Assembly (NCBI RefSeq): GCF_019008365.1
Contig: NZ_JAHHUL010000025.1
Coordinates: 1 to 51,291 of the forward strand
Reading direction: 5' to 3'
DNA from: Phosphitispora fastidiosa
GTDB taxonomy: Bacteria; Bacillota; Thermincolia; Thermincolales; UBA2595
DNA: 51,291 nt
In this document: positions 1-51,291 of the stretch, one piece after another
Layout: the number at the start of each line of letters is the position of its first letter
Numbering within the stretch: position 1 is the stretch's first letter
Position numbers and translations under genes: made by a program
Notes under the pieces: model-generated
Told to the model about the DNA's origin: nothing
The model's input: the letters and a program-made list of their open reading frames with translations, nothing else
Database searches by the model: none

Positions 1-132
1 CTGGATGTGATTTCGATTGGACCACTAACGGCGACACTTCCACTGATACCGGCTGTTACTGCTCCACTTATCCCAATTGCGCTGCTGGATGTGATTTCGA
101 TTGGACCACTAACAGCGACACTTCCACTGATA
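1..132. repeat. 84-bp tandem repeat inside the repeat-protein gene
   Basis: Bases 1-48 recur at 85-132 with a single mismatch, an 84-bp period (28 codons). The repeat encodes the SGSVAVSGPIEITSS unit on the minus strand. The near identity at DNA level suggests recent duplication or recombination-driven length variation of the protein. Confidence 0.85.
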
Positions 133-284
133 TCTATAGAACCGCTGACCCCAACAATACCTGACGTGCTCATTACACCACTTGTACTGGTCAGCAGTGG
201 TTGAACATCACCTGCACTATCAGTGCCATATATCTTTATCTTTGCCTGTTCAGGATTATCCTGAAAAATTTTATAGTTAGGCAT
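1..284 (-). CDS. Ser/Gly-rich repeat surface protein, C-terminus outside window (partial)
   Basis: An open reading frame begins at ATG 284-282 behind a strong AAAGGAG site and runs off the left edge without a stop. The product begins MPNYKIFQDNPEQAKIKIYG and then becomes a run of short beta-like units of the type SGxVxVSGPIxI, with Ser, Gly, Val and Ile dominating and no Cys. There is no signal peptide or membrane segment in the visible part. The N-terminal style resembles Firmicute proteins annotated DUF6385, but I cannot confirm the family. The Ser/Thr-rich repeats next to a glycosyltransferase island make it a possible glycan acceptor or spore/cell-surface fibre protein (inference). A sigma-K-like promoter lies just upstream at 339-366. 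Confidence 0.75.
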   Translation of the reverse strand, partial: MPNYKIFQDNPEQAKIKIYGTDSAGDVQPLLTSTSGVMSTSGIVGVSGSIDISGSVAVSGPIEITSSSAIGISGAVTAGISGSVAVSGPIEITS

Positions 285-338
285 TCTTTTTATCTCCTTT
301 CCTCAAAAAATAAAAAGCTCGGATATCTGGGCCTACGC

Positions 339-366
339 TATACTATGAAATAAGTTTACACATTGT
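339..366 (-). promoter_or_regulatory. Candidate sigma-K/sigma-E-type promoter for the repeat protein
   Basis: On the minus strand CATAGTATA (347-339) matches the sigma-K -10 pattern CATAnnnTA, and an AC dinucleotide (366-365) sits 17 nt upstream, as in the known AC-N16/17-CATAnnnTA consensus. It lies about 55 nt before the start codon at 284. The -35 element is only two bases, so chance matches are common. Confidence 0.35.
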
Positions 367-397
367 CACAATTTTAGTTATGTAAAATTCTGTCCTT

Positions 398-574
398 TCA
401 TTTTAGTTCGCATTTCTGCCCATGAACTCCATTGTAACTAACTGGACGCATCTCGCCACCACAGGCTTCACAACTGAATCTTGGTGGCACTGTCGGGCAT
501 GGGCTAATTTCATACTTTCCTATGCGTCTAGAAAAGCGCCCATGCTTGGGTGCACTACAAAAAGGGGCACTCCG
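398..574 (-). pseudogene. Possible remnant of a Cys-rich (zinc-ribbon-like) protein
   Basis: A 58-codon open stretch on the minus strand ends in TGA at 400-398 and has no usable start codon before an upstream in-frame stop. Its translation contains a CSAPKHGRF segment, then RFSCEACGGEMRP and YNGVHG, i.e. a CxxC knuckle in a plausible protein context. The region overlaps the terminator of the downstream LuxR gene, and no ribosome binding site is visible. I read it as either a degraded gene fragment or chance; the Cys pattern favours a remnant. Confidence 0.3.
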
Positions 575-592
575 TTAAATCAGAGCGCCCCT
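559..592 (-). terminator. Rho-independent terminator of the LuxR regulator
   Basis: AGGGGC (563-568) pairs with GCCCCT (587-592), extended by CTC/GAG, and on the minus strand the hairpin is followed by TTTTTG. It lies about 20 nt after the stop codon at 613. Confidence 0.75.
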
Positions 593-612
593 AGGCTGAT
601 GACAAAGCAGCA

Positions 613-1290
613 TTAGCCGCTGCTTTCACGAGCGGCCTTGGAATATGGTTTAGTCAGGTTATTTTTGACGGCATAGGCAGCAGCTTCTGCCCTGTTGCTG
701 AAATTTAGCTTGCTAAGAATACCACTGACATAGTTTTTAATGGTATTGTTGCTTAACATCAATATCTGGGCAATTTCCTTATTGGTTTTCCCATCGGCAA
801 TCAAAACCAGGATTCGTCTTTCCTGCGGATTTAACAGCACATCCTTTTTCTCGGGAGCAGAAAAACTGTTCTTTACCCTGGCTATCACCTTTGAAGTAAT
901 TGACGGGTCCAGCATAGATTTCCCTTCATGTACCATTCTGATTGCCCTGATAAGTTCTTCACCCTTCATCTGTTTGGGCAGTAAGCCGATGGCGCCTGCC
1001 GAAATGGCCTCAAAAATGCTGTCTTCATCAGAAGGGGAGATTAACATAATGGTCTTTGTGTCCGGGTATTTTACATTGACCCTTTTACACACTTCAACCG
1101 CACAACCATCATTAAGGCGGGAATCCATTACCAGGATATCAGGATTATATTGACCCATCTTTTTCATTACATCCGTACATACCGCGGCCTCACCGATAAC
1201 TTCAAAATCTTCCACACGTTTAAGAATGAAACTGATACCGAGCCGGAAAACTTCATGACTGTCAGCAACCAGGATCTTGAGTTTCTTCAT
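613..1290 (-). CDS. NarL/LuxR-family response regulator (orphan)
   Basis: A 225-residue protein with an N-terminal receiver domain (about 1-125) and a C-terminal LuxR-type HTH (about 153-215, LTPQE-like NPQERRILVLIADGKTNKEIA). The phospho-acceptor is D56 in VMDSRL and the conserved Lys is K106 (LPKQ). The usual acidic pair near the N-terminus is D10-S11-H12-E13 rather than Asp-Asp, so the Mg-binding pocket is altered. No sensor kinase is adjacent. The start ATG has GGAGGGAGG upstream. Its place at the edge of the glycan island suggests it controls these surface genes (inference). Its targets cannot be told from the sequence. Confidence 0.88.
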   Translation of the reverse strand: MKKLKILVADSHEVFRLGISFILKRVEDFEVIGEAAVCTDVMKKMGQYNPDILVMDSRLNDGCAVEVCKRVNVKYPDTKTIMLISPSDEDSIFEAISAGAIGLLPKQMKGEELIRAIRMVHEGKSMLDPSITSKVIARVKNSFSAPEKKDVLLNPQERRILVLIADGKTNKEIAQILMLSNNTIKNYVSGILSKLNFSNRAEAAAYAVKNNLTKPYSKAARESSG

Positions 1291-1343
1291 GTTTTCCTCC
1301 CTCCAGAATTTCCACTACAGTTCAGTCCCCCGTCATATTACTT

Positions 1344-1350
1344 TTCGACA
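1344..1350 (-). promoter_or_regulatory. Candidate Spo0A box upstream of the LuxR regulator
   Basis: The minus strand reads TGTCGAAAAG, which contains the TGTCGAA core of the known Spo0A box, followed a few bases on by TAATAT that could serve as a -10. It lies 54-60 nt before the regulator's start codon. A 7-mer can occur by chance, so this is tentative. Confidence 0.25.
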
Positions 1351-1384
1351 TGTCCTTCCGGATTCCTTCAAATTTTGCGAATTG

Positions 1385-3070
1385 TCAGACTAGTAAATGT
1401 TGGGCATTAGGACATTTCTTCAATGTTTGCGAGAATAATTTATGCAAAGCTGCCGAAGAATTAATTGAATTAATATATACGAAATTGAATCTATCTGCAG
1501 AATATATTTTGAGTCCATTTTTTAGGCACTCATTTAAAAAAGCCGGGAATATATTGGAAAAAGTCGGGAACATCCTCTCAGTTGTATCTACCAATTTTAC
1601 TTTTTCCATTATTTCCTTTTTAACAATCATTGCTGACCCCAGTAAGGAATCTACATAGCGGTATTCCTTATCGGGAAACCGTATAAAGAAAGCTCTAACA
1701 TCTTCTAAATAGGTGTAATACGTACACTTTCCGACAATTTCAGCCCGGCTGTATCGAAAAGCGTTCATCAAATCTCCGATAAAGTCAGGTGCATAATAGT
1801 TGCTTTCTTCAAAAAACGAAATATAATCAAACCTTGCCCTACTGACACCATCATTTATACAATTCGCCGGAGTTTTTTGTTCCTCATAAAGACAAATCTT
1901 CATGTTGTTATCAGGCTTAATTCTGTCTTCCCAGACTTGTAAATTTATACTGCTTTTATCTATTATTATAATTAACTCTTTGTGGGGATATTTTTGTCGT
2001 TTAAAATTTGCAATGATACTTTCCATAAAATGCTGCCTGTTTACCACTGAAATAATGGATACTCCGGGGTCCTCCTCACAATTGTATTTCAAACCGACAA
2101 TTTTACTAATTGTCTCCATCCTATGTGTATACGTATGTTTTTGGAACACTTCTCTTTGTCCGAGCAGTGACAGCCGGTCTCTAAGATTTTTATCCTTTAT
2201 TAATATATTCAGGTGTCTTTCTGCATCTTCCTCAGTATTGCATAATTGAACAATTCCCGGAAACATATTTTTAACTGCTAATGAATCATTACTAATAACA
2301 TTAATCCCACAGGCCAGTAATTCGATAACCCTTCTTGACATCATAGTAGGACTTTCTTTGACTATGTTCACATTCAAAAATATATCATATTTTTTATAGG
2401 TAGATACCATTTCTTCGTAAGGTAAGTATCCTTTAATATAAGGCTGATACATCTTCGGGAATTGATAATGTTTATTAATCGTAAAGTTATGCATCCTGTC
2501 ATAAATATGCAGTCCATATTTCAAAGCCGGATTAAACAGCATCTCCATATCTTTCTGTCTCAAAGGGTGTAGTTGATACCATGTGCCTGCAAATGCAACT
2601 TTCCCTAATTTTTCAGCATCCTTATTAATTGGGTTATGGATTGAAATTTGTGCGGCAAAGGGCAGGAGGTATACTCTATCATGACCTGTAATCGCCTTAT
2701 ATCGTGGGATACAGTCCGAATCAGTGGTAAAAATATAGTCAAAGTTTTTAGCAATTTTGATAAAGTGATTAAAATGGAAAGGGTCTTCCTTATTCCAAAA
2801 TACAGTAGGAATGTTATGCTTCTTACACCAATCAACCACGCTTTGGGATGAATTAACACCTTTATAGTTCAGACGAAATAGTTTTGTGAAACTCTGGTTC
2901 CATGCAGATTCAATGAACAACAGGTCCGGCTTCTCACATATTAATGTGTCCTCCCATTTTTCAGCATCCAGCGAAATCAAATTAGCTTCGTATTTAAAAC
3001 AGGTGTAACTAAAATCATCTAAAATGGAGGCTATTTTAGGCAAAACAGCTCTTTTGTTGCACTTAATCAT
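1385..3070 (-). CDS. CgeB-like glycosyltransferase fused to a GT2-like domain
   Basis: 561 residues in two parts. Residues about 1-330 resemble CgeB-type proteins (DUF3880 plus a GT group-1 C-terminal half): FWNKEDP, IFTTDSDCIPRYK, a VAFAGTWY segment and the nucleotide-sugar-binding RRVIELLACGINVIS motif. Residues about 340-540 resemble a GT2 GT-A fold, opening SIISVVNRQHFMESIIANFK with a later YYAPDFIGDLM region; a canonical DxD is not clear. In Bacillus, CgeB is a spore-crust maturation factor, so this protein may glycosylate the spore surface (inference). It follows the methyltransferase on the same strand; a GGTGGAAAG site precedes ATG 3070. The two domains imply that one polypeptide adds two sugars. 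Confidence 0.8.
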   Translation of the reverse strand: MIKCNKRAVLPKIASILDDFSYTCFKYEANLISLDAEKWEDTLICEKPDLLFIESAWNQSFTKLFRLNYKGVNSSQSVVDWCKKHNIPTVFWNKEDPFHFNHFIKIAKNFDYIFTTDSDCIPRYKAITGHDRVYLLPFAAQISIHNPINKDAEKLGKVAFAGTWYQLHPLRQKDMEMLFNPALKYGLHIYDRMHNFTINKHYQFPKMYQPYIKGYLPYEEMVSTYKKYDIFLNVNIVKESPTMMSRRVIELLACGINVISNDSLAVKNMFPGIVQLCNTEEDAERHLNILIKDKNLRDRLSLLGQREVFQKHTYTHRMETISKIVGLKYNCEEDPGVSIISVVNRQHFMESIIANFKRQKYPHKELIIIIDKSSINLQVWEDRIKPDNNMKICLYEEQKTPANCINDGVSRARFDYISFFEESNYYAPDFIGDLMNAFRYSRAEIVGKCTYYTYLEDVRAFFIRFPDKEYRYVDSLLGSAMIVKKEIMEKVKLVDTTERMFPTFSNIFPAFLNECLKNGLKIYSADRFNFVYINSINSSAALHKLFSQTLKKCPNAQHLLV

Positions 3071-3128
3071 CTTTCCACCTTCCAGTTTTCCTCCAGTTCA
3101 ATCTTATAAATAAGTATCCCTGTCTAAT

Positions 3129-3770
3129 TTATCTAAAAAAACTATAGAAACCGCTAAAGTTCTGTTTAACTCCGAGATAAAATTCCCATGAATGGCATTT
3201 TGTATGGTGCAAAAGCCTAAATCCCGCTTTTGATATAAGTTTTCTGACATCCTTAACGCTGAAATCCTGTACGTGGTCCGACGTTTTTTCGGGGGGCATG
3301 AGACCTTTGGATGGTACGGTAACAATGGCCCAGCCGCCATTGGCTAAAACACTGTTGGCTTCTCTAAGCATTTTTAGCGGAGTATGTACGTGTTCAAGTA
3401 CTTCCGCCATAATAACTGTATTATAGTAATTTTTATTTAAGTGCCTTAAATTGCACCCATCACCCTGGATACAATTAATATTTTTTACATGGTTGAGGTT
3501 TGCCATTTCTCTGCATTGGGATACAAATGCGGCATCAATTTCCAAAGCATCATACTTTACGATATTTTTTTTTGTTTTACAAATCGCAATAGCTAGATAT
3601 CCCCTGCTTGGCCCGATTTCCAGAACTTTATCCCCATACTCATATTCCATCATCATAGCTATTCGCTTCAACTGTTTTTCACTGGAAGTAAACTTTTGCC
3701 AGTAATCATCAGGAATTTCTGCAATCTTTAGGATATTTAGCTGAACGATTTTCTCCACATCATTATCCAT
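3129..3770 (-). CDS. Class I SAM-dependent methyltransferase
   Basis: The fold is Rossmann-type: motif I is VLEIGPSRGYLAI, followed by an acidic motif II (ALEID), the post-I VIMAEVLEH segment and LANGGWAIVTVPSKG. This is the layout of a UbiE/Methyltransf_11-type enzyme transferring methyl from S-adenosylmethionine. I chose ATG 3770 rather than the upstream TTG at 3785 because GGAGG lies 8 nt before it; the product is 213 residues. It precedes the CgeB-like glycosyltransferase in the same direction with a short gap, so it may methylate a sugar or glycan of the same pathway. The substrate is unknown. Confidence 0.85.
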   Translation of the reverse strand: MDNDVEKIVQLNILKIAEIPDDYWQKFTSSEKQLKRIAMMMEYEYGDKVLEIGPSRGYLAIAICKTKKNIVKYDALEIDAAFVSQCREMANLNHVKNINCIQGDGCNLRHLNKNYYNTVIMAEVLEHVHTPLKMLREANSVLANGGWAIVTVPSKGLMPPEKTSDHVQDFSVKDVRKLISKAGFRLLHHTKCHSWEFYLGVKQNFSGFYSFFR

Positions 3771-3900
3771 GTTGAAATCCTCCAATCACAATAATACCCG
3801 GTAAATGGCCTGATTTTTAATCGGGATTTTCATGGTGTAACAGAAACATTTTACAGTTCATATTATACCAGTAGGTTAGGTTTTGTTATCTTTTATAAAC

Positions 3901-3917
3901 AGTAAAGTTTCTTTACT
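3901..3917. promoter_or_regulatory. Perfect 7-bp inverted repeat in the leader of the sugar dehydrogenase
   Basis: AGTAAAG (3901-3907) and CTTTACT (3911-3917) are perfect complements around TTT, 26 nt before the start codon, just after a -10-like TTTTATAAAC. It could be an operator or a small mRNA hairpin. Confidence 0.35.
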
Positions 3918-3942
3918 ATTTAAATGTGGCGGAGGTATTTAT

Positions 3943-5292
3943 ATGTCAAACTCTTTAAAAGAGAAATTTTTTAATAAAAGCGCGAAAGTTGCAGTTGTAG
4001 GATTGGGCTATGTCGGGCTGCCTCTGGCTGTTAGCACAGCAAAAGCAGGTTATGAGACTCATGGAATCGACGTAAGTCATGACAGAATCAAAAAAATCCA
4101 ATCAGGAGAATCATATATTCTTGATATAGATAGTATGGAGTTAAAATCTTTGCTGGGGAGGCGTTTGTTTGTTGATAATGATTTTTCCTCGCTAACCGTT
4201 GCAGATGCTATTATAATATGTATTCCAACCCCTTTAGATAAAAACAAGGTGCCTGATCTGTCTTATATAAAGGATTCAGTGGAGCAGATTGCTAATTATA
4301 TGAAAGAGCAAGCGCTTATAATATTGGAGAGTACTTCATATCCGGGATCAACACAGGAACTTATAACTTCGGTAATTGAAAATAAAAGAAAACTAAAGGT
4401 CGGAAGAGACTTTTATGTTTGTTTTTCTCCCGAAAGAGTCGACCCTGGAAACAAAAATTTTAATATACAAAACACCCCTAAGGTAATAGGTGGAGAAACT
4501 GCAAATTGTTTGGCTATGGGTGTAGCGCTTTACAAGCATATTTCAAAAGATGTTGTTCCTGTTAGTGCAACAAAAGTAGCCGAGATGGTAAAACTTCTGG
4601 AGAATACATACAGAAGCATTAATATTGCATTTGTTAACGAGTTGACACAACTGTGCGAAAGAATGGGTATTAATATCTGGGAGGTTATTAATGCTGCAGC
4701 TACTAAACCGTATGGTTTCATGCCGTTTTACCCCGGCCCTGGAGTCGGCGGACACTGTATACCCCTTGATCCCATGTATCTATCTTGGAAGGCTAAGTTA
4801 TATGGTCATTATAACAGATTTATTGAACTTGCCAGTGATATCAACGAGAACATGCCAAGATATGTAGTTGGAGAAATTGCAGACATATTAAACAACGAAG
4901 GGCGGCCTATTAACCGGTCTGTTATTCTGCTATTGGGGGTTGCCTATAAAAAAGATATAGATGACTTTAGAGAGTCTCCGGCGCTGACTATTCATTCCAT
5001 ATTGGAGGAAAAAGGCGCTAAGGTTCAATATTACGACCCGTATATTGAACGTTTTAATCTTAATGGTAAGATGGTAAAATCAGTGACCCTGACCAGTGAG
5101 GTCATCTCAAATGCTGATATCGTGGTCATATTAGCCGACCATAACACCGAAAATTACGAGACAGTGGTTAAACATGCAAAAATCGTATATGACACGAGGA
5201 ATGCAACAGAAGGTATCGTGACAGATAATGTTATCCTGTTGGGAAATTGTAGGTACGCTAAGGAGATAATGAATTATGAGACAAAGCTTTGA
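3943..5292 (+). CDS. UDP-N-acetylhexosamine 6-dehydrogenase (WbpA/WecC-type)
   Basis: A nucleotide-sugar dehydrogenase of the UDP-Glc/GDP-Man DH family that oxidises the C6 hydroxyl of a UDP-HexNAc to the uronic acid with two NAD+. Visible are the GLGYVG dinucleotide loop (about residues 20-25), the central TKVAEMVKLLENTYR helix, and the catalytic Cys (about 272) in GPGVGGHCIPLDP; the ESPAL region marks the C-terminal domain. FYPGPGVGGHCIPLDP is typical of the WbpA/TviB branch, so UDP-GlcNAc is a likely substrate, but UDP-ManNAc cannot be excluded. ATG 3943 was preferred to the in-frame ATG at 3883 because GGAGG lies 7 nt before it. The product is 449 residues. The GT28-like gene overlaps its 3' end by 17 nt. 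Confidence 0.92.
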   Translation: MSNSLKEKFFNKSAKVAVVGLGYVGLPLAVSTAKAGYETHGIDVSHDRIKKIQSGESYILDIDSMELKSLLGRRLFVDNDFSSLTVADAIIICIPTPLDKNKVPDLSYIKDSVEQIANYMKEQALIILESTSYPGSTQELITSVIENKRKLKVGRDFYVCFSPERVDPGNKNFNIQNTPKVIGGETANCLAMGVALYKHISKDVVPVSATKVAEMVKLLENTYRSINIAFVNELTQLCERMGINIWEVINAAATKPYGFMPFYPGPGVGGHCIPLDPMYLSWKAKLYGHYNRFIELASDINENMPRYVVGEIADILNNEGRPINRSVILLLGVAYKKDIDDFRESPALTIHSILEEKGAKVQYYDPYIERFNLNGKMVKSVTLTSEVISNADIVVILADHNTENYETVVKHAKIVYDTRNATEGIVTDNVILLGNCRYAKEIMNYETKL

Positions 5293-6415
5293 AGAATTGC
5301 TTGAATCTGCAGGTCCTATTGATGTCAAAGCCCTTAGGACCATCAAACCGAATGGCAGAGGTATAATATTCATACCTACAAACGGGGCAGGTTTGGGACA
5401 TCTCACCAGATTGCTGGCTATAGCAAAAAGGCTAAAAAAGCGAATTCTTGACACGGAAATTATTTTCTTCACTACAAGTCTTGCAAAACATCTGATTATA
5501 CAGGAAGGCTTTATCGGATACTATTTCCCGACGAAAACTCTTTTTGATTCTCATGTTACAGCATCACGGTGGAATAATCTATTCTTGAAGCAGCTAAGCG
5601 ATATACTCAAATATCATAATCCCCAGATGCTGGTGTTTGATGGGACTTTCCCTTACCTCGGACTGATTCAGTCAATGAATCAATTAGATTTAAAAAAGAT
5701 CTGGATAAAAAGGGAAGGGAGCAAAGTTAATGATAGTGATAAAAGGGGTAAAGAAAAAGAGAAATTTTTTGATTTTGTTATAACCCCCCGTGAAGCAGGG
5801 TTATCCACTTCGGAAGATACAGGCCGTATATACTGTAACCCCATTATTTATCTGGAAAAATCTGAACTGCTGGATAGAAGCCAACTCCTGAAGCAGTGGA
5901 AGGTCCCGGAGAACTCCAAAGTAGTATATATACAACTTGGCGCCGGTAATATTAATAATATCACCAATGATATAACAGTATTGATTCAAAATTTGAAGCA
6001 AAGGAAGGAAATATTTATCGTAATAGGAGAATCAATCATAGGCAAAAAATTGAAAATACCGAAAAATAATGTCATGATATTGAGGGATTACCCAAATTCA
6101 CAATTTTTTAAGGCTTTTGACCTGGCAATTTGTGCCAGTGGCTATAATTCATTCCACGAGTTGATGCATTTTGGGGTGCCTTCAATTTTTATACCGAATC
6201 GTGAAACAATAAAAGATGACCAGTTTGGGAGAGCCATGAGGGCTGTTCAGGCAAATGCAGGAATGATTTTGGAGAACTTAACGCCTGAGTCAATAAATAA
6301 TGCGGTAGAAATATCGTTGAATAACAGAGATCCCCTGTCGAAAAACGCCATGTCACTGGTACCGGACAATGGGGCAGATTCAGTGGCACAGTTTATCGCT
6401 GCTCATTGTCATTGA
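5276..6415 (+). CDS. GT28/MurG-like glycosyltransferase
   Basis: A 379-residue GT-B type transferase. The N-terminal half has a MurG-like glycine loop in PTNGAGLGHLTRLLAIAKRL; the C-terminal half has VYIQLGAGNINN and an acceptor/donor region CASGYNSFHELMHFGVPSIFIP, comparable to the GGxxSxxEL motif that binds UDP-sugar in MurG and UDP-glucuronosyltransferases. No membrane segment is evident. It overlaps the dehydrogenase by 17 nt, so the two are probably translated together, and the transferase may use the uronic acid that the dehydrogenase makes (inference). A bidirectional terminator follows at 6421-6467. Confidence 0.82.
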   Translation: MRQSFEELLESAGPIDVKALRTIKPNGRGIIFIPTNGAGLGHLTRLLAIAKRLKKRILDTEIIFFTTSLAKHLIIQEGFIGYYFPTKTLFDSHVTASRWNNLFLKQLSDILKYHNPQMLVFDGTFPYLGLIQSMNQLDLKKIWIKREGSKVNDSDKRGKEKEKFFDFVITPREAGLSTSEDTGRIYCNPIIYLEKSELLDRSQLLKQWKVPENSKVVYIQLGAGNINNITNDITVLIQNLKQRKEIFIVIGESIIGKKLKIPKNNVMILRDYPNSQFFKAFDLAICASGYNSFHELMHFGVPSIFIPNRETIKDDQFGRAMRAVQANAGMILENLTPESINNAVEISLNNRDPLSKNAMSLVPDNGADSVAQFIAAHCH

Positions 6416-6420
6416 CGGAT

Positions 6421-6467
6421 AACAAAAAAGAAATGTGCGAAAACTAACCTCGCACATTTCTTTTTTT
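6421..6467. terminator. Bidirectional terminator between convergent genes
   Basis: GAAATGTGCGA (6430-6440) pairs perfectly with its complement at 6450-6460 around a 9-nt loop. T7 follows on the plus strand and an A-rich run precedes, giving T-rich flanks in both directions. It serves the GT28-like gene and the minus-strand gene ending at 6490. Confidence 0.9.
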
Positions 6468-6489
6468 ATTGTCAAAGGGATAGGATTTA

Positions 6490-7266
6490 TCATTCCCTTC
6501 CGGTGAACTCCTCCAAAATCCTTTTTATCTCCTGCTTATCGGTTATTTCAGGACCAAAAACAGCTTTTGTTGGGGCTGCATGGTCACCCCATACATTCAA
6601 TACATCAATTTCTTTTCTGGGCCTCCAGAAGCTTGCTCTTTCAAATGAGATTCCGCTGTTTTTTCCATGGCAGTGATTGATATAACAAGGGTCTTTAAAA
6701 ACTTCATGGGGATACTCCAGAGTGCTGGTCCAACCCTTGCTGAGATTGTATCTCAGTCCTTTCTGGTAGTCTTCTACTTTATATACAAAAACACAAAAGC
6801 TGGGAGCATAAAAGTAAAATTTCACAAGCCTGTTCTGGATGGAATCATACATATATCCATAAGGGCAAAGAATAACGACATTATTAGTATTTTGCAGCTT
6901 ATAGTCATGCATACGCTGAATAAAATCAGTGCGATACATATCATCGCTTTCCAGGTGTATGTAATATAATTCCTCATACCCATCAATATATTCAATAATC
7001 TTTTTATCCAGTTCTCTCTCAGTTATAAAATCAACATTTTCGGGAAGCGGCTGATTACAATCGAGCGCCTGTTTAATATAATCATTGGTAACTGGATTAT
7101 AAAGGACAAACACCTTAAAGTCCTGATTTGTCTGTGCTTTCAAACTTTTAAGGGTGTAGTTCATAAAAATCGATATACGATAATCAATCCATTCTTTGGT
7201 AAGAACTTCTTGTGTACCTGTATAGCTATTAAAACCGATTTTAACTATAATTCCTTTGCCTGACAA
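6490..7266 (-). CDS. Putative rhamnosyltransferase-like GT-A glycosyltransferase, copy 2
   Basis: 258 residues. The N-terminal block TKEWIDYRISIFMNYTLKSL, then QTNQDFKVFVLYNP, and the LESDDMYRTDF motif (a DxD-like metal/nucleotide site) resemble the 'putative rhamnosyl transferase' family (PF11316-like) of small GT-A enzymes. TTG start with GAGGTG 8 nt upstream. It is a paralogue of the gene immediately upstream (7283-7987): the same TKEWID..RI, TNQDF, PVT and YKVEDY..G.R blocks recur in order. The C-terminal half differs, which suggests a different acceptor or sugar. Family name is from memory; exact chemistry unknown. Confidence 0.72.
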   Translation of the reverse strand: MSGKGIIVKIGFNSYTGTQEVLTKEWIDYRISIFMNYTLKSLKAQTNQDFKVFVLYNPVTNDYIKQALDCNQPLPENVDFITERELDKKIIEYIDGYEELYYIHLESDDMYRTDFIQRMHDYKLQNTNNVVILCPYGYMYDSIQNRLVKFYFYAPSFCVFVYKVEDYQKGLRYNLSKGWTSTLEYPHEVFKDPCYINHCHGKNSGISFERASFWRPRKEIDVLNVWGDHAAPTKAVFGPEITDKQEIKRILEEFTGRE

Positions 7267-7282
7267 TTAAAAAACACCTCAC

Positions 7283-7987
7283 CTATATACTTGACCCCAT
7301 GAAATCCTTTAATATTGCATCATATTCATCTTTATCCGTAATTACTCTTGAGTCCTTCCATTTAAACAGGTGTGCGCCATTCATGAAATTGCATGTATGG
7401 ATTACGATTGTATAATTGCTTCTGTCGAGAATTTCGTGGGGAAGCTTGATAGCTGCTCCGTGGGTTCCGGGAATAACATGCCTTATGCCTTTAAGATAGT
7501 CTTCCACCTTATAAACCAGTGTGTAAAAAGAAGGTGATACCTGGAAATAAGTTGCTAATTTGTTGTTTACAGAATCATAAACATATCCCTTCTGGTTAAT
7601 TAAAACCTGGGTTTCTTCTTTTGGATTATAGTCATGAAGCTGCTGTATAAAGGATGTGTGGTACAGGTTATCCGAATCGATGCGTACTATATATACATGA
7701 TCATATCCTTTGATGTTATTTATAACGTTTTTTTCACTGGGAGTGACAAACTTGACATTGTCAGGAAGTTTTTCATGATTGCCCAAGGCATCCATTACCA
7801 GGCTTTCGGTCACCGGGTCATAGTTAACAAGAGTTAAAAAATCCTGATTTGTCTGATTTTTCAAGCTACGTAAGGTAAATTTATTGAATACTCCTATTCT
7901 CTCATCGATCCATTCTTTTGTTAATCTTTTATCGGTAAACCTGTGTGTATTAAAATTTATGTTTACAATTATTTGTTTTTTTCCCAC
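7283..7987 (-). CDS. Putative rhamnosyltransferase-like GT-A glycosyltransferase, copy 1
   Basis: About 234 residues. TKEWIDERIGVFNKFTLRSL, TNQDFLTLVNYDPVT and the RIDSDNLYHTSF (DxD) motif match the neighbouring paralogue. I place the start at GTG 7987 because AGAGGG lies 9 nt upstream; the alternative TTG at 7996 directly abuts that site. Both copies probably come from a tandem duplication followed by divergence and lie 16 nt apart in one minus-strand unit. They are flanked by plus-strand sugar genes on both sides. Base composition is visibly AT-rich. Confidence 0.72.
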   Translation of the reverse strand: MGKKQIIVNINFNTHRFTDKRLTKEWIDERIGVFNKFTLRSLKNQTNQDFLTLVNYDPVTESLVMDALGNHEKLPDNVKFVTPSEKNVINNIKGYDHVYIVRIDSDNLYHTSFIQQLHDYNPKEETQVLINQKGYVYDSVNNKLATYFQVSPSFYTLVYKVEDYLKGIRHVIPGTHGAAIKLPHEILDRSNYTIVIHTCNFMNGAHLFKWKDSRVITDKDEYDAILKDFMGSSI

Positions 7988-8169
7988 AAAAATCAACCCT
8001 CTTTTTATAAATATTTTAAAAATTTATATATATAACATAATATGTTTTCTCTATAAATTCGTTACTACCGCATGTTTAAGGTTAAAAATTATTCTCTATG
8101 TAACACATTTTATAACTTAACATAAGATGTAATAGATAATTTTAATAATGACTTAATGTGGTGGTCGAT

Positions 8170-9207
8170 ATGAAAAAAGCATTTATAACAGGAATAACGG
8201 GCCAAGATGGTTCATACCTGGCAGAACTTCTTTTAGATAAAGGATATGAGGTGCATGGTCTTGTACGAAGATGCAGTAGTCCCAATACAGTAAGAATAGA
8301 TCATTTGCTTGAAAACTCTGAGACAGATAATAAAGCACTGTTCCTGCATTACGGGGACATGTCCGACTCAGGCAGCTTGATCAGGCTGATTGAACAAATT
8401 CAGCCTGCCGAGATATATAACCTCGCAGCACAAAGCCATGTCCAGGTGTCTTTTGAAATACCGGAATACACCGCAGAAATTGATGGAGTAAGCACCTTGA
8501 GAATTCTGGATGCTATTAAGGAAAGCGCTATTAAATCCAGATTTTATCAGGCTTCTACCAGTGAACTCTTTGGTGGTCTTCCGGCAACGGTTCCACAAAG
8601 TGAAACAACTCCTTTCTACCCGAGAAGCCCATACGCTGCAGCAAAGCTGTATGCGTACTGGATAACGGTTAATTACAGGGAAGCCTTTGAAATGTATACC
8701 TGTAACGGCATACTTTTCAATCATGAGTCACCACGAAGGGGAAGCACCTTTGTAACTCAAAAGATAGCTGCCGGAATTGCAGACATACTGAATAAAAAGC
8801 AGGATAAACTCGTTCTGGGTAATTTGGATGCAAAAAGGGACTGGGGCTTTGCCGGAGACTATGTCGAGGCCATGTGGCTGATGCTCCAGCAGGAAGAACC
8901 TGATGATTATGTGATAGCAACGGGCGAAACCCATTCTGTCAGGGAGTTTTGCGAACTGGCATTCAGGTTTGCCGGAATAGACTTTGAATGGACGGGTGAA
9001 GGGATTGATGAAAAGGGTATAGATCGTGCTACAGGAAGAGAACTTGTATGTATCGACAGCAGGTATTTCAGGCCGACTGAAGTTGCCCTGCTCCTTGGTG
9101 ACCCATCAAAAGCGAAGCAGAAGCTTGGGTGGGTGCCAAAGACTTCATTCCCGGAATTGGTGAAAATGATGGTTGATGCTGAATTGAATCACAGGAGGCA
9201 GAAATAA
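8170..9207 (+). CDS. gmd: GDP-mannose 4,6-dehydratase
   Basis: An extended-SDR enzyme that converts GDP-D-mannose to GDP-4-keto-6-deoxy-D-mannose with a tightly bound NADP+. Evidence: [10 protein letters not shown] dinucleotide loop (residues 8-14), VRRCSSPNT (the Arg/Ser pair that fixes NADP phosphate), NLAAQSHV, the active-site STSE segment (about 129-132), YAAAK (Y155, K159) and [10 protein letters not shown]. All are hallmark Gmd motifs and the length (about 345 aa) is normal. I chose ATG 8170; an in-frame GTG pair at 8158/8161 is an alternative since the ribosome binding site (GGTGG) is weak. The SDR at 9221 follows 13 nt later and probably acts on its product. Confidence 0.95.
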
Positions 9208-9220
9208 TGGGGAAAGTAGA

Positions 9221-10093
9221 ATGACTGCACTTATTTTCGGTGCCGGAGGACAGGATGGCTTTTATCTAAATAGGCTGTGCGTGGAAAAAGGATATCGGCC
9301 GGTTGGCATTTCACGTTCCGGAGATTGGCTAAAGGGAGATGTTTCAAATTACAGCCAGGTGAAAGATCTGATAAAATCCTTCAGGCCCAAATATATATTC
9401 CATTTGGCGGCATGCTCTTCAACCAAACATGATGCACTCTTTGATAACCACGCAGCTATATCTACCGGTACAATAAATATTCTTGAAGCCGTATACAGGC
9501 ACAGCAGGCAAACCAGGGTATTTATCACAGGAAGCGGATTGCAGTTTGAAAATACCGACAAACCGATTTCCGAAAGGAACGAGTTTGATCCAAATAGTCC
9601 TTATTCCGTCTCACGTATTAATTCTGCATATACTGCAAGATATTTCCGTTCACTTGGAATTCAAACTTATATAGGTTATTTGTTTCATCATGAAAGCCCT
9701 TTGAGGAAAATACAGTTTGTCAGCCAGAAAATTGTATCTGCAGCCAAAAGAATTGCCCAGGGAAGCTCTGACAAACTTCAGATTCGAAGTATATCTGTAG
9801 AAAAGGAATGGACCTTTTCCGGAGATGTTGTCAGAGGAATGCTAACCCTCATGGAACAAGATCAGGTATATGAAGCGGTGATTGGAAGCGGGAAGGCCTA
9901 TTCAATAGAAAAATGGCTTGAGCTTTGCTTTGGTCTTATTGGAAGGCATTGGCAGGACCATGTCTGTATCGATGAAGACTATAAGCCTGAATACACCCGG
10001 TTGGTATCCGATCCTTCCACTATGTTTTCCCTGGGATGGTCTCCAAAGGTGGGTATGGAAGAACTGGCCCGTATGATGATGACGACCACGTAA
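9221..10093 (+). CDS. Gmd/RMD-like SDR with Tyr-x3-Arg active site
   Basis: 290 residues, related to Gmd and GDP-6-deoxy-mannose reductase (RMD). It has GAGGQDG (7-13), the active-site ITGSG (S105), LFHHESPLR and a C-terminal LVSDPSTMFSLGW typical of this family. Directly after gmd, it should reduce or further modify GDP-4-keto-6-deoxy-mannose (for example to GDP-rhamnose). The catalytic YxxxK is here Y128-SVS-R132: the Lys that lowers the Tyr pKa is replaced by Arg. The gene may still be active, may have shifted function, or may act as a partner subunit. The rest of the fold is intact and there is no frameshift. Confidence 0.8.
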   Translation: MTALIFGAGGQDGFYLNRLCVEKGYRPVGISRSGDWLKGDVSNYSQVKDLIKSFRPKYIFHLAACSSTKHDALFDNHAAISTGTINILEAVYRHSRQTRVFITGSGLQFENTDKPISERNEFDPNSPYSVSRINSAYTARYFRSLGIQTYIGYLFHHESPLRKIQFVSQKIVSAAKRIAQGSSDKLQIRSISVEKEWTFSGDVVRGMLTLMEQDQVYEAVIGSGKAYSIEKWLELCFGLIGRHWQDHVCIDEDYKPEYTRLVSDPSTMFSLGWSPKVGMEELARMMMTTT

Positions 10094-10140
10094 TGGAAAT
10101 TTACAGCTGACCACAATATCATATGTAAAGGAGTATCTTT

Positions 10141-10584
10141 ATGGCCGAATCGCTAGGTTCATTGTTTGACAAACTTAGTATTCTGGAGCTGAAACATTGG
10201 CACTCCCAAGATGAAGTACAGCTTGAAAACATTTCAATTCAAATACGGCAGATCCAGAATGAAATAAATGAGTACATCGGGAATGCGGTTCAAGGACTTA
10301 TTCCACTGGAATTTATCCACCAACCTTCCAATAAGGTTTACAAAAAGGAAGGGAACGCAGTGCCTGATATTAAAGGCAGTATAGGAGAAGTTGTACTGCA
10401 GCTTGCCGAAGTGAACTGCAAGTTGTGGCATCAACAGGAAAAAGTTTATGAGTTTGAAAAGGTAGAACCCGATGAGAAAGATGGTGTTATAAAGCAGCTG
10501 GCAATTTTGAATCTTGAAAGGAACAAATGCATAGATGAAATAAATCTTCAGTTCTATAAACTGTTAAACAACCAAAAAGCTTGA
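10141..10584 (+). CDS. DUF4254-like small protein in sugar operon
   Basis: 147 residues, mostly helical, no membrane segment. Landmarks are SLFDKLSILELKHWH at the start, VNCKLWHQQEKVYEFE in the middle and LAILNLERNKCIDEINLQF near the end. The WH...E and N.ERN..IDEI pattern recalls DUF4254 proteins found in polysaccharide clusters, but that match is from memory. The gene has AAAGGAG 7 nt before ATG and sits between the GDP-sugar genes and a GT9-like gene, so a role in handing sugar or scaffolding the transferases is possible. No catalytic motif is recognisable. Confidence 0.7.
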   Translation: MAESLGSLFDKLSILELKHWHSQDEVQLENISIQIRQIQNEINEYIGNAVQGLIPLEFIHQPSNKVYKKEGNAVPDIKGSIGEVVLQLAEVNCKLWHQQEKVYEFEKVEPDEKDGVIKQLAILNLERNKCIDEINLQFYKLLNNQKA

Positions 10585-10620
10585 AATATCAATAGAGGTG
10601 ATATTGAAGGAGGATTAAAA

Positions 10621-11427
10621 ATGCACTTTTTTATTCACAATAGTATCCATGCCGGCGATATAATTTATACTCGCCCTATTATTAAAGCAATCAAAGAGAG
10701 CTTCCCTGATGTTAAAATAACTCTTGAATGCTTGGAGGCAAATAAATATCTGTGGGAGGATATGGGGTTACCTGTAATGACTTTCAAAGTAAACAGGCGA
10801 TATTTTTCTACTACTATCCCAACACCGAACTGCCCCTCTGATGCAGTATTTATCAATTTGTGGTTTGGCGTGTACACGGATATTTTGCGCACTTATCAAC
10901 TTACCTATTATAACACTGTGCATACCTTCAACCGTTTTATGCAGGAAAAAGGTTTGAGTCATTTATACCAACTTCCTATACCCCAATTTACTCCGTCCAT
11001 TGAGTTTTACTCAAAGCAGCATCTGCCTATGGAAGTTGCTGAAAACAGTGTTCTGGTAGAAAACGGCGAAGTCTTTTCAAAGCAAAATAATTATCCATTG
11101 AATGATCACCTTGAACAGATTGCAAAGGCTTTCCCGGAATTAGTCTTTTATTGTTCGGCAGAACCTACGTTTAAAGCATCAAACGTTGTTGATTGCAGCA
11201 AGTTGAATTTGCTTCAGCTGTCGGAGCTGAGCAATTACTGTAAAGGTTTTGTAGTACGCGGCTCAGGTGTAAACGCTGCAACCTTTACTGAGCCCAACCG
11301 GTTTAAGCCTCGGTGCTATGTTGGGATGACCAGGCCAATGACAATATGGCTCGATAATAGAAACCCACCCGTTGAGGTCAAGGATGTAACTGGAGTTTTA
11401 AGCTTTTTACAGACACTGGCAAGCTAG
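10621..11427 (+). CDS. GT9-like (heptosyltransferase-fold) glycosyltransferase
   Basis: 268 residues with a GT-B look. The N-terminus FFIHNSIHAGDIIYTRPIIKAIKESFPDVKITLEC parallels GT9 proteins, where a GD..L..P.......P stretch opens the first Rossmann domain. The second half has VLVENGE, then LSELSNYCKGFVVRGSGVNAATF, equivalent to the nucleotide-sugar-binding GxGxxH-type turn, although the usual HLAAA is replaced. AGGAGG lies 7 nt before ATG. It ends the plus-strand gmd unit. Donor and acceptor are unknown. Confidence 0.65.
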   Translation: MHFFIHNSIHAGDIIYTRPIIKAIKESFPDVKITLECLEANKYLWEDMGLPVMTFKVNRRYFSTTIPTPNCPSDAVFINLWFGVYTDILRTYQLTYYNTVHTFNRFMQEKGLSHLYQLPIPQFTPSIEFYSKQHLPMEVAENSVLVENGEVFSKQNNYPLNDHLEQIAKAFPELVFYCSAEPTFKASNVVDCSKLNLLQLSELSNYCKGFVVRGSGVNAATFTEPNRFKPRCYVGMTRPMTIWLDNRNPPVEVKDVTGVLSFLQTLAS

Positions 11428-11431
11428 GACT

Positions 11432-11460
11432 CTGACTTATCCGATTGATTTGGTTATAAT
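11432..11460 (+). promoter_or_regulatory. Candidate sigma-A promoter reading into a hairpin
   Basis: CTGACT (11432-11437) lies 17 nt before a perfect TATAAT (11455-11460). It starts 4 nt after the stop codon of the GT9-like gene, and the only thing downstream on this strand is the long hairpin at 11502-11545. Confidence 0.5.
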
Positions 11461-11466
11461 AGAAAG

Positions 11467-11549
11467 CCAGGGTGGAGATTATCTTAATGAGTAAAAGGCT
11501 GGGTGGCATTGGTATGCAAGCGACAGCTTGCATACCAATGCCACCTTTT
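11467..11549 (+). ncRNA. Candidate short transcript (sRNA or 31-codon leader peptide) ending in a perfect hairpin
   Basis: A promoter at 11432-11460 should start RNA near 11467. The RNA would run about 80 nt into a 20-bp perfect stem with a GACA loop and then TTTTC. A GGTGGAG site and an ATG at 11488 open a 31-codon frame (MSKRLGGIGMQATACIPM...) that passes through the hairpin, so a leader peptide is an alternative. Nothing shows that it is conserved. Confidence 0.35.
11502..11549. terminator. Perfect 20-bp hairpin terminator between convergent operons
   Basis: 11502-11521 and 11526-11545 are perfect reverse complements around GACA. On the plus strand TTTTCTTT follows; on the minus strand CTTTTAC follows. 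It can stop the gmd unit from the left and the long sugar operon (ending 11605) from the right. A 20-bp mismatch-free stem is unusually long for a simple terminator. Confidence 0.8.
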
Positions 11550-11604
11550 CTTTATGTCAGCCTAAATATTCCTTTATAACGACAAAGTTCAGCTTATCTA
11601 GGAT

Positions 11605-12516
11605 CTAGTTCGCCAGCAAAATCCTTTTTAAATCATCACGCAATTGCGGTGATGCGAGGTCAAGCTTATTTTCCCTAAATATAAGAGTTCGCCATTTAGT
11701 GTTAATCAGGTTTTCAACCAAATCAGAAAAAATTCGCTGCTTATCCGACTCGGAAAGGTTAGCGCGGGACACGAGCCTTAAAAGTTCCCGCATATTCTCA
11801 GTAAAGGGCGCGGGCAGAGGTTTAACATTGCCCGGATTAATACTCTCCTGATATTCCTGAACACTCTTGGGCCGGTCTCGTAAACGGATAGATATTAATA
11901 TTTCGGGAACCATAACAAACTCTCCTAATAATGACAGTTCCACGAGTAAAATGAAATCATGAGCAAACATATCCGTGAATAATCTGGTCTGTTTTAAAAC
12001 CCCGGGGCGAATAAGCCCATATACCGGACATCCGTTCGAATTACTGACAGTTTGGGCATGTATCCTTGCTGGAATATCCATCCCCATGGTTCCCACATTT
12101 TTATATGAAGATCTGTATCCGCCGGCTTCATTAATATATATACCTCCACAAAAGCATAATACGGCTGTCGGATTTTCCTCCAGCGTAGCGACACATTTGC
12201 TGATATATGTTTTATCCCATAGATTGTCATGGGCTGCCCACATAAAATATTTTCCAACAGACAACTCAAATACACGGTTAAAGTTTTTAGCGGCGCCTAG
12301 GTTTGTGTCATTACGGACATACCTGATGCGTTTATCCATAACCCTATACTGATGGCAGATCTCAGCCGTGGTATCGGTGGAAGCATTGTCTGATATTATC
12401 AGTTCGAAATTCTCGTAGTCCTGGGCCAAGAGAGATTCCAGCGCCAATCTTAAAAATCTCTCACCATTGTAGACAGGTAAACCAATAGTAACTAAGGGTT
12501 TTTCGCCATTCATCAT
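11605..12516 (-). CDS. GT2 family glycosyltransferase
   Basis: About 303 residues with a classic GT-A/GT2 N-terminus: VTIGLPVYNGERFLRLALESLLAQ, FELIISDNASTDTT, NLGAAKNFNRVF and then AAHDNLW, where the DxD-type motif is HDN. It transfers a sugar from an NDP-donor to a glycan or lipid acceptor. I start at ATG 12516 rather than the upstream in-frame start at 12549 because GGAG sits 9 nt upstream and its ATGA overlaps the stop of the CmcI-like gene, the same coupling seen elsewhere in this operon. It is the last gene of the operon. Confidence 0.88.
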   Translation of the reverse strand: MMNGEKPLVTIGLPVYNGERFLRLALESLLAQDYENFELIISDNASTDTTAEICHQYRVMDKRIRYVRNDTNLGAAKNFNRVFELSVGKYFMWAAHDNLWDKTYISKCVATLEENPTAVLCFCGGIYINEAGGYRSSYKNVGTMGMDIPARIHAQTVSNSNGCPVYGLIRPGVLKQTRLFTDMFAHDFILLVELSLLGEFVMVPEILISIRLRDRPKSVQEYQESINPGNVKPLPAPFTENMRELLRLVSRANLSESDKQRIFSDLVENLINTKWRTLIFRENKLDLASPQLRDDLKRILLAN

Positions 12517-13283
12517 GACTGCTTTCTCCGCAACCATGCCCCAGGCCAATAAGTGACATTTTCCGTCAAATTACTTTCATTAAAAGGCCACTGCGGTTGT
12601 TCATGCACAAATTCAGGGTGTTTTTGAGCAAACTCCGCTGCAGCCGCTTCCGGATGATCCCATATCCATTCAGGATTGCCCCGGGGTACATCATGCAGGA
12701 ATTTCATGCTGCCATCGGTAGCGACGATATATGAATTCGGGGAAATTAAATCATGGTATGCCTCCAGTTCATCCAATACATGCTGTTTTGTATGGCAGGA
12801 ATCAAGGATCATCAATACGGTTTCACCCGGCTGGACCTGTGCCTTTACCTGATTAACAATGTTACTGTCGGTAGAACTTCCCTCCAGCAATGTGATTAAC
12901 GGAGCCGCCTCATGGTCTTCCAGGGCCTGGCGGTTTTGGGGGCGGATTTCGATGTCGATCCCTATGACCCGGCCTTTCCCCATAGCCTTGCATAAACTGG
13001 CGTAATAAATTAATGAGCCTCCATGAGCTATTCCTGTTTCAATAATTACATCAGGCTTTACCTGATAGATTACTTCCTGGATGCGCACCATATCTTGGGG
13101 CAACTGAATGATTGGTCTTCCCATCCAGCTAAAAGAATAAACATGTTTTTGATTCCACCCAACTTTAAGCCATTGTTTGGATATCAGTTCAAAGGCTTCT
13201 TTTGTATACAGATCCAGTACCCGGTGTTCACCGTTTACTTCCTGGGTCAGTGTCTTTTCTTCAGTGTCTATGATTAATTTCAC
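12513..13283 (-). CDS. CmcI-like cephalosporin hydroxylase family protein
   Basis: 256 residues matching the CmcI family (PF04989), which has a SAM-methyltransferase-like Rossmann fold. Visible are VKPDVIIETGIAHGGSLIYYASL (motif I), VIGIDIEIR (acidic residue after strand 2), LMILDSCHT with the DSxH metal-site pattern, and the C-terminal WPFNESNLT. In polysaccharide clusters these proteins are thought to methylate or hydroxylate sugars. The start is GTG 13283, overlapping the preceding stop as GTGA with AGAAGGTG 5 nt upstream. It lies between a 4-keto-sugar reductase and a GT2 enzyme, consistent with a late sugar modification. Confidence 0.85.
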   Translation of the reverse strand: MKLIIDTEEKTLTQEVNGEHRVLDLYTKEAFELISKQWLKVGWNQKHVYSFSWMGRPIIQLPQDMVRIQEVIYQVKPDVIIETGIAHGGSLIYYASLCKAMGKGRVIGIDIEIRPQNRQALEDHEAAPLITLLEGSSTDSNIVNQVKAQVQPGETVLMILDSCHTKQHVLDELEAYHDLISPNSYIVATDGSMKFLHDVPRGNPEWIWDHPEAAAAEFAQKHPEFVHEQPQWPFNESNLTENVTYWPGAWLRRKQS

Positions 13284-14212
13284 AATGTCACCTTCTCTAC
13301 AAGTTGGATTTTTAGGTTCCTGCTCCACCAATTGATAGTGTGCTGTATTCCAAATTCAAGACTATATTTCGGAACCCATCCTACCTCGTTGGATAAACGC
13401 TGAATATCTCCAAACAACACCTCTGGTTCGTGTTCAGGCGGTTTAACAGCGCCAAATTCTATTAAACCAGATCGCCCTATTTGGCGGGCAATTTCATTAA
13501 TAACAAACTTTATAGTTACAGGCTGCCCGGAAGCGATATTAACAGGACCTGAAACATTGCTTTCCAAAAGCGCAACAAAGGCTTCGGCAGCATCCTGCAC
13601 ATACAGGAAGTCCCGTATCTGGCTGCCATGGCTGCAGCGGGCAGGCTCTCCCCTTAACAATGAAAGAATAACTGAAGGTATAAGTCTCACTGGGTACTCG
13701 TGGGGACCATAGTTGAGAAAAATACGCCCCCAGGCGCTGCTTAAACCGGTTTCACGGGTATATGCCTCAAGCATAACCTGTAACGAATGTTTACATATTC
13801 CGTAAGCGGTTGTGGGTAGTTTCGGTGTGATAAATTCTCTGCAGTAACCATGGCTCCAATCATACTCCGCGCAGGTCCCGGCCATGACCACCCGTTGCCC
13901 GCCCTGTTCCTGAAAGCTTTGCAAAAGCCCCAAACTTGCCTGAACCCATGAAAAATTATTTATAGAAGTCCAATACCTTCCCGGAATTACGTCCCAGGCA
14001 AAGTGCAGCAGATAGGCTGGCTGTACGTCTCTGAGCAGATTTTTGATCTGAACAGGATCTAAAAGATCGACTCTATGCCATCTACAGCCGGGTAATGCAG
14101 GTGTTAATTTCCCGGCCGTAACGGCATGAACATCAAATTCATGTTCGACCAAAGTTCGCAGAGTATGTCTTCCGATAAACCCACTGGCGCCGGTTACCAG
14201 GATTTTCCTCAT
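13280..14212 (-). CDS. NAD(P)-dependent nucleotide-sugar reductase/epimerase (extended SDR)
   Basis: 310 residues with GASGFIG near the N-terminus, a HFAWD segment, MAGTCAEY (active-site Thr/Ser region), YGICK (YxxxK), and RIFLNYGP, all typical of extended SDRs acting on 4-keto sugars. Within this operon it is the best candidate for the final C4 reduction of the CDP-linked 4-keto-6-deoxy sugar. The start is ATG 14212 (ATGA overlap with rfbC); the ATG at 14221 is inside the upstream gene. The stereochemistry of the product cannot be told from the sequence. Confidence 0.85.
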   Translation of the reverse strand: MRKILVTGASGFIGRHTLRTLVEHEFDVHAVTAGKLTPALPGCRWHRVDLLDPVQIKNLLRDVQPAYLLHFAWDVIPGRYWTSINNFSWVQASLGLLQSFQEQGGQRVVMAGTCAEYDWSHGYCREFITPKLPTTAYGICKHSLQVMLEAYTRETGLSSAWGRIFLNYGPHEYPVRLIPSVILSLLRGEPARCSHGSQIRDFLYVQDAAEAFVALLESNVSGPVNIASGQPVTIKFVINEIARQIGRSGLIEFGAVKPPEHEPEVLFGDIQRLSNEVGWVPKYSLEFGIQHTINWWSRNLKIQLVEKVTL

Positions 14213-14742
14213 GGCAGACACCCCGGATAATTTTGATCTTGAGGTGAAATAATCCGTTCAACGGTTTTCGGCCAACGAATGCCAAAAGCCGGGTCATCCC
14301 AGCGTAGACCCTCTGCGCACTCTGGATGATAAAATTCCGACATCTGATAAAAAACCTCCGTATTATCGGCCAGGGTTTGGAAACCATGGGCAAATCCTTC
14401 CGGGATGTAGAGCATTTTTCTGTTATCTGCACTCAGTTCAACTGCCAGCCATTGTTTAAAAGTGGGCGACTGGGGGCGCAGGTCGATAATTACATCATAT
14501 ACTGCCCCTCTGGTGCAGCGAATCAGTTTTGCTTCTTGGTAGGGCGTAGTTTGGTAATGCATGCCCCTTAAAGTACCTTTTTTATGGTTAAAAGAAATAT
14601 TGCATTGAACCAGCCTTGGGTTTAAACCATGAGATTTAAATTCTTCCTGGCACCAGCTGCGGGCAAAAAAACCCCGCTCATCTTCAACAGGCTCTATTTG
14701 TATCAGAAATACTCCTTTAATTTTGGTTTCCTGAAAAATCAT
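14209..14742 (-). CDS. dTDP-4-dehydrorhamnose 3,5-epimerase-family protein (RmlC/RfbC type)
   Basis: 177 residues, the normal length of RmlC cupins. Key features: RGFFARSW, the catalytic base His in GTLRGMHYQ (about residue 62), VIIDLRPQSPTF, and IPEGFAHGFQTL, with Tyr in VFYQMSEFY. It epimerises C3 and/or C5 of a 4-keto-6-deoxy-hexose nucleotide. Because its neighbours form a CDP-sugar pathway and no rmlA/B/D genes lie in the window, the natural substrate is more likely a CDP-linked keto sugar than dTDP-rhamnose precursor (inference). Its ATG directly follows the TAA of the C-methyltransferase. Confidence 0.9.
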   Translation of the reverse strand: MIFQETKIKGVFLIQIEPVEDERGFFARSWCQEEFKSHGLNPRLVQCNISFNHKKGTLRGMHYQTTPYQEAKLIRCTRGAVYDVIIDLRPQSPTFKQWLAVELSADNRKMLYIPEGFAHGFQTLADNTEVFYQMSEFYHPECAEGLRWDDPAFGIRWPKTVERIISPQDQNYPGCLP

Positions 14743-15981
14743 TTAGATCACCGTTACTTTTGGGATTAAGACTATAAATTTTCCGCCCCATTCACGAATG
14801 TAAGCCATTTGTTCCGCCACTTCATCTTTAAGGTTCCACGGCAGAATGATCACATAATCCGGTTTCGTCTCCCTGATTTTATCGGGAGACTCAACAGGGA
14901 TGTGGGTACCCGGCAGGTACAACCCCTGTTTGAAAGGGCTCCGGTCTGCGGTATAATCCAGGAAGTCGGTGCCAATACCGCAATAGTTAAGCAGGGTATT
15001 ACCTTTGGCCGGTGCGCCATAACCAACTATGGTCCGGCCTTCTTCTTTGAACCGGATCAGAAATTTAAGGATTTTGCGCTTTGTTTCTTTCACCTGTTCG
15101 CCAAAAGTCTGATAAGTCCGGATTTGTCTTATTCCCGCGGTTTCTTCCCGGGTTAATAGTTTTGTGACCCGCAAATCAACCGGCTTGGTGCGGTCTTCTG
15201 TATGGCGGGCATAAATCCTTAGCGACCCCCCATGGGTAGGAAGTTCTTCCACGTCAAACAGTGTAAGCCCCTGAGCAGTGAAGACCTTGTTTACCGTGGT
15301 AAGAGAAAAATAAGAAAAGTGCTCATGGTAGATGGTATCGAACTGGTTTTCCTGTATTAACCTCAGTAAATGAGGGAACTCCATAGTAATGATACCCTGG
15401 GGTTTGAGGAGGATTTTCATGCCGGATACAAAATCAAGCAGGTCAGGAACATGAGCTAAAACATTGTTTCCAATTAGCAGATCAGCCTGCTTACCTTCGC
15501 CGGCCAGTGCTCTCGCAGTTTGTTGGCCGAAAAAAGCTACTATTGTAGGAATCCCTTTTTGTTGGGCTGCTTTAGCCACATTAGCTGCCGGTTCAATGCC
15601 CATAATAGGGATGCCTGCTGCCTTGAAGTACTGCAGTAAATAACCGTCGTTACTGGCGATTTCCACGACTTGGTGCTGAGCGCTCAGGGCGAAACGCGAA
15701 ATCATGTGTTTTGTATAATCCCGGGCGTGTTTCAACCAGCTTTCAGAATATGAGCTGAAATAAGCGTAATCACCAAAAATCTGCTCCGGAGTCTCAAACT
15801 CTTCCAGTTGAACCAAAAAGCACTTTTCACATACATAGGCATGGAGAGGATAAAAGTTTTCCTTTTCCTGCAGTTTTTCCGGCGGTAAATAGGCATTAGA
15901 CAGTGGGGACATGCCTAGATCCACAAAGCTTATATTTAACCTGGTGTCACAAAAACGGCAAGCTCTCTTTTTCATCGGCAT
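14743..15981 (-). CDS. Sugar C-methyltransferase (TylC3/NovU-like)
   Basis: 412 residues in the three-part layout of sugar C-methyltransferases. It has an N-terminal zinc domain with CRFC (8-11) and CEKC (51-54) pairs, a central SAM domain with VVEIASNDGYLLQYF, and a C-terminal domain with GYGAPAKGNTLLNYCGI and DRSPFKQGLYLPG. Such enzymes add methyl at C3 (or C5) of 4-keto-6-deoxy nucleotide sugars, generating branched sugars such as mycarose or virenose. Position between the CDP-glucose dehydratase and the epimerase fits that step. Start 15981 versus the ATG at 15975 is uncertain; the AAGGA site suits neither perfectly. Confidence 0.9.
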   Translation of the reverse strand: MPMKKRACRFCDTRLNISFVDLGMSPLSNAYLPPEKLQEKENFYPLHAYVCEKCFLVQLEEFETPEQIFGDYAYFSSYSESWLKHARDYTKHMISRFALSAQHQVVEIASNDGYLLQYFKAAGIPIMGIEPAANVAKAAQQKGIPTIVAFFGQQTARALAGEGKQADLLIGNNVLAHVPDLLDFVSGMKILLKPQGIITMEFPHLLRLIQENQFDTIYHEHFSYFSLTTVNKVFTAQGLTLFDVEELPTHGGSLRIYARHTEDRTKPVDLRVTKLLTREETAGIRQIRTYQTFGEQVKETKRKILKFLIRFKEEGRTIVGYGAPAKGNTLLNYCGIGTDFLDYTADRSPFKQGLYLPGTHIPVESPDKIRETKPDYVIILPWNLKDEVAEQMAYIREWGGKFIVLIPKVTVI

Positions 15982-15988
15982 TCATTCC

Positions 15989-16930
15989 TTAATCATTTAG
16001 ATGTGACAATCTATTGGTAGCTATAGCATACAATTCATGAATCCCGCCAAATTGATATGTTGTATGGGCTGCATGACTCATACATATTGAACACATTGGG
16101 TGAGTATATTTAGCATTTTGGAGTTCGGCAAAAGTTTTATCTAAGAAATTCTGAGCGATGGTATATTTTTGATCATAAACTACACAGCACAAAGCAACAC
16201 TGCCGTCAACATTAATGGCCATTTGGGTTCTACGTAAATTGCAATCGGGGGTTTTATATTTCATTGATACTTGTTTGGACTCTTCTGGGCGTATAACTAA
16301 AAGGTTAACCAGTTCTAAATCTTTTTCAGGCAAAGTACCTTCGTAATATGCCAACAACTTTTCAAGAGGCATTAAATAAGCCCAAACTGCTTCCAAATTA
16401 AAATTCAAAATTTTACATAGTTCTTTTACTTTTAAGTGATTCTCTCCCACATTATGAATATAGCGATGATACGCTACAGCTACGTGTACCGCTGAGTTTA
16501 ATTTATTCATCAGCATACGCAATTCAAGCATATTCGATTTAACAACATTAACGTTGCCTTTTTTGTGTGTTTGAGAATAGGTTTGCTGGTCATAACCAGA
16601 TAAGGATATTCTCAGATAATCAGGTTTTTCTCTTAAAACTTCTTCTAATTTACTGACTGCATTAAAGTTACTGGACAGCCTGCACCGCATTCCATGCTTT
16701 TTAACAGTTTGCACAAAAGCAGGCAGTTCCGGGTGCAGGAATGGTTCCCCCCAATTGAATAAATCGATAAACCCCGGTGGCATCTCCATTACAATTTTTT
16801 TAACAATCTCATTGAAAAGTTTCACATCCATAAATCCCTTTGGGCGTTCAGTATCCTGCGAATTACCTACAGGACATGACGGACACCTAATGTTGCAAGT
16901 CCCGGAAACGTCAATCAAATAGCAAAACAT
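15989..16930 (-). CDS. Radical SAM/SPASM protein in sugar operon
   Basis: About 313 residues. The radical SAM cluster motif is CNIRCPSC (Cx3Cx2C) near the N-terminus, followed by LFNWGEPFLHPEL, a GGEP-type SAM-binding motif. A C-terminal SPASM-like cysteine set (CNLRR, then DGSVALCCVVYDQ, then CSIC) would bind extra Fe-S clusters. ATG 16930 has AGGAG 10 nt upstream, better than the TTG at 16963. Such proteins catalyse hydrogen-atom abstraction on sugars or peptides; here, within a deoxysugar operon, an unusual sugar rearrangement, deoxygenation or epimerisation is possible. The substrate is unknown. Confidence 0.85.
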   Translation of the reverse strand: MFCYLIDVSGTCNIRCPSCPVGNSQDTERPKGFMDVKLFNEIVKKIVMEMPPGFIDLFNWGEPFLHPELPAFVQTVKKHGMRCRLSSNFNAVSKLEEVLREKPDYLRISLSGYDQQTYSQTHKKGNVNVVKSNMLELRMLMNKLNSAVHVAVAYHRYIHNVGENHLKVKELCKILNFNLEAVWAYLMPLEKLLAYYEGTLPEKDLELVNLLVIRPEESKQVSMKYKTPDCNLRRTQMAINVDGSVALCCVVYDQKYTIAQNFLDKTFAELQNAKYTHPMCSICMSHAAHTTYQFGGIHELYAIATNRLSHLND

Positions 16931-16976
16931 TGTTATCCAACTCCTAACTGGGAAAAAATCCAAAGCCTTTTGACAC

Positions 16977-18065
16977 TCACTTTACCGGGAAGTCATTTTT
17001 TAGCTGTTGATATTTCTCGATTTGTTTCAATGTCACGGGCTGAATCATTTGCTGGTTGGCATAAGTCCGATACCATTCGACAATCCACTCAATTGTCTCA
17101 TCAAGAGTTAGAACAGGCTGCCATCCCAGTTTCAGTCTGGCTTTGGAAGAATCCAGCCTGAGATAATGGGCTTCATGGGGATGTTCCCCCTGATCACAGA
17201 CCCATTGCGCCCCATGCCCCCAAAGATCGATAATTTGCCGGGTAAGTGTCCCAACTGGAACTGTATCATCATCAGAAGGCCCAAAATTCCAACCTCCGCT
17301 AAATTCATTCCCATTCTCCCACAGCTTTTCAGCCAGCAGAAGATAACCGTTTAATGGTTCGAGTACATGCTGCCAGGGGCGGATGGCATCGGGGTTACGA
17401 ATCAATACAGGCTTATGGCTAAGAATCGAGCGCATAATATCTGGGATAAGGCGGTCTTCCCCCCAATCCCCTCCACCGATGACATTTCCGGCCCGCGCTG
17501 TCGCCACCGCTACCCCGGGTTGAACAGAAGATGAAGGTTTAAAGTAGGAATTGCGATAAGCAGAAGTAATCAATTCAGCACAGCCTTTACTGCAGCTGTA
17601 TGGGTCAAATCCGCCCATCGGGTCTGTCTCACGATAACCCCAGAACCATTCTTTGTTTTCATAGCACTTGTCACTTGTTATAATCACTATTACCCGCACA
17701 CTGTCGGTTTGACGTGCTGCTTCAAGCAGGTGCACCGTACCCATCATATTGGTGGCAAAAGTATCCACAGGGTCTTGATATGACCTGCGAACCAAGGCTT
17801 GCGCCGCCAAGTGAAAGATGATTTCCGGCCTTTGCTTTTGGATGGCCTGGTAAAGGGCATTGCTGTCCCGAACATCGCCTTTGAGCGAAACCATCTTATC
17901 TCCAACCTTTGCCAGTTGGAACAAGCTGGGTTCAGTGGGGGGGGAAAGGGCGTAACCGCATAGAATGGCGCCAAGCTGCTCTAACCAGAGGGACAGCCAA
18001 CTGCCTTTAAATCCCGTGTGCCCGGTAATAAAGACTTTTTTCTCATGCCAAAATGATGTCGTCAT
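16977..18065 (-). CDS. rfbG: CDP-glucose 4,6-dehydratase
   Basis: An extended SDR of 362 residues that converts CDP-D-glucose to CDP-4-keto-6-deoxy-D-glucose. Family signatures are [40 protein letters not shown] with [21 protein letters not shown] (the YxxxK is YSCSK), and [20 protein letters not shown]. The start is ATG 18065, which overlaps the stop of rfbF as ATGA; the in-frame starts upstream lie inside rfbF. Coupling to the cytidylyltransferase strongly supports a CDP-sugar route. Confidence 0.95.
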
Positions 18066-18832
18066 GGCCATACCTTCCACGGAGCATTCCCTGATTCCCA
18101 TAGTTGCCCTAACATCACTTTATCTCTCAGTGTATCCATGGGATGCCAAAAACCCTTATGTCGGAAGGCGGATAATTGTTCGGATTTGGCTAGTTGCTCC
18201 AGAGGTTCACGTTCCCAAACGGTAGCATCTCCCCTGATAAAATCAAACACTTCCGGCTCAAGTACAAAAAAGCCCCCGTTAATCCAACTGCGGTCCCCTT
18301 GCGGCTTTTCCTGAAAATTGATAACACGGTTTTTTCGCAGCTCTAATGCTCCGAAACGGCTTGACGGCTGTACTGCAGTCAAGGTTGCCAAAGTGGCCTG
18401 GCTTAAGTGAAAAGTAATTAGTTTACTGATATTAACATTACCAACCCCATCGCCGTATGTGAAACAGAAAGTCTCTTTCCCAACGTACTCCTGCACCCTT
18501 TTTAGCCTCCCACCGGTCATAGAGCCTTCTCCGGTATCAACTAAAGTAACACGCCATGGTTCGCAATGGTGGTTATGAATACACGTTTTGTTTTCATCCA
18601 TATCAAAAGTAACATCTGACTGGTGAAGGAAATAGTGGGCAAAATACTCTTTGATCAGATACCCTTTATAACCCAGGCAAATTATGAATTCATGAATACC
18701 GTGAAAAGAATAAATCTTCATAATATGCCACAGTATAGGTTTGCCGCCGATCTCAATCATCGGTTTTGGCTTCAGGTTTGTTTCTTCACTGATACGAGTA
18801 CCTAGTCCTCCGGCAAGAATAACTGCTTTCAT
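18062..18832 (-). CDS. rfbF: Glucose-1-phosphate cytidylyltransferase
   Basis: 256 residues, full length for RfbF. It makes CDP-glucose from CTP and glucose-1-phosphate. The nucleotidyltransferase N-terminus [38 protein letters not shown], the [11 protein letters not shown] metal-binding segment and [11 protein letters not shown] are typical of this enzyme rather than of RmlA. It begins the CDP-sugar half of the operon. A gap of about 90 nt separates it from the UDP-GlcNAc epimerase gene; I see no clear promoter in it. Confidence 0.95.
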
Positions 18833-18924
18833 TGCATACTCTCACTCTCCAAATCCGTTTTTAGCCCCAGGAGTAAGTCTACATAATAAATTATGCGGTG
18901 AAAGTTCTATTTGTGCATCGACTT

Positions 18925-20013
18925 CTATATTAAGGGTATTTGGCCCAGGATTATTTTGCCAACCGTATTACTGACATTTTCCACCAGGTATTCACAGGGA
19001 GGCTGCCAGTTACATGGTAGGTTTAAAACAGCTTTAACGGCATTCAAAACAGCTTCGGGTTCACAACCCGTAATTAAATTACTGCCGCTTTCCACCGTCT
19101 CGGGCCTTTCCGTTACATCCCGCAGGGTTACATTGGGCACCTTAAAAATACAGCATTCTTCCTGTACGGTGCCGCTGTCGCTCAAAACGCATAGGGCGTT
19201 TTTTTCTAAGGCTACAAAATCAAATAAACCTAACGGGTCGACAGCCCGCACACCTTCTCCGGCCATAATTTTACCGTGCTTTTCGAGTTGATTACGGGTT
19301 CTTGGATGCAGGCTGCAAATTACAGGTATTTTATATCTGACACACAAAAGATGAAACGCCTCGATAAACTTGCTCAAACGTTCTTCGACATCAACATTTT
19401 CAGCCCGGTGCAGGGTAACCAGAAAATATCTTTTGGCTTCTATGCCGAGTTTTTCCAGTACCCGGCTTTTTTCAATATCGGGCGCGTGATAGTCTAAGAC
19501 TTCTTTAATGGGATTGCCGGTAACAAAAATCCGCTGACCGGGGATCCCTTCCCGCATTAAGTTGGCCCGGCTGCGCTCCGTATAAGGCATAAGAACGTCG
19601 CTGCAGTGGTCAACAATGCGGCGGTTGACTTCCTCCGGCACCCGGTCATCATAACAACGGTTCCCGGCCTCCATATGAAAGACCGGAATACCCATCCGTT
19701 TGGCCGCCACCGCCGCCAAGGCGCTGTTTGTATCTCCCAAAATCAGCAAACGGTCCGGTTTCTCCGTCATCATTACCTTTTCACATTCAATCAGAATTGC
19801 GCCAATTTGACCCATCAGGCTGTCAGACTTACATTCCAATGCGTAATCCGGTGATCGCAGGCTTAACCTGGCAAAAAAGATATCATTGAGGGTAGGGTCA
19901 TAATTCTGACCGGTATGGACCACTACGTGCTCACAAAACTTGTCCAGCAGTGGGATTACCCGGCTCAGGCGGATAATCTCCGGGCGCGTCCCTAAGACAG
20001 TCATTATCTTCAT
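18925..20013 (-). CDS. UDP-N-acetylglucosamine 2-epimerase family (FnlC/CapG-type)
   Basis: 362 residues with GTRPEIIRLS, VHTGQNYD, LGDTNSALAAVAAKRMGIPVFHMEAGNR, VTLHRAENVD and LSDSGTVQEECC: all standard for non-hydrolysing UDP-HexNAc 2-epimerases. Next to a CapE-type dehydratase and an RmlD-like reductase it most likely performs the last step of UDP-L-FucNAc synthesis, rather than making UDP-ManNAc. Its ATG overlaps the CapE-type gene stop (ATGA). The first epimerase signature normally reads GTRPE, which is intact. Confidence 0.9.
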   Translation of the reverse strand: MKIMTVLGTRPEIIRLSRVIPLLDKFCEHVVVHTGQNYDPTLNDIFFARLSLRSPDYALECKSDSLMGQIGAILIECEKVMMTEKPDRLLILGDTNSALAAVAAKRMGIPVFHMEAGNRCYDDRVPEEVNRRIVDHCSDVLMPYTERSRANLMREGIPGQRIFVTGNPIKEVLDYHAPDIEKSRVLEKLGIEAKRYFLVTLHRAENVDVEERLSKFIEAFHLLCVRYKIPVICSLHPRTRNQLEKHGKIMAGEGVRAVDPLGLFDFVALEKNALCVLSDSGTVQEECCIFKVPNVTLRDVTERPETVESGSNLITGCEPEAVLNAVKAVLNLPCNWQPPCEYLVENVSNTVGKIILGQIPLI

Positions 20014-21074
20014 CGCAAAAATCCCCCTCCCTCATTGATAACCTGACCAACCATCAAATTATGCCGTTCTAAAAGCTGCCCGGTTTCTTCCGGGGTTAGC
20101 AAATCATCTCCCGAACTGTATTCTTTATTTAAAGCCTGCAACCCGGCTTCTTCTTTCATCAGTTCGGGAAGCATCGGTTTAATGGCATAATGTTCGCCAC
20201 GGTCAAAGGTCCGCCATCCCTCTTCGTCGGAAACCAGGATTTCGTGGATCTTTTCACCGGGGCGAATCCCTGTCAACAACAGTTCTATTTTACGGTCGCC
20301 AATCAGAGCCGCGGCGACATCCACAATGCGGGCAGCAGGGACCTTCGGCACATATGTCTCGCCCTGGTGAGCCGTTTCCAATGCAGCAAAAATAGTATCC
20401 ACCGCCCGGTCCAGGGGCAGCAAAAACCTGGTCATTTCAGCTGTCGTAACGGTAACTGGCCCGCCGTTATTAATCTGCTCATGAAACAGCGGAATCACAG
20501 AACCTCTGGAAGCCAGAACATTGCCGTAACGCACACAGATAAAACGCGTGGTGGGAACCGTGATATTAGCTGCAATAAATATCCGTTCCTGTAAAGCCTT
20601 AGACATCCCCATAACATTGACCGGCTTGCATGCTTTATCTGTGGAAACCCCGACAACAGTCTGGATTTTCAGGTTATGCTCACGAATGGCGTTGACGATA
20701 TTTTCCGCGCCGGTTATATTTGTCTGCACTGCTTCAAAAGGGAAGTACTCACAGGAGGGCACCTGCTTCAGGGCAGCCGCATTAATTACAATGTCAGCCT
20801 CCTTCAACACTGAGCAGACCGCGCGGTAATCGCGGATATCACCAATCCTGAATTCCAGCAGGCGCTTAAAGTTACGATAAATAATCTCATCTGTAGCTTT
20901 CATTTTTTGCTGGTAAGCCACCCTCATAAAGTGTTGTTTGGCTTCATCCCTGGAAAAAATAATTATTTTTTGGGGATATCCCAATTCGTTAGTCAGCAAG
21001 CGGCGGGTGAGGACTTTTCCCAGGGAACCCGTACCGCCCGTAATGACTATTACCTTGTTATCAAAAAGCGACAT
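20010..21074 (-). CDS. CapE/FnlA-type UDP-GlcNAc 4,6-dehydratase/epimerase
   Basis: 354 residues of the polysaccharide biosynthesis CapD-like family. Motifs: VITGGTGSLGKVL, FSRDEAKQ, INAAALKQVPSCEYFP, VGVSTDKACKPVN and then MGMSK, in which Met replaces the usual SDR catalytic Tyr (M155-x3-K159). That Met is characteristic of CapE-like enzymes, so it is expected here. It converts UDP-GlcNAc to a UDP-2-acetamido-2,6-dideoxy-4-ketohexose with inversion. I start at ATG 21074 with GGGGGG 8 nt before it; an in-frame TTG precedes. It is translationally coupled to the epimerase gene. Confidence 0.9.
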   Translation of the reverse strand: MSLFDNKVIVITGGTGSLGKVLTRRLLTNELGYPQKIIIFSRDEAKQHFMRVAYQQKMKATDEIIYRNFKRLLEFRIGDIRDYRAVCSVLKEADIVINAAALKQVPSCEYFPFEAVQTNITGAENIVNAIREHNLKIQTVVGVSTDKACKPVNVMGMSKALQERIFIAANITVPTTRFICVRYGNVLASRGSVIPLFHEQINNGGPVTVTTAEMTRFLLPLDRAVDTIFAALETAHQGETYVPKVPAARIVDVAAALIGDRKIELLLTGIRPGEKIHEILVSDEEGWRTFDRGEHYAIKPMLPELMKEEAGLQALNKEYSSGDDLLTPEETGQLLERHNLMVGQVINEGGGFLR

Positions 21075-21086
21075 CAAATTTCCCCC

Positions 21087-21989
21087 CTATTGCTCTTTAT
21101 AGTGCGGGGCTGTAATGTAATCCCGGTACATATTATCGATAAGTTCCGGCCATGACGGGGGAATATAACCGCTCGCCCGCCGGAACTTAGTGGAATCCAA
21201 CGCCCTATTAATACAAAAATTGTCATCTGGCAGGATTTCGATGGATTTACCATATTTCTTAGCTACTGATTTTAATAACTCATATTTGGAGATAGGTGCG
21301 GATGAAACATGATACAGTCCGGTCAGTTGAGTTCCGGGAATTACATAATCATTAATTATCCGCGCAATCTCAACCGTTGGGAAACCGGAAAATACCGCTT
21401 TGGTAAAACCTCGGATTTTTTCGTCCTTAGCCATGAACCATTCTATCAAACCATATTTTCCTTTTATCTCATGGCCAATAATGGATGTGCGTAAAGTCAC
21501 ACAATGCGATTCAGCCACTTCGCCCAGGTGTTTAGTCTTGCCATAAAGATCGGCGGCGTCAACCGGGTCTGATTCAATGTAGTTGCCTTTAGCGCCGCTA
21601 AATACACAGTCGGTACTGATATGTATCAGCCTCGCTCCTGCCACCTTACAGAGCGACGCAATCCGGTGTGGTAAAAGCGCATTAACAGCTATTGCCGCAA
21701 GTGGGTCTTTTGCGGCCGGCGCCTGTTTAATTATGCCTATGCAGTTTATCACCACATCCGGTCTAACAGAGGCAATTGCCCTTATGATGTTGTCAAAATT
21801 ATCAGCATCAACGTTGACCAGCACTTTCTTCAGAAGTTCCGGCTGAAACCACCCGGAAAGGCCGGTTGCACTTCGCGCCGTAGCATATACATCCAGGTTA
21901 GCGCATTGAGAAAGCCGGGTGAACAGTGTGTGCCCGAGCATCCCTGTCACACCGGTAACCAAAACCTTGGTAGTTCCCAAATTCCTCAC
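21087..21989 (-). CDS. RmlD-like NDP-sugar reductase (FnlB/CapF role)
   Basis: 300 residues of the RmlD-substrate-binding SDR family: VLVTGVTGMLGHTLF, VINCIGIIKQ, HISTDCVFSG and YGKTK (YxxxK). With the CapE-type and epimerase genes it completes a UDP-FucNAc-type pathway. Staphylococcal CapF carries an extra C-terminal cupin; this protein lacks it, being SDR only. The start is ambiguous: GTG 21989 abuts the AGAGG site, while TTG 21980 has GAGGG 8 nt upstream and gives MGTTKVLVTG. It is the first gene of the long minus-strand operon. Confidence 0.85.
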   Translation of the reverse strand: MRNLGTTKVLVTGVTGMLGHTLFTRLSQCANLDVYATARSATGLSGWFQPELLKKVLVNVDADNFDNIIRAIASVRPDVVINCIGIIKQAPAAKDPLAAIAVNALLPHRIASLCKVAGARLIHISTDCVFSGAKGNYIESDPVDAADLYGKTKHLGEVAESHCVTLRTSIIGHEIKGKYGLIEWFMAKDEKIRGFTKAVFSGFPTVEIARIINDYVIPGTQLTGLYHVSSAPISKYELLKSVAKKYGKSIEILPDDNFCINRALDSTKFRRASGYIPPSWPELIDNMYRDYITAPHYKEQ

Positions 21990-22118
21990 CCTCTATATGA
22001 ACACTTTTAGTCAGGGACTTTACATCCCTTGCAAATCTACATATTGTAATACATCTTATGCCGGATAAACATAAACCGTTTACAAAAGATACTATTTATT
22101 GCAGGGAATTTTAACGAC

Positions 22119-22147
22119 AAAAAAAGCCGGAATTAAACCGGGGAATT
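22119..22147 (-). terminator. Terminator after the CgeB-like gene
   Basis: On the minus strand CCGG (22141-22138) pairs with CCGG (22130-22127) around a TTTAATT loop, or alternatively GGAATT with AATTCC, and is followed by T7. It lies about 40 nt after the stop at 22184. Confidence 0.65.
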
Positions 22148-22183
22148 CCTGGACAGTCCGGGCAAAAATTAATATAGAGAATA

Positions 22184-23191
22184 CTACAAATTCGGTAATA
22201 TAGATTCTCTGACCCGGTTTTCATATGTATGGTTACTTCTTACATATTCCATGCCTTGTTGTGCTATTTTACATCTTTCTTCATCATGTTTAAGATAATA
22301 TTTAATTTTTTCGTATGCTTCATTGGAAGATTTAACAGTGACTAAATGTTTACCGTCCTCAAAAAAATAGTCCATTGATTGAGTCCATTGAGTTAAGTGA
22401 AACCCACCACTGGCTAAAATTTCAAAAGAACGCATAGACTGTTGTGTCTTTGAAATATCACTGCACTGTACCCCCAAAACTACTTTAGAAGAAGCACATA
22501 TGTCCGGAATGTCTTCATTAGGATGAAAACCTTTATATAAAAGTGGATTCTTTAAATATTTCATTCCTAATGAGCAGTCCCAGAACGCACCGTAAACGTT
22601 AAATTTGTAACCTTCTTTTGATAATTTGACAGCAGGTTTAACTATTATGTCAAAACCCTTTAATCTGGTAGGATGGCTATAACAACTGGCCTGTAATATA
22701 ATGTCCAGATCATATCTGGAATTATATTTTCCGGGTTTATGATAGTCCGGATTACATCCAAACATCATTAAATGAGCATTTAATCCCAAACTCCTGTATT
22801 TCTCAACACATTCAATTGCAGGTGATACTATCAAATCAGCATGTTTTGAAGTAATGGGTAACATTAAATCATACAATACAGGGTCTTCCGTAGCCCAATA
22901 TATAAATTTTTTATTAAAATCTCTGCAAGCATCCGGAACTGCATTGTAGTAACGATTTGCTCCGTTTAAAAATACAAAATCGCAATCTGAACGCTTAACG
23001 GCGTTATACATAATCTGATATTTTTCTTCATCAGAAAGTGTAGCAGTCATACATTTTGGATATTTTAATTCTTCAAACTGTAATCTGTTTTTGGGCATAC
23101 ACACTTCAAAACCCAGCTTTTCAAATACCGGCATGATACCTTGTTGCAACATTGGAGAAGGATTCAGGTCAAAATATAAAATTTTATACAT
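22184..23191 (-). CDS. CgeB-family glycosyltransferase
   Basis: 335 residues in the CgeB arrangement: KILYFDLNPSPM at the N-terminus, FIYWATEDPVLYD (compare FWNKEDP in the 1385-3070 protein), and the C-terminal GT-B segment QSMRSFEILASGGFHLTQ, typical of the glycosyltransferase 'group 1' half that binds nucleotide sugar. In spore formers, CgeB-like proteins act on the spore surface; here the link to sporulation is inference. AGAGGGG lies upstream of ATG. Composition is more AT-rich than the operon before it, suggesting separate acquisition. It follows the frameshifted GT gene by 33 nt. Confidence 0.85.
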   Translation of the reverse strand: MYKILYFDLNPSPMLQQGIMPVFEKLGFEVCMPKNRLQFEELKYPKCMTATLSDEEKYQIMYNAVKRSDCDFVFLNGANRYYNAVPDACRDFNKKFIYWATEDPVLYDLMLPITSKHADLIVSPAIECVEKYRSLGLNAHLMMFGCNPDYHKPGKYNSRYDLDIILQASCYSHPTRLKGFDIIVKPAVKLSKEGYKFNVYGAFWDCSLGMKYLKNPLLYKGFHPNEDIPDICASSKVVLGVQCSDISKTQQSMRSFEILASGGFHLTQWTQSMDYFFEDGKHLVTVKSSNEAYEKIKYYLKHDEERCKIAQQGMEYVRSNHTYENRVRESILPNL

Positions 23192-23224
23192 AAGAAACCC
23201 CTCTTATTCATTTTGAACTATTAA

Positions 23225-24015
23225 TTATTGAAAATCTTTAAATTGCTCCAGTAATTCGGGTGACATAACATGCTGGCTAAACATAGAAACATCGCACCAT
23301 ATATCGTATCCCGCCTGCTTTGCCGAGCGACAAAAATACTCGTCTTCTCCTTGTTTATGCCATCCATATTTTGCTTTAGAACAAACCTCTTTACTGATTA
23401 AAATACATGCCCCGGTTAAATCACAAGGAACAAGTGTGTCAACAGAATTTTTATCAAAATATTTGACTCTATAAGTCACTATATGCTCATATCTGCTATT
23501 ATCTACTTTTCTTAATATGTTAGGATATTTGTATGCTTCATCTATGGATTTAGTAACCAGGTATCCATTATACAAAAGTGAAGACACAATATGTTTGTTA
23601 TGTGATAATAATCTTTTTAAAATGTCTCTTTTAAACAAAATGTCACAATCTGAACTAAACAAATAGTCGGCATTCAAATTAATACATTTTTTCAATAATT
23701 TGTTGCGAAGTTCGGCAAGCCAATAATAACTGTACTTTTCACGAATATCCATCTTTCTGTCGTCTGTAAATTTAATTTTGCTATTGCAAACCTGTATAAC
23801 AATAGAATTATATTCCTTTTCATGTTCTTGTTTAAATTCCTTTAATAAAGCTAAACTATTATCTGTACAATTATTAACTATCCAGTAAATATCTATTAAT
23901 TTCCTATCATAATCGAGGTAATATAAGTTTCTAAGGTAATAAGGGATTACCCAATCTCTCGAATTTACCGGGCAGGCAACAAGTATTTTTTTTTATGTTC
24001 TATGTTATCCGACAT
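23225..24015 (-). CDS. GT-A glycosyltransferase, frame broken at an A9 tract
   Basis: The intact frame from ATG 23752 codes only the C-terminal 175 residues, with the DxD site YLFSSDCDILF. The missing N-terminus lies upstream in two frames. ATG 24015 (GGGTG 8 nt before) opens MSDNIEHKKK. The coding sense then continues as ILVACPVNSRDWVIPYYL in the next frame after nine A's (minus strand, 23994-23986). One more A would join them into about 263 residues, a normal GT-A length with an Anp1/GT2-like look. So this is a frameshift mutation, a homopolymer sequencing error, or slippage-dependent expression. It precedes the CgeB-like gene in the same unit. Confidence 0.8.
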
Positions 24016-24134
24016 TTAGGCAGCACCCTTTATTATATTATTATGTAAGCGCTGTTGCCGTTACAAATATTTTACCTCGTGTAACACAAATCTCCATTAC
24101 CACATATTATGTAAAGGAGAAAGGGGGAATTCTT

Positions 24135-24551
24135 ATGGCAATCGTGAATGGTTTTATCACTGATGGCATAAAAAGCGTAAACTTTTCAGCCGATGCATCA
24201 TGTATTGGTGGAGTACCGGAAGGCAGTATTGCCGGTACGATAAACAATATTTTTACCGGGGGACCTGTACTTGAGGACTTCACCTTCGCTTCTGCTACTC
24301 CGCTTCTGGTTGGCATTAATGAAGCACTAGACAGTATTCACGTTGTATACGACAATGTCACCGTAACAAACATTACTACCGAGGAAGTATTTACAGGAGG
24401 CACCGCTATTCTCACAACAAATGGTGTTAGTTCTACCGCATGGGAAGGTTCAATCACGATATTGTTTGACACAAGTATTTTAACATTCTTTGGGAGATTT
24501 ACCGGAAGCACAATAGAAGATGCCACAGTAATTTGCCAGCTACTTTTGTGA
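24135..24551 (+). CDS. Hypothetical beta-rich Thr/Ile protein
   Basis: 138 residues, no recognised family. It is rich in Thr, Ile, Gly and Val, almost lacks Lys (one), and alternates hydrophobic and polar residues in beta fashion (VYDNVTVTNITTEEVFTGG). There is no signal peptide and no membrane helix. AGGGGG lies 9 nt before ATG, with a second AAAGGAG further up. A weak sigma-K-like pattern (AC-N17-CATATTATG) lies just upstream. Beside the CgeB-like unit and transcribed away from it, the protein could be a spore- or cell-surface glycan carrier (inference). Confidence 0.6.
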   Translation: MAIVNGFITDGIKSVNFSADASCIGGVPEGSIAGTINNIFTGGPVLEDFTFASATPLLVGINEALDSIHVVYDNVTVTNITTEEVFTGGTAILTTNGVSSTAWEGSITILFDTSILTFFGRFTGSTIEDATVICQLLL

Positions 24552-24634
24552 CCACTGTTTTTTTGCATTTCTTATGTCCAGTCATTTCCATCAGGACATC
24601 TGTATCCTGACTAAACCGGGTTTCTTGTCCCAAA

Positions 24635-24671
24635 CGAAAAAGAACCGGTCTCATTTGTTGAACCGGTTCTT
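24635..24671 (-). terminator. Terminator of the YtvI-like/UPF0210/ACT operon
   Basis: AAGAACCGGT (24640-24649) pairs perfectly with 24662-24671. On the minus strand TTTTTCG follows. It lies about 30 nt after the stop at 24702. Confidence 0.85.
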
Positions 24672-24701
24672 AATCTTCTGGTTATATACAGCAATCCTCT
24701 G

Positions 24702-25814
24702 CTAGAAATCAAATTTGTGCTGAAAAAACCCGGCCTTTCTCATGGCTTTGACAACTATGCAGACAGTAGGGCCCAGAAATATCCCTCCCAGTCCAACAAC
24801 CTTAAAACCTACATACATGCTGATTACTGTGGTCAGTGGACTTAAACCTATGTTCTGTCCCAGAATTTTGGGCTCGATAATCCGTCTGAGGACTATGATC
24901 AGCAGATAGAGAACAATAATTCCCACTGCCGTGAAACTGTCTCCGGTCATTAAAAGAAATGCCGCCCAGGGAAGCATCATAAATCCTGTGCCCAAGATAG
25001 GCAGAATGTCTACCAAAACAATAAGCAGGGCCAGGACTAGGGCATACTTGACATCCAAAACCAGCAGTCCCGCAACTATAAAAAGGTATGTAATCAGACT
25101 GATAATCAGCTGTGCCCGGACAAAACCAACTATCGCCCTATTGACATCATCCAGAATCATGTTGACTTTGTCTCTGGCCCTGTCACTAAAGAGCCTCAAC
25201 AGGCTTTCCCTGAGTTCGGGCAGCTGCAGGCTGAAGAGATAAAAACTGACCAGGGTCACAATTAATACAACAAAGATATCAGGGATGGCTTTGGCTGTAC
25301 CAACCAGGAACCCGGTTCCGGTACTTATCTGATTTCCCAGATTGACCGCCTCTCCAATAGTTGTCCGGATACTCTGGATTATCTCGACAGGCACATCCTC
25401 GAAGAATTCCTGGGCCTTAAGCACAATGGACTCAAGACTCCTGCCCAGCCTCTCGGCATATTCGGGCATCTGCCTGAGGAGAGCAGTAAATTGAATTATT
25501 ATCTTGGTAAAACCCAAAACAGCCAATCCACCCACAAGGACAATAACCCCAAGGTAATTTACCGTTACAGCTATAATACGTTTCCCCTTTAACATTAAGT
25601 GCAGCTTTGACACAACCGGCTCAAACAGAACGGCAAGCACAAGGGCTACCAGGAACGGTACAAAGTGCGGGGAAACATAATATAGCAAGGCCAAGCTTAT
25701 TAGGGTATATACAAGTTTGACAATAGGATGTACCAATACCAGCGCCTCCATCTTGGATATTATTTTAACTTTTAAATCGTTCAAAAGGGGCTCATTCACG
25801 CCCCTTTTTGACAT
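24702..25814 (-). CDS. AI-2E/YtvI-family integral membrane protein
   Basis: 370 residues with about eight hydrophobic segments, in the AI-2E transporter superfamily layout: an early pair (LALLYYVSPHFVPFLVALVLA), a central amphipathic region, then VDILPILGTGFMMLPWA and RRIIEPKILGQNIGLSPL, the family's most conserved block. Sporulation protein YtvI of Bacillus belongs here, so a sporulation role is possible. The substrate is unproven for the family. ATG 25814 follows the UPF0210 stop by 8 nt; AAAGG lies 6 nt upstream. A 9-bp hairpin overlaps the first codons (25783-25808). Confidence 0.82.
   Translation of the reverse strand: MSKRGVNEPLLNDLKVKIISKMEALVLVHPIVKLVYTLISLALLYYVSPHFVPFLVALVLAVLFEPVVSKLHLMLKGKRIIAVTVNYLGVIVLVGGLAVLGFTKIIIQFTALLRQMPEYAERLGRSLESIVLKAQEFFEDVPVEIIQSIRTTIGEAVNLGNQISTGTGFLVGTAKAIPDIFVVLIVTLVSFYLFSLQLPELRESLLRLFSDRARDKVNMILDDVNRAIVGFVRAQLIISLITYLFIVAGLLVLDVKYALVLALLIVLVDILPILGTGFMMLPWAAFLLMTGDSFTAVGIIVLYLLIIVLRRIIEPKILGQNIGLSPLTTVISMYVGFKVVGLGGIFLGPTVCIVVKAMRKAGFFQHKFDF
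25783..25808 (-). terminator. Hairpin across the start of the YtvI-like gene
   Basis: AAAAGGGGC (25783-25791) pairs with GCCCCTTTT (25800-25808) around 8 nt. It lies 14 nt after the UPF0210 stop and covers codons 3-11 of the next gene. It could attenuate read-through or translation; there is no separate T tract beyond the stem. Confidence 0.4.
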
Positions 25815-25822
25815 GCTTGCCT

Positions 25823-27181
25823 TTAGTTCCGCAGGCTGTGTATCGGCGCCGGAATCCTGCCCCCTCTTTTAACAAACTCAACCGAACTATATTTATTCAC
25901 AGGCATAATCGGCGCCCGCCCCAGGAGGCCGCCAAATTCAACATAATCTCCTACTCCCTTGCCAGGAGCCGGAATAATCCTGACTGCAGTCGTTTTTTGA
26001 TTAATCACACCTATTGCCGCCTCATCGGCAATAATGGCCGCAATGGTTTCAGCGCTGGTATCCCCCGGAACGGCAACCATATCAAGTCCGACAGAACATA
26101 CACAGGTCATTGCCTCAAGCTTTTCCAGGCTAAGGGCTCCATCCTCAACAGCCCTGATCATCCCGGCATCCTCACTGACCGGTATAAAAGCGCCGCTCAA
26201 ACCACCAACATAAGATGAAGCCATAGCCCCGCCTTTCTTGACAGCATCATTTAACAGAGCCAAGGCAGCAGTAGTGCCATGAGTTCCGCAGCGTTCCAGC
26301 CCCATAGCTTCAAGTATTTCGGCCACACTGTCTCCGACAGCTGGAGTTGGCGCCAGGGACAAGTCTACGATACCAAAAGTTACTCCCAGCTTCTCAGAAG
26401 CTGCCCGTCCGACAAGCTCACCCATCCTGGTAACCTTAAAAGCAGTCCTTTTTATCATTTCTGCCAGGGTTCCGAAATCAGCCCCGCCCAGCTTTTCCAC
26501 AGTCTGCTTGACCACACCTGGTCCGCTTACACCGACATTAATAACACACTCTGGTTCCCCCACACCGTGAAAAGCCCCGGCCATAAAGGGGTTATCCTCG
26601 GGCACATTGGCAAAGACCACCAGCTTGGCACAGGCCAGTCCATCCTTATCAGCGGTCAGCTCTGATGCCTTTTTGATTACCCTGCCCATCCCGTAAACGG
26701 CATCCATATTGATGCCCGCCTTGGTTGTGGCCACATTAACAGAGGAACAGACCCTCTCTGTTGTTGCCAGGGCTTCGGGAATTGCCCTGATAAGTTTGTT
26801 GTCACCGGATGTGCAGCCCTTATGTACCAGCGCTGAGAATCCGCCGATAAAGTTAACTCCTACCTCGGCCGAAGCCTTGTCAAGAATCCTGGCAAAATAA
26901 ACATAATCATCTGTGGCACAGCTCTCGGCAAAAATTGATACAGGCGTAACGGAAATCCTCTTATTCACAATAGGTATCCCGTATTCCCGCTCAATCTCCT
27001 CACCTGTGGCCACCAGATTGCCGGCCAGCCTGGTAATTTTATCATATATCTTGCGCCCCACGACTTTGTGGTCACTGTCGGCACAGTCCCTTAAACTAAT
27101 CCCCATTGTAATTGTCCTGATATCAAGATGTTCCTGCTGTACCATACGGACAGTTTCCAATATCTCCTGAAAACTAAGCAA
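25823..27181 (-). CDS. UPF0210/DUF711 (PFL) family protein
   Basis: 452 residues matching UPF0210 along its length: [84 protein letters not shown] and [16 protein letters not shown]. The fold is related to the glycyl-radical/PFL-like barrel, but no glycyl-radical loop is present. Function is not established. The TTG start has GGGAGG 8 nt upstream. It is nearly always next to an ACT-domain protein gene, as here, suggesting an allosteric partner. Confidence 0.92.
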
Positions 27182-27205
27182 AACGATTCCCTCCCGCCCT
27201 GTATC

Positions 27206-27514
27206 TTAAATCCTGTGCATAAACTGGAATACATCCTCATGCTGCACCTGTATCTGTAGACCGGTTTCCCGGCCTTTTTCCTCCAGCCTGTCTTTCAACG
27301 TCCCGAATTCAACTTTACAGTTAGTAATATCACAAACCATGACCATTGTAAATATGTCCTGAAGTATCGTCTGGCTGATATCAAGAATGTTGACATTGTA
27401 TTCAGCCAATACCACCGATACCCCTGCAATGATTCCCACCTTGTCCTTACCCAGTACTGTGATGATAACCTTGCTTCGTGCTCCTTCACTGCCGGATATT
27501 TTATATTCCTGCAC
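27206..27514 (-). CDS. ACT-domain protein (UPF0237 type)
   Basis: About 102 residues: KVIITVLGKDKVGIIAGVSVVLAEYNVNILDISQTIL is a clear ACT domain of the GcvR/UPF0237 kind; a second weaker ACT-like half follows. It likely binds an amino acid and acts with the UPF0210 protein 25 nt downstream. I place the start at GTG 27514, with AAGGAG 9 nt before. The ATG at 27562 cannot be used because it lies inside the promoter's -10 (27561-27566). Confidence 0.9.
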   Translation of the reverse strand: MQEYKISGSEGARSKVIITVLGKDKVGIIAGVSVVLAEYNVNILDISQTILQDIFTMVMVCDITNCKVEFGTLKDRLEEKGRETGLQIQVQHEDVFQFMHRI

Positions 27515-27560
27515 CGGTCTCAACTCCTTGTTAGAAATCTTTTTTAAATATAATAATAAC

Positions 27561-27569
27561 ATTATAACA
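27561..27569 (-). promoter_or_regulatory. Extended -10 promoter of the ACT/UPF0210/YtvI-like operon
   Basis: The minus strand reads TGTTATAAT, a TGn-TATAAT extended -10. No good -35 is seen, as is usual for this class. Transcription would begin near 27553, about 40 nt before the GTG start. Confidence 0.6.
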
Positions 27570-27698
27570 GGTGAATGCTGGAAAAGCCAGTTTGACTAAA
27601 CTAAATATATATTCAGAGATTGGGCAAAATAGAACAGATAAAAAACACTAATTCATAATTTTGCTATTAAAGACTGCACCTGGGAAGGAGGCTGCCTA

Positions 27699-28376
27699 TT
27701 GTTTGAAAATGACAGTGATTTCTTTTTCCTTGAGAAACCACCGGTTAACCTTGAGGATGCCCCACCCCATGTGGAACCTCTGGAATCTTCAAACACTGAT
27801 GTCAAAGTAAGAATTTCCGGACGACATATTCATATTTCCCCAAAAGACCTGGAACTGCTCTACGGTCCCGGTTATAATCTGACCAAGTACCGTGACCTGG
27901 CCCAGCCGGGGCAGTATGCTGCCAAGGAAACCCTTACGGTGGTGGGCCCCAAGGGGGTCATAGAAGGTATCCGGATCCTTGGCCCCATAAGAGATAAGAC
28001 CCAGGTAGAGATTTCCGGAACAGACGGCTACCACCTGGGGATGGAACCACCGGTCAGGGACTCCGGCAATATTGCCGGAACGCCAGGCATAGTCCTGGTG
28101 GGTCCCTATGGGGCAGTTACCCTAAAGGAAGGGGTAATCCTGGCAGCAACTCATATTCACATGAGCCCTGATGATGCCGTAAAGCTGAAACTCAAAAACG
28201 GCGACCGGGTACAGGTGCTGGTCGATGGCGAACGGGACTTAATTTTCACTGAAGTTCTGGTAAGAGTAGACAAGAGCTTTATTACCGAAATGCATGTTGA
28301 TACTGATGAAGCAAATGCCGCCGTAATCGAAGACGGTGATTATGTGACTATTATCGGGAAGATACTTGTTTCCTAA
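27699..28376 (+). CDS. PduL-type phosphate acyltransferase (phosphotransacetylase)
   Basis: 225 residues of the PduL family, which exchanges phosphate and CoA on propionyl or acetyl groups. It has VRISGRHIHISPKDLELLYG, QPGQYAAKETLTVVGPKGVI, RILGPIRDKTQVEISGTD and the second half ATHIHMSPDDA, with His pairs that bind Zn. An acidic, Pro-rich N-terminal extension (about 35 residues) precedes the domain; it might be a targeting tail, but no microcompartment shell gene is in the window. The TTG start has GGAAGGAGG 7 nt upstream. It probably serves acetate metabolism. Confidence 0.88.
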   Translation: MFENDSDFFFLEKPPVNLEDAPPHVEPLESSNTDVKVRISGRHIHISPKDLELLYGPGYNLTKYRDLAQPGQYAAKETLTVVGPKGVIEGIRILGPIRDKTQVEISGTDGYHLGMEPPVRDSGNIAGTPGIVLVGPYGAVTLKEGVILAATHIHMSPDDAVKLKLKNGDRVQVLVDGERDLIFTEVLVRVDKSFITEMHVDTDEANAAVIEDGDYVTIIGKILVS

Positions 28377-28475
28377 GTGAGGTGTTTTCGGGAAATGACC
28401 GTAGGGCGAATTAGGTGTGGAATTGTACCGATTTCCCGGAACACCGAAAATAGAGAAAACGAAAGGAGGAGTATA

Positions 28476-28661
28476 ATGATGAAAGTGGAAGATGATAAGA
28501 AAATTCCCCAGACACAGCATAAAAAGATATATGACAAAGGGGAACAGATAGAAAACACCCTGACGGTGCTGGATAGTCCGGATGACAGGATAACAGAGCA
28601 AAAAGGCCATGGTATCACCATTGTTAAAAATGATAATCCTGATGATATAGAAAGCCAATAA
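28476..28661 (+). CDS. Small acidic hypothetical protein
   Basis: 61 residues starting at ATG 28476 (or the next ATG) with GAAAGGAGGAG about 5 nt upstream. Charged and polar throughout, rich in Asp, Lys, Gln and Ile, with VKNDNPDDIESQ at the end; no Cys, no membrane segment. I do not recognise a family. The strong ribosome binding site and good terminator just after it support a real gene. It lies 100 nt after pduL and may share its transcript. Confidence 0.65.
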   Translation: MMKVEDDKKIPQTQHKKIYDKGEQIENTLTVLDSPDDRITEQKGHGITIVKNDNPDDIESQ

Positions 28662-28664
28662 GCT

Positions 28665-28706
28665 AAAAAAAGGGGGTGATTTCATTCCGAAATCGCACCC
28701 TTACCT
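28665..28706. terminator. Bidirectional terminator between small protein and thiF
   Basis: GGGTG..ATTTC pairs with GAAAT..CACCC (28674-28700) with a 2-nt bulge. The minus strand ends in T7 (28671-28665); the plus strand continues TTACCTTTT. Confidence 0.8.
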
Positions 28707-28717
28707 TTTAAAGCAGA

Positions 28718-29497
28718 TTAATTTTTTCCACAAACCGGGCAGTGCAAGTCAGGTTTAACCTCAACCTCCCTGAAGGACACCTCAAGGGCATCATACATAA
28801 GCAGTCTGCCGGTCAACAGTCTCCCACTGCCTGTCAGCAGCTTAATAGTCTCCGCCGCCTGGATAGTCCCTATCGTCCCGGCCACAGCGCCGAGTACTCC
28901 GGGCGGATTTGGCATTGCTTCCGGGGGAGGCGGTTCACGAAAAACGCACTGGAAACAGGGACCTCTTCCCGGAACGATAGTCATAGCCTGTCCGAAAAAG
29001 CCAAGTATACCACCGTGAACAAAAGGCTTTCCTGACTTGATACAGACCTCATTGAGAATGTACCTGGTTGGAAAATTATCTGTACAGTCTATAACAATAT
29101 CATACCCCTCTATAAGGTCCCCTGCATTCTTCCTGCCGATCCTTTCACCAACAGACACAAGCCTTATTTCAGGGTTCAGTGCAGATAACTTTTCGAATGC
29201 AGAAACAGCCTTAGGCTTCCCCAGATCAGGGGTTCTGTGCAGTACCTGCCGCTGCAGGTTGCTCAGGTCAACGATGTCAGAATCGGCGAACCCGATGGTC
29301 CCTACCCCTGCCGCAGTAAGATAATAAAGCACCGGTGACCCCAGACCCCCGGTGCCTACCACCAGCACTCTGCCGGTCTTGAGCTTACGCTGCCCGGCTT
29401 CACCTATTTCCTGCATTATAAGCTGCCGATGATACCTTTGCTTTTCTTTTACACTTAATCTCCCATTTAAACCTTCATCGGTGCGGTCCATATTCAT
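28718..29497 (-). CDS. ThiF/MoeB-family adenylyltransferase
   Basis: 259 residues of the E1-like superfamily: RYHRQLIMQEIG, the nucleotide loop VLVVGTGGLGSPVLYYL, DSDIVDLSNLQRQ, DCTDNFPTRYILNEVC and two CxxC pairs (CFQC, CPVC) for Zn. It adenylates the C-terminal glycine of a ThiS/MoaD-type sulfur carrier. No carrier or rhodanese domain is fused. ThiF and MoeB cannot be separated by sequence here, since no thi or moa gene is nearby. The ATG at 29491 is an alternative start. Confidence 0.9.
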   Translation of the reverse strand: MNMDRTDEGLNGRLSVKEKQRYHRQLIMQEIGEAGQRKLKTGRVLVVGTGGLGSPVLYYLTAAGVGTIGFADSDIVDLSNLQRQVLHRTPDLGKPKAVSAFEKLSALNPEIRLVSVGERIGRKNAGDLIEGYDIVIDCTDNFPTRYILNEVCIKSGKPFVHGGILGFFGQAMTIVPGRGPCFQCVFREPPPPEAMPNPPGVLGAVAGTIGTIQAAETIKLLTGSGRLLTGRLLMYDALEVSFREVEVKPDLHCPVCGKN

Positions 29498-29587
29498 ACC
29501 TCTTCCTGCCGCAAAATCTCCGCTTGGTGAACTACGCAGCCGGCCAGGACAGCCGCATTAATACATTAAAACATGATAAGCAGCCAA

Positions 29588-30268
29588 TCATTCCTCGACC
29601 CTGCTGAACCGGGAAACAGCTCCCCTTAATTCTCCGTCAACTATAATAGGGTTCATTTCAATTTTATAAAGAATCTCGTCTACAATAATAGTGCCGCTTC
29701 TCGATTCACGTTTCCTAAGGATAGTATCCATTCCCAAAGCAGGAAACAACTCCCCAACGGACTGGCCGATAATGTTTTCAGCATTTATGTCCCATAATTC
29801 CTCTGCCTTGCTGTTAAAGACATTTATCTTTCCTTCCGGATTAATGGCTAATATGCCATAAACAGCCAGGTCAATTATCTTTGAAAGCCCTTCAATTGAC
29901 TTTTTGTAATGATCCATAAATGCAGATGCCAGGTCAGTACGGGTCAGCCATCCCACCATCTTGCCCTCTTTATCCACAACAGGGAGCCGTCCAACCGGAA
30001 TATTCATGGCTTCTTCCACCGGCATAGTCTCCCCGATTGAAATAACATTCTTGTTCATCAGCCACTCTATTGGAGTGTCTAAAGGCTTGCCAATTGCCCT
30101 CATAAGGTGTGTCTTGGTAAAAACCCCGACAACCTTACCGTTATTGTCGACCACAGGTGCGCCGTCAATAACCCTGTCCAGAAATAACTGGTTGACCTCT
30201 TTAATAGTCTGATCTTTTCTTAATTTAAGAACTCCCTTGGACATTACATCCCTAACCAAAACTCTCAT
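29588..30268 (-). CDS. CBS-CBS-PAS sensor protein without output domain
   Basis: 226 residues. Two CBS domains (about 1-55 and 65-118: VRDVMSKGVLKLRKDQTIKEV, NKNVISIGETMPVEEA) are followed by a PAS domain (about 125-225: GLSKIIDLAVYGILAINPEGKINVFN). This is the N-terminal half of CBS-PAS sigma-54 activators, which then carry AAA+ and HTH domains; here the frame stops after PAS. It may sense adenine nucleotides (CBS) and a small ligand (PAS) and act by binding another protein. GGAGG precedes ATG. Confidence 0.85.
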   Translation of the reverse strand: MRVLVRDVMSKGVLKLRKDQTIKEVNQLFLDRVIDGAPVVDNNGKVVGVFTKTHLMRAIGKPLDTPIEWLMNKNVISIGETMPVEEAMNIPVGRLPVVDKEGKMVGWLTRTDLASAFMDHYKKSIEGLSKIIDLAVYGILAINPEGKINVFNSKAEELWDINAENIIGQSVGELFPALGMDTILRKRESRSGTIIVDEILYKIEMNPIIVDGELRGAVSRFSRVEE

Positions 30269-30347
30269 AAAATCCTCCGCTTTTACAAATAATCTGAATT
30301 TCCCTATACAATATCATACAATAAATCTGAAAAAAAATCAGTAAAAC

Positions 30348-30377
30348 TTATGAAAAACCAAATATTTGACCATACTT
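30348..30377 (+). promoter_or_regulatory. Candidate forespore (sigma-G/F-like) promoter of the SASP gene
   Basis: TTATG (30348-30352), 18 nt, then CATACTT (30371-30377), close to the known GHATR-N17/18-CATWHTA pattern. Predicted start is right at the ribosome binding site, which weakens the case. CATACAATA at 30315-30323 is another -10-like match upstream. Confidence 0.3.
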
Positions 30378-30397
30378 TCTACAGGAGGTCGGTAGTT

Positions 30398-30670
30398 TTG
30401 ACAGTTGAAAAGAGCATAAAAACAACAGGAAAGAAAAAAAGCAGGAAGAAAAAGAAACCTCTAACTCCAGTGGATAAGTTCAAAATTGAAACAGCGAAAG
30501 AACTTGGCTTGTGGGATAAAGTCAAGGATATTGGCTGGGCAGGGCTAAGCGCCGCCGAATCAGGGCAGATTGGAGGATATATGACCCGGAAAATGAAACA
30601 GCGGAGGCTGAACAACCTTGAGGAATACTCGGAGGCGCGTCTTAAGCGCGGGCGTAAACCTCCACAGTAG
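30398..30670 (+). CDS. Alpha/beta-type small acid-soluble spore protein (divergent)
   Basis: 90 residues. The core LTPVDKFKIETAKELGL...GWAGLSAAESGQIGGYMTRKMK follows the SASP pattern (FK.E.A.ELG... then the G-x-IGG-M--K-M block). An N-terminal Lys-rich extension (KKKSRKKKKP) precedes it, which should add DNA affinity. Such proteins coat and protect spore DNA. I begin at TTG 30398, with GGAGG 9 nt before it, rather than ATG 30350. It is direct support for sporulation in this organism. Confidence 0.82.
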   Translation: MTVEKSIKTTGKKKSRKKKKPLTPVDKFKIETAKELGLWDKVKDIGWAGLSAAESGQIGGYMTRKMKQRRLNNLEEYSEARLKRGRKPPQ

Positions 30671-30673
30671 TAA

Positions 30674-30870
30674 GCTCCGGAAATGGCTGATAATGACATA
30701 TGGTGAGCTGTTGCACCGATTTTCCGCAATGCCGCCTATGAGTCTAAACTGCAATCCCCCGGCAGCAAGGCAGCGTCCCCGAACTCGATGGCTCACTGAG
30801 TTGTCTCATAAGAAGCCGCCAGGAAAATCTTGTACAACAGCTCACCATATGCCGCAGCCATTTCCGGAGC
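30674..30870. repeat. Palindromic repeat element A (MITE-like)
   Basis: A 197-bp element with perfect terminal inverted repeats (16 bp at 30674-30689/30855-30870, then 17 bp at 30697-30713/30835-30851). Its left half (about 30708-30795) is closely similar to 46278-46366 of element B. No ORF of its own. It lies between a plus-strand gene and a minus-strand gene. Confidence 0.8.
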
Positions 30871-30938
30871 CAACCCAGGGAGGGTGACACCCAATATAAA
30901 AATTTCTGTTGCCGAGGTGCTTACATAGTTGTTAGAAG

Positions 30939-30997
30939 AAAAAAAAGCAGGATACTCCTTGGAGATACGGTAGTACCGTTCCCGGGAATATCCCTGC
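30939..30997 (-). terminator. Branched terminator of the Cys-rich peptide gene
   Basis: On the minus strand GCAGGGATA (30997-30989) pairs with TATCCTGC, and then T8 (30946-30939). Between them are TTCCCGGGAA, ACGGTActACCGT and CTCCaaGGAG, each self-complementary, giving a three-armed fold. Confidence 0.75.
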
Positions 30998-31011
30998 CTC
31001 TTCAGTTATTG

Positions 31012-31209
31012 TTACTTTTGAGGCTTATCATCGATTAAGGCTTTATAGTAATCCCTGATATTTTCGTTGAACTTATCCATACAGTCTTTGCACACACACC
31101 AGCATGCCTTTTCCTTCTTGTCTTCGTCATTGAGAATGATGGAACATGTCAAAGCAGCATCCATTTCCTTACCACAAAGCTCACAGTTAGCGCATTTGAA
31201 TTCTGACAC
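31012..31209 (-). CDS. Small Cys-rich zinc-binding-like protein
   Basis: 65 residues with eight Cys: CANCELC (6, 9, 12), C22, and CWCVCKDC (36, 38, 40, 43), suggesting one or two zinc or Fe-S sites. Charged C-terminal tail. GTG start with GGGGGG 6 nt upstream. No family recognised; it may be a small treble-clef or ribbon protein. It follows ileS by about 150 nt and is probably a separate short transcript. Confidence 0.75.
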   Translation of the reverse strand: MSEFKCANCELCGKEMDAALTCSIILNDEDKKEKACWCVCKDCMDKFNENIRDYYKALIDDKPQK

Positions 31210-31357
31210 CTTTATCCCCCCTTAGTTTAATTTGTGACTCATATAGCATATGGAGCCAGTATACAATTATTCCATATTTAAATTCGACACCTTAAAGCAG
31301 ATTCCTGCCCGGATGAAGACAATATGCATAACATTAACAGGCTTAACGCTAAACCAT

Positions 31358-34150
31358 TTATACCTGTCTTACCGCGTCCAGGCATTTTCCACACAGGGTC
31401 GTATAAACTGCATCCTTGCCAACTTCTTCACTGTATGTCCAACAGCGTTCACACTTGCCCCCTGCAGCCTGGGCCACTTTCACTTTAAGTCCCGGCATTT
31501 CCTCCGAAACAAATACATCTCCGGAAGCATTATCGATATTTTCCAGTTCTGCCCGGGAAACAATCAGGATAGAGGCCAGTTGGTCTGCTACCGGTTCAAG
31601 GAATGTGTAAAGCTCCTCACCGGCATATACTGTCACCGCAGCATCCATGGAATGGCCGATAACTTTATCCCGGCGGGCCTGCTCTAATACTTTGGCAATT
31701 TCATTTCGGGCCTTGATAATTTTCTCCCACTTGGCCTCGAGCTTTTCATCGATATAGTCTTCCCTGATCTGAGGCATTTCAGCCAGCTGGACACTTCCGG
31801 GCTCACCGGCAGATCGCGGAATATACCGCCAGAGTTCTTCTGAAGTAAATGCCAATACAGGAGCGATAATCCTGACGAGTGACGTTATAATCTCATACAT
31901 GACAGTCTGGGCAGCGCGGCGCTCTCCGGAATCCGGCAAAGAAGTGTATACCCTGTCTTTAGCAATATCCAGGTAAAATGCGCTCATATCAACGGCACAG
32001 AAATTGTGTACCGCATGATAAACAACATGGAACTCATAGTTATCATAAGCATTTAAAACCCGCTTGCTCAGCTTGTGAAGCTTTAGCAGGGCCCACCTGT
32101 CAAGCTCTGTCAGTTCATTATAGGCTACCCTGTCATACTCAGGGTCAAAATCATAGAGGTTCCCCAGGAGATATCGCGCTGTATTCCTGATTTTACGGTA
32201 TGCCTCTGACATCTGTTTCAGGATTCCCTTGGATACGGCCACATCTGCCTTATAATCAGCCGAGGATACCCACAGCCTGAGAATATCGGCCCCCATTTGC
32301 TTAATCACTTCAAGGGGGTCGGTCACATTCCCTTGTGACTTGGACTCTTTCCGGCCCTGTTCATCAACCAAAAAACCATGGGTCAGGACAGTCCCGTAAG
32401 GCGCCTTTCCGGTAGTAGCAACTGAAGTACAAAGTGATGAGTTGAACCATCCCCTATGCTGGTCACTGCCTTCCAGGTAAAGGTCAGCAGGCCAGGTGAG
32501 ATCCGGCCAGTACTGGGGCTGGGTAAGCACCGCCCAGTGGCTGGAACCCGAATCAAACCAAACATCCATGATATCTGTCTCCTTGCGGAACCTGCCGCTG
32601 CCGCAAGCCGGGCAGGTTATACCCGGAGGCATAAGGTCCTTAGCTTCCCTGGCGAACCAGACATCTGAACCGTTTTCCTTTACCAGTTCCTTGATATGCT
32701 CAACAGTCCTGTCATTGATGACCTCTTTGCCGCAGTCCTCACAATAGAAGATGGGAATGGGAACACCCCATGTCCTCTGCCTGGAAATACACCAGTCCCC
32801 GCGGTCGGCAATCATATTATAAATACGGTTACGGCCCCATGACGGGACCCACCTGACTCTGTCAATTTCTTCAAGCGCCTGTTTCCTGAAACCGTCGATT
32901 GAAGCAAACCACTGCTCAGTCGCCCTGAAAAGAATTGGATTCTTACAGCGCCAGCAGTGCGGATACTGGTGCTTGATCCATGACATCTTCATCAGGGCTC
33001 CGATTTCCTCCAGTTTGACAACAACACTCTTATTGGCCTCATCAGTAGTTTGGCCTTCAACAAAACCACCTTCAGCGGTAAACACACCCCTGTTGTCAAG
33101 TGGTGAAATAACCGGAAGGTCGTATTTTTTGCCGACCTCAAAGTCCTCGACACCGTGTCCCGGAGCTGTGTGAACACAACCTGTACCCTGTTCCAAAGTA
33201 ACATGGTCACCCAGAATCAGCAGGGATTCCCGTTCCATAAACGGGTGTCTGCAGGTGATGCCTTCAAGGTCGGAGCCATTGAAATTCTGTTTTACTGCAT
33301 AATTTTCAATGCCGACATCTGCCATAAACTGCTCCAATAACCCCTCAGCCACCAGCAGTTTTTCTCCATTTGCAACCGTTTCCACCAGCACATAGTCAAA
33401 ATCAGGGTGCAGGCAGATGGCGACATTGGCCGGCAATGTCCACGGTGTTGTTGTCCAAATAACCACAAAGGTGTTCTCTTCAGGAAGTACATCCTTACCA
33501 TCCTGCACCGGGAACTTAACATATATAGAAGCAGATTTCTTGTCACCATATTCAACTTCTGCTTCAGCCAGGGCTGTTTCACAGGAAGCACACCAGTATA
33601 CGGGCTTCAGTCCCTTATAGATATAGCCGCGTTTGGCCATTTCTCCAAATACTTCGATCTGCTTAGCCTCGAAATGGGGCTGCAGGGTCAGATAAGGATT
33701 GTCCCAGTCACCCCTGACACCCAGGCGCTTGAACTGCTCCTTCTGGATGCCGACAAATTTCAAGGCATATTCCTGACATTTCTTTCTGAATTCTACGAGC
33801 CCAGCTTCATGGCGGTTGATTCCCAGGGCCTTAATTGCCTGCTGCTCAATGGGGAGCCCATGGGTATCCCATCCGGGAACATAGGGTGCATCAAACCCGT
33901 TCATTGATTTATATTTAACAATAATGTCTTTCAGCACCTTGTTTAAGGTATGTCCCAGATGAATATTGCCATTAGCATATGGAGGCCCGTCATGCAGGAT
34001 AAACTTGGGTCTGCCTTCATTTTTTTCCTGGACCCTCCTGTAAATATCCTGCTTTTCCCAGAAATCAAGTATCTCCGGCTCCCGCTCCGGAAGGTTCCCC
34101 CTCATAGGGAAATCGGTCTGCGGAAGGTTTAGTGTCTTGCTGTAATCCAT
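31358..34150 (-). CDS. ileS: Isoleucyl-tRNA synthetase
   Basis: 930 residues, full length for a bacterial class Ia IleRS. The HIGH motif is PPYANGNIHLGHTLNK; the editing (CP1) domain, a DWCISRQRTWGVPIP segment and a C-terminal zinc finger (CERCW ... CGKC) follow. The second signature reads KESKSQGNV where KMSKSxGNV is expected: Met is Glu and the codon is GAG (see findings). GAGGAGG precedes ATG. A T-box leader controls it by tRNA-Ile charging. Confidence 0.96.
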   Translation of the reverse strand: MDYSKTLNLPQTDFPMRGNLPEREPEILDFWEKQDIYRRVQEKNEGRPKFILHDGPPYANGNIHLGHTLNKVLKDIIVKYKSMNGFDAPYVPGWDTHGLPIEQQAIKALGINRHEAGLVEFRKKCQEYALKFVGIQKEQFKRLGVRGDWDNPYLTLQPHFEAKQIEVFGEMAKRGYIYKGLKPVYWCASCETALAEAEVEYGDKKSASIYVKFPVQDGKDVLPEENTFVVIWTTTPWTLPANVAICLHPDFDYVLVETVANGEKLLVAEGLLEQFMADVGIENYAVKQNFNGSDLEGITCRHPFMERESLLILGDHVTLEQGTGCVHTAPGHGVEDFEVGKKYDLPVISPLDNRGVFTAEGGFVEGQTTDEANKSVVVKLEEIGALMKMSWIKHQYPHCWRCKNPILFRATEQWFASIDGFRKQALEEIDRVRWVPSWGRNRIYNMIADRGDWCISRQRTWGVPIPIFYCEDCGKEVINDRTVEHIKELVKENGSDVWFAREAKDLMPPGITCPACGSGRFRKETDIMDVWFDSGSSHWAVLTQPQYWPDLTWPADLYLEGSDQHRGWFNSSLCTSVATTGKAPYGTVLTHGFLVDEQGRKESKSQGNVTDPLEVIKQMGADILRLWVSSADYKADVAVSKGILKQMSEAYRKIRNTARYLLGNLYDFDPEYDRVAYNELTELDRWALLKLHKLSKRVLNAYDNYEFHVVYHAVHNFCAVDMSAFYLDIAKDRVYTSLPDSGERRAAQTVMYEIITSLVRIIAPVLAFTSEELWRYIPRSAGEPGSVQLAEMPQIREDYIDEKLEAKWEKIIKARNEIAKVLEQARRDKVIGHSMDAAVTVYAGEELYTFLEPVADQLASILIVSRAELENIDNASGDVFVSEEMPGLKVKVAQAAGGKCERCWTYSEEVGKDAVYTTLCGKCLDAVRQV

Positions 34151-34183
34151 TTAATTTTCCTCCTCTATTCCAGCTTTCAGGCA

Positions 34184-34467
34184 TAAAAAAACCCCGTCCC
34201 ATAGGGACGGGAGTAGTTTTCCCGCGGTACCACCCTAAATTCCGTTATAGCTGACAGGCATCATCACTCGGCACTGCCAGTACGGCTCTTATTTGCCTGC
34301 AGGATAACGGCTGCACCGGTACAGCTTACTCAACTTTCGGCTGCACAACTCCGGAGTGATTTTCGGCACTGTTACAGCGTCCGGCTCGCACCCTCCCGGA
34401 CTCGCTGACCCTGTTTAAGGCCTACTCGCTCCTTCATGGTCATTAATTTTATTCCTGAAACAATTAT
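34184..34467 (-). promoter_or_regulatory. Isoleucine T-box leader of ileS
   Basis: The T-box sequence AGGGTGGTACCGCGG (34236-34222, minus) is followed by the terminator CCCGTCCC-TAT-GGGACGGGG and T7 (34211-34185). Stem I starts near 34436 (GAGCGAGTAGG). The specifier ATC lies at 34360-34358 in AAAATCACTCC, naming Ile. Uncharged tRNA-Ile would stabilise the antiterminator and switch on ileS. Confidence 0.95.
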
Positions 34468-34473
34468 TATATA

Positions 34474-34502
34474 ATTATATCCAATAGGTACGGCTTAGTC
34501 AA
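34474..34502 (-). promoter_or_regulatory. Sigma-A promoter of the T-box-ileS transcript
   Basis: TTGACT (34502-34497) and TATAAT (34479-34474) are separated by exactly 17 nt; RNA should begin near 34467. Confidence 0.85.
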
Positions 34503-34528
34503 CTTTCAGACACAACAACTGCATATAC

Positions 34529-34819
34529 TTAATCTCCGACACCCAAAACACGCTGTAGTTCATCTTTAGTCACCCCGTAAAACTTAATCAGCTTTGTCCT
34601 TCCGGTGTGACCTGATAATATTTCTACCTGCTTTTTGGGTATTTTCAACAATGATGCAAAAAACTCAATGCACGCCGCATTTGCAGCCCCATCCACCGGA
34701 GGTGCGGTTAAAGTTACTTTGAGCATGTCCCCCAGTTCACCGGCAATCCGGTTTCTGGAAGCCCTTGGCTGAATCTTGACCTTAACAGCCGTTCCATTAG
34801 AATGTTCCTGAATATCCAA
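34529..34819 (-). CDS. YggU/DUF167 (UPF0235) family protein
   Basis: 96 residues: VKVKIQPRASRNRIAGELGDMLKVTLTAPPVDGAANAAC, then the PKKQVEILSGHTGRTK segment, is the full DUF167 pattern. The molecular role is unknown. The TTG start has GGGAGG 7 nt before. It sits between divIVA and ileS, as in many Clostridia. Confidence 0.92.
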   Translation of the reverse strand: MDIQEHSNGTAVKVKIQPRASRNRIAGELGDMLKVTLTAPPVDGAANAACIEFFASLLKIPKKQVEILSGHTGRTKLIKFYGVTKDELQRVLGVGD

Positions 34820-34852
34820 GGCAGCGCCTCCCTGTCAGGCGGGATTACCTGT

Positions 34853-35389
34853 TTAACCTATTTTAATACCGGCCTCTTTGTCAGTCACAGTCACTGCTGC
34901 TTCCCCCGCTGCTGCTTCATTAAAAAGAGTCTGATCAAATCTCACTTCTTCCTCTTCCCCGATCAGCTCCAAATGGCTCTTGAGGAAGGAACGGAACTTG
35001 ACCCGGAACACCTGGGCTTCTTTACGAACATCTTCATACTCCCTGATAATATTCTTAACCTGTTCCTCGGCAGCAGCAATAATCTGTTCTGCCTTGAGAC
35101 GGGCTTCCTGGATAACAGCATCTGCTTCCCTGCGGGCGCCGTTTTTCATCTCATCAGAAGTCTGCTGGGCAATAACCAGGGTTTTCTGGAGAGTCTGCTC
35201 CAGTTCCTGATAAGTGCCGATATCTGAATTCTTTGCCTCCAATGCCTCTTTTAACCCGGCATTTTCTTTGAACAGGACTTCATATTCTTTGACAACCCGA
35301 TCAAGAAATTCGTCAACCTCTTCCTCATCATAACCGCGAAAAGCCTTGCGGAACTCTTTGTTATGGATATCCAAAGGGGTCAATGTCAA
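34853..35389 (-). CDS. divIVA: Cell-division/polarity protein DivIVA
   Basis: About 178 residues. The N-terminal membrane-binding domain (LTPLDIHNKEFRKAFRGYDEEEVDEFLD) is followed by a long coiled coil (about 40-150). DivIVA binds negatively curved membrane at septa and poles. Start at TTG 35389 gives the usual MTLTPLDIHN; GGGAGG lies 8 nt upstream, while GTG 35398 abuts it. Confidence 0.95.
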   Translation of the reverse strand: MTLTPLDIHNKEFRKAFRGYDEEEVDEFLDRVVKEYEVLFKENAGLKEALEAKNSDIGTYQELEQTLQKTLVIAQQTSDEMKNGARREADAVIQEARLKAEQIIAAAEEQVKNIIREYEDVRKEAQVFRVKFRSFLKSHLELIGEEEEVRFDQTLFNEAAAGEAAVTVTDKEAGIKIG

Positions 35390-35490
35390 ATCCAGCACCT
35401 CCCAAACCTTTTATGCAAGGTATTAAGAGATACTTCTACCCACAGGAAATAAAATCCTCTGTAATGTGATAAAATCTACCAAAAAAGTTC

Positions 35491-36273
35491 CTAAGCATAC
35501 CTCTTTATAATTAGGGCAATTCTGCCTTTCTTGGTCTCACCTTTAACCCGGTCAATTTTCATCCTGCCTCTTCCTCTGATGGATATCCGGTCACCCTCCT
35601 GTACCGGGGAAGCACAATCAGAAACAGCGACCCAGTTGACCCGGACCTTTTCCGCCTTGATCTCATCAGCCATTTTGCTTCTGGAAATACCGAAGCCCGC
35701 TGCTGTTACCGCATCCAGTCTGAGGGAAGACACCGTGGCAAAGACCTCCTTCACCTGCTCTTCCGGCAGCTTCAACTGCTCCAGTGGTACAATATTGGCC
35801 TCAACCCCCAGGCGGTTTACCTTGGTCAGGTTTCCAGCGATATATTCAAGCATGTCACGGTCTGCAATGACCTGGGAGCCGCCCTCATATACTAGAATGT
35901 CTCCAATTTTTTCCCTTTTTATACCAAGTGAGAGAATCGCCCCCAAAAAATCCCGGTGTGTCAGGTCGCGGAACCTGCAATTTCCCATTATTGACAGCAG
36001 GCCCAGCCCGTCATCCTGTGTGCCTGCTTCCATATAGTCAGGACAAACTACTGCTCTTCGCCTTTCAGCTTCCTCATAGCCTCCGGCCCATATAAAAGAA
36101 ATCCCCGATTCTAAAGCTAAAACCTGCGAAAGCAGTTTTTGCCGGTGCGGGTCATAAATATCTGTGACCTCCACGCCGGCAAACTTTATGGCAGATTGTA
36201 TTTTATCCAACACCCGTGCAATAACTATTCGGTCCTCAGGTTTTGCGTGTTCAAGTATCTCTTTTCTATTCAC
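35491..36273 (-). CDS. ylmH: YlmH, S4-domain RNA-binding protein
   Basis: 260 residues. An N-terminal ylmH domain (AVVCPDYM, DDGLGLLSIMGNCRFRDLTHRDFLGAILSLGI) precedes a C-terminal S4 RNA-binding domain (SRSKMADEIKAEKVRVNW ... EGDRISIRGRGRM). Bacillus YlmH helps rescue stalled ribosomes and sits in the division cluster. GTG 36273 has GGAGA 7 nt upstream. Confidence 0.94.
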   Translation of the reverse strand: MNRKEILEHAKPEDRIVIARVLDKIQSAIKFAGVEVTDIYDPHRQKLLSQVLALESGISFIWAGGYEEAERRRAVVCPDYMEAGTQDDGLGLLSIMGNCRFRDLTHRDFLGAILSLGIKREKIGDILVYEGGSQVIADRDMLEYIAGNLTKVNRLGVEANIVPLEQLKLPEEQVKEVFATVSSLRLDAVTAAGFGISRSKMADEIKAEKVRVNWVAVSDCASPVQEGDRISIRGRGRMKIDRVKGETKKGRIALIIKRYA

Positions 36274-36297
36274 TGTCAATTCTCCGAAGTCAGAATA

Positions 36298-36570
36298 TCA
36301 ATAAAAAAGCATGAATATTAGCTGTTTCACCAGGGTACGCGCAAATTCCAGAACCAGAAACAGCACAATCGGTGATAAATCAAGTCCCCCTACAGGTGGA
36401 ATCAGTCTGCGGAAGGGGGCCATTAAGGGCTCTGTTATTTCCATAACAAACCTGATTAACGGGTGATACGGGTCTATTCTGGTAAACATCGGTATAAAAG
36501 ATAAAATAATCCGTGCTATAACCAACCACCTGATAACATCAAACATCACATCAACAACCAGCCATATCAA
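36298..36570 (-). CDS. YggT/YlmG family membrane protein
   Basis: 90 residues with two transmembrane stretches (about 5-25 and 63-88) flanking FMEITEPLMAPFRRLIPPVGGLDLSPI, the family's hallmark (TEPLLxPxRRxxPPxGGxDxSP). The TTG start has GGGAGG about 8 nt upstream. Role in division or osmotic response is suggested by family location only. Confidence 0.93.
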   Translation of the reverse strand: MIWLVVDVMFDVIRWLVIARIILSFIPMFTRIDPYHPLIRFVMEITEPLMAPFRRLIPPVGGLDLSPIVLFLVLEFARTLVKQLIFMLFY

Positions 36571-36626
36571 AAAAAGAACCTCCCAGCTTGCCCGGTCCGG
36601 ACCGGTTTATTTGTCAGACAGCTCTG

Positions 36627-37442
36627 TTAATCTTTGCCCAGTTCTCCGGCTCGTTCAGCCGCAGCCATAACAGCATCCATCAGGGCTGCCCTGACCCCTG
36701 ATTTCTCCAGGACATGAAGCCCGGCAATAGTGGTTCCACCCGGAGTTGTAACCATGTCCTTCAGGACGGCAGGATGCCTGCCGGTATCTCTGACCATTTT
36801 GGCAGCTCCAATAAGGGTCTGGACGGCCAGAGATGCAGCCACATCCCGAGACAGGCCTGCCCTTACGGCTCCGTCGACAAGGGCTTCAATAACAAGAAAA
36901 ACATATGCCGGTCCACTGCCACTGAGACCTGTAACTGCATTCATCAGGTTTTCCGGCACCCGGACCGCCAATCCGGTACATTCCAGAATATCTTTTACCA
37001 GTTCCTCCTGCTCAGTGTTAACAGAAGACCCGGGAGTATATGCCGTGGCGCCCTCACCTATCAGACAAGGCGTATTGGGCATAACCCTGACCACAGGCGT
37101 GCCGGAAGGCAGCAGGCCTTCCATAAATTCAAGAGAAATCCCGGCTGCTATAGAGACGTGTAATTGTCCTGCAGACACCTTGGAGGCAATTCCGGCTAAA
37201 ACATGGCCCAGGACAAAAGGCTTCACTGCGTGAATAACCACTGCAGCATTGTCCACCAGCTCCAAGTTATCCTGTACATAGTTTATTCCGTAAGTTTCAG
37301 TTAAATACCGGCCCCGCTCACAATTAACGTCACTCGCCCATATATTTGATGCGTCTGCAAACTGCCTTCCCAGGAGGCTTTTGATAAGGGCTTCAGCCAT
37401 TGCGCCGGCTCCGATAAAACCGATATTCTTTTTAATAGACAT
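36627..37442 (-). CDS. proC: Pyrroline-5-carboxylate reductase
   Basis: 271 residues: IGFIGAGAMAEALIKSLL (NAD(P)H loop), VVRVMPNTPCLIGEGATAY and VTGLSGSGPAYVFLVIEAL, then VTTPGGTTIAGL. It reduces pyrroline-5-carboxylate to proline. In this cluster proC commonly sits between sepF and yggT. Confidence 0.96.
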   Translation of the reverse strand: MSIKKNIGFIGAGAMAEALIKSLLGRQFADASNIWASDVNCERGRYLTETYGINYVQDNLELVDNAAVVIHAVKPFVLGHVLAGIASKVSAGQLHVSIAAGISLEFMEGLLPSGTPVVRVMPNTPCLIGEGATAYTPGSSVNTEQEELVKDILECTGLAVRVPENLMNAVTGLSGSGPAYVFLVIEALVDGAVRAGLSRDVAASLAVQTLIGAAKMVRDTGRHPAVLKDMVTTPGGTTIAGLHVLEKSGVRAALMDAVMAAAERAGELGKD

Positions 37443-37457
37443 AATCGCGGCCCCCCG

Positions 37458-37904
37458 TTAGCGAACCCAGGTGAACAGGCCCTTTTCCTTGTCTTTTTCC
37501 TTTTCGGCGTTCTTTGCTTCACTGGCAATATCCATATTGCTGGGAACAAACAGGAATATTCCATTCCCCACTTTCTGAGTACTTCCATTCAGGGCATATG
37601 TAGTTCCGCTGATAAAATCAACCACCCTTTTCGCCAGTTCCTTATCAGCTTCTTCCAGGTTAACTATCACAGGCCTTCTGGTCTTCAGGTTATCAGCAAT
37701 GTTCTGGCAGTCTTCAAAGACTTTGGGTTCACAAACAACCACCCTGATGTTCTTCTGGGTGTGAAGACTGAAAATATTGCTGTTTTTCTTTTTCTTTGCC
37801 GACGAGTCATCTTCAGCAACCATGGTTTCCTCATCTTCGAGAATTTCCACTTCTTCCTCTTCAAAGCCCATAAACCCAAGAACCTTGTCCATAATCCTGC
37901 TCAT
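37458..37904 (-). CDS. sepF: Cell-division protein SepF
   Basis: 148 residues. The N-terminal membrane-binding helix MSRIMDKVLGFMGF is followed by an acidic linker and the SepF domain (RVVVCEPKVFEDCQNIADNLKTRRPVIVNLEEAD ... RVVDFISGTTYALNG). It anchors FtsZ rings at the membrane. GGGGGAAG precedes ATG. A Lys/Glu-rich tail is extra. Confidence 0.95.
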   Translation of the reverse strand: MSRIMDKVLGFMGFEEEEVEILEDEETMVAEDDSSAKKKKNSNIFSLHTQKNIRVVVCEPKVFEDCQNIADNLKTRRPVIVNLEEADKELAKRVVDFISGTTYALNGSTQKVGNGIFLFVPSNMDIASEAKNAEKEKDKEKGLFTWVR

Positions 37905-37940
37905 TCCGACTTCCCCCTTTTCGTTTTAATAACCGCCTTC

Positions 37941-38627
37941 TTATTTTCTCGTACCAAAAATTGCGCTGCCAATCCGGACAAGGGTTGCCCCTTCCTCAAT
38001 GGCAACTATATAATCATTGGACATTCCCATAGAAAGATGCCGCATATCCACACCCGGAAGGTCCATTTTTTTCACATTCCCGGCGAGCTTCCTCAGTTCA
38101 CGGAACACCGGCCTGATTTCCTCAGGATCTGAAACATAGGGTCCTATAGTCATCAGCCCTCTAATCCTGATTCCCTGAAGCTGCGCCGCAGTTTCAACAA
38201 AATCAATAACCTGGTTAGCTTTGATACCGTATTTATTGGGGTCCTCGGCGATATTAACCTGAACCAGCACATCCATTACCCTGCCCATTGAGCTCATCCG
38301 CCTGTTAATTTCTTCCGCCAGTACAGCGCTGTCTAAGGAATGAATCAGGGAAACCTTGTCAGTAATATATTTTACCTTGTTTCGCTGCAGGTGTCCAATA
38401 AGGTGCCATTCTGCCCCCTCTACGAGGGGGTACTTTGCAGTAAGCTCCTGAACCCTGTTTTCTCCCAAAATGAGCAGTCCGGCAGACACCGCTAACCTGA
38501 CAGTTTCTACAGGTACTGTCTTGGTAACAGCCACTATCCCAATTTCTGCCGGGTCTCTGCCGGACCTGGCTGCAGCCTGCCTGACATCTTCCAAAACTTC
38601 ATTAATATTTGAGGTTAAATCACTCAT
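37941..38627 (-). CDS. YggS/PLPBP family PLP-homeostasis protein
   Basis: 228 residues with IGIVAVTKTVPVE (the PLP-binding Lys at about 35), ILGENRVQEL, WHLIGHLQRNK, VLVQVNIAEDPNKYG, RGLMTIGP and LSMGMSNDYIVAIEEGATLVRIGSAIFG. It is a fold-III PLP protein without known catalytic activity that keeps vitamin B6 balance. Confidence 0.95.
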   Translation of the reverse strand: MSDLTSNINEVLEDVRQAAARSGRDPAEIGIVAVTKTVPVETVRLAVSAGLLILGENRVQELTAKYPLVEGAEWHLIGHLQRNKVKYITDKVSLIHSLDSAVLAEEINRRMSSMGRVMDVLVQVNIAEDPNKYGIKANQVIDFVETAAQLQGIRIRGLMTIGPYVSDPEEIRPVFRELRKLAGNVKKMDLPGVDMRHLSMGMSNDYIVAIEEGATLVRIGSAIFGTRK

Positions 38628-38681
38628 CTCAAAAAGAGCACCACCTTATTGAAAATCCCCGGAACGGCGATCAACCAAAAT

Positions 38682-39671
38682 TTAGGGCAGCTTAAGAGTG
38701 AAGCCCTCTTTAACATATTGGGGATTAAGGACTACTTTCAGGTCTGCTGTGACACCGGTAATCACTACTTTATCACCGACCCGGCCCTGGATTTCAACAC
38801 CCTTCCACCTTACCCGCTCCTTATAAATTGTAAAAATTCCATCCTTTCCTTCCTTGCGCACAAGGGCACCGGCAGGAATGAAGAACCCTTCATACCTCTC
38901 TGTGATTACTTTAAATATGATGGTTCTTGGAGCTATCAGGTTGTTGGCATAGCTGGTCAAGCTAAGCAGCAGCCGACCGGAGTTGCCTCCAAAATCCTTT
39001 TCAGACAGGACAGCATAGGAGACATCTTTTTCATCAGAGCCTAAGGAAAGCAAAACAGTACTGCCTTTTTCCATATCTATAGAATTTACTTCATCAGAGG
39101 GAACTGCAATAACAAACAGGGGTTCCAGGTTGTTGACTATTTTAAATACCGGGCTCCCTTCCTCGATCTGATTCCCCGGCAGAACCTGTTTAACCTCTGC
39201 CTGTAGTGTTTGGACTTTTTCCAAATCCAATTCATTAATATTCTTCCTTGAATAAACTTCTTCCAGGCCATCCAGGTGATAGCTGACTATTCCGGCCCGG
39301 GGCGCTGTAATATTATATGCCTTCTCCCCCGAATGGCTGTCCAGTGATACTGCCACCACCTGAGCCACTACCTGTCCCACCCGGACACGCTCCCCTCCCG
39401 GAACAATCACCTTCAACAGGCCTGTCCTGGGCGCAGCTACCGGTATCTCATCCCTGACGAGAATTCCCTGTGCGGGAACAGCTGCCTGCACAATACCCCT
39501 GCTGACCATCTCAACTTTGGCCAAACGGGCCACTACCAGGTCGTGAACAAAGTTGTATGTTAAAAAAATGAGATATAACGATATAAGTATCAATACTAAC
39601 TTGCGCAGCGCTCTGCTTGGATTTCTGCGAACTCGAACCCTTACTTCTGCCTCGTTCTTCGATGTCTGCAT
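38682..39671 (-). CDS. HlyD-like membrane protein in the ylm cluster
   Basis: 329 residues. One N-terminal membrane anchor (LRKLVLILISLYLIFLTYNFV, about 22-42) precedes an extracytoplasmic HlyD/biotinyl-lipoyl-like domain (ILVRDEIPVAAPRTGLLKVIVPGGERVRVGQVVAQV) with a second matching half (NITAPRAGIVSYH). There are conserved homologues at the head of this cluster in Peptococcaceae (from general knowledge). A role at the septum is possible. GAAGGA precedes ATG. Confidence 0.85.
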   Translation of the reverse strand: MQTSKNEAEVRVRVRRNPSRALRKLVLILISLYLIFLTYNFVHDLVVARLAKVEMVSRGIVQAAVPAQGILVRDEIPVAAPRTGLLKVIVPGGERVRVGQVVAQVVAVSLDSHSGEKAYNITAPRAGIVSYHLDGLEEVYSRKNINELDLEKVQTLQAEVKQVLPGNQIEEGSPVFKIVNNLEPLFVIAVPSDEVNSIDMEKGSTVLLSLGSDEKDVSYAVLSEKDFGGNSGRLLLSLTSYANNLIAPRTIIFKVITERYEGFFIPAGALVRKEGKDGIFTIYKERVRWKGVEIQGRVGDKVVITGVTADLKVVLNPQYVKEGFTLKLP

Positions 39672-39812
39672 AAATTATCGTCCTTCCCCGGTTCAAGCCT
39701 GTAACAGGAAATATATTCTACATTTGGCCCAACAACTCCTGCTATTGCCGAAAATTTGCGGTAGGTAGAATCAATTACTAAGATTGAATGCGGAAAATCC
39801 ATTGTATACAGC

Positions 39813-39879
39813 AAAAATCAAATAAGGGCAGATGTATTCCCAGGCAGACAAATCTCTGCCTCTCGGAACACCTCTACCC
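39813..39879 (-). terminator. Long terminator after phoU
   Basis: Nested stems on the minus strand: GGGTAGA/TCTGCCC (39879-39873/39832-39826), GTGTTCC/GGAATAC and GGCAGA/TCTGCC, then TTATTTGATTTTT. Its layout is a single long interrupted hairpin. Confidence 0.75.
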
Positions 39880-39900
39880 TATTCATATTTATAATCAACT

Positions 39901-40563
39901 TTAATCATTTAAATCGGGACGTTCTCCGGTAACCAGATATATCACCCGTTCCGCGATATTTGTGGCATGATCTGCAGTTCTTTCAATATACCGCCCTACA
40001 AACAAAAGGTAAGTTGCCTGGGTAATAGTCCTGGGGTCTTCCATCATATATGTGAGCAATTCCCTGAAAATCTGCGAATATATGTGGTCTACTTCATCGT
40101 CCTTTTCATTAAGTGTACCCGCCAGTTCGACATCACCTTTGACATAAGCATCCAGTCCATCCTTTACCATCTGCTGGGTCAGGGCCGCCATCCTGGGGAT
40201 ATCCACCAATGGTTTAATCAGGGGCTGTCCGGCAAGCTTTTTGGTGACCTTGGCAATATCCTTGGCATGGTCTGCCATTCTCTCAAGGTCAGTGATAATT
40301 TTAAAACCGGTGCTGATTTTTCGCAGATCCTTGGCCATCGGCTGTTGTGTGGCAATTAGTTTGAGACATAGATTCTCAATTTCAAGTTCCATCTGGTCAA
40401 TTATTTTGTCTCCCTTGATAACACTGTCGGCGAGTGAAACATCCTGTACTGCCAGGGAATGAACCGCATTATATATCGCCTGTTCCACAAGGCTGCCCAT
40501 GCGCAGGATTTCCTGCTGTAATTCTTCGAGGGCCCGGTCAAATGATTGGCGTGGAGAACTCAT
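39901..40563 (-). CDS. phoU: Phosphate signalling protein PhoU
   Basis: 220 residues of two repeated three-helix PhoU domains: SLVEQAIYNAVHSL, the first E/DxxxD metal motif ITDLERMADHAKDIAK and the second LFVGRYIERTADHATNIAERV. It links the Pst transporter to the PhoR kinase and represses the Pho response when phosphate is ample. GAAGGGGGAG precedes ATG. It follows pstB by about 75 nt in the same transcript. Confidence 0.96.
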   Translation of the reverse strand: MSSPRQSFDRALEELQQEILRMGSLVEQAIYNAVHSLAVQDVSLADSVIKGDKIIDQMELEIENLCLKLIATQQPMAKDLRKISTGFKIITDLERMADHAKDIAKVTKKLAGQPLIKPLVDIPRMAALTQQMVKDGLDAYVKGDVELAGTLNEKDDEVDHIYSQIFRELLTYMMEDPRTITQATYLLFVGRYIERTADHATNIAERVIYLVTGERPDLND

Positions 40564-40637
40564 AAGGTTACTCCCCCTTCTATAAATGGTTTGTAATAAA
40601 TATTTTATAGTAATTCCCGCGGTTTTCCAATAATATT

Positions 40638-41393
40638 TTAACCAAACCGACCGGTAATATAATCCTCTGTCCGCTTATCTACAGGTGCGGTGAAAATATT
40701 TTCGGTAACCCCAAATTCAACCATATCCCCGGTCAGGAAAAAGGCTGTATAGTCCGAAACCCTTGCAGCCTGCTGCATATTGTGCGTAACTATAATAATA
40801 GTATATTTCTCCTTAAGCTCAGCCATCAATTCCTCTATCTTGAGTGTGGAAATAGGGTCCAGGGCGGAGGACGGCTCATCCATCAGCAGAACCTCAGGTT
40901 CGACTGCCAAAAGGCGGGCAATACAAAGCCTCTGCTGCTGACCTCCCGACAAGCCCAGGGCAGGTTTTTTGAGTCTGTCGCTGACCTCCCCCCAGAGGGC
41001 GGCGTCTTTCAGACTCTTTTCCACTATTTCATCAAGCCTCTTTTTATCTTTCAGACCATGAATCCTCGGTCCGTAGGCCACATTATCATATATTGACATT
41101 GGGAAGGGGTTGGGCCTCTGAAAAACCATACCAATCCTTTTACGCAGATTAACTACATCAATTTCGGAGCCGAAAATGTCAGTTCCATCCAATTCGACCT
41201 CTCCCTCAATACGGACACTGTCGATAAGGTCATTCATCCGGTTTAATGTACGCAGAAAAGTCGATTTCCCACATCCCGAAGGGCCTATTAAAGCTGTAAC
41301 CATGTTTTCCTGGATGTCCATATTGACTTTCTTCAAGGCATGGAATTCACCGTAATAAAGTTCCAGGTCTCTTACCATGATTTTTGAAGGCAT
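40638..41393 (-). CDS. pstB: Phosphate ABC transporter ATP-binding protein PstB
   Basis: 251 residues: Walker [35 protein letters not shown] (specific for PstB), signature LSGGQQQR, Walker [14 protein letters not shown] and the switch His in IIIVTHNM. It powers phosphate import with PstA and PstC. The pstS, pstC and pstA genes are not directly upstream; the gene starts after a Pho box. GGGAGG lies upstream of ATG. Confidence 0.97.
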
Positions 41394-41456
41394 CCTGAGC
41401 GCTTCCTCCCATCAAAACCTGCACAAGGCAAATTAATTAAAAGCCGAATTTACTAT

Positions 41457-41505
41457 ATCATAGTATCTTTAGTAAAATGTTATTAGATTGTTAAGTTTGT
41501 GTTAA
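41457..41505 (-). promoter_or_regulatory. Pho box and promoter of pstB-phoU
   Basis: Three direct hexamers on the minus strand, TTAACA (41505-41500), TTAACA (41494-41489) and ATAACA (41483-41478), are each 11 nt apart, the exact B. subtilis PhoP pattern TT(A/T/C)ACA-N5. A weaker fourth, CTAAAG, follows at 41472-41467. TATGAT (41462-41457) can serve as -10. Confidence 0.85.
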
Positions 41506-41523
41506 AACGCCGCAGCAGGCCCG

Positions 41524-42240
41524 TCAAGACTTTCCAGTCCTGATAATATCGATCAGCGCCTCCGGCATCCCCCTCTCCGCCATTGCCTTGGCAGTCGATG
41601 CAGCATCATATTCCACAAAGATAATTTCCGCAGTGTTTTTGCCGTTTATTTCAATCAAAGCATATGTAGCCCTGGGGTCACCGTGTTTGGGTTTACCGAC
41701 ACTCCCGGCATTGACCAGCAGCTTTCCGCCTACCGATCTGATAAACGGAATATGTGTATGGCCGCATACCAGGACATCTGCCGTACATTCCATAAGGATA
41801 CTGTTGACCTCCTTATCCGAAAGGTTCTCATGAAGGTATTCGTTTAGCTTCCGCGGACTTCCGTGAACTATCCTGATACCGGCATTTTCAGTCCCCATGT
41901 CAATCCCAAAGGGTAGCTGCTTTAAATAGAGCTTGTTCTCGGCGGTGACATTTTCTGCAGTCCACCGAACAGAGAAGGCCCCTATAAGGGCAGCTTCTTC
42001 ATCCTCATAATCGCACCCGCAAACCATTCTTGAGTTTCCAATTGTATCATCGTAATTTCCCATTACACTGGGGATATTTCTCCCCTGAAGCAATTGGATA
42101 ACCTCATTGGGAAACGGCCCATAACCAACAATATCCCCAGCGCAGCAAACGGTATCCACCTCTCTTTTCTCAATATCAGCCAATACCTTTTTAAGAGCCT
42201 CCAGGTTTCCGTGGATATCGGAAATAACAGCAAGCCTCAA
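41524..42240 (-). CDS. Calcineurin-like metallophosphoesterase
   Basis: 238 residues with all five metallophosphoesterase blocks: LAVISDIHGNLEAL, AGDIVGYGPFPNEV, VMGNYDD (GNHD-equivalent), RIVHGSPR and VCGHTHIPF, then GSVGKPKHGDPRATY. It binds two metals and cleaves a phosphoester; the substrate is unknown, and YfcE-like or bis-nucleoside types are possible. The GNYDD variant, Tyr in place of the usual His, is shared by a subfamily. It lies directly upstream of the Pho box. Confidence 0.9.
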   Translation of the reverse strand: MRLAVISDIHGNLEALKKVLADIEKREVDTVCCAGDIVGYGPFPNEVIQLLQGRNIPSVMGNYDDTIGNSRMVCGCDYEDEEAALIGAFSVRWTAENVTAENKLYLKQLPFGIDMGTENAGIRIVHGSPRKLNEYLHENLSDKEVNSILMECTADVLVCGHTHIPFIRSVGGKLLVNAGSVGKPKHGDPRATYALIEINGKNTAEIIFVEYDAASTAKAMAERGMPEALIDIIRTGKS

Positions 42241-42359
42241 GAAAAGTCACCCCCAATAAATAATTTAGATAATAGTTTCGTTATAAATAATAGAATCCCC
42301 TTTTTTCGAGCCATTTTAACATATCAAGGCAATATTTACTCCATAAATACTGATTAAAG

Positions 42360-42388
42360 TTGAAATTATCACAAAATACCCTTATAAT
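42360..42388 (+). promoter_or_regulatory. Sigma-A promoter of the XRE regulator
   Basis: TTGAAA (42360-42365), 17 nt, then a perfect TATAAT (42383-42388). The start codon is 50 nt downstream. Confidence 0.8.
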
Positions 42389-42413
42389 TTTAGATGAGCA
42401 GTCTAAAAATTAT
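42384..42413 (+). promoter_or_regulatory. Probable autoregulatory operator at the XRE promoter
   Basis: ATAATTTTAGA (42384-42394) and TCTAAAAATTAT (42402-42413) are an inverted repeat with one unpaired base, overlapping the -10 and start region. Two arms fit a dimer of an XRE repressor; the regulator encoded next is the obvious candidate. Confidence 0.5.
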
Positions 42414-42438
42414 GTTTTCTTGAAACGGTGGGACATAT

Positions 42439-43038
42439 ATGAAAAAAATAAAATCAGACGAATCTTCTGCTGTAGAAGAACTTGCCCTGGGAGATAAACT
42501 AAGGGCGCTGAGAGAAGAACGTAAACTTACCCTTAAGGACATGGGTGATCTTACGGGCTTGTCATTTACTTACCTGAGTGAAATTGAACGCGGTACAGTA
42601 TGCCCCTCTGTGGAAACCATCAGATCCCTGTCCCAGTTTTTTGATATACCTGTCAGCATGCTGGTAAACAGCCAGAAAACCAGCAGTCTTCCAACCAAAC
42701 TTCAGTATATAAGGAAATTAAAGAATTTATCCCAAAAGGAGCTGGCACAACGAGCAGGGGTTTCCCCTGGACTCGTGGCTCAATTGGAACTCGGCAAGGT
42801 AAACGCATCCCTGAAGACCGTGAATAAACTGGCAGATGCCTTGAATATCTCTGTCTGCTACTTAATAATGGACCAGCAGGAAATTGACGGAGTAATGGCC
42901 GGAATCAGTCCAACACTGAGAAATATGCTGCAGGATCCCAAAATCCAGGCTACAATAGGTTCAATATGCACCTTAGATGAAGACCAGTTAAAACTTGTGC
43001 TGAATTTTATTAACATGGTTAAAAACCCTATATTTTAA
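42439..43038 (+). CDS. Double-HTH XRE-family regulator
   Basis: 199 residues with two tandem Cro/CI-type HTH domains: about 17-73 (LRALREERKLTLKDMGDLTGLSFTYLSEIERGTVCPSVETI) and about 88-145 (YIRKLKNLSQKELAQRAGVSPGLVAQLELGKVNASLKTV). A short helical C-terminus follows, with no cupin sensor. A monomer with two HTH units could bind direct or inverted half-sites. GGTGGGA lies before ATG. No toxin gene is adjacent; it is alone between terminators. Confidence 0.9.
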   Translation: MKKIKSDESSAVEELALGDKLRALREERKLTLKDMGDLTGLSFTYLSEIERGTVCPSVETIRSLSQFFDIPVSMLVNSQKTSSLPTKLQYIRKLKNLSQKELAQRAGVSPGLVAQLELGKVNASLKTVNKLADALNISVCYLIMDQQEIDGVMAGISPTLRNMLQDPKIQATIGSICTLDEDQLKLVLNFINMVKNPIF

Positions 43039-43063
43039 ACAATATGTGTAACTCTAATTAAAG

Positions 43064-43120
43064 GATGTTATCAGCGGTGGGAAGTGTGATGCTTTCCAGT
43101 GGCTGATGGCATCATTTTTT
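43064..43120 (+). terminator. Terminator of the XRE regulator
   Basis: GATGTTATCAGC pairs with GCTGATGGCATC through two G-U pairs (43064-43075/43102-43113), with an inner GGGAAG/CTTTCC stem, followed by A and T6 (43115-43120). Confidence 0.8.
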
Positions 43121-43141
43121 ATGGTCAACATTTCTTATTAA

Positions 43142-43196
43142 CTTTTTTATGGTCATTCGCCCATAAAAAAGAGGAAATTGATGGTTACGTGTCGAA
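43142..43196 (+). promoter_or_regulatory. AT-rich hairpin and candidate Spo0A box before the rhodanese gene
   Basis: CTTTTTTATGG (43142-43152) pairs perfectly with CCATAAAAAAG (43161-43171). The motif TTTTTTATGGTCA also occurs at 43115. TGTCGAA (43190-43196) matches the Spo0A core and lies about 100 nt before the start codon. Both are weak evidence on their own. Confidence 0.25.
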
Positions 43197-43296
43197 ATTT
43201 GTATCATTATATGGTTTTTTAACCCAAACGGTTATTATTTATATATATCAGGTTACCAAACATGCAGAGCGCAAAAACTGACAAGGAGGGAAGTTT

Positions 43297-44367
43297 ATGT
43301 TTAACCGGGAAAAACCATTATGGCTTTTTGTAATAATTACTCTTACATTAGTCATGATGGGTTCTCTGGCAGGTTGCGGCGGTGATGACGACGAACTGGT
43401 GCTCAGGTACATCGCGGACGAGTTGGATTCAGCCAAAACTGCAGCCCCTGAAAACGGTGAAAAATCCGGTTCCGGGGCAGCTGCCCAGATAATCGAAGCA
43501 ACAAACAGCTACCTTAACACAGGAAAAGCGCCGACTATTTCTGTCGAGGACGTCTACAATAATGTTATCATAGGAAAAGATCCCAGCTATCAAATCCTGA
43601 GTATCCGCAAACCGGAGGACTACGCCAGGGGACACCTTCAAGGAGCCATTAACGTGCAGTTCGGGCAGATTTATAAACAAGAAAACCTGGACAAACTGGA
43701 TAAAAACAAGAAGATTATCGTAGTTTGCTATACAGGACATACCGCCAGTTATGCTGCCATGTTCCTAAATCAGCTCGGCTATGAAGCCTATGCCATGAAA
43801 TTCGGCATGATGGGCTGGACTTCGGACAGTGATGTCCTTGCTCTGACCCCATTCACCAAAGCTGCAGACTATCCGGTAGAAACCAAGGTTAATACCGCAG
43901 AACCCACCCATGACCTACCGGCAATCAGCACCGGAGCCAAGGATGCTGCAGGTATTGTTGCTGCCCGCACTGGGGAATACCTGACATCAGGCAGGGCTCC
44001 AACCACCTCAGTGGAGGATGTCTATAATAATGCAGTTGTTAACAAAGACTCTGATTACTTCATTCTCAGCATTCGCAGACCGGAGGATTATGCCAAGGGA
44101 CATATCCCCGGCGCTGTAAACATACCTTTTGCCCAGCTCGCCAAAGAGGAGAACCTGAAAAAACTGCCGCCAGACAAAAAAATTATCGTTGTCTGCTATA
44201 CAGGACATACCGCCAGTTATGCTGCTATGTTTCTGAATCAACTTGGATATGAAGCCTATGCCATGAAATTCAGCATGATGGGCTGGACCTCGGACAGTGA
44301 TGTCCTTGCCCTTGTACCGTTTACAGGAGCGCCGGGTTATCCTACTGTATCCGGCCCCAACCCTTAA
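43297..44367 (+). CDS. Secreted lipoprotein with two rhodanese domains
   Basis: 356 residues. The signal peptide ends in a lipobox (MMGSLAGC, Cys about 27) for anchoring outside the membrane. Two rhodanese domains follow (about 70-195 and 225-350), each with the active-site loop [13 protein letters not shown] 468-bp offset separates the two copies and long DNA stretches are near-identical, showing a recent internal duplication. Each loop keeps its Cys, so both should be able to carry a persulfide. AAGGAGG precedes ATG. It may deliver sulfane sulfur or act in surface redox chemistry. Confidence 0.92.
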
Positions 44368-44414
44368 TCAGTGCAGATTACTTTGAAGATCAATTTATCT
44401 GGGAGGTGAACCAA

Positions 44415-46238
44415 ATGAAAACCCGCCGCGGATGGGGTTTAGGTCTGAAAATGACAATATTTGCAGCTATTCTTGTGATTGTTACCACAGTCATCTTTGC
44501 ATCTGTTGTCATTAACAGGGAAACAAATATGATCAACAGGGAAATCCTGAGTAAAGGAATGAGTATCGGTTCCGCTTTTTACGGGGTAGCCGTCAACAAT
44601 ATTCAGCATAACGAGTTTTATACCATTGAAGAGGGCTTTCTGGCTGTAACCAAGCAAAATAAGGATATCAGTTACCTGATGCTCATTGATAAAAGCGGCA
44701 AAATTTTTGTCCACAGTGACCCCAATGAAAAGGGTAAGGTTTTAAATGACCAGATAACTCAGATGGTATTACCGGTAGATGAAGCCGCATTTGTTGCTGA
44801 ATCTCAGCCGACCGGTGACAAGATATATCATATCGCTATTCCTGTCACCTCCGACCTGGAACGCTGGGGATTATTAAGAATCGGGTTATCAAATACCAAT
44901 GCACAGCTTCAAATCGCAAGCTCACGTAATTATGCCATTGGTTTGTCGATTGTACTGACTCTCATCGGAATCGGAGGTGCGCTGGTGTTCGGAAGAAGCG
45001 TTACCGGACCGATAAAATCACTAGTCAACAGTATGAACCAGATTGCCGCCGGAGACTTCACCGGTGAAGTCAAAGTCAAGTCCTCCGATGAAACCGGGGT
45101 GCTGGCTGATTCGGTAAATACCATGCTCAAGAGTGTCAAAAGACTGATATCTGAAGTAAAAAATGCAGGCCAGCAGATTATTCAATCAAGCCACCAGTTA
45201 GCCGGCCATGCTTCACAAACAGCCGGCTTCACTCAAAATGTCGCCGCCACCATAGAACAGCTTGCAGAGAAAAACAATCAACAGGCTGAAGATGTTACCG
45301 AAACCACCCATACCATTGAACAACTAAATCTCGCGGTTGCTCAAATAGCTTCCGGGGCGCAGGAACAGGCCGGTAATATCAACAACACCTCCTCACTGGT
45401 CAACGATATGGCAGGTGCGATACAGGAACTGGCCACAAACACCAAAAATATCACCGAAGCAGCAAACAAGACTTCTGATGTTGCTAACAGGGGCATGACC
45501 ACAGTTGGGGAAACTATGGATGGCATGGAACGTATTAAAGCCAAAGTCTTTGAGACCGCAGGCAAACTTAAGGAACTGGCCGGGAATTCTGAAAAAATCG
45601 GTGAAATAATTATGGTGATTGACGAAATTGCCGACCAAACCAACCTTCTGGCCTTGAATGCCGCCATAGAGGCAGCCCGGGCAGGAGAATATGGCAAAGG
45701 CTTTGCCGTTGTGGCTGATGAGGTAAGAAAACTGGCTGAGCGCTCAGGCAAAGCAGCCAGGGAAATAGCTGAACTTGTAAAAGGTATCCAAAACGGAACC
45801 GGACGTTCTGTTAAAGCAATGGAAGAAGGCATCAAGGAAGTTGAATACGGTACTGAACTCGGCAAAAATGCCGACCTCGCTTTAAAGGAAATCGCTGAAC
45901 ATATTAATTCAGCCAATGAATTTATGCAGCACATATCCAACGCCGCAGAACATATTGCCGTTAACAGCGAACAGGTTGTTGCCTCCATCGAGAGCCTGGC
46001 AGCCATCGCCGAGGAGAATTCGGCCTCGGCTGAAGAAATGGCAGCCGGAAGTGATCAAGCCCTCTCTGTGGTCAGTAATATTGCCGCAAGTGTTGATACA
46101 ACAGCAAATCTTTCAGAAAAGGTATCTGCTTCCACCCGGGAAATGGTGAACACCTCAACTGAAATTGCCGGGGCATCACAAAACCTTGAAAGACTTGCCC
46201 AAGCGCTGGAACTCTCGATCAGCAAGTTTAAAATCTAA
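44415..46238 (+). CDS. Methyl-accepting chemotaxis protein
   Basis: About 607 residues. TM1 (about 14-32), an extracellular sensing region (about 35-175), TM2 (about 178-198), a HAMP domain (about 198-250), and a long MCP signalling coiled coil with the hairpin tip [44 protein letters not shown] 44415 has GGGAGG 8 nt before. The sensor region contains [19 protein letters not shown], typical of a single-Cache-like ligand domain. It implies motility; the ligand is unknown. It lies 47 nt after the rhodanese lipoprotein and may sense sulfur-linked signals. Confidence 0.93.
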
Positions 46239-46564
46239 CAGTTGGCTTTCGGAAATAACTGGGAATGAAACATGGCGATATGTTGTACCGATTTTCTGCA
46301 CTGCCGCCTATGAGTCTAAACTGCTACCCCCGGCAACAAGCCAGCGTCCCCGAACTTGATGGCTCAATGGGTATTTTTCATTAGAAGACCGCCGGGAAGT
46401 TTTGGCTTGCCAAAACTTCCCGGCGGTCTTCGCCATCTTCGGACATGCGGGGACTCCCTGGCTTGTTGCCTGTAATTGCAGTAAGACTGATAAACGGCGG
46501 CAGTGCAAGGAAAATCTTGTACAACATATCACCCTATTCCACGGTTATTTCCAAAGCCAACTGT
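46238..46564. repeat. Palindromic repeat element B (MITE-like, full-length)
   Basis: A 327-bp region that is an imperfect inverted repeat over its whole length. Outer arms ACAGTTGGCTTT/AAAGCCAACTGT enclose similar left and right halves; the centre is a 23-bp perfect stem (46384-46406/46409-46431) with a TT loop. Its left half matches element A (30674-30870). It fills the gap between the convergent MCP and phoR genes. Confidence 0.8.
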
Positions 46565-46572
46565 CAAGGGAC

Positions 46573-48348
46573 TCATCCTTGGTCACCACTCGGAAGGAAA
46601 AATGTAAAAGTACTGCCCCGGCCTACCCTGCTGGCTATATCTATGGTTCCACCATGGACTTCCAGAATGTGTTTTACTATTGCCAGGCCTAGTCCGGTCC
46701 CACCCATTTCGCGCGATCTGGCCTTATCAACCCGGTAAAAACGTTCAAACAGGCGTGGAATACTCTCCCACGGAATACCGATACCGGTGTCTTTAACCGC
46801 CACTTTAATCCCGTTCTTGACTCTTATAGCAGTAATATTAATGCTGCCCCCCTCAGGGGTATATTTAATGGCATTATCCACAAGATTTATCATAAGCTGC
46901 CCAATCATGTCGCTGTCAACCTTTAATGCAGGTAGTGGGCTCTTTATGTCTACATTAAGGGAAAGGCTTTTTTCATTAGCCTGGGGCGAAAGCACTGATA
47001 CCACATTCGAAATTAGCCTTTCCAGGTTAACAAGCGTCTTATGTATTTCGCCCTGTTTAGCCTCAATCCTGGACAGGCTTAACAAATCTCCGATCAGCCT
47101 ATTCAACCGGTCGGCCTCATCGTTAATTATTTCCAGGAAATGCCTGGCGGTTTCCGGTTCCTTCAGCGCCCCATCCAGCAGCGTCTCCACAAAGCCTTTG
47201 ATGGAAGTTAACGGTGTCCTTAATTCATGGGAGACATTGGCAACAAAGTCTGTTTTCATCCGCTCCACTTCACGAAAGGCCGTTACATCTCTCATCACTG
47301 CGACAACACCTACAACACCAGTTTCGTTGGTAAGAGGGGCGGTGCTTACCCGAAATGTTTTGGGGTCGGGCGTAAATACCTGAAGCTCCCGGGTAATCGA
47401 CTCACTGCTGGACAGCGCCAGGTGGAGAAGCCTTTCCAGGTCAAAGTTACGTACTACCTCAATGACACTTTTCCCCAGGATGTGCTCATATTTTATATGA
47501 AACATCCGTTCTATGGCCGGATTTATCAACAGGATGTTGCCCTTCCCGTCAATAGCAATAACCCCATCATTCATACTGGTAAGAATAGCGCTGACCTTAT
47601 TTCGTTCTTCAGTGATTTGGCTGATGGTGTCCCTGAGACGCTGTGCCATATAGTTAAATCCGCTTCCCAGAGCGCCGATTTCATCTTTTGCCTTTACATC
47701 AACATTTAAATCAAGCTTGCCTTCAGCCATTTCTTTAGCCACCCAGGTCATTTCCTGCAGTGGAACAACCAGAGTTGAGGTAAATGAGGAAACAACAACT
47801 ACAGTCAATATAAGGGCCACAAAAATAGCCGTACCGATACTCCACCTGATATGATTTTGTCCCGCTTCAATCTCACTCCAGGGAACAGCAACCCGAACCG
47901 CCCCGTAAATGTCATTATCTTTTTTTACCGGAACAGCAAAATAAATCATCCGTTTACCCGCACTTGAACTATACCTGATAGCTTTCCCGGTTTGATTATC
48001 CAAGGCCTTCTGAATTTCGGGACGGCTGAAATGATTAACCATAGAATCCTTATCAGCTACTGAATCCCCTAACACCTGTCCTTTGGCGTCGATAACTGTA
48101 ACCCTGGCAGCGATGTCTCTTTGTGCTTCATGAGCATAGACATCAAAATATTCCGCTCCTGCTCCATCTGAAAAATCATCTTTTAGGTTGTCAGCTAGGA
48201 GTTTGGCGTAGGATACCATATTTTCCTGGGTTTTGTCATACAAATACTCTTCCATTAAATTCATCAGGTAGAAGCCCAGCAGGAAAAGAAAGACTGCCGT
48301 GACACTGAAAAATACCGCTGTCAGCCGCCATTTGATGCTTTTGAACAT
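46573..48348 (-). CDS. phoR: Phosphate-sensor histidine kinase PhoR
   Basis: 591 residues. TM1 (about 8-28), an extracytoplasmic domain, TM2 (about 165-185), HAMP, a PAS domain (about 255-350), HisKA with VSHELRTPLTSIKGFVETL (H-box) and HATPase_c with LMINLVDNAIKYTPEGG (N box) and DTGIGIP (G1). This is the PhoR layout of Gram-positive bacteria, where the PAS domain reads teichoic-acid-type signals. It lies 2 nt after phoB, with AAGGAG inside the phoB end. Confidence 0.94.
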   Translation of the reverse strand: MFKSIKWRLTAVFFSVTAVFLFLLGFYLMNLMEEYLYDKTQENMVSYAKLLADNLKDDFSDGAGAEYFDVYAHEAQRDIAARVTVIDAKGQVLGDSVADKDSMVNHFSRPEIQKALDNQTGKAIRYSSSAGKRMIYFAVPVKKDNDIYGAVRVAVPWSEIEAGQNHIRWSIGTAIFVALILTVVVVSSFTSTLVVPLQEMTWVAKEMAEGKLDLNVDVKAKDEIGALGSGFNYMAQRLRDTISQITEERNKVSAILTSMNDGVIAIDGKGNILLINPAIERMFHIKYEHILGKSVIEVVRNFDLERLLHLALSSSESITRELQVFTPDPKTFRVSTAPLTNETGVVGVVAVMRDVTAFREVERMKTDFVANVSHELRTPLTSIKGFVETLLDGALKEPETARHFLEIINDEADRLNRLIGDLLSLSRIEAKQGEIHKTLVNLERLISNVVSVLSPQANEKSLSLNVDIKSPLPALKVDSDMIGQLMINLVDNAIKYTPEGGSINITAIRVKNGIKVAVKDTGIGIPWESIPRLFERFYRVDKARSREMGGTGLGLAIVKHILEVHGGTIDIASRVGRGSTFTFFLPSGDQG

Positions 48349-48350
48349 TG

Positions 48351-49061
48351 TCAGCTTTTCTCCTTAAACTTATATCCTACTCCACGGACTGTTTCAATAT
48401 ATCTGGGGTTTGCCGGGTCAGATTCCAGCTTTTGCCTAAGATGCCTGATATGGACATCAACAGTCCTGGAATCGCCAATATATTCATATCCCCAGATAGT
48501 TTCCAACAAGAACTCGCGGGATAATACCCTGCCCCTGTTTTTAGCCAAAATCCGCAGCAGCTCAAATTCCTTCGGGGTAAGCTCGAGCCTGGTCCCATCA
48601 ATAACCACTTCAAAACGGTCAGGATCAATAATCAAGTCATTAATGCGGATAACCTGTCCACTTATTTCCGGATTCTGCTGCTTTGCAGTGATACGCCTGA
48701 GCCGGGCCTTTACCCTGGCAATCAACTCGCGCGGGCTGAAGGGTTTGGTAATATAATCATCTGCCCCTATCTCCAGGCCCAGAACCTTATCGATCTCTTC
48801 GCTCCTGGCCGTAAGCATTATAATCGGGATCTCTGCCATTTCAATATCCTTTTGAATCTGCCTGCAGACTTCAAAGCCATCCATCTCCGGAAGCATTACA
48901 TCCAGTACTATCAAGTCCGGTTTATGTTCTGCGGCCATTTTGTAAGCCTTCAGTCCATCCTGGGCGCTGATGACATTATATCCTTCTTTCTCAAGGTTAA
49001 ACCTGACAAGTTCAACGATGTGGCTCTCATCATCAACTACAAGAATTGTGGGTTTACCCAT
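48351..49061 (-). CDS. phoB: Phosphate-response regulator PhoB/PhoP
   Basis: 236 residues: receiver domain with DD (11-12), the phospho-acceptor D54 in LDVMLPEMDGFEV and KPF, then an OmpR-type winged helix (LTPKEFELLRILAKNRGRVLSREFLLETIWGYEYIGDSRTVDVHIRHLRQKL). The DNA-binding region is the PhoB/PhoP kind. The Pho box at 41457-41505 is its expected target. GAGGGAGA precedes ATG. Confidence 0.96.
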   Translation of the reverse strand: MGKPTILVVDDESHIVELVRFNLEKEGYNVISAQDGLKAYKMAAEHKPDLIVLDVMLPEMDGFEVCRQIQKDIEMAEIPIIMLTARSEEIDKVLGLEIGADDYITKPFSPRELIARVKARLRRITAKQQNPEISGQVIRINDLIIDPDRFEVVIDGTRLELTPKEFELLRILAKNRGRVLSREFLLETIWGYEYIGDSRTVDVHIRHLRQKLESDPANPRYIETVRGVGYKFKEKS

Positions 49062-49091
49062 AAAACATCATTCTCCCTCTTCGGATGCCGG

Positions 49092-49916
49092 TTACTTCCG
49101 GAGCATTATGAAGGCACCCATTCTCCCCGTTACTCCCTGGCTTCCCCTGTATGAAAACAGCATGTCCTGATTACACGAGGTGCATATATGAGACATTTCA
49201 ACATTATCTGACCTAATCCCTGCCTGAACCAATATGTTCCTGTTTGCCGCGGGCAGATCCAGTCTGACCCTTCCATCAGCACCGGGATTCAGCACCTGCT
49301 CACACCAGTCGTATTGATGCCTGAACCGGTCTGAAACCATTACATCCACTTCATAGCAGCACCGGCCAATGGCCGGTCCGATTCCCGCCAGACAATCCCT
49401 TGGGTTGCTGCCGAAAACCTGTGCCATCTTCTTCAGGGCTTCTGCGCCGATTCCAGACAAAGTGCCCTTCCATCCGGCATGCACAGAGGCGATAACCCGC
49501 TTCACCGGATCCATTATAAAAAGAGGAACACAATCGGCATAAAAAGTAGCCAAAAGCACTCCGGGCACATTGGTAACCAAACCATCGGTGTCAGGCAGTG
49601 CGGTATCATAAGAAAACGCCCCCGCTCCGGCATGCTCCTGACCTACAACCCGGATAACGGAGCTGTGAACCTGCTGTGCGGTAACCATCTGCTCTATTTC
49701 AGCCTCCAGCGCCCGGCACACTTCCTGTCTATTCTTAATAACCGTCTCCGGATAATCTCCCACATGACAGGCAAGGTTCAAGGTATTATAGGGGTTTTTG
49801 CCTGCTCCGCCGTTACGGGTACTGAATCCGTGCTTCACCAGACCGGACCTGTTAAATGACGGGATTTCCAACATTACTATATTCCCATAAGCCTTTTGAA
49901 TAAACCCCTGTTCCAA
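49092..49916 (-). CDS. pgeF: PgeF (YfiH/laccase-domain) family protein
   Basis: About 274 residues. Zinc-site residues are in QQVHSS, LLATFYADCVPLF and VIASVHAGWKGTL, then GIGPAIGRCCYEVD and the C-terminal HICTSCNQDMLFSYR. PgeF edits peptidoglycan precursors (removes L-Ser-linked by-products), and homologues act on purine nucleosides. TTG 49916 has GGGAGG 8 nt upstream; TTG 49937 abuts it. In Clostridia it often sits near the ylm cluster, as here near phoB. Confidence 0.92.
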   Translation of the reverse strand: MEQGFIQKAYGNIVMLEIPSFNRSGLVKHGFSTRNGGAGKNPYNTLNLACHVGDYPETVIKNRQEVCRALEAEIEQMVTAQQVHSSVIRVVGQEHAGAGAFSYDTALPDTDGLVTNVPGVLLATFYADCVPLFIMDPVKRVIASVHAGWKGTLSGIGAEALKKMAQVFGSNPRDCLAGIGPAIGRCCYEVDVMVSDRFRHQYDWCEQVLNPGADGRVRLDLPAANRNILVQAGIRSDNVEMSHICTSCNQDMLFSYRGSQGVTGRMGAFIMLRK

Positions 49917-50016
49917 GAATATGCCCTCCCTGTTCAAGTACTAATTAAAGTTATTCTTTACAGCAAAACTTATTCCTCTATTTACTGATTAACATTCCCT
50001 GGAGCCATTTGCTTTA

Positions 50017-50054
50017 AAGCTAAAGGGCTGCCTTTTAAGGCAGCCCTTTAGCTT
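50017..50054 (-). terminator. Hairpin at the end of the sleB-like gene
   Basis: 50017-50034 and 50037-50054 are perfect 18-bp complements with a TT loop; the stem includes the last bases of the gene's stop codon. The T-tract after it on the minus strand is weak (TTTAAAG). Confidence 0.65.
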
Positions 50055-51291
50055 ACTTTGCAAAAACATGGTTCCCAATCTGTTTAATAATGGGCCTGGT
50101 CCAAATCCATTTGCTGGTAGCCTCATGAGGATTCCAATAATACAGAGCTCCCATTGACGGGTCATCCCCATCAACCGCTTCCCTGGCTGCTTTGTATGCC
50201 TGAACATCGGGCTCAAGGTTAATCTGCCCATCTTCAACAGCAGTAAATGCTCCCTGCTGGAAGATTATACTCCTGATACTATCTGGAAAATCCTTGTGCT
50301 CCAACCGATTCAGGATAACCGCTCCCACGGCAACCATACCCTCATATGATTCTCCTCTGGCCTCGCCATAGATTGCCCTGGCGATTAACTCAAGGTCACC
50401 CGCCTCGGCATCGATAGCAGACATAGTTGCCCGGGAATTCCTGCTTACATTGGGAGACTTGGGAATCACCAGCAACTGGCCTTCGTAAAGCCTGTCAGCT
50501 GAAATCTGATGTCCGGTAATGTCCCCAGTGCTGACTTCAAATTTTCCGGCAACCCCTTCCAGGGTCTCGCCTTTCCTGACCCTGTAAAGAGTACCTCTGT
50601 CCGCGTCAGGGATCTTCAAAATCTGGTCCGGATATATCCAGATATCTTTAATTCCGTTTAAGGACATGATGTCTTCATAGCTTACCCCAAGGGCAAGTCC
50701 GATAAAGTAAAGGGTATCCCCCTTCTTAATGCGATATTCCAAGACACCTTTAGAGGAATCCACCCCGGGAATACTCAGTTCCTGGGCCGGATAAATTAAG
50801 TGGTCTGTCAACTGATTGGCTTTCATTATTTCCTGATATGACACTCCAAGGCTTCTGCCAATCAGCCACAAGGATTCCCCTTCCCTGACAGTATACCTTA
50901 ACACTGCACTATCTCCGGTCTCCACCGGCTGTGCTACAGCATCATTGGCTACATCCAGATCATTGACCTGTTTAAGACGTTCAACCGGAACACCGGTTTT
51001 TTCACTAATGTTATCAAGGGTATCTCCCGGTTGTACAATATACCCGGCATCCGAATCCGGCTGCTCTACTGCAGGCTGCTCGGCCACAGGTTCCTCAACC
51101 ACAGGTTCCTCAACCACAGGTTCCTCAGCCACAGGCTGCTCTACTACAGGCTGCTCGGCCACAGGTTCCTCAACCACAGGTTCCTCAACCACAGGTTCCT
51201 CAACCACAGGTTCCTCAGCCACAGGCTGCTCTACTACAGGCTGCTCGGCCACAGGTTCCTCAACCACAGGTTCCTCAACCACAGGTTCCTC
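50053..51291 (-). CDS. LysM-SleB cell-wall hydrolase, N-terminus outside window (partial)
   Basis: At least 409 residues; the open frame continues past the right edge. After an Val/Glu/Pro repeat region come four LysM domains (YIVQPGDTLDNI; YTVREGESLWLI; YRIKKGDTLYFI; YRVRKGETLEGV), each followed by a peptidoglycan-binding loop. The C-terminal SleB/hydrolase_2 domain (LELIARAIYGEARGESYEGMVAVGAVILNRLEH ... PDSIRSIIFQQGAFTAV) has the catalytic Glu in YGEARGE. Such lytic enzymes open spore cortex or vegetative wall. The start codon is not in view. Its role in germination is possible, not proven. Confidence 0.92.
   Translation of the reverse strand, partial: EEPVVEEPVVEEPVAEQPVVEQPVAEEPVVEEPVVEEPVVEEPVAEQPVVEQPVAEEPVVEEPVVEEPVAEQPAVEQPDSDAGYIVQPGDTLDNISEKTGVPVERLKQVNDLDVANDAVAQPVETGDSAVLRYTVREGESLWLIGRSLGVSYQEIMKANQLTDHLIYPAQELSIPGVDSSKGVLEYRIKKGDTLYFIGLALGVSYEDIMSLNGIKDIWIYPDQILKIPDADRGTLYRVRKGETLEGVAGKFEVSTGDITGHQISADRLYEGQLLVIPKSPNVSRNSRATMSAIDAEAGDLELIARAIYGEARGESYEGMVAVGAVILNRLEHKDFPDSIRSIIFQQGAFTAVEDGQINLEPDVQAYKAAREAVDGDDPSMGALYYWNPHEATSKWIWTRPIIKQIGNHVFAK
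51059..51291. repeat. 15-bp Pro-Val-Glu tandem repeats in the LysM-SleB gene
   Basis: Units of 15 bp such as GGTTCCTCAACCACA and GGCTGCTCGGCCACA recur through the left edge of the gene, grouped in larger repeats. They encode VVEEP, VAEQP and VVEQP units, a stiff wall-spanning linker that is prone to length change. Confidence 0.9.

Follow-up and report, generated by a model that had tools for sequence, protein, structure and literature searches.

The palindrome at positions 46238-46564 of the window (that is, of the whole 51,291-nucleotide stretch of Phosphitispora fastidiosa DNA that was analysed) is probably, with a probability of roughly 0.6, one copy of a mobile element of the foldback (MITE-like) kind that is non-autonomous and specific to the Thermincolales lineage, with a preferred position just after stop codons. 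The family belongs with the known bacterial MITE-like palindromic repeats and, as far as could be found, had itself not been described before: no published description of the repeat was found in the openly searchable literature.

In the window, the palindrome fills the space between two convergent genes: (i) on the plus strand, a gene for a methyl-accepting chemotaxis protein (MCPsignal and HAMP domains; 44406-46238) whose stop codon abuts the element; and (ii) on the minus strand, a gene for a sensor histidine kinase (HisKA, HATPase_c, PAS and HAMP domains; 46573-48348) whose stop lies 8 nt past the element. Since base 46238 is the last of the upstream gene's TAA stop codon, the element proper corresponds to approximately 46239-46564 and, according to its fold, its inverted repeats and the comparison with its family, it is a full-length (315-type) copy of a giant-hairpin repeat on the plus strand. 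Three parts can be differentiated on that strand: (i) the left arm (46238-46383), with an outer stem (~46238-46310) followed by the left arm of the core, which carries the conserved CCCCGAACTTGATGGCTCA (family consensus for this segment, CTCGATGGCTCA); (ii) the tip (46384-46431), where a perfect 23-bp stem encloses a loop of 2 nt; and (iii) the right arm (46432-46564), with the conserved TTCGCCATCTTCGGACATGCGGGGACTC and then the outer stem with its end ATTTCCAAAGCCAACTGT. The structurally conserved core (46326-46472, plus strand) is matched by the covariance model R1 with 151.8 bits. A small plus-strand hairpin, CAAGGGACTCATCCTTGG (46565-46582), adjoins the right end, overlaps the 3' end of the kinase gene and, judging by its bases, appears to resemble the CCAAGG..CCTTGG hairpin in the tails of other copies.

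The original prediction of a near-complete, 327-bp palindrome is confirmed by nested inverted repeats (46238-46266/46536-46564, 46266-46288/46519-46541, 46320-46344/46458-46482 and 46297-46308/46496-46507) and by folds far below those of shuffled sequences on either strand; the mismatch-free central stem that it described also holds (46384-46406/46409-46431, 23 bp, 100% complementary, 2-nt loop). As RNA, the segment 46200-46600 has a minimum free energy of -208.4 kcal/mol (z -17.7; 0 of 100 shuffles as low), and 46239-46564 folds into a single hairpin. Compared with shuffles, the minus-strand RNA reaches -198 (z -20.7) and the single-stranded DNA -117.3 (z -16.8). Overall self-complementarity is about 71% and, in consequence, the window copy is a quasi-palindrome except at its tip.

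Other features of the window are the following: (i) a T-box leader (34200-34446) upstream of a minus-strand gene for a class I tRNA synthetase (31358-34150), IleRS-like by its zf-FPG_IleRS domain; (ii) a rhodanese gene (two rhodanese domains) with two 281-bp direct repeats of 76% identity (43594-43874 and 44062-44342); and (iii) at the contig end (51029-51291), an array of at least 11 copies of a 15-bp tandem repeat, which overlaps a 409-aa minus-strand ORF.

The search for further copies that was originally proposed shows that the palindrome is not isolated. A second, internally deleted copy of ~200 bp lies on the plus strand of the window (30673-30876; ~83% identity to 46238-46564). In the window genome (G000; 4.09 Mb, 239 contigs), the element used as query found 21 copies of nearly full length and 19 sites that are shorter or partial, and a search with the conserved-end pattern gave five more, all of them short elements; the copy number that rests on these searches is at least 45 dispersed related sites, 30673-30876 among them. 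Three size classes can be distinguished: ~315 bp; ~260 bp, which shares the outer stem and differs in the apical core; and ~170 bp, in which the apical core is deleted at GGCAACAAG|ACTCAT. The only ORFs that overlap the element are shorter than 100 aa, with no capacity to encode a transposase.

All genomes compared are draft assemblies. The three genomes of the genus all hold many copies, and diverged copies are present in other genera of the same family (G003, G004, G005, G006) and, in a second family of the order, in G009. Among named genomes, a pattern scan located the repeat in Thermincola (T. ferriacetica MAGs); a contig binned as Desulfoscipio also matched, and it is probably misbinned because it comes from the same BL5 sample. 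Across the phylum, the covariance model of the core matched 5 of 149 sampled genomes, all five in the Thermincolales. Searches of plasmids, phages and IMG/VR gave no match, and spread by plasmid or phage was rejected on that account. A known RNA family was also discarded, as Rfam returned nothing credible at gathering or relaxed thresholds; similarly, the resemblance of CCGAACTCG to 5S rRNA was set aside after a relaxed Rfam scan of two copies without any 5S match. In three G009 copies (L083, L079, L086), the outer arm in front of the core is another one, GGTGGGTGGGGT..GGAGCTTTGTGCTGCAAACCC; L083 has it as a tandem repeat on one side. A second, distinct family of hairpin repeats, with a consensus near AGNCAGGGGTAGATGTGTTCCGGAACA.., occurs beside several copies (flanks of L019, L096 and L030; L077) and has numerous matches in G002.

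Several copies are recent insertions, because their orthologous sites are empty in relatives. The site of L005 is empty in both relatives, which have the same uninterrupted sequence, GCATTAC|TAGTACAAGG. At the site of L003, G002 lacks the element together with its 70-nt right tail; at that of L021, G001 lacks element and tail; at that of L101, the element is absent from G002; and the sites of L103 and L019 are each apparently empty in one relative. Together with the dispersed sites, these empty sites support the earlier suggestion of a folded-back mobile element. A target duplication of constant length was not seen: the L005 junction has none and that of L003 is compatible with 3-4 nt. The locus L104 of G000 has a 19-nt perfect, locus-specific inverted repeat around the element (TTAAGAAATGATTCGCAG / CTGCGAATCATTTCTTAA), part of which is retained in both relatives (orthologs L148 and L173).

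The tails are A-rich and often bear the small CCAAGG..CCTTGG hairpin. In L015 (1816-1990) and in the right flanks of L047 and L020, they have grown into short degenerate tandem repeats such as AAAGATAAAGAG. The left flank of L021 (minus strand) agrees at 20 of 23 positions with the tail consensus taken as its reverse complement, joint-best among ~392,000 positions scanned; this flank forms the 3' end of the upstream gene's coding part and is present in the empty G001 site. From the sequence of this one case, a choice of target by complementarity to the A-rich tail is possible.

The first rival reading is a functional RNA, in which the giant hairpin, co-transcribed with the upstream gene, would serve as a 3'-UTR or intercistronic stabiliser, an RNase III site or a terminator, kept by selection on the RNA. 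Among independent elements with both flanks available (simple ORF calls, hence approximate counts), 30 of 47 have a same-strand gene ending near the left end, 25 of these 30 between -14 and +19 nt, and 17 of 47 have an opposite-strand gene ending at the right end; 19 have a gene end only on the left versus six only on the right. An RNA-level role could be an alternative source of this bias. Copies often start 0-19 nt past a same-strand stop codon, some sit after the terminator of the upstream gene, and a similar role has been proposed for NEMIS and ERIC (PMC2229807). Nevertheless, the bidirectional terminator originally proposed finds no backing in the window copy, with no terminator-like site in 46000-46800 (1.0 expected) and no U-run after the stem on either strand. 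That a transcript of the element is an RNase III substrate is possible.

The conservation of pairing also bears on this reading. When 42 cores from genera across the order are aligned, 96.1% of the cells form standard pairs, both sides have changed in 24 of the 40 pairs, and double-change cells number 108, versus 22.6 after shuffling and 5-25 with the partners slid. Specific unpaired segments are kept as well, namely the TCYCG/CTTCC loop, CGAACT and GGACATGC (five genera). Just beyond the conserved part, the immediate flanks of each copy pair better with their own partner (-10.9 kcal/mol) than with the partners of other copies (-7.8 kcal/mol; 0 of 20,000 permutations), and farther out there is no such preference. 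In 32 full-length copies of the genus, 66 double changes keep Watson-Crick pairing, a number inflated by inherited subfamily changes, versus ~2.4 expected if the two sides were independent. This strong covariation, which spans five genera, and the conserved unpaired bases favour a functional RNA, but selection on one RNA strand should yield an excess of G-U, while single-step departures in the same 32 copies are equally G-U (46) and A-C (49); hence, there is no sign of coupling acting on one RNA strand. On sequence grounds, this points to arm coupling at the DNA level, or to the use of both strands. Given, moreover, that elements are inverted at some orthologous sites and that many copies are missing from the orthologous sites of close relatives, a functional RNA is an unlikely explanation of the family.

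The 23-bp stem illustrates how the arms of a single copy can change. The family consensus of the tip is mismatched (GCCGCC-TCTCG-TTTTGGC opposite GCCAAAA-CTTCC-CGGCGGC), and the G002 ortholog of the window copy (L030/L061) retains TCTCA on its left arm and has no 23-bp perfect core. By contrast with that consensus, the left arm of the window copy reads GGGAAG, the exact complement of its own right arm. By these sequences, the perfect stem is a recent change private to the window copy, with the right arm copied onto the left; being private and recent, it is not the function of the family. Over 76 copies, the perfect stem has a median length of 8 bp. The conversion runs the other way in L111 and L025, which have perfect stems of 22 and 18 bp, so that arm conversions occur in both directions (L001, L111, L025). 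Template switching at quasipalindromes homogenises arms and inverts spacers (PMC8604942, PMC8794818) and the tip conversions are the kind of change that it produces (PMC8794818, PMC8604942, PMC7202029).

Other REARRANGEMENTS at fixed sites consist of opposite orientation, half-copies and differing apical cores, the inversions and core swaps being read from draft assemblies. Orientation is opposite at two orthologous loci (L018/L062; L008 and L055/L048), five half-copies begin precisely at the centre of the palindrome (L049, L022, L063, L112, L114), and apical cores differ at four orthologous loci. The exchange is clean at two of these, where the outer arms are more alike than those of the best other copies: L021/L151 (0.91/0.86 vs 0.84/0.80) and L015/L171 (0.97/0.97 vs 0.80/0.85). 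The other two, L029/L049 and L099/L175, are truncated and carry less weight. Breakage of the extruded hairpin tip, followed by deletion or by repair from a sister copy, would account for inversions, half-copies and core swaps; an SbcC-like gene is present in G000. Outer and inner stems as unrelated nested modules were also considered and rejected: motifs of the Thermincola outer stem recur in the diverged ones of G004, G006 and G009, so divergent homology is more likely across genera, and real core exchange does occur within the genus.

Direct arm conversions in three copies, the strand symmetry of the coupling and the locus-specific pairing of the flanks are what would be expected of mobile debris with no selected structure, its pairing kept solely by template switching inside an existing palindrome. 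Unconstrained conversion should, however, remove mismatched loops, yet those named above are kept in five genera, which makes this second rival decidedly improbable.

The preferred reading, a non-autonomous foldback element, can be expressed as a series of putative steps. From the conservation alone, we infer that the folded form (a single-stranded DNA hairpin or a cruciform) is recognised by a putative trans-acting enzyme, and the specific unpaired bases would be conserved across the order because of this recognition. Template switching during replication and the repair of breaks at the extruded hairpin, with sister copies as donors, would preserve the complementarity of the arms and reshuffle the apical cores. 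Any effects on host mRNA, through a 3'-end or intercistronic hairpin, would be by-products. It is also possible, if doubtful, that recognition of the element depends on the shape of its folded DNA, that the enzyme which moves it resembles neither Y1 transposases nor reverse transcriptases, and that copies of the family repair one another, tip breaks being healed from sister copies and apical cores swapped cassette-like at fixed sites while the outer arms stay.

As for the mobiliser, Y1_Tnp had no match in G001 or G004, both rich in copies; the Y1 loci retrieved have no element nearby; RVT_1 had no match in G001 (99% complete, many copies); and an RVT_1 gene has one weak end match of 30 nt in its vicinity (L210). 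The weight of this missing-enzyme result is limited by the draft state of the assemblies and by partners that may be extinct. An autonomous partner is usual, not invariable, for bacterial MITEs. None with matching ends was found in the draft G000 with the one end pattern searched, the five extra end matches all being short elements. In G002, the L019 locus has an insertion of 2.6 kb that looked promising; it was rejected as an autonomous element, since it holds no full autonomous copy. The last rival, retroposition of a hairpin transcript with an A-rich tail into gene 3' ends, has in its favour that the tails belong to the insertion (L003, L021) and that the half-copies begin at the palindrome centre, but the latter also fit deletion at the hairpin tip and the copy-rich G001 has no RVT_1 match, so it is hardly credible.

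Among known systems, ERIC/RU-1, RUP and NEMIS/Correia are also short, non-coding, dispersed and mostly intergenic, with terminal inverted repeats and long stem-loop transcripts, some with variants of internal sequence (PMC2229807). The Thermincolales element is longer (~315 bp vs <200 bp) and neither TA termini nor a fixed duplication were seen; furthermore, unlike them, it displays structure conserved across an order, and core exchange, arm conversion and inversion at fixed sites. No sequence relation to these families was found, and the element is set apart by their descriptions rather than by direct consensus comparison. REPINs, which RAYT (Y1) transposases mobilise, are likewise non-autonomous and built of inverted repeats, with a single-stranded hairpin as the presumed form that moves (PMC3116915), but the present element is far longer and, as stated above, its copies were found apart from Y1 genes. 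Quasipalindrome template-switch mutation produces the same arm homogenisation, multi-base compensatory change and spacer inversion (PMC8794818, PMC8604942, PMC7202029); it is, however, a mutational process and not an element family, and in the present case dozens of dispersed copies are subject to it.

As a rule, long palindromes are unstable, and their past can seldom be read. In this family, dozens of copies that have diverged, together with orthologous sites, constitute a natural record of two-way arm conversion, inversion, tip truncation and core exchange. The family makes directly testable the question of how hairpin arms stay complementary, whether by selection on RNA or by copying at the DNA level, and it carries a warning: covariation alone does not prove a functional RNA.
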